Assembly: GCA_014879575.1 (NCBI GenBank)
Contig: JACSRU010000149.1
Span: 1 to 32,598 of the forward strand
Source of the DNA: Chthoniobacterales bacterium
GTDB taxonomy: Bacteria; Verrucomicrobiota; Verrucomicrobiia; Chthoniobacterales; Terrimicrobiaceae
Reading direction: 5' to 3'
DNA: 32,598 bases
Shown: positions 1 through 32,598 of the stretch, piece by piece
Numbering within the stretch: the stretch's first letter is position 1
Layout: every line of letters starts with the position of its first letter
Made by a program: the position numbers and the translations under genes
Notes under the pieces: generated by a model
Databases searched by the model: none
What the model saw: only the letters and a program-made list of their open reading frames with translations
What the model was told of the DNA's origin: nothing

Positions 1-874
1 CTTCGCCGCCGCCGAGCGGAGCTGTTCCGACATTGCCGGTCCCCTGGTCGCCGCCGAAGCCACTGGCCCCGTCCTGCGTTTCATCTCCTCCGGGGATTTC
101 GGGCGCTCCATCGTAAACGCCTTCAAAGACTTTCTGATCCGGGATGGAATCTGCAATCTGCTCGATCAAGGACTGAATTTGTTGGATGGTTTGGGCATCC
201 AGCGTGCGGACGCCATCAACCTCAAGAGTTCCATTCGGGCCGCGGCTCAAGGTCACCTTCTGTCCATCGGTCAACGTAATTTCCTGACCGTTGAGTGCCT
301 CGACGTCCGTGAGTCCGTGCGGCAGATTTACCGTGACAGTGACGCGTCCCCCCGCCATATTTGTGACCGTCACCTGGATGAGTGTGCCCCGGATCCCTGC
401 GACGCCCAGCGGGGTGCCGATGCCAAAGGTGGAGCCTTTGTTCAGCTTGGCCACATCGGCGACGACGCTTCCCTCATTGACCGAGAGTTTCGTCTGGGAA
501 ATGGAAGGCTCTTCCTTGATATTTTTGAAATCCGTTTTATTCGAGTCGAACGGGGTTTGCAGGAAGGTATCAATCGCGAAGGTGGTGTTTGGTTGAATGG
601 TGATCGTCGCGCCGTTGGAGAACAGGAGCCAGGCTTTGGAGTCCGCGCCGGTTTTGATTACATAGTTTTGCTGAACAAACCCGCCCTCCTTCAGGGCCTC
701 GGAAGGTTTTTTGGGGGCACTGACAGTCACCGATCCCTGAACCTTCAGGACACGGGCGTTACCCTCCTTGCCACCTTGCAACTCGGCGAGTCCACGATTT
801 GTTCCGCCCAGCAAAAATGCCAGAGCCAACAGAAAAACGACGGGGAAAGTTTTCATCGGTTGATACGATGGCAT
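1..874 (-). CDS. FecR-domain secreted protein, partial (C-terminus beyond window)
   Basis: Reading the minus strand gives an open frame with no stop down to base 1, so the C-terminus is missing. The N-terminus is a clear signal peptide (hydrophobic core VVFLLALAFLLGG), so the protein is exported. Residues about 35-180 resemble the FecR/LPS-assembly beta-rich domain: a GSVTV-like start, a segment on ATITIQPNTTF, then LSVNEGSVVADV and GTPLGVAGIRGT, all typical of FecR-like proteins. The later part is Gly/Asp/Gln-rich and low in complexity. The start is set at 874 because GAGGG lies six bases upstream; an in-frame ATG at 856 lacks such a site. No FecI sigma factor or TonB receptor lies beside it, so it is probably a stand-alone structural or surface protein rather than a classical iron-signalling regulator. 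Function is not established. Confidence 0.75.
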   Translation of the reverse strand, partial: MPSYQPMKTFPVVFLLALAFLLGGTNRGLAELQGGKEGNARVLKVQGSVTVSAPKKPSEALKEGGFVQQNYVIKTGADSKAWLLFSNGATITIQPNTTFAIDTFLQTPFDSNKTDFKNIKEEPSISQTKLSVNEGSVVADVAKLNKGSTFGIGTPLGVAGIRGTLIQVTVTNMAGGRVTVTVNLPHGLTDVEALNGQEITLTDGQKVTLSRGPNGTLEVDGVRTLDAQTIQQIQSLIEQIADSIPDQKVFEGVYDGAPEIPGGDETQDGASGFGGDQGTGNVGTAPLGGGE

Positions 875-897
875 AAGCCGCCCTCGAAGGAAAGGGG

Positions 898-922
898 AAA
901 GTGCGGGTTTCAGCACTTTTTT
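898..922. terminator. Hairpin with T-run between the FecR-like gene and the PHP-GT gene
   Basis: AAAGTGC and GCACTTT form a 7-bp perfect stem around an 8-base loop, followed on the plus strand by a run of six T (917-922). Both flanking genes run on the minus strand, where the T-run precedes the stem and the following bases are CTTTCCCC-like. It may still end minus-strand transcription weakly, or block plus-strand antisense transcription. Its direction is uncertain. Confidence 0.4.
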
Positions 923-942
923 CGGCGGGGCAAAGAGGGGGG

Positions 943-3354
943 TTATTCCGGCGATTCGCGCCAGAATTTTTCAAAGGCTTCCGTCCAGTCGCGGGACTCG
1001 ACTTTTCCGCGACCCGCGAGTCCCATGTGGTGGCGGAGGGAGGGATCTTCCACGAGGCTCCGGATGGCGCCCGCCAACTCCGTGGCATCGAGGGACTTCG
1101 TGACAAAGCCGTCCTTGCCATGTTGCACGAGATCCCTTGGGCCGCCGACATCGGAGACGATGGCGGGAATCCCCGAAGCCTGGGCTTCGAGGACCACATT
1201 GCCGAAAGTGTCCGTTGTGCTGGGAAACACAAAAATATCCGCCGAGGCATAGGCGGCGGCGAGATCCTCGCCCTGGAGATAGCCGGTAAAAATGGCATCC
1301 GGCAGAAGGCGTTTCATGTCATTCATGTAGGGACCGTCGCCCACGAGGAGCGGTCGGGCGGGCACCCTGGCATCCGCCAGACGGCGGGTGGCCGCCACAA
1401 GGACATCCAGATTTTTTTCCTTGGAGACCCTCCCGACAAAAAGCATGCCGGTCTCCCCGTCGCGCAGACCGCGGGACTTCCAGAAGTCCGGATTCCTTTT
1501 TGAGGGATGGAAAAGCCGGGTATCGAGTCCTCTCGGGAGGATGTGCAATTTTTCCCGGGCAATGCCCTTTTCGATCCAGCATTTGCGGTAGTCCTCGGAG
1601 TTCACATAGACGACATCGAGCTGGCTGTAGAACCAATGCATGAAGTTCCAGGTGAGCGTCTCCATGAACGAATCGTCGGTCAGGATGCGGACGTATTGCG
1701 GGAAGTCGGTGTGATAGATTCCGACGGTGCGGAGTCCGAGGGTCTTGGCCGCCGCCAGGGCGCTCAGGCCGGTTGGACCGGGGGTGCTGATGATGATTTC
1801 CGAGAATCCGCCGCGTTCGAGGTAGTCGAAAATTTGGAGTGCCGGCGGAAAACTCAGTCGCTGGAGCTCGTATTCCGGCAGCTCGAATTCCCCGATGGGC
1901 TGGAAATTTTTCAAGGGGATTCCGTGATCTGCGACCTCGGAGCGGCAGGTGATGACCGTGATGTCGTGGCCCGCCGCAGTGCCTGCCGCCGTCATCTTGC
2001 GGATTGTCGTGGCCACGCCGTTCACATCCTCAAGAGTGTCTGTGAACCACGCCCGCTTGCGATTTTTCAGAAGATCCGGGGTGGTTCCACAGAGGGTTCG
2101 GGTGGAATCCCGGAGCCACTCCCGGCGGGGAAGCCGAAAGGCGTGAATATACGGACTGAGCAGCCCGACAAGCGGTGCCGCCGGGATGAGAGTCTGGATG
2201 CTCTCAAAATATTTGCCGGAGGAAATCTGCCGGATGAACTGGGTGACAAACTGGTAGCCGAGCTGGTTGGAGATCAGGTTGGCCATGAGGAAGGCGCGCC
2301 GCTCGGGCTCGGCGACGCCTGCGGTGACCTTCGCGATGGCGGCCTTCATTTCCGGTTTGCCAAAGAACGAAGCCAGATCCTTCCAGAGCGAGGAGGAGCC
2401 GGCTTTTGCCATGTCAAAAATTTTTCCGGTGGCCACCCCTTGGATCAGGAAGCCGAGTTTGTCGGCGAGCGAGAATTCGGTGGGATCCTGGCCCTCCATG
2501 AAACGCGAGAAAATTTTTTCCAGGAGGCTGGTTCCGGGGTCGCCGGGTTTGAGAGAGAGGCGGGCCTTGGCATACTGGAAGGCCGTGCTGTAGGTGCTGT
2601 GGGCGAGGGTGAGGGGGGTTCCGGATTCCCCGCCGGCCTCGCAGGCACCCTTGCGCACATGGTCCAAAAATTCGCGGGACTCCCCGCACTTCGGGGTCGT
2701 CGTGAACGCCCTCGCCGGGTGCGTGCCGCCATGATCATCCGATCCGCCGGTGAAAACTTTTTTCCAGGCTTCCTCATGGGTGGGTGCCAGGCCGGTTCTG
2801 GCGTTGAAAATTTCGATGTGTCGCGGGGTCAATTTGCCGAACACCTCGCGGGTGACATCGCTTACGAGGTGGGAATATCTCCCGTTGATCCCTTCAAAAT
2901 GCCGGAACAACAACGCCAGCTTCTGGAGGTGGAGGGCCGTCAGTTTTTCATTGAGGTTGTGAAACGGGTGGGCAATGGCGTGGGGGATCGCCTCCGCCGC
3001 CAGCAGCGACTGCATATCGTAGATGTTCTCCCGGGCATCCTGGATCTGGCGGTGCTGGGCTTCGGAGATTCCCCAGACGAGGATGTGAACCCGGCATTCG
3101 TCCTCGGGAAAAAACGCGGTGACTTCCTCTCCGATGATGACGTCGGGGAGGTGGGCGATCTCAAGACATCCGCTGATCGTGTTGTGATCGGTGAGTGTGA
3201 CGAAATCCATGCCCGCCGCCTTGAGGCGTTTGTAGGTTTGCAGCGGATCCGAGTAGCTGGCCGGAAAATCCAGACGCCGCAACACCCAGTCTGCCGCACG
3301 ATCACTGTGTCGGGAGTGGATGTGAAGATCTGCGCGGGAGGTTGTTGAGTTCAT
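943..3354 (-). CDS. PHP-domain phosphoesterase fused to GT4 glycosyltransferase
   Basis: An 803-aa two-enzyme protein. The N-terminal PHP domain (about 1-215) has the metal-binding set of the family: HIH at 11-13, TDHN at 55-58, EE at 76-77, AHPFH at 128-132 and SDDHGG at 205-210. The C-terminal part (about 430-800) is a GT-B glycosyltransferase of family 4: a NGVATTI glycine loop, ILPRGLDTRLF, LFVGRVSKEKN, and the DTFGNVVLEA donor-site motif seen in MgtA/PimB-type mannosyltransferases. About 200 residues in between match no family I recognise. The PHP half probably hydrolyses a phosphate ester and the GT half transfers a hexose to a lipid or glycan; the substrates are unknown. There is no signal peptide, so it should be cytoplasmic. 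The gene lies 52 bp downstream of the deacetylase and may be co-transcribed with it. Confidence 0.88.
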   Translation of the reverse strand: MNSTTSRADLHIHSRHSDRAADWVLRRLDFPASYSDPLQTYKRLKAAGMDFVTLTDHNTISGCLEIAHLPDVIIGEEVTAFFPEDECRVHILVWGISEAQHRQIQDARENIYDMQSLLAAEAIPHAIAHPFHNLNEKLTALHLQKLALLFRHFEGINGRYSHLVSDVTREVFGKLTPRHIEIFNARTGLAPTHEEAWKKVFTGGSDDHGGTHPARAFTTTPKCGESREFLDHVRKGACEAGGESGTPLTLAHSTYSTAFQYAKARLSLKPGDPGTSLLEKIFSRFMEGQDPTEFSLADKLGFLIQGVATGKIFDMAKAGSSSLWKDLASFFGKPEMKAAIAKVTAGVAEPERRAFLMANLISNQLGYQFVTQFIRQISSGKYFESIQTLIPAAPLVGLLSPYIHAFRLPRREWLRDSTRTLCGTTPDLLKNRKRAWFTDTLEDVNGVATTIRKMTAAGTAAGHDITVITCRSEVADHGIPLKNFQPIGEFELPEYELQRLSFPPALQIFDYLERGGFSEIIISTPGPTGLSALAAAKTLGLRTVGIYHTDFPQYVRILTDDSFMETLTWNFMHWFYSQLDVVYVNSEDYRKCWIEKGIAREKLHILPRGLDTRLFHPSKRNPDFWKSRGLRDGETGMLFVGRVSKEKNLDVLVAATRRLADARVPARPLLVGDGPYMNDMKRLLPDAIFTGYLQGEDLAAAYASADIFVFPSTTDTFGNVVLEAQASGIPAIVSDVGGPRDLVQHGKDGFVTKSLDATELAGAIRSLVEDPSLRHHMGLAGRGKVESRDWTEAFEKFWRESPE

Positions 3355-3405
3355 GGTGCTGTCCGGATGCGGTTCACGCGTTTCTCATAGGGCAGGGATT
3401 TTCGA

Positions 3406-4191
3406 TCAGCAAGCTTCCGTGCGCTGGCGGACCAGCCAATCCGCATAAGTCATCGGCGCACGGAGGGCGAGCGCCCGGACGACCAGACGCAAAATCTGTT
3501 TCCGGATTTGCGGGTATTCCCAATCCGGCGGATGAATCCCGATCCGGGCCAGCGGGACGTTGCGCGTCCGGGAAAAAAGGAGGGCGTTCCATCCGAGGCT
3601 GCAACTCCGTCGCCAGGCGGCGCGCACACTCCAGACCTGGCTGCGGCTGCGATGGACGGCATTCGACACAAAATCGCTCACTGTCGCGATCCTTGTCGTG
3701 TAGTGAAATCCTGCTTCGCGGACGGCCTCTTCCGCCTCCCCGCCGAGGAGCCAGGCCGGGGCGATGAAGCCGGTCACCTTCACACCGCATCCCTCGACGG
3801 CGGCCCGGCCCCGGAGCAAAAGCTCCCGGGCGGACGCCTTGTCCAGGTCATAAAATTCCCCCTCCCCGGCGGTGTAGGATCGCGTGACCAGGCGCTTGAG
3901 CGGCCCATCGGATGTTTTGTTTTCCCGAAGATGGTAATACCCGTGCAGCACCGCCTCGTGGCCCCGGGAGCAGGCTGCCCTGAGCCACTCCGTGAACGGG
4001 GCGTCCTCGCAGACCAGTCCGTGGTGGTGGTGATCCGGCACCACCAGCAGTGAGGTGCGGGGGAGGCCGACAGACTCCAGATCCGCCAGGATGTCCTCCG
4101 TGCGCGATCGGGTGCGCGGACTCACGTCATGAATCGACACCACTAGCGCCCGCCGGGCTCCGCCTTCTTGAAGATCTTCCGTTTTTTGCAT
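3406..4191 (-). CDS. Polysaccharide deacetylase-like protein (DUF2334 type)
   Basis: A 261-aa protein with the metal-dependent NodB-like fold features of the DUF2334/polysaccharide deacetylase group: SIHDVSP at 19-25 (Asp22 is the expected catalytic/metal residue), a His run in PDHHHHG at 52-58, and HGYYH at 83-87, where the two His would ligate metal. GFIAPAWLLG further on matches the usual substrate-loop region. There is no signal peptide. Homologues remove N-acetyl groups from glycans, but the substrate here is unknown. A longer frame runs back to 4338 but would cover the ftsH start, so the ATG at 4191 is preferred; it has no strong ribosome-binding site. The gene is divergent from ftsH with only 35 bp between the starts. 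Proximity to the PHP-GT gene suggests a role in cell-envelope glycan work. Confidence 0.78.
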   Translation of the reverse strand: MQKTEDLQEGGARRALVVSIHDVSPRTRSRTEDILADLESVGLPRTSLLVVPDHHHHGLVCEDAPFTEWLRAACSRGHEAVLHGYYHLRENKTSDGPLKRLVTRSYTAGEGEFYDLDKASARELLLRGRAAVEGCGVKVTGFIAPAWLLGGEAEEAVREAGFHYTTRIATVSDFVSNAVHRSRSQVWSVRAAWRRSCSLGWNALLFSRTRNVPLARIGIHPPDWEYPQIRKQILRLVVRALALRAPMTYADWLVRQRTEAC

Positions 4192-4226
4192 TTGCCAAGT
4201 GGCTGTGATAAGGGAAACTAACCGGA

Positions 4227-6275
4227 ATGTCAGAAGAAAATCAGAGACCGCCAAACGACAACCGTCAACGCCCGGGCGGAGACAACGACCCGCAAATGAA
4301 CTGGAGGGGGCTTGTTCTCTTTGCCGTCGCGATCGCACTCATCGGGGGCGCCTTCCTTTTCCGCGGAAACAATTTCGCGCAGTCCGAAACCATCACCTAC
4401 CCGAAATTTTTGGAGTTCCTTAAAGCGGGCAAGGTCGTCAACACCCCGGAGACTCCCCTCGAACTCGTGGTCGAGGAAGGCCGGAACACCCAGTATCTCG
4501 AAGGCAAGATCAAGCAGAAGTCCAAGACAACCGGTGAGGAAGTCGCCACGCCATTCACCACGCCGATCTTCACTTCCTTCAACGGGGAGGAGATCCAGAA
4601 GACGCTGTCCGAGGCGGGAATCACCCCGTCCATCGTGCGGAAGTCCGACTACCTGGCTTCGGCCGTCGTCAGCTTTTTGCCCATCCTTCTCTTCCTGGTC
4701 ATCCTCTACTTCTTCTTCCGGTCTCAAATCAAGATGGCCGGCAAGGGGGCGCTGAATTTCGGAAAATCCAAGGCGCGGATGTTGTCGAAGGAAAAAAACC
4801 GGGTCACCTTCAAGGACGTTGCCGGCGTCGAAGAGGCGAAGGATGAAGTCCAGGAACTCGTCGAGTTCCTCAAGGATCCGAAGCGTTTCCAGAAGCTCGG
4901 CGGACGGATCCCCAAGGGAATTCTCATGGTGGGATCGCCGGGAACGGGAAAGACCCTTCTGGCGAGAGCCATTGCCGGGGAGGCGGATGTCCCGTTCTTT
5001 TCCATCAGCGGATCGGACTTTGTGGAAATGTTCGTCGGGGTCGGCGCCTCGCGCGTGCGGGACATGTTCGAGCAGGGGAAAAAGTCCGCTCCATGCCTGA
5101 TGTTCATTGACGAAATTGATGCCGTGGGGCGCCATCGCGGCCACGGCCTTGGCGGCGGACACGACGAACGCGAGCAGACGCTCAACCAGCTTCTCGTGGA
5201 GATGGACGGATTCGACACCCAGGATGGCGTGATTATCATCGCCGCGACGAACCGGCCCGACGTGCTCGATCCCGCCCTCCTTCGCCCGGGCCGCTTTGAC
5301 CGCCAGGTCACGGTGGCCCTGCCCGACGTCAAGGGACGGGAGGAAATTTTGAAGGTCCACTCAAAAAAGGTGAAGCTCGGGGAGGCTGTGGATCTCGCCG
5401 TTCTCGCCCGGGGCACTCCCGGATACTCGGGTGCCGAGCTGGCCAATGTCATCAACGAGGCCGCCCTGCTCGCCGCCAGAAAGGGGTTGAAGGCGATCGG
5501 GCAGCGGGAACTCGAAGAGGCCCGGGACAAGGTGCGCTGGGGCAAGGAACGCCGCAGCATGGCCATGAGCGAACGGGAAAAAATCTCGACCGCCTGGCAC
5601 GAGGCCGGTCACGCCCTGATCAACGTCCTGCTCGAGCACACGCACCCGCTGCACAAGGTCACAATCATCCCGCGCGGTCCCTATCTCGGTGCCACGATGT
5701 ATCTTCCCGAGGGGGACAAATACTCGACGCAACAGAAGGAGGCGTTGGACCTTCTTGCCGTGACCATGGGAGGACGCATCGCCGAGGAAATGTTTACCAA
5801 CGATGTCTCAAACGGCGCCGCCGGCGACATCCGTCAGGCGACCTCCCTCGCCCGCCGGATGGTTTGCGAGTGGGGCATGAGCTCGCTCGGCATGATCAGC
5901 TTCACGGAGAGCAACGATTACGTTTTTCTCGGTCGCGACATGGGACGCGCCCGCGAACACAGCGAGGCCACCGCCCAACTCATTGACGCCGAGGTCAAGC
6001 GGATTATTGACCAGGCTTACGAGCGGGCAAAAAAGATCCTGGAAGACCACCGCACGGACGTGGAAAAAATCGCCAAAGCCCTGCTGGAATACGAAACGCT
6101 CGACGCCTCGCATGTGAAGGAAATCATCGAATTTGGCGAGCTTCGCAATCCCCCGATCCAGGAAGTCGCGCCGCCGCCCCTGCCGCCGCCTCCATCGGGA
6201 ATTGCCTCGGAACCCCCCGAGACAATCAAGCCCGAACTCCCGCCGGGTGGCCTGGGCTCGCCAGCACCAGCTTGA
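4227..6275 (+). CDS. ftsH: ATP-dependent zinc metalloprotease FtsH
   Basis: A membrane-bound AAA+ protease that degrades damaged membrane proteins and selected cytosolic regulators, working as a hexamer. Of its 682 residues, TM1 lies at about 28-45, a periplasmic stretch follows, and TM2 lies at about 145-164. The AAA domain has Walker A GSPGTGKT (236-243), pore loop FVG (269-271), Walker B LMFIDE (291-296) and the second-region-of-homology arginines in [10 protein letters not shown]. The peptidase domain carries HEAGH (458-462), with Asp534 in [10 protein letters not shown] as the third zinc ligand, so it should be active. The last 40 residues are Pro-rich (several PPP runs), a tail of unknown role. 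ATG 4227 follows an AAGGG stretch about 12 bases upstream, a weak and distant ribosome site. The length is normal for the family. Identification is firm. Confidence 0.97.
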
Positions 6276-6340
6276 TGCCGGCGTGGAGGCGGGAAGCTTT
6301 CGCAAGGGTTTTTTTCGGTGGAGATCTTTTTGTGGAAGGA

Positions 6341-6357
6341 TTGGCATGGGATTTGCT
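6341..6357 (+). promoter_or_regulatory. Sigma-54 (RpoN) -24/-12 promoter for gltBD
   Basis: TTGGCATGGGATTTGCT matches the consensus YTGGCACGRNNNTTGCW at all fixed positions but one (T for C after TGGCA). The invariant GG (6343-6344) and GC (6355-6356) are exactly ten bases apart. Transcription would start near 6368, about 134 bases before the preferred gltB start. The site lies in the 157-226 bp gap after ftsH, in the direction of the nitrogen-assimilation genes. RpoN promoters need an enhancer-binding activator such as NtrC; no convincing activator palindrome was seen just upstream. Confidence 0.75.
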
Positions 6358-6501
6358 GTATTCTCTCTTCCAGTCCCGTGAAAAATCTCCGCCATAAAAA
6401 TGTTTGTGCCCCATCGCATCGGAAGATAAAAGATGCGCGCCGCAATGGAATTGCAGGGGGTCCGGCGGTGCGGGATGACCCTTGAAATTGGAATAAAAAG
6501 C

Positions 6502-9500
6502 ATGCAGACAAAACCGACCCGTCGAACCGGCCCACCACCCAAGCAGGGACTCTATGATCCCGCGTTTGAACATGACGCCTGTGGCGTTGGCTTTCTGGTG
6601 AATATGCGGGGGGAGAAGTCGCATGCGATTGTCCGGGATGCACTGACGATTCTGCGCAATCTGGACCATCGTGGAGCCTGCGGCAGCGAGCGCAATACCG
6701 GCGACGGTGCCGGCATCCTGCTTCAGATTCCGGACAAATTTTTCCGGCGGGTGTGCGGGGAGGCGGGGTTCGCGCTGCCGACGCCGGGTCAGTATGGCGT
6801 GGGCATCATTTTCCAGTCGCCGGATGAGAAGATGATTGCCGGAGGGCAGTCGTTGTTCGAGAAGCTGGTGGCGGAGCAGGGTCTCGCCTTGCTTGGTTGG
6901 CGGGATCTTCCGACCGACAACGCATCGCTCGGTGCGTCAGCCTGTGCGAGTGAGCCGCGGATGCGTCAGGTATTCATCGGGCGCAAGCCGGGGTGCAAGG
7001 ATGTGGCGGATTTCGAGCGGCAGCTCTACGTTGTCCGCAAGCGGGCATCGAACAGCATTCGCCTCGCGGGCGTTGACCCGGTGTGGTTTGTCGCCACGCT
7101 TTCCAGCAGGACAATCGTCTATAAAGGCATGCTTATGCCTGAGCAGGTGGATGCCTATTTTGCGGATTTGAAGGATCCGGATGTGGAGTCGGCGCTGGCA
7201 CTCGTGCACTCGCGGTTTTCCACGAATACCTTTCCGAGCTGGGAGCGCTCCCATCCGTATCGCTACATCGCCCACAACGGGGAGATCAACACCCTGCGTG
7301 GAAACATCAACTGGATGCACGCGCGTCAGGCGCGTCTCGCCAGCGAACTTTTTGGCGAGGATTTGGCGAAGACGTTTCCGGTGATCAATCCCGACGGATC
7401 GGATTCCGCGATGTTCGACAACTGTCTGGAACTTCTCACCCTGTGTGGGCGTTCGCTTCCGCATGCGGTGATGATGATGATTCCCGAGCCCTGGGAGTTG
7501 CATGAGAGCATGCCGGACGACAAGCGGGCATTTTACGAATATCACTCGTGCCTGATGGAATCCTGGGATGGACCGGCGTCGATCGCGTTTACGGATGGAA
7601 CCATCATCGGGGCCATTTTGGACCGAAACGGACTGCGGCCCTCCCGCTATTGGGTGACAAAAGACGGACTCGTCATCATGGCCTCCGAGGCGGGAGTTCT
7701 TCCGATTGCGCCGGAACGCATCGAGCAAAAAGGCCGCCTGCAACCCGGGCGGATGTTCCTTGTGGACACCTCCGAGGGGCGGATCATTGCCGACGAGGAA
7801 ATCAAGAGCCGCATCATCCGCCAGCATCCCTACCAAAAGTGGCTGGAGGAAAACCATGTGCTGCTCAGCGATCTGCCGGAGCCGCCGCACGAATACCTCC
7901 CCGAGCATGAGACAATCCTGCAGCGTCAGTTGGCGTTCGGATACACCTTCGAAGACCAGCGTGTGATTCTTGAACCGATGGCGAGGGACGGCGTGCAGCC
8001 CCTGGGCTCCATGGGCACCGATACGCCCCTGGCGGTACTCTCGGATCGTCCGGTTCTCCTATATAATTATTTCAAGCAACTCTTTGCGCAGGTCACGAAT
8101 CCACCGATTGATCCCATTCGTGAGGAAATTGTCACCGCGACGACGACGATGCTTGGCTCCGAAGGGGATCTGCTCAACCCGAAGCCTGAGAGTTGCCGGA
8201 TGATCAAGCTCGATGGCCCGATCATCACGAACGCCGATCTCGAGCGGATTCGGCACATTGAGCGCGAGGGATTTTATCCCGCGACCCTGCCGATTCTCTT
8301 CGATCCCTCGGAGCGGGAGCGCGGACTCGAAACCGCGATGGACAAACTTTGCGCCGCAGCGGATGCCGCCATTGCAGACGGGAAAAACATTCTCATTCTG
8401 AGTGATCGTGGCGTCAGCAAAAACCAGGTCGCCATTCCCGCGTTGCTGGCCGTTGCCGGACTGCACCACCATTTGATCCGGGAAGGCACGAGAACCAAAA
8501 TGAGCCTCGTGCTCGAGTCCGGCGAGCCCCGCGAGGTCCACCACTTTGCCCTTCTCATCGGCTATGGGGTGAGCGTCATCAATCCGTATCTGGCGTTTGA
8601 GTCGCTGGATGACATGATCCGCCAGGGAATGCTCCCGGGGATCGATCACAAGACCGCCGTCAAAAACTTCGTAAAGGCGGCCGTCAAAGGCGTGGTGAAG
8701 ACGATGGCCAAGATGGGCATCTCCACAATCAAGAGCTATCGCGGCGCGCAAATCTTTGAGGCACTCGGGCTCCACAGCTCGGTCGTTGACAAATACTTCA
8801 GTTGGACGCCCTCGCGCATCGAGGGCGCGGACCTGAAAGTGATCGCCTCCGAGCTTCTGCACCGGCACGCGCGGGCCTATCCCCCCCGTGGCGGGATCAG
8901 CCCGACATTGGACGCGGGCGGCGAATACCAGTGGCGCAATGACGGGGAGGAACACCTTTTTAATCCGGAGACGGTTCACTTTCTGCAGAAGGCGGTGCGG
9001 ACGGATGATTACGCGACCTACAGGAAATACGCGGCACTGGTGAATGATCAGGACCGCAAACTCTACACGCTGCGGGGTCTCCTGGATTTTCAAAAGGGCT
9101 CTCCCGTTCCGATTGAGGAAGTCGAGAGTGTGGAGGCGATCATGCGCCGCTTCAAGACCGGCGCGATGAGCTATGGATCGATCTCGCAGGAGGCCCACGA
9201 AACCCTCGCGATTGCGATGAACCGGATTGGTGGAAAGTCCAACACGGGCGAAGGAGGCGAAGATCCGGAGCGCTATACCTGGACGAATGCGGCGGGGGAT
9301 TCAAAGAATTCCGCCATCAAGCAGGTGGCCTCCGGGCGGTTCGGCGTGACTTCCTATTACCTGTCGAACGCCCGCGAACTTCAAATCAAGATGGCGCAGG
9401 GCGCGAAGCCCGGCGAGGGCGGGGAGCTGCCCGGGAAAAAAGTTTATCCCTGGGTGGCAAAGACCCGCGGCACCACCCCCGGGGTCGGCCTCATTTCCCC

Positions 9501-11112
9501 GCCGCCTCACCACGATATTTATTCGATCGAGGATCTGGCGGAGTTGATTCATGACTTGAAAAATGCCAACCGTCGCGCCCGCGTGTCGGTGAAGCTCGTT
9601 TCCGAAGTGGGTGTTGGCACAATCGCGGCGGGAGTCGCCAAGGCGCACGCGGATGTCGTGTTGATCAGCGGGTTCGATGGCGGCACCGGCGCCTCGCCGC
9701 TTTCCAGCATCAAACATGCCGGCATGCCGTGGGAGATCGGCCTTGCCGAGACGCACCAGACGCTCGTTCTCAACAATCTCCGCAGCCGGATTGCCGTCGA
9801 GACTGACGGCCAGCTCAAGACCGGGAGGGATGTCGCCATTGCCGCCCTTCTCGGAGCCGAGGAGTTTGGCTTTGCCACCGCCCCCCTGGTGACGATCGGG
9901 TGCATCATGATGCGTGTGTGCCACAAAAATACCTGTCCGGTCGGCGTGGCCACACAGAATCCCGATCTGCGCAAAAACTTCACCGGCGACCCGGCCCACG
10001 CGGTGAATTTCATGCGGTTTGTGGCCTCGGAACTTCGCGAGATCATGGCGGCACTCGGATTCCGCAAGATCGAGGAAATGGTCGGACGCACGGACCGGTT
10101 GGAGGCGCGCAAGGCGGTCAGCCACTGGAAGGCCAGGGGCGTTGATCTTTCCGCCGTCCTTTACCAGCCGCCCGTCGGTCCCGGGGTGGGACGCTATTGC
10201 CAGGAGGAACAGGATCACGGGTTGGACAAATCCCTCGATCTCACGGTGCTTCTCGATCTGTGCGAGCCGGCCATTGAGCGCGGAGAAAAGGTTCGGGGAA
10301 CGGTGCCGGTGACCAATATCAATCGTGTGGTCGGGACGATCGTTGGCAATGAAGTCACCCGTCGGCATGGTGCGGCAGGTCTGCCTGACGAAACCATCCA
10401 CCTGCATTTCCAGGGAAGCTCCGGACAGAGCTTTGGCGCTTTTGTTCCCTCGGGAATGACGCTCGAACTCGAAGGCGACACCAATGACTACCTGGGCAAG
10501 GGCCTGAGCGGCGGAAGGATTATTGTCTATCCCCCGGCGGGCTCCACCTTCAAGGCGGAGGAGAACATCATCGCTGGAAATGTCGCCCTTTATGGGGCGA
10601 CCCGGGGGGAGGTTTTCATCCGGGGGATGGCCGGGGAACGCTTCGGAGTGCGGAACTCGGGAGTGGATGCCGTTGTGGAATCCGTCGGCGATCACGGATG
10701 CGAATACATGACCGGCGGACGCGTCATTGTGCTCGGTCCCACCGGTCGCAACTTTGCCGCCGGAATGTCCGGCGGGGTGGCTTACGTCCTGGATGAAGTC
10801 GGCGATTTTGGAACGAAGTTTTGCAATACGGACATGGTGGAACTCGAGAAGGTCGAAGATCCGGAGGAGGCGGACGGCTTGCGGGAACTCATCCGCCGAC
10901 ATGCGGAACTCACCGGCAGCTTGCGGGCCCGGGAGGTCTTGGCGGACTGGGATAATGAGCTCACGAAATTCGTCAAAGTCATGCCGAGGGATTACAAGCG
11001 CGTGTTGGAAGCCATTGCTGAGGCGAAGGCCGACGGATTGACCGGGGAGGAAGCTGTCAATGCCGCCTTCGAGGCAAACTCGCGGGACACTTCGCGGGCT
11101 GGAGGAAACTGA
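6502..11112 (+). CDS. gltB: Glutamate synthase (NADPH) large subunit
   Basis: Catalyses glutamine plus 2-oxoglutarate to two glutamates with the small subunit, the GOGAT half of ammonium assimilation. The domains run in the usual order: class-II glutaminase with its nucleophile Cys in HDACGVGF after a 26-residue propeptide, which must be cleaved to expose it; a central domain; an FMN-binding synthase domain; and a C-terminal beta-helix domain rich in Gly (GxxxxG repeats near 10500-10800). The 3Fe-4S cluster Cys triplet [12 protein letters not shown] is encoded at 9901-9936. [15 protein letters not shown] is the FMN-site segment. The start was chosen at 6502 because MQTKPTRR...PPKQGLYDP matches the family leader; in-frame ATGs at 6433 (GGAAG seven bases upstream) and 6475 are alternatives. 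About 1536 aa, normal. gltD follows after two bases. Confidence 0.97.
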
Positions 11113-11114
11113 TT

Positions 11115-12608
11115 ATGGGAAAACCCACTGGATTCATAGAATATCTCCGGGAACTTCCGGTTGACGTGTCACCCTTGGACCGCGTTTCGAACTGGGACGA
11201 GTTTCACCTTCCTATGCCGGAGGAGAAGCTGCGCGTGCAGGCCGCGCGTTGCATGGACTGCGGGATTCCGTTTTGCCACACCGGCAAGCTGATCAACGGG
11301 ATGGCCAGCGGGTGTCCGGTGAACAACCTGATCCCGGAATGGAACGATCTCGTTTACCGGGGGTTTTGGCGCGAGGCACTGGAGCGACTTCTGAAGACGA
11401 ACAATTTTCCGGAATTTACCGGTCGGGTTTGTCCGGCTCCCTGCGAAGGCTCCTGCACGCTGGGGCTGATCGAACCCCCCGTGGCGATCAAAACGCTTGA
11501 GGCGGCGATCATTGACAAGGGGTGGGAGGAAGGCTGGATCACGCCGACCTCCCCGGAGGTTCGCACCGGAAAAAAAGTGGCGGTCGTCGGATCCGGTCCG
11601 GCAGGTCTTGCCTGTGCGGACCAACTGAACAAGGCTGGTCATCTTGTGACGGTCTTCGAGCGCGCGGATCGCCCCGGCGGACTTCTTCTTTACGGCATTC
11701 CGAACATGAAACTCGACAAGCAGAAGGTCGTGGAACGTCGTGTGCGCCTCATGGAGGCGGAGGGCGTGGAGTTCAAGACCGGCGTGGAAGTGGGACGGAA
11801 TCTGGATGCCCGCCGGTTGCTCGAGGATTTTTCCGCCGTGGTGTTGTGTGCGGGCGCCACCAAGCCGCGCGATCTTCCGATTGTCGGACGCGAGATTCCC
11901 GGCGTTCACTTTGCCATGGATTTTCTGACGGAAAATACCCGCTCCCTGCTTGATCACGGAACCTCCGGAAAAACGAATCCGCCGATTTTTGCCCGGGGAA
12001 AAAACGTGGTGGTTATCGGAGGAGGAGACACCGGAACGGACTGCGTGGGGACATCCATCCGACACGGATGCCAGTCCGTTGTCCAACTGGAGATCCTTCC
12101 CAAGCCCCCCCTGGAGCGCGCCGGGAACAATCCCTGGCCCGAATGGCCGAAGGTTTACAAAATGGACTACGGGCAGGAGGAGGCGGCGGCAAAGCAGGGG
12201 GAGGATCCCCGGCAATACGAAGTCAGTGCCAAGCGGTTTCTCGCCGGGCCGGACGGCCAGCTTGCGGGCGTCGAGATCACGAACATCCGCTGGGAAAAAG
12301 ATGCGCAGGGACGGTTCGTTCCAAGCGAAGTTGAAGGCACGACGCGGATTCTGCCTGCGGAGCTTGTTTTGCTGGCGATGGGATTCCTGGGGCCGGAGGA
12401 TCGGTTGCTCGAATCCCTGGGGATCGAGCGCGATGCCCGATCAAACGCGAAGGCGGAGCACGAGAAATACACGACGAACATTCCGGGGGTTTTTGCCGCG
12501 GGGGATTGTCGGCGGGGGCAGTCGCTGGTCGTGTGGGCGATCAACGAGGGACGTGGCGCCGCCCGGGAGGTGGATCGTTACCTCATGGGTTCCACACAAC
12601 TTCCCTGA
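11115..12608 (+). CDS. gltD: Glutamate synthase small subunit
   Basis: The FAD/4Fe-4S beta-subunit that takes electrons from NAD(P)H and passes them to the large subunit. Of 497 residues, the N-terminal ferredoxin-like region has Cys46, Cys49, Cys54 and Cys67 ([10 protein letters not shown], then [12 protein letters not shown]) and Cys106/110/114, the ligands of two clusters. The FAD Rossmann motif is GSGPAG (159-164) followed by [10 protein letters not shown]; a second Rossmann motif, [10 protein letters not shown], at about 296-305 binds the nicotinamide cofactor, and [14 protein letters not shown] near the end contacts FAD. A strong Shine-Dalgarno GGAGGA lies eight bases before the ATG. 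It is co-transcribed with gltB. Its stop is only four bases from the stop of the convergent epsI-like gene, and no terminator hairpin is visible between them. Confidence 0.97.
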
Positions 12609-12612
12609 GCGC

Positions 12613-13299
12613 CTACTTCTTTGAGACGATAATCTCGGGAGCAATCTCCGCGATGAAGGTTTTGAGTGCGGCAAGCGTCTGCTCCTGATTTTTTGCCCCC
12701 GGGACAAAGCCATCCAGAACCGGGGCACTGACGATCACATACGCCCAGCGGTGGCTGACGCCGTGCATGACGCGGTCCCAGTCGGTGTGAAGGATGCGAT
12801 ACCAATGGTGCGGCGTGGTGATGTCCTTTCCGACGAACCAGTAGAGGAAAAGGCTTGTGAGTTCCTTTTTGACTCCCGGCTGGACTTCCACGGGGCGGGA
12901 GATCACAAGCTTCATCACCTCGAGGGTTCGCCCGTCATCGAGTTTGATCGGCAGGGTTTCACTGGTTTTCTTGGTCCACCCCTGTCCCGGCAGGCAGGTC
13001 TCCGGGCGGTGGATGCTGCGTTTTTCTCCGCCGGAGAGCACGATCTGACAACTGACCTGTTCGCCACCGAGGCTGGTATAGACGGATTTTGAGATCTGCG
13101 TGTCTGCAGGGAGAATGAGCTTCTCCGATTCCGAGATTTCCGCAGATTTCCCCGTGAAGGATCCGATGTGCTCCGGAAGCGCCATGTGGACGCCGCTTTC
13201 CATGTTGATCTTCGCGTCGGGGTTTTGTCGCGAGAGAAAATAGGCTCCAATGGCGAGGGCCAGGAAGATTCCACAGCGGAGAAAAAGTTTAGTATTCAT
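12613..13299 (-). CDS. Exosortase-associated EpsI family protein
   Basis: A 228-aa protein with one N-terminal membrane anchor (residues about 5-22, CGIFLALAIGAYFLS), the rest outside the membrane. It matches the EpsI family (methanolan biosynthesis EpsI), which accompanies exosortases or is fused to their C-terminus: SVYTSLGGEQVSCQIV, then SIHRPETCLPGQGW, the family's most conserved block. The later FLYWFVGKD and HWYRILHTDWDRV are also typical. The role is not biochemically settled; in known loci it is needed with the exosortase for EPS export or protein sorting. ATG 13299 is chosen over an upstream start at 13338 because the membrane segment follows it directly; it overlaps the exosortase stop by 11 bases, implying coupled translation. 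Last gene of the operon. Confidence 0.88.
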   Translation of the reverse strand: MNTKLFLRCGIFLALAIGAYFLSRQNPDAKINMESGVHMALPEHIGSFTGKSAEISESEKLILPADTQISKSVYTSLGGEQVSCQIVLSGGEKRSIHRPETCLPGQGWTKKTSETLPIKLDDGRTLEVMKLVISRPVEVQPGVKKELTSLFLYWFVGKDITTPHHWYRILHTDWDRVMHGVSHRWAYVIVSAPVLDGFVPGAKNQEQTLAALKTFIAEIAPEIIVSKK

Positions 13300-14323
13300 C
13301 CTGGCGTTTTTTTCGCAATTCCCCGGGGGTCGAAGCATCCTGCGCCGCGAGTTCCGTCACCGGTGCGGGGTTCGAGAACCGGTCCCTCAGTGAGGAAAAA
13401 TCGGTATGGATCAAGCGGCTGATGCCAAGCATCCCGCCCAGGGCGACGGCAAAAACCACATACCCGGCCAACATGTGGAAAAAGGATGGCTTTTCCAGAG
13501 TTCCGATCGCAATTTCCGGGCCCATGGCAATCGTTCCGAGGGTGAGCATGATAATGCGCGCAAGATTTCCGGCGATGGCGAGTGGGATCGAGCTGAAGAA
13601 CAGGACGGCCCTGCGCCACATTTCCTTTTGTGTGAAGTAGCCGTAAAGGGCGCTTACCATCATGAGGGCGAAGAGGGATCGGATGCCACTGCAGGGGTCC
13701 GCGACATCCACCGAGAATCGCTCGCCGGCCCGCAGTCCGGCCATCGGTTCGGGCGCCGAGAGGATGGCGGTTCCGTTCTTGATGCTTCCAAAACCCAGCA
13801 GGTTCAGGACGTGGACGCTCGCTTCCGACATGATCATGCGCAGTGGGAAGGCAATCAGGTTGTCGAGAAAGGTGAGGGGATACAGGAAGACCAGAAAGGC
13901 CCAGGGGATAAAGAGTGCCTTGGCCCACTCCCATCCGAGAAGCCAGAGAATCAGCCCGCCGGTCAGAATCTGGAAGCTGGCGTAGGCGAAGAAAATGTTG
14001 TCTGCACGGAATCCGAGCCAATAAACAAAGAGGCCAAAAAGGGTCATGGCCAGACCGGCCCAGGATTTCGTGAACGGGACGTCCGGGAGATTTTTTCTCT
14101 GAAACCAGATCATCGCCACAAAAGCGAAGGGGACCAGGTAGCAATGTTGCCAGTCCACGCCCTTCCATTGCGCGTTGGCAAAGTGCAAAACAGTGACCAG
14201 ATCCGAGCCGTAGCCATAGGCGTAGGGATTGACGGCATACAGGAGCCAGAGCGCGAGGAGGGCGCAGCCGATGACTGCGGCAAGCTCAATCAGGCGTTCA
14301 CGGGTGAAGGTGGTGGTGGACAC
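13289..14323 (-). CDS. Exosortase (archaeosortase/exosortase family membrane transpeptidase)
   Basis: An integral membrane cysteine enzyme that cleaves and transfers proteins carrying a C-terminal sorting signal (PEP-CTERM-like). Of 344 residues, about eight hydrophobic segments span 14-300. The family active-site residues are all present: Cys211 in ADPCSGIRS, Arg256 in AIAGNLARI and His283 in FFHMLAGY, so it should be catalytically competent. The final 40 residues are a hydrophilic cytoplasmic tail. The start is GTG at 14323, seven bases after the GT9 stop; no strong ribosome site was seen, in keeping with translational coupling. It is followed by the EpsI-family gene, as in many exosortase loci. 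The subtype (XrtA-XrtX) cannot be assigned by eye. No substrate with a PEP-CTERM tail is encoded in this window. Confidence 0.92.
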   Translation of the reverse strand: MSTTTFTRERLIELAAVIGCALLALWLLYAVNPYAYGYGSDLVTVLHFANAQWKGVDWQHCYLVPFAFVAMIWFQRKNLPDVPFTKSWAGLAMTLFGLFVYWLGFRADNIFFAYASFQILTGGLILWLLGWEWAKALFIPWAFLVFLYPLTFLDNLIAFPLRMIMSEASVHVLNLLGFGSIKNGTAILSAPEPMAGLRAGERFSVDVADPCSGIRSLFALMMVSALYGYFTQKEMWRRAVLFFSSIPLAIAGNLARIIMLTLGTIAMGPEIAIGTLEKPSFFHMLAGYVVFAVALGGMLGISRLIHTDFSSLRDRFSNPAPVTELAAQDASTPGELRKKRQDEY

Positions 14324-14330
14324 GGGCGGG

Positions 14331-15380
14331 TTATTCCGGGATTTTTTCAGAAGGATCGGCGAATATAGCAGAGAGTTTCTCTTCCACCAAGTGGATAGAA
14401 AGCTTTTCCAGACAAATCACCGAAGGCATGACGCAACGGTCCACGCAGGGACGGTGGGGGCAGGCATCGGTGGAAATGGAAAACCGGGCATTTCCAAACG
14501 GGGAAAACCAGGCCGGATCCCCTGAACCAAAAATGGTCGCAACCGGCACTCCCACAGCGGCCGCCAAATGGGAGGCGAGCGAGTCATTGCAAAGAACCGC
14601 ATCGGACATTTCAAAGAGGGCACCCAATTCCGGCACGGAGCGGGGTTCAAAGATCCGCTGGTGGTCGGACTGGGGTTGCGGGCAACTTTCCCCCGGCGGT
14701 TGAATGATGGCGACGGCGAATTTATCGGACGCGAGGCGGCCCCCAAGAAGGGATTGAAAGCGGGGAATCCCCCAGCGTTTGCCGGGAAGTCGCCCGCCGG
14801 GATGCAGGGCGAGAAATTTTTTTCCCTGGGTGCGCGACCGTTCCACGAAAGCCTGGAAGTCCGGGGGAGCCTCCGGGAGGGGAAGCCAGGGAAAGGAATA
14901 GTCGGGCGCGAGTCCCAGAGCCCCTGCGATTTGTGCCCAGCTTTCATCGTGGGTTTGTCCCGTGGGTGCCCGGTCAAGCGGAGTCGTCAGGAAGGAATTC
15001 CCCAGCAACTTTTCCGCAAGCTGGCCGAGGAGAAGGCGGCGTTTCCTCCACGGACGATCCGCGCCGTAAAAATTGTGGGCACTGAGGCGGAATCCGATGC
15101 GTCGTCCGGCGCCGCTCCTTTTCATGGCAAGGTGGGCGCGGGGATCCGGCCACACGCACGCGGCGACATCCTGGTCTCCGAGCTTCGGCAGGTGCGCAAA
15201 CGGCCATTTGTCCGAGGAACGCACCGTGATTTCCGGAACGGCCTCCGTGAAAAAACGATCCGCACGGGAATGGCAAAAAACCGTCGTTTCAAAGACCTTT
15301 GTGGCACTTCGCAGAAACGGCAGTGCCATCACGGCGTCGCCCAGGTGGTGTCGTTCAAAGACAATCAGTCGGGGTTTCAT
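14331..15380 (-). CDS. Glycosyltransferase family 9 (heptosyltransferase-like)
   Basis: A 349-aa cytoplasmic GT-B enzyme related to LPS heptosyltransferases (WaaC/WaaF). It opens with a Rossmann start, LIVFERHHLGDAVMALPFLR, in which the GD pair is diagnostic. The C-terminal donor half shows LALHPGGRLPGKRWG and then CNDSLASHLAAAVGVPVATI followed by FGSGDPAWFSPFG. A Cys-rich segment near the end (CPHRPCVDRCVMPSVIC) is common in the family. It probably transfers a heptose or another sugar to a lipid-linked or core acceptor; the donor is unknown. The frame runs upstream to 15629 but overlaps the preceding gene; ATG 15380 shares the ATGA overlap with that gene's stop and starts right at the Rossmann strand. 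Middle of the glycan/exosortase operon. Confidence 0.88.
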   Translation of the reverse strand: MKPRLIVFERHHLGDAVMALPFLRSATKVFETTVFCHSRADRFFTEAVPEITVRSSDKWPFAHLPKLGDQDVAACVWPDPRAHLAMKRSGAGRRIGFRLSAHNFYGADRPWRKRRLLLGQLAEKLLGNSFLTTPLDRAPTGQTHDESWAQIAGALGLAPDYSFPWLPLPEAPPDFQAFVERSRTQGKKFLALHPGGRLPGKRWGIPRFQSLLGGRLASDKFAVAIIQPPGESCPQPQSDHQRIFEPRSVPELGALFEMSDAVLCNDSLASHLAAAVGVPVATIFGSGDPAWFSPFGNARFSISTDACPHRPCVDRCVMPSVICLEKLSIHLVEEKLSAIFADPSEKIPE

Positions 15381-16153
15381 GAGTGACGGCCTTTCGCAAT
15401 GCGCGCAAACAAAATCCGCTTCATCCGGTAATAGTGCCAGCCGACCGTCCGCATCCAGAGGGCATCCCGGAGCGGACGCCAGTGGATTCCGTATTTTTTT
15501 TGCATGATGCGCGCTTCCTCCCAGGCGGTCGGGAGCTGGCTCCAGGTCTTCGCGTCCGCATGCAGGCGGCTGCAGGCCAGTGGTGCCTGCACATATTTCC
15601 AGTGGGTTTCTCCCGAGATCCGAAGCCAAAATTCATGGTCCATGCAAAACTTCAGGCTGGCATCCAGGAGTCCGAATTTCTCGAACACACGCCGTTGCAA
15701 AAAGACGGCGGGTTGGATGAGAAAATTGCCTTTTCTCAGGCGGTGCCCGGAAAAGGGGCCGACGATTTTCCTTCGCTTCCATCCGGATTCCAAAAAATAA
15801 GCGTCCCCGTAAACCACATCTGCGGAGGGCTCGGCTTTCCAGGCCTCCAGAACCTCCGCCAAGGCCGCCGGCTCCAGCAAATCGTCCGCGCACAGATACG
15901 AGACGATCTGCCCCGAGGTTTGTCGCAGGCCTTTGTTGATGGCATCCGTCTGGCCGTTGTCAGGTTCCGAAATCCAGCGGGCGAGGCTCTGGGAAGCCAG
16001 AAGCTCCCGGGTTTGGTCTGTGCTCCCGCCGTCCACGACGAGGTGCTCAACGGAAACTCCCGCCGTGGCGGCGGCCGCTTGCACGGAATCCAGGCACTCT
16101 CCGAGGAATTGCCCTTGATTCAGGGAGGGGGTGATGAGGGAGACGGTGGGCAT
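15377..16153 (-). CDS. Glycosyltransferase family 2
   Basis: A 258-aa GT-A enzyme that transfers a sugar from a nucleotide donor. The N-terminus gives the family's first strand, VSLITPSLNQGQFLGECLDS, followed by VVDGGSTDQT, DNGQTDAINKG and the metal-binding YLCADDLL. FCMDHEFWLRI later matches the (E/D)D(Y/F)W acceptor-side catalytic motif, here MDHEFW. No membrane segment is present. The start overlaps the preceding WecG-GT4 fusion by 34 bases in another frame, and the start methionine sits directly before the first beta strand, so I trust it. It overlaps the GT9 gene by four bases (ATGA). The sugar added is unknown. It presumably assembles the repeat unit or glycan made by this operon. Confidence 0.88.
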   Translation of the reverse strand: MPTVSLITPSLNQGQFLGECLDSVQAAAATAGVSVEHLVVDGGSTDQTRELLASQSLARWISEPDNGQTDAINKGLRQTSGQIVSYLCADDLLEPAALAEVLEAWKAEPSADVVYGDAYFLESGWKRRKIVGPFSGHRLRKGNFLIQPAVFLQRRVFEKFGLLDASLKFCMDHEFWLRISGETHWKYVQAPLACSRLHADAKTWSQLPTAWEEARIMQKKYGIHWRPLRDALWMRTVGWHYYRMKRILFARIAKGRHS

Positions 16154-18030
16154 GATCGCAAAGGGGAGGGGAGAAGTTCGTCGAAAAGCTGACGGTATCG
16201 CGCCATGACGACATCCCAGCTGAATTTAGCGACGGCTCTCCCGAGCGCAAGACGTCCCAGTTCCGCGCATCGCGAGGGATCGGCGGCGAGGGCGGAGATT
16301 TTTTCCGCGAGCGAATCCACGGGATTCTTTGGGTCGAAGGGCTCCGCGGTTTCGCCGAGGACCTCCCGGGTGGCCGGGCTGTCCTTGAAGAGGATCGCCT
16401 GGCCCATTCCCATCTGATCGAGCAGGACGAGACGTGTGGCTTCGATCGCGGCAGGCATGACAAAATACAGGGCGTTTTGGCTGAGTTCGATGTAGGCATC
16501 CCCAAATCGGGCTCCGGTGAAAATGACCCGGGCATCCGCAAGTTTCCGGAGCTTTTTGTAGTATGCGGTCTCGTAAGTCGGCATGCCGGTGATCACGAGT
16601 TTCAGCGGGCCATCGTATTGCCTCCAGGCTTCCAGAAGGAGGTCGGCCTCGTTTTCCGGAGTCAGGCGCGAGACGTGGAGGATGTAGCCCCTCGGTTCCA
16701 GCCCCCATTTTTTCAGTTCTCCGTTTCGCACGGGTGTCGTGCGAATCTGGCATCCGTAATTGATAAATTCCGGAGTGAGTCCGTAGTCTCTCTGGTATCT
16801 GCTGACAATCTCCCCGTTGTCCGCAATCAGGCGGTCGCCGAGGCGTGTGGCCCAGAGTTCGCTGAGCTTCAACCATTGCCGCGCAAAGGTTCCCCATTTT
16901 GCGCGTCGGAAATCCGCGCCGTCCACATTGATGACGACCGGGAGTCCGAATTTCTTCAGGAACCCGGCCAGGAGGGAATTGCCGACGCCGCAGAGGTAGA
17001 TGAGGTCGTATCCGCGAAAAATCGCATCCACGGCACAGAGCGTCGTATGGATGATCGTGTCGAGGCTCTTGGTGGGAATTGTCGGCCTCGTGATCAGTCG
17101 CATCCCCTTGTGAAAACGGCCCGATGCGACATGTTGGGGGAATCGGTTGTAAACGGTGACATCGTAACCGGCGGCCACCAGCCGGCTGCCGAGTTCCTCG
17201 ACAACCACCTCAAACCCCGAGTAGCGGGCCGGAACTCCGCGCGAGCCGAGAAATGCAATTTTTGTGCGGCGGTCGGAACGGGGCGTTCCCAGAATTTTGT
17301 CGCGGAAAAGATAGTAGAGAAAGAGGCTGTTATATTTGAAATATCTCGGGAAAAGCCGCTTGGGTTCCTGGGCGAGCCGGAAGAGCCATGTCAGTCCGGC
17401 CTTTTGCATCCAGGTCGGGGCAAAGGGACGGCTCCCGGCCAGAAGCTCGAAGGCGTCTCCCACGGCAAAGAAGACACCGCGTTCATGCCGCGGAAGATTT
17501 TTGAGAATCCACCGTTCCTGCCTCTCTCCGCCGAGTGCCACCCAGATGAAGTCGGCGCCGGAAGCGCGGATCATCCCGGCAAATTCCTCCTCGTCGGCTT
17601 CGGTCCATGCGCGGTAGGGCGGGGAAAAGGCGCCGACAATTTCCAGGTCTGGCTGGATTCCCAGGGCGGCGTCCTTCAGACGCATCAGGCAATCCTCGCT
17701 CCCGCCGAAAAAGAAATGTTTGTAGGGCCGGGGGGTATTCTGGAGGACATGCCGCATGAAATACGGGCCATAGACGCGGTCTCCCAATCGGGCTCCCGCA
17801 TTGTTCAGTTGCCAGACGAGGGGGTAGCCGTCCGGAAGCACGAGATCGAAGCGACGCATCACCGCGCCAAATGAGGCATCCTTGCGCGCCAGCGAGATGA
17901 TGTGCGTGTTGCTGGCCGACACGGCCGCCGGTGCCGGGCGCGCTGCCATCCGTTTCACCTCATCCAGCCCGGAGTCGTAATCGGCACAATGGACGGGTGT
18001 GCCAAGGATCGGGTGACTGTTCAGGTGCAT
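16120..18030 (-). CDS. WecG/TagA/CpsF (GT26) domain fused to a DUF1972/GT4 domain
   Basis: A 636-aa fusion. Residues about 1-240 form a WecG/TagA/CpsF transferase: SNTHIISLARKD (near 40), DLVLPDGYPLVW, a KHFFFGGSED segment and WVALGGERQERWI, the family's signature blocks. Such enzymes add N-acetylmannosamine or related sugars to a lipid-linked acceptor. From about 255, TKIAFLGSRGVPARYSGFE starts a DUF1972/GT4 rhamnosyltransferase-like domain, followed by INVDGADFRRAKWG and ILHVSRLTPENEAD. The usual C-terminal E-x7-E block reads AAIEATRLVLLDQMGMGQ, with a DQ pair where EA is expected. ATG 18030 is preferred to an upstream TTG at 18066 because the conserved region begins there. It should add two sugars in succession. 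The C-terminal end is Pro/Ser-rich and overlaps the next gene. Confidence 0.87.
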   Translation of the reverse strand: MHLNSHPILGTPVHCADYDSGLDEVKRMAARPAPAAVSASNTHIISLARKDASFGAVMRRFDLVLPDGYPLVWQLNNAGARLGDRVYGPYFMRHVLQNTPRPYKHFFFGGSEDCLMRLKDAALGIQPDLEIVGAFSPPYRAWTEADEEEFAGMIRASGADFIWVALGGERQERWILKNLPRHERGVFFAVGDAFELLAGSRPFAPTWMQKAGLTWLFRLAQEPKRLFPRYFKYNSLFLYYLFRDKILGTPRSDRRTKIAFLGSRGVPARYSGFEVVVEELGSRLVAAGYDVTVYNRFPQHVASGRFHKGMRLITRPTIPTKSLDTIIHTTLCAVDAIFRGYDLIYLCGVGNSLLAGFLKKFGLPVVINVDGADFRRAKWGTFARQWLKLSELWATRLGDRLIADNGEIVSRYQRDYGLTPEFINYGCQIRTTPVRNGELKKWGLEPRGYILHVSRLTPENEADLLLEAWRQYDGPLKLVITGMPTYETAYYKKLRKLADARVIFTGARFGDAYIELSQNALYFVMPAAIEATRLVLLDQMGMGQAILFKDSPATREVLGETAEPFDPKNPVDSLAEKISALAADPSRCAELGRLALGRAVAKFSWDVVMARYRQLFDELLPSPLRSCPPSPSSPPP

Positions 18031-18062
18031 GCGGGAAGAAACAAGGGGATCAGTGCGGGAAG

Positions 18063-18989
18063 TCAACGTCTGAGTTCGCGGCGGGCCATCCTTTCACGAA
18101 GCGCGGCACCGGACGCCGTGCCTGCCGGGTGCCCAAACAATGCGCCTTGAAGCAGGCAGGTGGCGGCATCCCTGAGACAGGAAAACCCCCACCCATGCGT
18201 ACGAAAAAACCTGCGGAAATTTCCGGGAAGATACCACCACAGGTGACGGCTGTGGGGGGAGTGGAAGGCCAGATACGAGAGATTTTGCAGGAGGGAACAA
18301 AATTTTCGGTAATCGGATTTTCTGGCCGCCTCGCGGTCTGTTTGTTCCGGCGGGAGGTGGGGAATCGCCACCCGGCAGGTAAAGACTCCGCGTCCTGCGC
18401 CGGCCAACCGCATCGAGAATTCCAAGTCCTCCCCGAGCATCCAAAAATCCTTCCGGTGCCGCGCTCCCGCCGCGGCGGCATCCACCAACAGGCAGGCACC
18501 GGTGGCCCAGCAAAACGGATGGGGGCCCGGACCCAGCAGGGCGAGGGCGTCGGCGGGAGTGCGCGCCTGCCGGATTTTCCTCCTGTCGATCTTTGAAACA
18601 GGTTCCGGAAATCCCCAGAGTTCCCCCCGGTCATTTTCGAGCAGGGGGCAGATCGCCGAGGCTCCATGCTTTTCCCGCAGGAGAATTTCCAGCGCGTCCG
18701 GCGGGAGCACAACATCATCATCAAGATATAGAAGATCGGTTTCGCCAAAAACCTCTCGGGCGATCCGAGCACCATTCGCCCACCCTGCGCCGGGCCCCGG
18801 ATTGGACAGATCTTGAACCCGTCGGATGGGAAAGGGAAAGCGTGCCGAGATTTCCCCGGGAACCGTCCCCGCATGGTCCATCACCACGCAGCCCTGAAAG
18901 GGAACGGACGATTGGGCCATGCTCGCAAGGAGCCGTTCCAATTCGCGTTCCCGCCTCCACGTGACCACCACTGCCACCACGCGGTTCAT
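18063..18989 (-). CDS. Glycosyltransferase family 2 (rhamnosyl-/galactofuranosyltransferase-like)
   Basis: A 308-aa GT-A enzyme of the subgroup that includes rhamnosyl and GlfT2-like transferases. Visible motifs: VVAVVVTWRRERELERLLAS at the N-terminus, NPGPGAGWANG (the family's N.G.agg.N.G block), the metal-binding YLDDDVVL, and FWMLGEDLEFSMRLAGAG, whose ED pair is the expected catalytic base. The C-terminal 100 residues are Arg/His/Trp-rich and may lie along the membrane. ATG 18989 is chosen over 19001 because it forms an ATGA overlap with the upstream reductase. If the reductase makes a rhamnose donor, this enzyme is a good candidate user; that is inference. Confidence 0.87.
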   Translation of the reverse strand: MNRVVAVVVTWRRERELERLLASMAQSSVPFQGCVVMDHAGTVPGEISARFPFPIRRVQDLSNPGPGAGWANGARIAREVFGETDLLYLDDDVVLPPDALEILLREKHGASAICPLLENDRGELWGFPEPVSKIDRRKIRQARTPADALALLGPGPHPFCWATGACLLVDAAAAGARHRKDFWMLGEDLEFSMRLAGAGRGVFTCRVAIPHLPPEQTDREAARKSDYRKFCSLLQNLSYLAFHSPHSRHLWWYLPGNFRRFFRTHGWGFSCLRDAATCLLQGALFGHPAGTASGAALRERMARRELRR

Positions 18990-19855
18990 GCCTTCTTCCA
19001 AGCCCGCAATGTTTTTTCGAGCGATTCATGGACCTCAAGCATCCGGATTCCGTGTGCCGCAAGCTTCCCCGGATCCAGGACACAGCTCGCTCGGAACACC
19101 CGCCCGGGATGCGATAAAAAATCCGTCTCATCCGTAAAATACTGGAAGTCCTTCCGGCAGATTCCATGCGCTCGAAGCGCATTTGCAACCTCACTCGTGA
19201 GGATCGCCCCCGGATTGGTCGCATTGTAAATCCCATCCGGAATCCGATCCTCAAGCGATTGCACGGCCGCCGCCGCGAACTCATCGAGTTGGGAAATCGA
19301 ATTCCGCACCTCCAGCAACCGCTCATAGCGCATCAGCTTTGTCAGGTAATTCCTTTCGTTGTCCTCGGCGTTGAAGGGAATCCGCGGTCGCCAGATCACG
19401 ACGCCCGGCGCATCCCGGAGCAACTTTTCCGCCATCCACTTCGTGCGGGCATACCACCCGGCCCGCGGGTCGCTGATCGCAAACTCCGGTTCCTCCTCCT
19501 CGGTGAATCCCGATCCCTTCGCGTGTGCCCCATGGAAAATGCATCCGGAGGAGACATGCCCCCAGCGAATTCCGCGCGATCCCAACACCTCCGCCAGCAC
19601 GCCGGGCACAACCGTGTTGGCTTGCAGGCAGTGCCATTTCTCGATCTCGGTGCCATCAATGTTCGGACGTCCGGTGAAGCCCACCGCATTGATCACGAAT
19701 TCCGGAGTTCTTCCCGCAAACCAACCCGCGACGGCATCCTTCGAAGTCAGATCCAGATCGCGATGACTCGGAGCAGCAAACTCCCGCCCGAGCTGTCGAA
19801 GTCTCGCCGCTATCGCGCTTCCAACATAACCCGTGGCACCAAGGAGAACGATCAT
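18986..19855 (-). CDS. Nucleotide-sugar 4-ketoreductase, RmlD/plant NRS-ER-like
   Basis: A 289-aa short-chain dehydrogenase/reductase of the extended class. It has the NAD(P) motif GATGYVG (6-12), INAVGFTGRPNID (55-67), SSGCIFHG (102-109) and the catalytic pair Tyr135/Lys139 (YARTK). GFTGRPN, the SGCIF block, and the NYLTKLMRYE and NATNPG stretches recall the plant bifunctional UDP-rhamnose enzyme NRS/ER (UER1) and mimiviral reductase L780 more than standard bacterial RmlD, from memory of those sequences. It probably reduces a 4-keto-6-deoxy sugar to a rhamnose-type donor; no 4,6-dehydratase is in this window. First gene of the operon, with a good AGGGA ribosome site about eight bases before the ATG. 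Confidence 0.85.
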   Translation of the reverse strand: MIVLLGATGYVGSAIAARLRQLGREFAAPSHRDLDLTSKDAVAGWFAGRTPEFVINAVGFTGRPNIDGTEIEKWHCLQANTVVPGVLAEVLGSRGIRWGHVSSGCIFHGAHAKGSGFTEEEEPEFAISDPRAGWYARTKWMAEKLLRDAPGVVIWRPRIPFNAEDNERNYLTKLMRYERLLEVRNSISQLDEFAAAAVQSLEDRIPDGIYNATNPGAILTSEVANALRAHGICRKDFQYFTDETDFLSHPGRVFRASCVLDPGKLAAHGIRMLEVHESLEKTLRAWKKA

Positions 19856-19883
19856 GGAGCATTCCCTACCAGTTGCCCGCTCC

Positions 19884-19906
19884 GCTTGCCAGATTTTGTC
19901 GCAAGC
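19884..19906. repeat. Inverted repeat upstream of the glycan operon
   Basis: GCTTGC and GCAAGC form a perfect 6-bp inverted repeat separated by 11 bases, 29 to 51 bases upstream of the first operon gene. It could be an operator or a leader hairpin for the minus-strand operon. No clear -10/-35 pair for that operon was found. Confidence 0.3.
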
Positions 19907-19941
19907 AGAACCGTCTCCTCCCCGACAACCGGGGTTTGCCG

Positions 19942-19960
19942 TTCCAAAAAAAATTTGGAA
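19942..19960. repeat. Perfect A/T-rich inverted repeat before the tRNA promoter
   Basis: TTCCAAAAAAAATTTGGAA is a perfect 7-bp inverted repeat with an A5 centre. It ends seven bases before the -35 box of the tRNA promoter. Its A-tract and position suit an UP element or a bending site; a protein-binding site is also possible. Confidence 0.4.
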
Positions 19961-19967
19961 AGAAAAG

Positions 19968-19995
19968 TTGCAAGCCCGCCTCCGTCCGTCATAAT
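19968..19995 (+). promoter_or_regulatory. Sigma-70 promoter of tRNA-Asp
   Basis: TTGCAA (19968-19973) and CATAAT (19990-19995) are 16 bases apart. The predicted start lies near 20002, seven bases before the mature tRNA, a sensible 5' leader. The position relative to the tRNA supports the call. Confidence 0.6.
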
Positions 19996-20008
19996 CCGCA
20001 GTCTCTTT

Positions 20009-20085
20009 GGAGTCTTAGCTCAATTGGTTAGAGCGCTGCCCTGTCACGGCAGAGGTTGCGGGTTCGAGCCCCGTAGACTCCGCCA
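20009..20085 (+). tRNA. tRNA-Asp (anticodon GTC)
   Basis: A 77-nt cloverleaf including encoded CCA. The acceptor stem GGAGTCT pairs fully with AGACTCC, followed by G73 and CCA. The anticodon arm CTGCC-CTGTCAC-GGCAG places GTC at 20043-20045, reading the Asp codons GAC and GAU. The T-arm shows GGTTCGAGCC and the D-arm TAGCTCAATTGGTTAGAGC. The gene is single, with no tRNA neighbours visible. Confidence 0.97.
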
Positions 20086-20099
20086 CTCATTCGAGTGGC
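20082..20099 (+). other. Hairpin overlapping the tRNA 3' CCA end
   Basis: GCCACTC-ATTC-GAGTGGC is a perfect 7-bp stem that begins at the discriminator base and CCA of the tRNA and continues into the trailer. The bases after it are AAAATCG, with no T-run, so it is not a standard intrinsic terminator. It may influence 3' processing or mark the edge of a duplicated tRNA end. Confidence 0.5.
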
Positions 20100-20121
20100 A
20101 AAATCGCCCGCAAACCCTGAT

Positions 20122-20226
20122 GGATAAAGCCACCTGGTCTTCCTTGTCCAACCGCGTTAGCACCGCCGCCGAATCAACTTCCAACACGTAGTATTTCGCG
20201 AGAGTGGAGGTATCGCAGAAAATCAT
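20122..20226 (-). pseudogene. Truncated PIN-domain (VapC-like) toxin remnant
   Basis: The minus strand encodes about 35 residues beginning MIFCDTSTLAKYYVLEVDS, a recognisable start of a PIN-domain ribonuclease; Asp5 would be the first metal-binding acidic residue. Similarity stops at about codon 35 (VALS). After that the frame runs into the trailer and antisense of tRNA-Asp, giving meaningless residues and a stop. A full VapC has about 130 residues and three more acidic sites, so this copy cannot work. Its start overlaps the stop of the antitoxin tail in the usual vapBC manner. Confidence 0.6.
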
Positions 20227-20289
20227 TGCCGATCACCGCGCACCGCCGCCAAGTCTTCGAGGACCGCATTCGGGTCAGCGTCCGCTGTG
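20223..20289 (-). pseudogene. C-terminal tail of a VapB/Phd-like antitoxin (remnant)
   Basis: A frame ending ADPNAVLEDLAAVRGDRQ and TGA overlaps the toxin fragment's ATG by three bases. The acidic/hydrophobic tail and the ATGA coupling are what an antitoxin C-terminus looks like. Upstream it merges into the end of the membrane-protein gene, so the N-terminal DNA-binding part is absent. With only about 20 residues, the family cannot be assigned. Confidence 0.4.
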
Positions 20290-22080
20290 AATTTCGAGGA
20301 TTTTTCCCTTGGGCGAGCGAAGGATTTTCAGATTCTCATCGAATTCAAATTCCACGATGGCGGGTTTGGGGGCGAACCAGGGAAAGGGACTCACCCGGAT
20401 GCGATCACCCTCGCGGGTGAAGCGTTCGACCACCGCCTCGGGGACCGGTGGTGCCGGGGGGCGGAGGAAGGAAACCGGGCGGGCGAATGCGAGCTTGGAA
20501 AGGGCGAGGAAACTGAGTAGGCACCAGACTGCCACGACGGCGCGGGCGGGCCGCACGGGAAGATGGGGGCCGACCAGCACGAAGGCGCACCCAAGAATCC
20601 CAAAGGCAAATCCCGCCGAGAAACGCAACGACGGAACTTGGGACAGATTCCAGGCGAGACCAAGGAGGGAAAGGCCGGCAGGAATCCCCAGGCTGCGGAT
20701 TCCTGGCCATAGGTTCGTCCGGGTTTTCATGAGAACACCGGCCCCGAGGACTGCTCCGGCGGCCGCGCTGCCGGCAACAAGGAGATTGGTCAAAGCGCTT
20801 TGACCATACAGCCAGAGTTTCCATGTCGGAGTGGTGCGAACAATCTCCGCGCTGGCTCCATAGGTGAAGGCCCAACTCCTGGCGCGTTCGACGGTAAAAT
20901 CCGGCAGCCAGGCGGGAAGTTGCCAGGGGGCGGGAAACGCTCCGCCAAGGGTTGATGGAAACAGGGGATACCCACTGAGCAACCATCCGTGGAAAAGGTA
21001 TGCCACTCCGCACAGGGCAAGGGGCATAAGGCGCAGCGCATGACCGAAGACCGGAATGGCGTTCCGGGAATTCTTGAGGAGAAGGACGAGCCCTCCTCCG
21101 ACGAGCCAGACGAGACCGCATGCCAAGAGCGGCGAGGCGCTCAACTTTGCCGTTGCCGCCAGGAGTGCCAGTGCCAGGAACGAGCGACCACCCGCCGTTG
21201 TGATGAAAAGGAACCCTTCGGCTCGCCCGAATCGAACGACGAACCAGATCGCGGAAAGAACGACAAGATTGGCGGGAATATCGGTGGTGGGCGAAGGGGT
21301 GTTTAACCCCACCACCTGCCGCAACCAAAGATAAAGCGCCGGCAACCAAAACCAATCCGCCCCGTCCGCTTCCCGACGAAGAACGCGGAGCAGTGCCCCC
21401 CAAAGAAGGACCCCTGTCGCAACCAAAACGGGCCCACTCACACTGACCGCCCCGAGGGGTGCGCCCCAAGGCCAGGACATCAACCCTGCCAGCATCCACC
21501 AGGAGGTGTTGTAGCTAAAGACCGAGGTGACGTTTGCCAGTCCCCGGATGACGGGCTCCTCCGCCATCCACATGATGGCCTGGGCATGGTATCCGCCCGT
21601 GTCCCCATGAACCATCAGGCGGGCGGCAAAGAGGGACACAAAAAACGCGACCCCACCAAAAAGAACACCCCCCTGGAGGGACGACCTCCGTGTCGTCCGC
21701 CCATCGTCAAAAAGACCGCCCCCCTGGAGGGACGACCTCCGTGTCGTCCGCCCGTCGCCAAAAAGACCATCACCCTGGAGGCACAGTCGAGACCCCAGGC
21801 AAAACCCCAAACCCGTCCCAAGCACCAAGGGGCCCGGCCAGCCCGCAAGGGGAGCCGCAAGATGGCAGAGGAACCCCATCGTAACAACCGGAACATGCCC
21901 AAGGAGAATCAGGAACGCCATGCGATCCGCCCCTCGCAGCGACTCGGGCAGCGCTCCAAGCACGCGCTGGAGAGCAGCCCCCCACCCGAGCAGACCCAAG
22001 CCCCAACAGGTGATGAAAAGAAAAAGGAATAACATTTGGAAAGCCGGAATCTCTGCCGTCAAGATTGACAATCCCTTCAT
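20275..22080 (-). CDS. Large multi-pass membrane protein (resembles LIC_10190 family)
   Basis: A 601-aa protein with a dozen or so hydrophobic segments from about residue 15 to 530, then a soluble tail of about 70 residues. The block DTGGYHAQAIMWMAEEPVIR, followed by GLANVTSVFSYNTSW, resembles the LIC_10190-type membrane proteins, which look like GT-C-fold glycosyltransferases; this is from memory and the function is unproven. An acidic residue in the first loop (HGDTG) would be the place for a GT-C catalytic Asp. Residues about 100-141 are an insertion made of 17-residue repeats encoded by a DNA tandem repeat, falling between membrane segments. ATG 22080 has no ribosome site; the in-frame ATG at 22035 is an alternative. 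It could serve the neighbouring glycan operon, though the tRNA and a scar separate them. Confidence 0.7.
   Translation of the reverse strand: MKGLSILTAEIPAFQMLFLFLFITCWGLGLLGWGAALQRVLGALPESLRGADRMAFLILLGHVPVVTMGFLCHLAAPLAGWPGPLVLGTGLGFCLGSRLCLQGDGLFGDGRTTRRSSLQGGGLFDDGRTTRRSSLQGGVLFGGVAFFVSLFAARLMVHGDTGGYHAQAIMWMAEEPVIRGLANVTSVFSYNTSWWMLAGLMSWPWGAPLGAVSVSGPVLVATGVLLWGALLRVLRREADGADWFWLPALYLWLRQVVGLNTPSPTTDIPANLVVLSAIWFVVRFGRAEGFLFITTAGGRSFLALALLAATAKLSASPLLACGLVWLVGGGLVLLLKNSRNAIPVFGHALRLMPLALCGVAYLFHGWLLSGYPLFPSTLGGAFPAPWQLPAWLPDFTVERARSWAFTYGASAEIVRTTPTWKLWLYGQSALTNLLVAGSAAAGAVLGAGVLMKTRTNLWPGIRSLGIPAGLSLLGLAWNLSQVPSLRFSAGFAFGILGCAFVLVGPHLPVRPARAVVAVWCLLSFLALSKLAFARPVSFLRPPAPPVPEAVVERFTREGDRIRVSPFPWFAPKPAIVEFEFDENLKILRSPKGKILEIHSGR
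21658..21782. repeat. 51-bp tandem repeat (about 2.5 copies) with internal palindrome
   Basis: Copies begin at 21658, 21709 and 21760 (the third is partial and diverged). Each full copy contains GGACGAC-CTCCGT-GTCGTCC, a perfect 7-bp stem, at 21679-21698 and 21730-21749. The two full copies differ at only a few positions. The 51-bp period is 17 codons, so the host frame stays open, coding a repeated GLF.DGRTTRRSSLQGG unit. It looks like a REP-type palindromic element that entered and duplicated within a gene. Confidence 0.88.
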
Positions 22081-22283
22081 CAGAAATTCAAGGCACTATG
22101 GAAAGGGGAATCCGCACAGCATATTTCCGAGGACGCGTCATTTGTCATTCATGAGACGCGCCAGGGGACTTTTTGCGGAGCTACATATTGTGGTCGCGGC
22201 GCGTCGTTTACCCACCATGTTGTATTTTCTCTTGCCAGCTTGGTGGAGAAACTTACGATCTGGAAAAAGTCTGGAAGCCCCAC

Positions 22284-25200
22284 ATGTATCTGCAATCTTT
22301 GGAAATTATCGGATTCAAGTCGTTTGCCCCCAAAACGGTTTTGAATTTTCATCGCGGGGTGACGGCCATTGTGGGTCCGAATGGTTGCGGCAAGTCCAAC
22401 GTGCTGGATTCCATTCGATGGGTTTTGGGCGAGCAATCGGCGAAGGCGTTGCGCGGTGGCGAGATGGCGGATGTGATTTTCAGCGGGACGGACAGCCGAC
22501 CGGCCCTCGGGATGGCTGAGGTTTCGATGACCTTTGCGGAGTGTGAAAAGGAACTCGGCACGGACTGGAACGAGGTCCGGATCACGCGCCGGGTCCATCG
22601 GGACGGAAAGAGCGAGTATTTTCTGAACAAGACGCCGTGTCGGCTGAAGGACATTCACCAGCTCTTCATGGATACGGGCGTCGGACGCAGCGCGTATTCC
22701 ATCATGGAACAGGGCAAGATTGACCTCATCCTGAGCAGTCGGCCGGAAGACCGGCGCGCGATTTTCGAAGAGGCTGCCGGAATCACGAAATACAAGGCAC
22801 AGAAAAAAGAGGCTCTCCGGAAGCTGGAATACACGGAAGGGAACCTCGTCCGCGTGCAAGACATCATCAAGGAAGTCAAGCGGCAGATCGGTTCGCTGCA
22901 ACGTCAGGCGGGAAAGGCGAGAAGATACCAGGCCCTCATGCAGGACCTCCGGACGTTCGATTCGCACCTCTCGCACCGGAACTACCGGGAACTTGCGGAG
23001 GAACTCGAAAATCTCCGGATCCAGTTGGGACAGGGAGAGGCCGCCCGCGCCATCCATGAGGAGGAGATTGCGGCGCAGGAGACCGAGTTGGCGGGATTTC
23101 GCCAGCGATTGGAGGAACTTGATGCCACGACCTCGACGGCTCGGGAGGAAATTCAAACAATCCGAAACCGGATTTTTTCCGCAGAGAGCCGAATTCAGAC
23201 CAATGGCGAGCGCAACAGCGAGGCGGCTGCGCTGATTGACCGGCACCGTGCGGAAATTGCCCAGGCGGAGGAAAAAATCCGCACACAACAGGAACAAATC
23301 GAGCAGACGGATTCGCTCCTGGGGCAGATGATTGAAACGCTTCGCAGCCACGAGCAGTCGCTCAACGAGCAGAACGAGAAAGTGCGCGCGGCCCGCGAGG
23401 AGCGGCAGGTGGTTGAGCGGGAGATTCAGGAAACGGGAGCGGAAATCTCACGCATCGAGGCCCGACTGAGCTCGCTGCGGAGTGACATTTCCACTGCGGC
23501 CGGTCGCCGGGAGTCCGGGGAAACCCGTTTGCGCCTGCTCCAAGGCGAGTCCGAGGCAACAACTGCGATGGCGGGGGAACTCTCGACCACTCTCACGGAT
23601 CTGACGCGGCGCGGGGAGGACGCGCGACTCGGATTGGAACGGGCCCAGGCGGAAGTTGCCGATGCCACGAATGCGCATGATGCCGCCCAGCAGTCCCGAC
23701 AGAATGCCGAAGCGGTGTTGTCCGTGGCCGGCAAGGAGGCCGCAGGGATCGAGTCCCGACTGGAAGTCCTGCGTCAGTTGCAGGAACAGGGCGAGGGATT
23801 CGATGAAGGCACCCAGGCCGTCCTTCACGGTTTGGATAATCCGTCCTTTTTCAGCCCGGCGGTCCAGGGGGCACTGGCCCAGAACATTCAGGTGGAGCCG
23901 CGATACATCCCCGCGGTGGAGGCCGCGCTTGGTTCCGCGCTCCAAGCCATTGTCTTCAAGGATCCAGGCGTTGCGGAATCGGCCCTTCTGACACTTTCCC
24001 GGAACAAGCTGGGCCGGGCGAATGTGATCCCGTCGGATTGGATTTCCCGTGGGGAGGAGCCCCCCCGCGAGGTGCCCTTTGGTTCGCTTGGTCGTGCCTC
24101 GGAATGTGTGGGTGGGGTAGGGGACGCGGCGGACCTTGCCCGGCACTTGTTGGCCGGCGTGGTGATCGTTGAGAATCTGGAAACAGGCTTTCGCCTGCGC
24201 CCACAGTTTCCGGGATTTGGCTACGCGACTTTGCAGGGGGAATTCATCGCCCCGAATGGGATTGTGCAGGGTGGTGCCTCCGGCGAAAATACCGGACAAT
24301 CCGCGCTTCAGCGCAAGGCCCAGATTGCGCAGCTTGATCAGGAACTCGCCGCTTCCACAATCCGGATCGAGAACCTTGCGGGCGAAAAGGCGAGGGCCGG
24401 AGAGGCACTCGACCAGGCGGTGGATCGCCTCCATGCGGCGAGGGACGTTGTTCAGTCCGCACAGGTCGAGGTGGCTTCGCTCGAAAATGAGCGCCGCCAT
24501 TTCGAGCGTCAGCTTGCCGATGCCGAAGCCAAGCGGGCCTCGTTTGCCCGCGAGACGGCCTCGATTGAGGAGTCGCTGCGTGCGAGTCTTGCCCATCTGG
24601 GCGAGTTGGAATCCACGATCACCCAGGCGACATCCGGGCTCGATGCCTGTCGGATTTCGCGTGGGGAGGCGGAAGTGCGCATCCAGGTGGCGCGCGACCG
24701 GGAAAGTGCCGCCGGAGATGCCCTCAATGAGATTCGCGTGCGGGTGGCCACGGAACGCCAGCAGCAGGAAAACCTCAACCGCCAGCGGGGGCCAATGGCG
24801 GCGCGTCTGCTTGAACTCTCCGAACTCCTCGATGCCCGCCGGGTGGATATTGCCAATTACGAGCAGAGAATCGAAACGCTGAATTCCGAAAACGCCTCCC
24901 TGCAGGTGTCGCTCGCGGAGTGGAAGATTTCCCAGCAGGAAGGCGAAACAAAGTTGGAGGGACTCATTGCATCCCGTGCGGAGGTTCACAGCAGCGCCGA
25001 TGCCATCGAGACCGCCCTCCGGGGCGCGCGGCAGCAACTTGTCCGAATTCAGGAAGACCGGGGGCGGATCGAAGTCAAATCCACGCAAACCGAGATGCGA
25101 ATGGAAAACATCCGCAACCACGTCTCCCACCGCTACCAGCTCGATCTCGAAGCCTTCCAGCCGGACACCTACGCGCTTCTGGTGGCATTCCGTGAACGGG

Positions 25201-26165
25201 GAAAACGCAAACCGGAAGCCGAGGCAACAGACCCGGCGGACGGCACAACGGGGGAAGCGACCGCGCAGGAACCCGCCGAACCAACTCCGGAAAGCTCGGA
25301 GGGAATTCCCTGGGAGCGTATCGAGGAGATTGTCGCGGAATTGACCGAGCGCGTGGAATCCATGGGACCCGTCAATGTGGATGCCATTCAGGAATTCGAC
25401 GAGTTGGAGGAACGCTTCACGTTTCTCGAAAAACAAAACGCCGATCTCGTCAACTCGAAGGCGGAACTCCTCGAGGTCATTTCAAAAATCAACCGCACCA
25501 CGAAAGAACTCTTCTCCGAGACATTCGAAAAAATTCGGGTCAACTTCCAGGAGATGTTTAACGAGTTGTTCGGGGGCGGTCGCGCAAATCTCCTGCTCGT
25601 GGACGACAGTGATCCCCTCGAGTCCGGGATCGAGATCATTGCCAAGCCTCCCGGCAAACAACTCCAGAGCGTCAGCCTCCTCTCGGGCGGCGAGCGCACG
25701 ATGACGGCCGTCTCGCTTCTCTTCGCAATCTACATGGTCAAGCCCAGTCCGTTTTGCGTGCTGGATGAAATGGACGCCCCGTTGGACGAGTCAAACATCA
25801 GCCGCTTCGTCAAAATCCTTGATCGCTTCGTGGGACAGAGCCAGTTTGTTGTCATCACGCACAACAAGCGCACGATCAGCCGCGCCGACATGCTCTACGG
25901 GGTGACCATGGAAGAGCACGGGGTCAGCAAGCTCGTCAGCGTGAAATTCAGCGGACGCACGGAAGGCGACCATCCGGAGCATTCCATCGCGGATTCGTTT
26001 GGGAAATCCCGAAACCTTGCCAGCGAGCAGGACCCTTCGGAATCCCGGCATGCGGATTTCCTTGAGGAATCCGCTTCTCCCGAGGAACCGTCTCCGGAGG
26101 ATTCGGAGGGGGCCTCACTGCCCGGATCTGATGAACCTGTCGAGTCGGATGCCAACCCGGTATGA
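22284..26165 (+). CDS. smc: Chromosome segregation protein SMC
   Basis: The ATPase core of bacterial condensin, which organises and helps segregate the chromosome. The 1293-residue chain shows the N-terminal head with FKSF and Walker A GPNGCGKS (31-38), a first coiled coil (about 170-500), a hinge (about 500-665, with Gly-rich GIVQGGASG at its end), the return coiled coil (to about 960) and the C-terminal head with signature LSGGER (1133-1138) and Walker B CVLDEMDAPLDESN (Glu1162 catalytic). A Pro/Glu/Thr-rich stretch of about 35 residues (near 975-1010) splits coil and head, and an acidic tail of about 60 residues ends the protein; both are extra compared with Bacillus SMC. ATG 22284 starts MYLQSLEIIGFKSF exactly as in the family; an in-frame extension to 22173 is unlikely. 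No promoter was identified in the 203-bp gap upstream. Confidence 0.96.
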   Translation: MYLQSLEIIGFKSFAPKTVLNFHRGVTAIVGPNGCGKSNVLDSIRWVLGEQSAKALRGGEMADVIFSGTDSRPALGMAEVSMTFAECEKELGTDWNEVRITRRVHRDGKSEYFLNKTPCRLKDIHQLFMDTGVGRSAYSIMEQGKIDLILSSRPEDRRAIFEEAAGITKYKAQKKEALRKLEYTEGNLVRVQDIIKEVKRQIGSLQRQAGKARRYQALMQDLRTFDSHLSHRNYRELAEELENLRIQLGQGEAARAIHEEEIAAQETELAGFRQRLEELDATTSTAREEIQTIRNRIFSAESRIQTNGERNSEAAALIDRHRAEIAQAEEKIRTQQEQIEQTDSLLGQMIETLRSHEQSLNEQNEKVRAAREERQVVEREIQETGAEISRIEARLSSLRSDISTAAGRRESGETRLRLLQGESEATTAMAGELSTTLTDLTRRGEDARLGLERAQAEVADATNAHDAAQQSRQNAEAVLSVAGKEAAGIESRLEVLRQLQEQGEGFDEGTQAVLHGLDNPSFFSPAVQGALAQNIQVEPRYIPAVEAALGSALQAIVFKDPGVAESALLTLSRNKLGRANVIPSDWISRGEEPPREVPFGSLGRASECVGGVGDAADLARHLLAGVVIVENLETGFRLRPQFPGFGYATLQGEFIAPNGIVQGGASGENTGQSALQRKAQIAQLDQELAASTIRIENLAGEKARAGEALDQAVDRLHAARDVVQSAQVEVASLENERRHFERQLADAEAKRASFARETASIEESLRASLAHLGELESTITQATSGLDACRISRGEAEVRIQVARDRESAAGDALNEIRVRVATERQQQENLNRQRGPMAARLLELSELLDARRVDIANYEQRIETLNSENASLQVSLAEWKISQQEGETKLEGLIASRAEVHSSADAIETALRGARQQLVRIQEDRGRIEVKSTQTEMRMENIRNHVSHRYQLDLEAFQPDTYALLVAFRERGKRKPEAEATDPADGTTGEATAQEPAEPTPESSEGIPWERIEEIVAELTERVESMGPVNVDAIQEFDELEERFTFLEKQNADLVNSKAELLEVISKINRTTKELFSETFEKIRVNFQEMFNELFGGGRANLLLVDDSDPLESGIEIIAKPPGKQLQSVSLLSGGERTMTAVSLLFAIYMVKPSPFCVLDEMDAPLDESNISRFVKILDRFVGQSQFVVITHNKRTISRADMLYGVTMEEHGVSKLVSVKFSGRTEGDHPEHSIADSFGKSRNLASEQDPSESRHADFLEESASPEEPSPEDSEGASLPGSDEPVESDANPV

Positions 26166-26419
26166 GTTTCGTCCCACTGGAAACCGCACTGCGCAGGAGG
26201 CTCGATGTTGTTGGCGATCACGGACTGCGAGCCACCGACCCGAAGGCCCATTTGGAAGCCCTGAAGGCGGCTCATCGGGAACTCGAAATACAGATCGCCA
26301 GACTCCCAGTGGACACCCCTCCCCAGTTGTTTCATTTTTTGCAGCAGCAGAGCTATGAAAAGGCCCACAAGTTTCTGAAGGATTTGACTTTCAGGGAGCC
26401 GGGCGGCTTGTCGGAATAA
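26162..26419 (+). CDS. Small hypothetical protein coupled to smc
   Basis: An 85-aa protein of no family I recognise. Its ATG overlaps the smc stop as ATGA, so its translation is probably coupled to SMC. It is hydrophilic and predicted mostly helical, with charged heptad-like stretches (KAHLEALKAAHRELEIQIARL) and a C-terminal LQQQSYEKAHKFLKDL helix; there is no signal peptide or Cys pair. The last 29 bases overlap the convergent HAD gene. It could be a partner or stability factor for SMC, or simply a hitch-hiking gene. Confidence 0.65.
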   Translation: MSFVPLETALRRRLDVVGDHGLRATDPKAHLEALKAAHRELEIQIARLPVDTPPQLFHFLQQQSYEKAHKFLKDLTFREPGGLSE

Positions 26420-26984
26420 ACACGTGGGCCATCCCCGCTGACTCCGCCGCAGCGATGCCCAGCGGGCTGTCTTCAAATACCAGGCAATCCGGGGCGGGGA
26501 CTCCGAGTTGGCGGGCGGCTTCCAGAAAGGCATCCGGTGCCGGTTTTCCTCTGGCGTAGTCCTCCGCGCAGACCACCGCGTTGAACATCTCCGCGATGCC
26601 CAGTGCCGCGAGAGTGGCATCCACCAACTCGTGGTGACCGCCGGAGGCAATTGCCATGGGCGCGATGCCCTGGAGGCTCCGCGCAAAATCCAGGACCGGT
26701 TGCACCGGGGTCACCTCATCGAGAAGAGTCAGGTAGTGATCCTCTTTCCGGCGGGCGGTTTTTTCCACATCCAGACAAAGCCCGAAAAGCGAGTTCAACT
26801 CCTCAACGATGGCGTGGGTGGGTTTGCCGCCCCAGGAATAAAAGAGATCCTCGGGGAACTGTCCGCCAAATTCCTGAAGGGTTTGACTCCAGGCACGATA
26901 GTGGAGGGGCATCGTGTCGGCGATGGTGCCGTCACAGTCAAAAATGTAGCCGCCGAATGGGCGGGTGGGAAACGCGATATCCAT
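26391..26984 (-). CDS. HAD-superfamily hydrolase, subfamily IA (beta-phosphoglucomutase-like)
   Basis: A 197-aa cytoplasmic phosphatase or phosphomutase. Motif I FDCDGTIADT supplies nucleophile Asp16 and acid/base Asp18. It is followed by the cap helices, motif II AIASGGHHE, the motif III Lys in RGKPAPDAFLEAA, and the motif IV acid pair in VFEDSPLGIAAAESAGM. The whole protein resembles beta-phosphoglucomutase-like and sugar-phosphatase members; the substrate cannot be told by eye. The frame is open upstream to 27197 with alternative starts at 26996 and 27059; ATG 26984 is chosen because residues just after it (MDIAFPTRPFGGYIFDCDGT) fit the family's usual N-terminus. None of the starts has a clear ribosome site. 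Confidence 0.85.
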   Translation of the reverse strand: MDIAFPTRPFGGYIFDCDGTIADTMPLHYRAWSQTLQEFGGQFPEDLFYSWGGKPTHAIVEELNSLFGLCLDVEKTARRKEDHYLTLLDEVTPVQPVLDFARSLQGIAPMAIASGGHHELVDATLAALGIAEMFNAVVCAEDYARGKPAPDAFLEAARQLGVPAPDCLVFEDSPLGIAAAESAGMAHVFIPTSRPAP

Positions 26985-27256
26985 GGCGCGAAGCATCGGG
27001 GGATTCCGGCGTGGTGTCGATGGCGCATTTTCCGCGAATCCCACCGCTTCGTTCGCCATAAAAATTCCCAATGCCGGGGGATGCGGAAGGGGGGACTTTC
27101 CCCGGGTGCATCTTCGATAAGTGCCAAGGGAAAACAGGCGGGCATTCGCCCGTGAGCAAAAACAGCGGCCAAGATGCCCACGCTCCTTTGGTTGCACAAA
27201 ATGGAGACGCGCCCGACTTCCGCTTGGGGAACGCCGTCGGCGCGAATGGATAAAAT
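26985..27256. other. Gap between HAD gene and HU terminator
   Basis: No confident gene is seen. The open frame upstream of the HAD start lacks family similarity. Bases about 27164-27205 read NSGQDAHAPLVAQNG in one plus frame, which resembles a dispersed repeat translation I associate with Verrucomicrobiota genomes; this is from memory and weak. A GC hairpin (CGGGCATTCGCCCG) lies near 27149-27162. Confidence 0.35.
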
Positions 27257-27295
27257 GAGAAAACCCGTCCGCCTTTCGACGGAACGGGTTTTCTC
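27257..27295 (-). terminator. Intrinsic terminator of the HU gene
   Basis: GAGAAAACCCGT and ACGGGTTTTCTC form a perfect 12-bp stem with a further inner CCG/CGG pairing, 32 bases after the HU stop on the minus strand, followed there by ATTTTATC. The plus-strand side lacks a T-run. Confidence 0.82.
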
Positions 27296-27326
27296 GGTTG
27301 CAGAGGGAAAGCCTCGTGCAGGCTGC

Positions 27327-27596
27327 TTACAGTGAGCCTTTGAACGCCTTGCCTGCGGAAAATCTGACGACTTTGGACGCCTTGATTTTAATTTTTTGTC
27401 CGGTTTTCGGATTCACTCCGGTGCGGGCCTTGCGGGTGGCGACCTTGAAGGTTCCGAATCCGATGAGTTGGACGTTTTTGTCTTTCTTGATTCCCTGTTT
27501 GATGCCGGCGATGACCGCGTTTACGGCGCGTTCGGCATCGGCTTTTGTGGAGTCGAGGGATTTTTGGACTGCGGTAACGAGTTTTACTTTGTTCAT
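27327..27596 (-). CDS. HU-family DNA-binding protein
   Basis: An 89-aa histone-like protein that bends and compacts DNA as a dimer. It has the family's full run: the MNKVKLVTAV helix start, the A-rich dimer helix (ERAVNAVIAGI), VQLIGFGTFKVATRKARTG, and the DNA-binding arm NPKTGQKIKIKASKVVRFSAGK with the intercalating Pro of the NP pair. The length is standard. ATG 27596 is chosen from the conserved MNK start; an extension to a TTG at 27677 has no similarity. No good ribosome site is visible (ATAACCTC precedes the ATG). It is a single gene with its own terminator. Confidence 0.95.
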   Translation of the reverse strand: MNKVKLVTAVQKSLDSTKADAERAVNAVIAGIKQGIKKDKNVQLIGFGTFKVATRKARTGVNPKTGQKIKIKASKVVRFSAGKAFKGSL

Positions 27597-27715
27597 GAGG
27601 TTATATTGTTTTTTTGTGGTAAGTGTGGTGTCTGACTGAGCATTCCGAAGGTGGTCAGAAAGTGCAGATGCTGTCAAGCGATGAGCGGAATTTTCACGAA
27701 AAAATCCGGCATTTT

Positions 27716-29575
27716 TTAATTGGATTCGTCCACGGCGGAAGACTTTTCCTCCTCCTCCTTTTTGGTGTCTTCCCCGGAAGCCTTTTGGGGCGCATAAATT
27801 TTTTTGAAGAGTTTTCCAATAATCGGAGCGGCATGGGAGCCGCCATGCACGGAATTGTCATTGGGTTCGCCTTCATACAGGGCCGCAAATGCGTATTGGG
27901 GATTCTCGGCGGGTAGAAAGCCCGTGAACCAGGCGGCGGTGCGTTGTTTGTCGGTCGGCCCCCATTGGGCGGTTCCGGTTTTTCCGGCGACGTGGATTCC
28001 CTTGACCTGGGCCCGGTGGGCGGTTCCCTGTCCGTCTTCCGTGACCGCCACGAGTGCCTTGCGAAGCAGGGCATCCACCTCGGGGGTCACGGGAATTTCC
28101 TCACGGATTCTGTCCGGGTAGGCGGCGACAACCCGGTTGTCAATGGTCTGGATCTGTTTCACAAGGCGGGTCTGGTGGAAGCGTCCCCCCTGGGAAATGA
28201 CGCCCATCGCCTGCGCCATCTGAATCGGGCTGATCAGGATGTCCCCCTGGCCGATCGCCATGTTTGCCACATCCCCGTTTTTGATTTTTCTGCGGTGAAC
28301 CCGCAGCATGTATTCATCGGTGGGGATGTTTCCCGGTGCCTCCGCCTTCACCGGAATTCCGGTTCGTCGCCCGAGACCCAGGCGGGTGGCATATTCGATG
28401 ATCGGAGGCGCGCCGATTTTCAGCGCCACTTGGTAGAACCAGGTGTTGCAGGATTGGGTGAGTGCCTCCCGGAAATTCAGGGATCCGGCGCCGGTTTTTT
28501 TCCAGTTCTTAAAGGTGTGGTCGCCGACGCTGAAGGCGGGGGGGCAGTTGAATTCGGTCGCCGGCTTGATTTTTCCGGTTTCCAGCGCGGCGAATCCCAC
28601 AAATGTTTTGAAGGTGGAGCCGGGAGGATAGGCGGATCGAAAGGCGCGGGGGACGAGGGGATCGGAGGGATCTTTCGAGTAGGCCTCAAAGACTGCGGGT
28701 TTGATGATGGGCACGAAATCGTTGGGATTAAACCCCGGGTGGGAAGCCATCGCCAAAATTTCCCCGGTGGGGGCATCGAGCACCACGAGTCCCCCCCGCT
28801 TGCTGTTCTCCGCCAGAACCTGTTCACAGGTGCGTTGAAGGGTGTCGTCGAGCGTGGTGATCACGTTGTAGCCGGGGACGGGTTGCTTCGCGATGCGCTC
28901 GGAGGTTTTGTTGCCGGTCTTGTCGTAGGTGATGTGGAGGATGCCCGGTTGCCCGCGAAGCTCCGCATCGAAAATTTGTTCGAGCCCCTCGCGGCCTTCG
29001 CTCTCGGGAAAAATCAGGTCATTGTTCTCGATGGGCCGTGAGGAGAGCGGCGCCTCCCGTCCGGTGTATCCGATGATGTGGGAAGCGAGGGTTCCATTGG
29101 GGTAAAAGCGGACGTAGGTTTGCCGAAGGATCAATTCCTGCGGGAGGCCCCCCTGGATAATGGACAGTTCGGTGGGGAGGAGATCCTCCACGATGTCGAG
29201 GGGGAGAACGCCGCGGTTTTTATAATGCGTGAGGATGGACTGATCGGAAATCTGGATGTCCCGTTTGAGGAGTCCCTTAGCAAGGGTGATCTGCTGGCGG
29301 GCGAAGGAAAGGATTTTTGCGTCCTGCCAGTCCAGAGGTGTCGGGAAATTGATGGCGAGGTTATAGCTCAGCCGGCTCTGGGCCAGCGGGCGTCCGTTGC
29401 GGTCGGTGATTTGGCCGCGCGGAGCGGGGATCGCCAGCGTGTAAGTGCGCGCCTGTCTCTGCGTTTCCCAGGTGGGCTTGGGATTTTCCACCGAGCCGGT
29501 ATTGTCAATGGTGACCTCCTGACCCGTCAGCACAAGGGGAATGGCGAGCAGGAGGTGCAGGAAAACGGACTTCAT
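27716..29575 (-). CDS. mrdA: Penicillin-binding protein 2 (peptidoglycan DD-transpeptidase)
   Basis: A class-B PBP that crosslinks peptidoglycan, most likely the elongation (rod-complex) enzyme. Of 619 residues, an N-terminal hydrophobic anchor at about 2-18 is short and could also be read as a signal peptide. A non-catalytic pedestal with APRGQITDRNGRPLAQS (51-67) is followed by the transpeptidase domain with Ser320 of STFK, SCN (375-377) and KTG (532-534); PPGSTFKTFVGFAALE and VAGKTGTAQWGPTD are typical. All catalytic motifs are intact. The C-terminus is a charged Lys/Glu tail. A strict PBP2/PBP3 split by eye is uncertain; no rodA or mreBCD gene lies beside it. It is divergent from the aldolase gene. 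Confidence 0.9.
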   Translation of the reverse strand: MKSVFLHLLLAIPLVLTGQEVTIDNTGSVENPKPTWETQRQARTYTLAIPAPRGQITDRNGRPLAQSRLSYNLAINFPTPLDWQDAKILSFARQQITLAKGLLKRDIQISDQSILTHYKNRGVLPLDIVEDLLPTELSIIQGGLPQELILRQTYVRFYPNGTLASHIIGYTGREAPLSSRPIENNDLIFPESEGREGLEQIFDAELRGQPGILHITYDKTGNKTSERIAKQPVPGYNVITTLDDTLQRTCEQVLAENSKRGGLVVLDAPTGEILAMASHPGFNPNDFVPIIKPAVFEAYSKDPSDPLVPRAFRSAYPPGSTFKTFVGFAALETGKIKPATEFNCPPAFSVGDHTFKNWKKTGAGSLNFREALTQSCNTWFYQVALKIGAPPIIEYATRLGLGRRTGIPVKAEAPGNIPTDEYMLRVHRRKIKNGDVANMAIGQGDILISPIQMAQAMGVISQGGRFHQTRLVKQIQTIDNRVVAAYPDRIREEIPVTPEVDALLRKALVAVTEDGQGTAHRAQVKGIHVAGKTGTAQWGPTDKQRTAAWFTGFLPAENPQYAFAALYEGEPNDNSVHGGSHAAPIIGKLFKKIYAPQKASGEDTKKEEEEKSSAVDESN

Positions 29576-29625
29576 TGAGTCGGGAAGATAGCGGAATTCC
29601 TGCCGGACACTATTGGAAAATGAGA

Positions 29626-29654
29626 TTGCGCAAAGGCGGATTTTTTTTCATAAT
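29626..29654 (+). promoter_or_regulatory. Sigma-70 promoter for eda-kdgK
   Basis: TTGCGC (29626-29631) and CATAAT (29649-29654) are 17 bases apart, with an A/T-rich end to the spacer (T8). Transcription would begin near 29661, only about six bases before the aldolase ATG, so the message would be nearly leaderless. The -35 box is part of the palindrome TTGCGCAA. Confidence 0.6.
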
Positions 29655-29666
29655 CGCGAACCCGTC

Positions 29667-30332
29667 ATGTCCCAGGCTTTTGATCCCGAGTTGGCCACAC
29701 GAATCGAATCTTATGGCGTCATTGCTGTCCTTGTGGTGGACCGCGCTGATGACGCCATTCCCCTTGCGAAGGCTCTGCTGGATGGCGGCGTGGGGGTGAT
29801 GGAATTGACGCTCCGCACCCCGGCCGCCCTCGATGCCCTGCGAAAGATTCGTGGTGCTGTGCCGGAGATGATAGCGGGGGTCGGCACCATTCTGACGCCG
29901 GAGCAGGTTCGCGAGGCGAAGGAGGCGGGGGCCGTGTTCGGCGTTGCTCCCGGCACCAACAAAGGTGTCCTCGCTGCCGCGCGGACGGCCGACCTCCCGT
30001 TTGCTCCCGGCATCGCCACGCCGTCGGACATCGAAGCCGCCTTGGAACACGAGTGCCGACTCCTCAAATTTTTTCCGAGCGAGCCTTCCGGGGGACTTTC
30101 CTTTTTGAAGAATATCGCGGCGCCCTACGCCCATCTCGGGCTCAAATATATCCCATTGGGCGGGGTGAATGAAAAAAATCTGCCGGATTACCTTGGCGAA
30201 CCGATCGTGGGGGCGATTGGCGGTTCCTGGCTGGCACCCCGGGAACTCATTAATTCCGGAAACTGGCAGGCCATCACCGACCGCTGTGCGGCGGCGATCA
30301 CCATCATCAAATCCACGCGCAAATCATCATGA
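29667..30332 (+). CDS. eda: 2-keto-3-deoxy-6-phosphogluconate aldolase
   Basis: Splits KDPG to pyruvate and glyceraldehyde 3-phosphate, the last step of the Entner-Doudoroff and ketodeoxygluconate routes. The 221-residue protein has the class-I aldolase motifs: GVMELTLRTP (Glu46, Arg50), GVGTILTPEQ, GVAPGTN, and RLLKFFPSEP with the Schiff-base Lys134. Length and order fit the KDPG/KHG aldolase family. ATG 29667 has no Shine-Dalgarno and sits just after the predicted start of transcription; an upstream TTG at 29613 adds residues without similarity. It overlaps kdgK by four bases (ATGA), so the two are coupled. Confidence 0.95.
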   Translation: MSQAFDPELATRIESYGVIAVLVVDRADDAIPLAKALLDGGVGVMELTLRTPAALDALRKIRGAVPEMIAGVGTILTPEQVREAKEAGAVFGVAPGTNKGVLAAARTADLPFAPGIATPSDIEAALEHECRLLKFFPSEPSGGLSFLKNIAAPYAHLGLKYIPLGGVNEKNLPDYLGEPIVGAIGGSWLAPRELINSGNWQAITDRCAAAITIIKSTRKSS

Positions 30333-31423
30333 AGCACACAATCGTCACCTTTGGAGAAGTCATGGGGCGCTTTGCCCCCGCCGGATACCTCCGCTTTCGA
30401 CAGGCTCTTCCCGGTTCCATGGATCTGACGTTCGGAGGTGCGGAGGCGAATGTCGCGGCATCCCTGGCACTGTTTGGAGCCACCGCCCGCTTTGTCACGG
30501 CGCTCCCCCAACACGCAATCGCGGATGCCTGTGTCGGCAGCCTGGCCGGATTGGGAGTTGATACCACCTGCATCGTTCGCACTCCCAAAGGGCGTCTGGG
30601 ACTCTACTTCCTCGAAACGGGCGCCAACCAGCGCCCCAGCAATGTCATTTATGATCGGGGAAATTCCTCGGTCAGCCTGACCCCGGCCTCCGAGTATCCC
30701 TGGGAAAAAATCTTTCCGGGAGCAAAGTGGCTTCATACGACGGGAATCACGCCCTCCCTCTCGGCAACCTCCGCAGCGGCGACTCTGGCGGCCGTGCAGA
30801 AGGCCAAGGCGGCCGGGCTCCAGGTGTCCTGCGATCTGAACTTTCGCAAGAAACTTTGGAACTGGGAGCCGGGGACGGATGCGCGCGCCCTTGCCGAGAA
30901 GACGATGCGTTCCATCCTGCCCTTTGTGGATGTCGTCATCGCGAACGAGGAGGATGCCGCCGATGTGCTGGGAATCCATGCTGCGGATACCGATGTGCAT
31001 TCCGGAAAAGTGTCCGCGGAGAAGTATCCCGATGTGGCGCGCCAGATTGCGGGACAGTTCCCCAACGTGTCGCTGGTGGCGATCACGTTGCGCGAGAGCC
31101 TGTCCGCTTCGCACAACAACTGGGGTGCCATGCTTTACGACGTCCGGAGCGGAACGCCCCATTTTGCGCCGCTGCGGGATGGGAACTACGAGCCGTGGCA
31201 GATCAGGAACATCGTCGATCGGGTCGGGGGAGGCGATTCTTTCGGAGCGGGACTGATCTTTGCCCTGAACACGCCGGAGCTTGCCGCGCCGGCCGATGCC
31301 ATTGCTTTCGCCGTGGCGGCCTCGTGTCTTGCCCACTCGGTTGCCGGGGACATCAACTTCACCAGCCGCGCGGAAGCCGAGGCTCTCATGAAGGGCTCGG
31401 GATCCGGACGTGTCGTGAGATGA
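30329..31423 (+). CDS. kdgK: 2-keto-3-deoxygluconate kinase (PfkB family)
   Basis: A 364-aa ribokinase-fold sugar kinase that should phosphorylate KDG to KDPG, feeding the aldolase encoded just before it. Seen: TFGEVMGRFAP at the N-terminus, sugar-binding GGAEANVA (36-43), and the ATP-site/catalytic block GGGDSFGAGL with the base Asp303. CDLNFRKKLW is also typical of KDG kinases. The operon with eda supports KDG as substrate over other sugars. An insertion of about 25 residues (near GIHAADTDVHSGKVSAEKYP) is longer than in E. coli KdgK. It ends 14 bases from the stop of the convergent gnd. Confidence 0.9.
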   Translation: MKHTIVTFGEVMGRFAPAGYLRFRQALPGSMDLTFGGAEANVAASLALFGATARFVTALPQHAIADACVGSLAGLGVDTTCIVRTPKGRLGLYFLETGANQRPSNVIYDRGNSSVSLTPASEYPWEKIFPGAKWLHTTGITPSLSATSAAATLAAVQKAKAAGLQVSCDLNFRKKLWNWEPGTDARALAEKTMRSILPFVDVVIANEEDAADVLGIHAADTDVHSGKVSAEKYPDVARQIAGQFPNVSLVAITLRESLSASHNNWGAMLYDVRSGTPHFAPLRDGNYEPWQIRNIVDRVGGGDSFGAGLIFALNTPELAAPADAIAFAVAASCLAHSVAGDINFTSRAEAEALMKGSGSGRVVR

Positions 31424-31437
31424 TTTTTTCGGCGGGA

Positions 31438-32454
31438 CTATCCGCCCGCAGGCCGTTCGAGGTGGCCGCCGAATTGGAAGCGCATGGCGGAGCAAACTTT
31501 TTCCGCCATGGTGTGTTCCTTGCGTGAGCGGAACCTGGCATAGAGCGCGGAGGTGAGGACTTCGCAGTCCACCGCCTCCTCAATGGCGGCCTGGATCGTC
31601 CAGCGTCCCTCTCCGGAATCGGAAACGCGCCCGGAGTATTTTTCGAGGTTTGGATCGCCCGCAAAGGCGGCGGCGGAGAGATCCAGAAGCCAGGAACTGA
31701 TCACGCTTCCGCGACGCCACACTTCGGAGATTTCCGCAAGGTTCAGATCGTAATCGAGATCATGATGCATGGCGGGCGCGGTTTCGGCATCCTGTTTGGC
31801 TTGTTTGGTGCTGACGTTGGCGTTGGAGAGGATGTCAAAGCCCTCGCCGAAGGCCGCCATGATCCCGTATTCGATCCCGTTGTGAACCATCTTCACAAAA
31901 TGCCCCGCGCCGGAGGGGCCGCAATGAAGGTAGCCATCCTCTGCGGTGCCACCCGGGTTGTTGCGGCCCGGGGTGGGTTCGATCGTTCCCTTGCCGGGAG
32001 CCAGGGTCTTGAAGATCGGATCCAGTCGCTCGACGGCCTCCTTGTCACCGCCGATCATCATGCAATATCCGCGTTCCAGCCCCCAGACTCCGCCACTCGT
32101 CCCGCAATCCAAATAGTGGATTCCCTTGGGACGAAGGGCCGCGCTGCGCCGCCGATCATCGCGGAAGTAGGAATTGCCTCCATCAATGATGGTGTCACCC
32201 TCTTCCAACAACCCGGAGAGTTCCTGGACAATTTTATCCGTGATCGCAGCCGGGATCATGATCCAAACCGCCCGGGGTTTTTCCAATTTCGAGACGAGAT
32301 CCTGAAGCGAAGTGGCACCGTGGGCGCCTTCGGCGACGAGTTCCTCAACGGCCTTGGGATTTGTGTCGTAAACGACGCACTGGTGGGAGTTCCGCAGGAG
32401 ACGGCGCACCATGTTGGCGCCCATTCTTCCGAGTCCGATCATGGCAATTTGCAT
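31438..32454 (-). CDS. gnd: 6-phosphogluconate dehydrogenase, decarboxylating (short type)
   Basis: Oxidises 6-phosphogluconate to ribulose 5-phosphate, CO2 and reduced cofactor. The 338-residue protein belongs to the short (YqeC/GndA-like) class rather than the 470-residue enterobacterial form. It has GLGRMG (7-12), the substrate loop CGTSGGVWG (117-125), and catalytic Lys188 and Asn192 in [14 protein letters not shown]. An Asp at the end of the second strand (VVYDTNP, Asp30) suggests NAD rather than NADP preference, as seen in other short-type enzymes; this is inference. ATG 32454 precedes the Rossmann strand directly, while an upstream TTG (32496) adds nothing conserved. It is convergent with kdgK and related in pathway. 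Confidence 0.93.
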
Positions 32455-32566
32455 AGGAATTGGGATTCGGCTGCACTCTCGCTGACGATTTTTCAAAGGG
32501 CAACTTCATTTCTGCCGGCGCCGCCGGAAAGGGCGCCTCTCCAATAAGTGCAAAAACGAGATGCCC

Positions 32567-32581
32567 TGCGCCAAAGGCGCA
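32567..32581. repeat. Short perfect palindrome near window end
   Basis: TGCGCC-AAA-GGCGCA is a perfect 6-bp inverted repeat, about 110 bases upstream of gnd. It may be a regulatory site of gnd or belong to whatever lies beyond the window. No gene is visible in the last 140 bases. Confidence 0.3.
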
Positions 32582-32598
32582 TGATTCAATAGCCCAGT

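Follow-up and report, generated by a model that had tools for sequence, protein, structure and literature searches.

What would a PHP phosphoesterase domain do for a GT4 glycosyltransferase to which it is fused? The question is raised by a gene of a Chthoniobacterales bacterium (GCA_014879575.1, contig JACSRU010000149.1, positions 1-32,598; this whole stretch of 32,598 nucleotides is called the window). Its 803-residue product, encoded at 943-3354 (-), is designated PHP-GT, and order, class and phylum refer to Chthoniobacterales, Verrucomicrobiia and Verrucomicrobiota, respectively. Titles and abstract openings in the literature searched contained no description of a PHP-GT4 fusion, and the part of PMC12419801 available to us concerns a PHP gene in a different setting. 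The gene is made up as follows.

943-3354, (-) strand: PHP-GT gene, ATG start, 803 amino acids, PHP - helical middle - GT4 (reading frame, Pfam and fold model)
2626-3354, (-) strand: PHP domain, residues 1-243 (structure matches and secondary structure of the model)
2059-2625, (-) strand: helical middle, residues 244-432 (model; the least conserved part relative to rows from outside the order)
943-2058, (-) strand: GT4 glycosyltransferase domain, residues 433-803 (Pfam; separate clade in the GT4 tree)
1186-1212, (-) strand: D715-x7-E723 (sequence)

A PHP domain, a helical middle and a GT4 domain in one chain

The GT4 half passes the Pfam cut-offs, with 118.9 bits for PF00534 (cut-off 26.4) and 79.5 bits for PF13439 (cut-off 28.5). 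Its acidic-x7-E signature is D715-x7-E723, which we take to occupy the place of the GT4 E-x7-E motif; across an alignment of 80 rows, neither position falls below 97% conservation. Solved lipid-acting GT4 enzymes, the phosphatidylinositol mannoside mannosyltransferase 3oka and PimA (2gej), are among the best relatives of this half. A simple hydropathy scan of PHP-GT revealed no transmembrane stretch.

The N-terminal part scores only 12.1 bits against PF02811 (PHP), under the cut-off of 26.4, and among its relatives PF02811 is detected in 37/92 and PHP_C in 49/92 (E ≤ 0.1). Residues 1-432 were modelled with AlphaFold2 from 92 aligned sequences (pLDDT 90.7, pTM 0.89). A Foldseek search of the PDB returned nine matches at E ≤ 0.001, comprising RNase AM, predicted PHP or metal-dependent phosphoesterases, 2yb1 and PsfC (a search for which found nothing). 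The best-matching solved structures are PHP proteins, among them the PHP domain of RNase AM, 7ug9 (E 3.4e-7), and VIA-align superposed 195 residues of 3e38_A on the PHP model with a Z score of 18.5 and an rmsd of 3.2. RNase AM and related phosphoesterases (7ug9, 9etk, 2yb1, 3o0f) are thus the nearest solved folds, but they share only 14-23% identity with PHP-GT and lack a GT4 partner. As fold and metal ligands outweigh a detection threshold, the low Pfam score is read as that of a divergent PHP domain, an identity settled by the modelled fold.

In the model the PHP fold ends at about residue 243, and residues 247-422 consist of helices only. This middle is the fastest-changing part of the protein: the mean identity between the window protein and rows from outside the order is 25%, against 45% for each flank, all means being slightly inflated by inclusion of the window row itself. 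The model of residues 236-432 gave no PDB match at E ≤ 0.001 with Foldseek; a second structure comparison gave at best a designed helical protein (Z 5.8, 81 residues, rmsd 3.2), and a sequence profile found nothing in the PDB under E 0.03. Such a lack of structure matches does not show a new fold. The sequence-only reading had described a PHP domain fused to GT4 in one chain, which the 803-residue frame, the Pfam matches and the fold model confirm, joined by an unassigned 200-residue linker at 215-430. The helical middle indeed exists, and neither the PDB profile search nor Foldseek assigned it to a known domain, but its true span is about 244-432, since the PHP fold reaches to about residue 243.

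Comparison with the two nearest relatives, L009 and L010, gave dN/dS values of 0.045-0.131 across the three parts, indicating purifying selection. Together with the retrieval of 160 relatives (the best 80 being retained) when a genome collection was scanned with window peptides, these values argue that the fusion is not a chance event. In a sample of 387 genomes of the phylum, a query made of the PHP part and the middle found a match in 49. Both halves lie in one open frame in 43 of the 49, four others (G256, G290, G311 and G152) are interrupted by the end of a contig, by a stop or by a split frame, and G317 and G086 match distantly, in the PHP part only. In a tree of the GT4 half, the 31 rows of PHP-GT fall into a single clade, inside which the rows of the order cluster, as do those of the class, pointing to vertical descent of a single fusion that is, judged from these sequences, old. 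No relatives were found in plasmids (E 1e-5) or in viral contigs.

Two frames with long N-terminal additions, L130 (about 650 residues) and L135 (about 480), have no relatives of these additions among the fetched genes and look like read-through of an upstream frame. At L136:4581-6764 (-), a PHP domain is followed by a long part that faintly resembles the N-terminal GT4 half and has no Pfam match there; its product may be a distant or truncated cousin of PHP-GT.

The PHP metal site and its piecemeal loss

PHP domains follow a nine-position metal ligand consensus, H H D/H H E H C/H D/N H, as given in the part of PMC3666897 available to us. Alignment placed the corresponding residues of PHP-GT as follows.

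3316-3324, (-) strand: H11-x-H13, ligands 1 and 2 (alignment and PMC3666897 consensus)
3301-3303, (-) strand: D18, ligand 3, lost in 72/117 rows (alignment)
3184-3186, (-) strand: H57, ligand 4 (alignment)
3124-3126, (-) strand: E77, ligand 5, lost in 43/117 rows (alignment)
3085-3087, (-) strand: H90, ligand 6 (alignment)
2968-2970, (-) strand: H129, ligand 7 (alignment)
2731-2739, (-) strand: D206-x-H208, ligands 8 and 9 (alignment)

All nine residues of the window protein (H11, H13, D18, H57, E77, H90, H129, D206 and H208) fit the consensus, bearing out the sequence-only reading of a full metal set ahead of the GT4 domain. Conservation was counted over 117 of 128 aligned rows, after setting aside rows without a full GT or PHP part (L136, L137, L080, L162, L053, L122, L125 and L133) and duplicates (L142, L143 and L146). 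The complete site occurs in 26 of the 117 rows: 20/34 outside the order and 6/83 within it, namely the window protein, L009, L010, L064, L067 and L069. Outside the order, 12 of the 14 incomplete rows miss a single site (D18 in 11, H11 in one). Inside it the losses are a mix of D18, E77, H57, H208 and H90, the last being lost in 18/117 rows. Mapped over all rows onto a tree that was constructed solely from GT4 halves, the sites need a minimum of 17 changes for D18, 10 for H90, 7 for E77, and 6 each for H57 and H208. Position 206, as D or N, is kept in 117/117 rows and H11 in 115/117.

Loss of the ligands in homologues was what the sequence-only reading had named as speaking against its phosphatase. 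Such loss is seen in the majority of the order, but the complete sites outside the order show that it does not extend to the entire family. With one or more ligands missing from 77/83 order rows, phosphatase action cannot be shared by the whole order, and the PHP domain of most close relatives is probably not a normal phosphatase; that of the window species and its nearest relatives, where the site is whole, may still work.

This pattern bears on two explanations that do without an acceptor-directed reaction. The PHP half could be a structural or regulatory relic, chemically inert itself but stabilising or positioning the GT4 domain, on the pattern of E. coli DNA polymerase III. The repeated ligand losses (at least 17 changes at D18, 10 at H90 and 7 at E77) in a domain retained under purifying selection fit this idea, which has its precedent in the polymerase alpha subunit, where a PHP domain likewise persists within a larger enzyme despite the decay of its metal ligands (PMC3666897, in the part available). 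The partner in PHP-GT is, however, a glycosyltransferase, and many relatives, including the window protein, have all nine ligands. This whole site, the 20 intact rows from outside the order and the near-invariance of position 206 and H11 speak against a relic, which we consider possible but unlikely.

Alternatively, the PHP half might hydrolyse the nucleotide released by the GT4 domain (UDP or UMP) and so pull the transfer forward. Close folds include 2yb1, solved with Mn, AMP and phosphate (Z 15.6 against the PHP model), as well as the RNase AM domain 7ug9, and the available part of PMC4822814 reports that the PHP domain of DNA polymerase III splits the by-product pyrophosphate. Such help would have to be dispensable in the order, where ligands were lost repeatedly, and we regard nucleotide hydrolysis as quite improbable.

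The GpgD-like neighbour and the GlcN-PG pathway

The survey of gene neighbours proposed from sequence was carried out, and it placed a GpgD-like gene upstream of PHP-GT in the order and phoB-like and lipid genes near it outside the class. In the window the upstream gene is the following.

3406-4338, (-) strand: DUF2334 GpgD-like gene, 51 bases directly upstream of PHP-GT (PF10096, 75.2 bits)

It has an in-frame ATG at residue 50 (about position 4191). Its best NCBIfam match is the GlcNAc-PG deacetylase NF053788 (191.7 bits, under the cut-off of 280); as none of the 387 genomes passes this cut-off, the neighbour is a relative of GpgD rather than a certified member. Among the best 80 of 160 relatives, 76 order loci extend far enough upstream to show the neighbour. 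In 62 of them the gene immediately before PHP-GT, in the same orientation, is GpgD-like; the other 14 have none in the locus, and 4/80 have too little upstream DNA.

In Pseudomonas aeruginosa, GpgS makes GlcNAc-PG and GpgD deacetylates it (PMC12713373, in the part available), which raises the possibility that PHP-GT is the GlcNAc-PG synthase of a GlcN-PG pathway and that the DUF2334 protein deacetylates its product. The best NCBIfam matches of the two proteins are indeed NF053787, the GlcNAc-PG synthase, and NF053788, and their tight adjacency recalls the gpgSDF operon. The GT4 half nevertheless reaches only 137 bits against NF053787, far under the cut-off of 480, and the window genome carries a separate GpgS-like gene scoring 281.5 bits (G000:C88:2266-3420). 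In the GT4 tree, PHP-GT (31 rows) and GpgS-like proteins (19 rows) form two clades with 100/100 support. Strong GpgS-like matches (E ≤ 1e-60) occur in 21/387 genomes, 19 of them with PHP-GT, and strong GpgD-like matches (E ≤ 1e-40) in 22/387, 21 of them with PHP-GT. The separate GpgS-like gene is accompanied by a strong GpgD-like match in 20 of its 21 genomes, while a strong GpgD-like match is missing from 28 of the 49 genomes with PHP-GT. In addition, gpgS of PA14 has only 1116 bases, which leaves no room for a PHP part (PMC12713373, in the part available). A role of PHP-GT as this synthase thus appears very unlikely.

Comparison with gpgSDF therefore yields both likeness and difference. A GT4 gene stands beside a GpgD-like DUF2334 gene, and in one clade a flippase-like gene is found nearby: L123 has one close by that matches the GlcN-PG flippase best, with 113.4 bits against a cut-off of 320. 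The GT4 half of PHP-GT belongs to another clade, though, and the GpgS-like gene is separate; at L121, in the same class, GpgS-like, GNAT-like, GpgD-like and PHP-GT genes stand in a row. As judged from clades, scores and the separate gene in the same genome, PHP-GT is not GpgS, and it would be a companion of the GlcN-PG pathway with a role of its own.

The GNAT-like genes encode a family of about 240 residues, under the Pfam cut-off (L121:4339-5061 (+) and L123:1580-2296 (+)). Relatives occur in L152, L171, L173-L175, L185 and L187-L190, repeatedly near GpgS-like or GpgD-like genes, and the family is a candidate for a further step in sugar-lipid synthesis. The stretch around the GpgS-like gene of the window genome lacks it.

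Replacement of the PGP phosphatase PgpA by PHP-GT was also considered. No PgpA match was obtained in the window genome or in any of the 11 order genomes of the 387-genome sample; in the window genome, PAP2 is matched twice and CDP-alcohol transferase three times. PgpA is present in 173/387 genomes, including many outside-class carriers of PHP-GT, and the order members G036 and G057 lack both PHP-GT and PgpA, so there is no sign of such a replacement.

Phosphate and lipid genes outside the class, and a proposed role

In 8/30 genomes from outside the class, PHP-GT has a phoB-like match no more than 15 kb away. The expected number is 0.56 under a chance model that takes no account of operons or of contig ends, and the test was partly post hoc, as six of the eight loci had been noticed beforehand. 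By family the proximity is found in 5/14 (0.55 expected). G317 and G086 (L136 and L137), which have the PHP part only, were left out of the count. None of 17 in-class genomes has a phoB-like match within this distance. An NtrC control yielded 197 matches in 30 genomes, and, by eye, none of those listed, a part of the total, is as close as 15 kb to PHP-GT. PhoU, also assessed by eye in the 30 genomes, is found within 15 kb in G221, G300 and G309, and within 25 kb in G007 as well. Six response regulators near PHP-GT (L127, L130, L131, L153, L154 and L166) all have PhoB (TIGR02154) as their best NCBIfam match, at 228-257 bits (cut-off 296), and the kinases in L127 and L130 are PnpS/PhoR-like. The PHP site of L127 is badly decayed, with four ligands lost. 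The Pho box consensus, taken from the part of PMC8528852 available, was not enriched upstream of 27 outside-class genes relative to 170 controls.

Two of the phoB-proximal outside-class genomes also have genes resembling ornithine-lipid and glycolipid synthases. In L153, PHP-GT is followed on the same strand by an unassigned 572-residue gene, an OlsF-like gene (385.9 bits, cut-off 620) whose cluster has members in L154 and L161, a small protein with hydrophobic stretches, a diglucosyl-DAG-synthase-like gene (219.2 bits, cut-off 500) and the phoB-like gene. The scores of all these lipid and phosphate neighbours are under the curated cut-offs. Taken together, the neighbours suggest the building of sugar-bearing membrane lipids, perhaps first used in phosphate shortage.

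An unassigned family of about 570 residues recurs near PHP-GT in nine outside-class loci, e.g., L153:4369-6084 (-) and L167:6165-7874 (-). One member has no Pfam match, and another has neither an NCBIfam match nor a predicted membrane stretch.

The same neighbourhoods bear on a role in exopolysaccharide or surface-glycan synthesis, with the DUF2334 protein as a polysaccharide deacetylase. The next matches of the GT4 half are glycosyltransferases of PEP-CTERM/XrtA systems (93.4 bits, cut-off 409), and further glycosyltransferase genes lie some 12-15 kb away in the window. The latter are not adjacent, however, GT4 enzymes cross-score widely, and lipid genes and phosphate regulators account for several of the neighbours that could be identified outside the class. 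We consider a surface-glycan role very unlikely.

PlcP converts phospholipids to diacylglycerol, which Agt, a GT4 enzyme, glycosylates when phosphate is short (PMC4796936, PMC8231724 and PMC8528852, in the parts available). PHP-GT recalls this pair by its phosphoesterase fold and GT4 domain and, outside the class, by a possible phosphate-regulon setting with surrogate-lipid-like genes. It differs in being one chain where PlcP and Agt are two proteins, and by the lack of a detected Pho box.

We tentatively propose, at somewhat less than even confidence, that PHP-GT is a membrane-lipid glycosyltransferase, a one-chain analogue of PlcP-Agt whose PHP half ancestrally supplied or processed the lipid acceptor, with a site that has since decayed in most of the order. 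PlcP itself has a different metallophosphoesterase fold, and against the proposal, no PHP enzyme is known to us to act on a lipid. PHP-GT would be cytoplasmic, and its GT4 half would use a nucleotide sugar to glycosylate a lipid acceptor. The ancestral PHP half, modelled on PlcP, would have stripped a phosphate or phospho-headgroup from a lipid or intermediate, thereby making or freeing the acceptor; acceptor, donor sugar and PHP substrate, like this order of steps, are inferred. The helical middle would couple the two halves and possibly contact the membrane. In the order, the gene adjoins that of a GpgD-like sugar-lipid deacetylase, and most species have lost the metal site piecemeal. The earlier suggestion of a phosphoesterase serving the acceptor thus agrees with the lipid and phosphate neighbourhoods outside the class, but not with the decayed ligands of most order rows.

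A more specific version, which we think distinctly unlikely, makes PHP-GT a single-chain lipid exchanger for phosphate starvation. The PHP domain would cleave a phospholipid headgroup or the phosphate of phosphatidate, and diacylglycerol would pass via the helical domain to the GT4 half; in most species of the order the phosphoesterase half would have been retired, leaving a glycosyltransferase beside the GpgD-like deacetylase. In such an exchanger a PHP domain would, for the first time as far as we are aware, have a lipid as its substrate.

A lipid role of PHP-GT, in the broader form proposed as well, would connect the PHP superfamily with the chemistry of membrane lipids and provide Verrucomicrobiota with a way of making sugar lipids. 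Because whole and decayed PHP domains occur in the same enzyme, they provide a natural series for directly testing the role of a fused phosphoesterase, and this series, together with the shift of neighbourhood, gives PHP-GT an interest beyond the fusion itself.

Two other genes of the window were noted. Downstream of PHP-GT on the same strand, a gene at 2-916 (-) runs off the window edge; by eye, its product presumably resembles a secreted FecR-type protein. A second fused glycosyltransferase of 648 residues is encoded in one frame at 16120-18066 (-); its GT4/DUF1972 half comes after a WecG/TagA/CpsF domain, which spans residues 74-242 and scores 153.6 bits.

Follow-up and report, generated by a model that had tools for sequence, protein, structure and literature searches.

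Seven contiguous genes in a Chthoniobacterales bacterium as the probable sugar-assembly half of an exopolysaccharide/PEP-CTERM system

Exopolysaccharide is a known partner of exosortases, and PEP-CTERM proteins were first observed in Verrucomicrobium spinosum (Haft et al., 2006, PMC1569441). In the Chthoniobacterales genome studied here, an exosortase and EpsI are encoded at the tail of a compact series of glycosyltransferase genes, raising the question of what the glycan made by these genes has to do with protein sorting. We analyzed the locus within a window of 32,598 nucleotides (the whole stretch of DNA under study), read the source genome as targeted stretches, and surveyed 58 genomes for co-distribution. 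An ortholog of the exosortase was present in 25 of these genomes, and 15 carried the glycosyltransferase block marked by a WecG-GT4 fusion.

The seven genes are packed on the minus strand between positions 12613 and 19855. In 5′ to 3′ order, they are:

18986..19855, minus strand, operon gene 1, RmlD-like sugar-nucleotide reductase (SDR); PF04321 (RmlD_sub_bind), 67.5 bits
18063..18989, minus strand, GT2a, GT2-like glycosyltransferase with an ATG start; PF13641, 22.7 bits, under the Pfam cut-off
16120..18030, minus strand, WecG/TagA (GT26)-GT4 fusion glycosyltransferase; PF03808, 153.6 bits, and TIGR00696, above cut-off
15377..16153, minus strand, GT2b, family 2 glycosyltransferase; PF00535 (Glycos_transf_2), 66.8 bits
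14331..15380, minus strand, GT9, heptosyltransferase-like glycosyltransferase; PF01075 (Glyco_transf_9), 43 bits
13289..14323, minus strand, exosortase (EpsH family) with a GTG start; PF09721 (Exosortase_EpsH), 150.9 bits, cut-off 25.7
12613..13299, minus strand, EpsI, exosortase-associated protein; a single membrane-spanning helix is predicted at its N-terminus; PF11984 (DUF3485), 71.9 bits, cut-off 26.1

Re-reading the sequence reproduced, to the base, the seven genes and all junctions given in the preliminary description. The reductase and GT2a genes overlap by 4 bases, a 32-base gap separates GT2a from WecG-GT4, WecG-GT4 and GT2b overlap by 34 bases, a 7-base gap follows GT9, and exosortase and EpsI overlap by 11 bases. 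The 4-base ATGA overlap between GT2b and GT9 holds the true ATG start of GT9, at 15380; the TTG at 15629, chosen by mechanical gene calling, is wrong. This spacing suggests that the seven genes form one transcription unit. Three features lie upstream:

19856..20008, minus strand, intergenic region 5′ of the reductase gene; from its position, the probable promoter site
20009-20085, plus strand, divergent tRNA-Asp gene that bounds the intergenic region
20275-22080, multi-TM protein of the LIC_10190 family, locally adjacent

No sigma-70-like match was found on the minus strand of the intergenic region, and sigma-70-like promoters and terminators across the region occurred at chance level only.

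Five glycosyltransferase domains and the reductase thus precede the exosortase, in an arrangement that is conserved. The reductase, which scored 53.6 bits against TIGR01214 (cut-off 224), is kept in the same position in six relatives (G001, G003, G006, G009, G010 and G012). Since GT2a falls under the Pfam cut-off, its assignment to GT2 is by weak similarity; copies 46-74% identical occupy the same position in relatives, where GT2b is also syntenic. WecG-GT4 has a solved homologue (7mpk, E 9e-20). We also considered the LIC_10190-family membrane protein as a polymerase or transfer enzyme and rejected it, as it has no Pfam match and does not adjoin the operon in G003.

The exosortase scored 117.9 bits against TIGR02602, above the cut-off of 105.55, which places it in the family. 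Of its proposed active-site residues, C211 and R256 were present in 58/58 rows and H283 in 57/58. None of the named subtypes (XrtA, B, C, D, V, W and others) matched above its curated cut-off; the best scores were XrtD 132/400, XrtA 118/208, XrtW 110/425 and XrtV 96/313 bits. Together with its orthologs, the protein forms a clade distinct from the other exosortases of the surveyed genomes (97/99). Judged by sequence, then, its Verrucomicrobiota clade corresponds to none of the named subtypes. A sequence search for solved structures returned no relative.

EpsI reached 41.3 bits against TIGR02914, just under the cut-off of 42.8, and has three invariant residues, H97, R98 and C102. It adjoins the exosortase in most orthologs with context; exceptions are L110, L111, L113, L114 and L116. 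Foldseek gave its structure model (pLDDT 90) no confident relative (best E 4e-3). In a second fold comparison, the best Z was 8.6 (SciW), with PsbP-, Mog1- and DcrB-like folds at 7-8, values that are slightly above the usual background and provide a lead only.

We determined whether the genome encodes proteins that this enzyme could process. A search for PEP-CTERM-like C-termini, proposed in the preliminary description, recovered 36 signals above the PF07589 cut-off and 47 above that of TIGR02595. Since nearly all are C-terminal, the exosortase has substrates. In 36/37 loci read, the reading frame ends at most 40 residues from the motif, and the proteins show VPEP, a hydrophobic stretch and a basic tail. 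Where the ortholog is the sole exosortase (G005, G006, G007, G009, G010, G012 and G056), genomes carry 21-100 PEP-CTERM proteins each, with about 100 in G006, G009 and G012; the exception is G036, which has 2. Exosortase-free genomes have 0-3.

Comparison across genomes upheld the proposed association of the glycan genes with the exosortase/EpsI pair. The ortholog is present in 14/15 block genomes and linked to the block in 12 (Fisher p = 5e-6; 9e-4 at genus level, a test that, here and below, corrects only in part for shared ancestry). Linkage persists through inversion (G007), relocation (G014) and reordering (family f12, subdivision 6). PEP-CTERM counts are higher in block genomes than in ortholog genomes without the block (p = 0.001; genus level 0.03). 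Conserved gene order and rearranged linkage in relatives rule out chance clustering of the seven genes. Neither outcome that the preliminary description named as refuting, a genome without sorting-signal proteins or a lack of co-conservation, occurred. The coupling is nevertheless not strict: the block is missing from 11/25 ortholog genomes, and the congener G001 retains the operon with EpsI but has its exosortase gene elsewhere. In G002, only WecG-GT4 is retained. Thus, the coupling is looser than "one operon" suggests, and since 11 genomes have the ortholog without the block, the exosortase can do without this glycan.

These exceptions bear on whether the linkage has functional meaning at all. 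The glycosyltransferases could make lipopolysaccharide core or O-antigen and adjoin the exosortase merely through history, as the heptosyltransferase-like GT9, the G001 arrangement and the many ortholog genomes without a block would allow. We regard this as very unlikely, as the linkage has outlasted three kinds of rearrangement, the ortholog accompanies all but one of the blocks, and in a Verrucomicrobiaceae genome (L164) it lies in a Wzx/Wzy cluster, together with EpsI and WecG.

The same data address a second possibility, that the glycan is an acceptor. PEP-CTERM proteins would be joined by the exosortase, through their new C-terminus, to the operon's lipid-linked glycan, which would play the part that lipid II plays for sortase and A-LPS for PorU. 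Besides the operon-level linkage of glycosyltransferases and exosortase that survives rearrangement, there are precedents: type IX secretion cargo is anchored via a glycolipid, with a parallel to exosortases stated (PMC7468200), and covalent linkage to polysaccharide was suggested for CrtB (PMC12188702). However, the 11 ortholog genomes without the block still carry PEP-CTERM proteins, up to 28 of them, so this glycan is no obligate acceptor, and we find the possibility doubtful.

To understand how the glycan might be completed, we looked for polymerase and export genes. The preliminary description's statement that the operon comes without polymerase or flippase is true of the 32.6 kb window, where we found neither, but not of the genome, as other contigs encode Wzy, Wza, Wzx and initiating transferases. 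The missing polymerase as a genome-level fact is therefore refuted. One contig (C112) carries a Wzy-barrel (BBP2)-Wzc-Wza export module, and gene calling in the stretch of it that was read gave no glycosyltransferase. The only NCBIfam match of the barrel is TIGR03016, a PEP-CTERM system-associated outer-membrane protein (34 bits, under the cut-off). The assembly shows no linkage between module and operon, and the module recurs in relatives. Wzy of this type occurs in 33/34 genomes that encode such an exosortase as a stand-alone protein, including all 15 block genomes, versus 7/24 others (p = 3e-8; genus level 0.001), the latter being 6/14 genomes with only other exosortases and 1/10 with none. 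The Wzy of the Verrucomicrobiaceae cluster is closest to the C112 Wzy among the source genome's Wzys (34%, E 1e-43 vs 9e-8). As the genome also holds several other Wzy genes and three initiating-transferase genes, assignment of a pathway is not unique.

Could the glycan instead be attached to the sorted proteins themselves, as was first suggested for this locus? The operon's lipid-linked oligosaccharide would be transferred to Ser/Thr side chains of PEP-CTERM proteins before their release by the exosortase. Glycosylation of these proteins has been proposed (PMC4960237), and a putative O-glycosylation ligase family, TIGR03097, accompanies exosortase A. None of five Wzy-type proteins tested from this genome reached the TIGR03097 cut-off of 188.1 bits; three scored 22-28 bits and two had no match. 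Secreted proteins are often rich in Ser and Thr, and although these residues together average 23% in 35 PEP-CTERM proteins versus 11% in proteins of the window, that comparison set is mostly not secreted. The co-distributed Wzy-Wzc-Wza export module also better fits a long exported polymer. We therefore consider protein glycosylation unlikely, and a dedicated locus for it less likely than an exopolysaccharide system.

A model that accommodates these observations assigns sugar assembly to the seven genes, as one half of an ordinary exopolysaccharide/PEP-CTERM system, working with the cell's main PEP-CTERM exosortase; we think this probably correct. It draws on gene content, the catalytic residues, abundant PEP-CTERM substrates, and co-conservation of block, exosortase and Wzy module. 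Since the C112 module co-distributes with this exosortase class, exopolysaccharide is the simplest reading. A polyprenyl glycosylphosphotransferase encoded elsewhere would place the first sugar on undecaprenyl phosphate. The WecG domain would add the second, and GT4, the two GT2 enzymes and GT9 would extend the repeat unit, with the reductase helping to produce what may be a deoxy-sugar donor. A flippase and the C112 Wzy-barrel-Wzc-Wza proteins, also encoded elsewhere, could then polymerize and export the glycan. The exosortase, aided by EpsI, would free PEP-CTERM proteins from their membrane anchor, and the proteins may leave with, and stay in, the polysaccharide matrix. In a fuller version of the acceptor idea, which we hold to be improbable, PEP-CTERM proteins would, where the block is present, be built covalently into the polysaccharide exported by this module via its undecaprenyl-linked glycan, with EpsI presenting the substrate.

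The exopolysaccharide reading fits known systems. As in the PEP-CTERM/EpsH system (PMC1569441), an EpsH-family exosortase with catalytic C, R and H accompanies many PEP-CTERM proteins and adjoins exopolysaccharide glycosyltransferases, and the EpsI gene immediately follows that of the exosortase, as it does in Methylobacillus sp. 12S (PMC1569441). Unlike that system, polymerase, chain-length kinase and Wza are on a separate contig without glycosyltransferases, the exosortase clade falls outside the named NCBIfam subtypes, and the core transferase is a WecG-GT4 fusion. In Nostoc punctiforme, cyanoexosortase B likewise co-occurs with a multi-locus set for hormogonium polysaccharide, in which a Wzx/Wzy-type system correlates with the rest (PMC12188702). 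There, crtB lies with Wzx/Wzy export genes and the other glycosyltransferase loci, dispersed, serve one polysaccharide; here, the arrangement is reversed. Surface-protein processing is also genetically linked to glycan synthesis in the type IX secretion sortase with its A-LPS anchor (PMC7468200), but the exosortase is an unrelated membrane enzyme. A paper on the Akkermansia capsule (PMC13343947) makes no mention of exosortase.

For annotation, the locus is a caution: a pathway is not necessarily incomplete when its operon lacks polymerase and flippase genes. Seven contiguous genes and a four-gene export module make a compact, testable set, with natural variants in the exosortase outside the operon of G001, the reduced block of G002, and the single-exosortase genomes G006, G009 and G012. 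The locus thereby bears on the fate of PEP-CTERM proteins after cleavage and on why exosortases travel with polysaccharide genes.

Base-by-base reading of the strand, with families assigned by Pfam and NCBIfam, recovered the seven genes of the preliminary description and matched their junctions exactly (overlaps of 4, 34, 4, and 11 bases; gaps of 32 and 7).

18986-19855, minus strand, RmlD-like reductase
18063-18989, minus strand, GT2a
16120-18030, minus strand, WecG-GT4 fusion
15377-16153, minus strand, GT2b
14331-15380, minus strand, GT9
13289-14323, minus strand, exosortase
12613-13299, minus strand, EpsI
20009-20085, tRNA-Asp, divergent, upstream of the operon

This spacing makes a single transcript likely. 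The convergent gltD and EpsI are separated at their ends by 4 bases (12609-12612) that contain no terminator-like site. Beyond the upstream end, a frame beginning MIFCDTSTLAKYYV (20100-20260, minus strand), by eye typical of PIN-domain (VapC) toxins, extends into the tRNA-Asp gene and resembles a remnant. Elsewhere in the window, an 803-residue GT4-domain protein (943-3354, minus strand) is an unusual fusion, its N-terminal half resembling by eye a PHP-type metal-binding domain (DLHIHSRHSD).

The window's exosortase has something to cut in its own genome (3.60 Mb, 178 contigs, about 98% complete), where a search for sorting-signal proteins gave 36 PEP-CTERM matches above the Pfam cut-off and 47 above that of TIGR02595. 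Among 37 loci read, 36 had a frame ending 40 or fewer residues from the motif and showed the canonical layout, in which [VI]PEP is followed by a hydrophobic stretch and a basic tail; the other match (locus L023) was N-terminal and spurious. By a simple rule, 16 of the 21 proteins with complete N-termini begin with a signal-peptide-like sequence. The glycan had been suggested to be attached to exosortase-processed proteins. Side-chain glycosylation of this kind finds some support in the 23% Ser+Thr content of the PEP-CTERM proteins, although no member of the exosortase-associated ligase family was found among the five Wzy-type proteins of the genome that were compared with its model.

The genome encodes two other exosortases. 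That on contig C120 carries a fused EpsI-like C-terminus (its relatives in the tree have tails of 202-236 residues), and that on C84 (locus L062) is short (295 aa) and has no EpsI. The C84 gene lies near one for a NusG-like protein, an arrangement known at some polysaccharide loci. In the tree, the window's exosortase groups apart from both types, in a clade with 97/99 support whose members come from Chthoniobacterales, subdivision 6, and Verrucomicrobiales, and no NCBIfam exosortase subtype model matched it at its cut-off. Across 58 aligned exosortases, C211 and R256 do not vary, and H283 is kept in 57.

We surveyed 58 genomes of the order, this one included; most are draft metagenome assemblies, in which neighborhoods are cut by contig ends. 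The ortholog of the window's exosortase was the sole exosortase in seven genomes with 21-100 PEP-CTERM proteins (G006, 100; G009 and G012, 96 each) and in an eighth, G036, with 2. The median was 24 in ortholog genomes versus 3 in genomes with other exosortases only, and exosortase-free genomes had 0-3. G002, which has three other exosortases but no ortholog, had 7, compared to 19-43 in three congeners.

Of the 58 genomes, 15 encode WecG-GT4 fusions of the window's kind, and the ortholog is found in 14 of these (Fisher p = 5e-6; 9e-4 at genus level, which removes shared ancestry only in part). The two were linked in 12 genomes. Linkage survives rearrangement: the glycosyltransferase block is inverted on the opposite side of the exosortase-EpsI pair in G007 and downstream in G014, an RmlD-like gene separates GT9 from the exosortase in family f12, and subdivision 6 has yet another arrangement. 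This argues for a functional tie between block and exosortase. The tie is not absolute. In eleven ortholog genomes, the block is missing. In the congener G001 (L187, L123/L124), the order RmlD-GT2a-WecG/GT4-GT2b-GT9-EpsI is kept, with EpsI directly behind GT9, while the exosortase gene lies elsewhere, split across two contigs that share an exact overlap of 141 bases. WecG-GT4 is all that remains of the operon in G002. It is possible that the cut C-terminus of PEP-CTERM proteins is joined to the glycan as acceptor; however, since ortholog genomes without the block have up to 28 PEP-CTERM proteins, the glycan is not an obligate acceptor. In genus g2 (L110, L113, L114), no EpsI adjoins the exosortase, and a conserved 340-353 residue protein, without a Pfam match in the copy tested, precedes it.

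EpsI gave a confident structure model (pLDDT 90). The best second-look matches, near background, were EagR-type chaperones (SciW, Z 8.6), PsbP, Mog1, and DcrB. H97, R98, and C102 are invariant, suggesting that their HRPExC motif is a functional site.

The description of the operon as lacking polymerase and flippase holds for the window, where no polymerase or exporter genes were found, but not for the genome, which has Wzy_C on C112, C142 (two), C62, C171, and C13, Wza on C13 and C112, Wzx-like genes on C87 and C110, and initiating transferases on C124, C13, and C113. The loci on C142, C62, and C171 (L190-L192) are paralogous, each with protein products of 564, 509-777, and 441-446 residues, the last a Wzy_C protein starting MDWGxGNPN. 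On C112, a four-gene module adjoins a bactofilin gene.

L183:8318-14200, plus strand, Wzy with TPR, BBP2_2 barrel, Wzc, Wza

No glycosyltransferase was among the genes called nearby; genes of fetched stretches were called by a simple codon-bias script, so small ones may be missed. The module recurs in many relatives. Of the 34 genomes that have a stand-alone exosortase (of the window's or the neighboring clade), 33 carry the module's Wzy, compared to 7 of the other 24 (p = 3e-8; 0.001 at genus level). Every one of the 15 block genomes carries it. The distance between this Wzy and the exosortase is 13-17 kb in family f9, about 31 kb in G006 and G009, and 54 kb in G003. At a Verrucomicrobiaceae locus (L164), the ortholog is clustered with EpsI, WecG, Wzy, and Wzx, and the C112 Wzy is the closest own-genome Wzy to that one (34%, E 1e-43 vs. 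9e-8). The sole NCBIfam match of the C112 barrel was TIGR03016, a PEP-CTERM system-associated outer-membrane protein (34 bits), and Wzc scored 133 bits to the XrtA-associated tyrosine kinase model, both below cut-off. As polymerase and exporter lie on other contigs and are co-distributed, the functions missing from the operon are best explained by a split locus, and the module suggests that its product is polymeric.

WecG-family enzymes such as TagA and WecG add a second sugar to an undecaprenyl-linked sugar. The operon's WecG domain (homologue 7mpk) may do likewise and, with the GT4, two GT2, and GT9 domains, could assemble a multi-sugar repeat unit, which the C112 module would polymerize and export. 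Exosortase and EpsI would then process PEP-CTERM proteins, which may take a matrix role; sugar identities, use of the C112 module, and this role are what we infer. PEP-CTERM proteins stabilize a cell-surface polysaccharide in floc-forming bacteria and Nostoc (PMC12188702).

Because, according to the paper that founded the field (PMC1569441), epsH lies nearly always within exopolysaccharide gene sets, with EpsI following EpsH, the operon, with its exosortase among glycan genes and EpsI next, belongs to an already known kind of system. The new elements are modest: an unnamed clade of Verrucomicrobiota exosortases, the WecG-GT4 block that goes with it, and an export module that lies apart, is free of glycosyltransferases, and is co-distributed with the clade.
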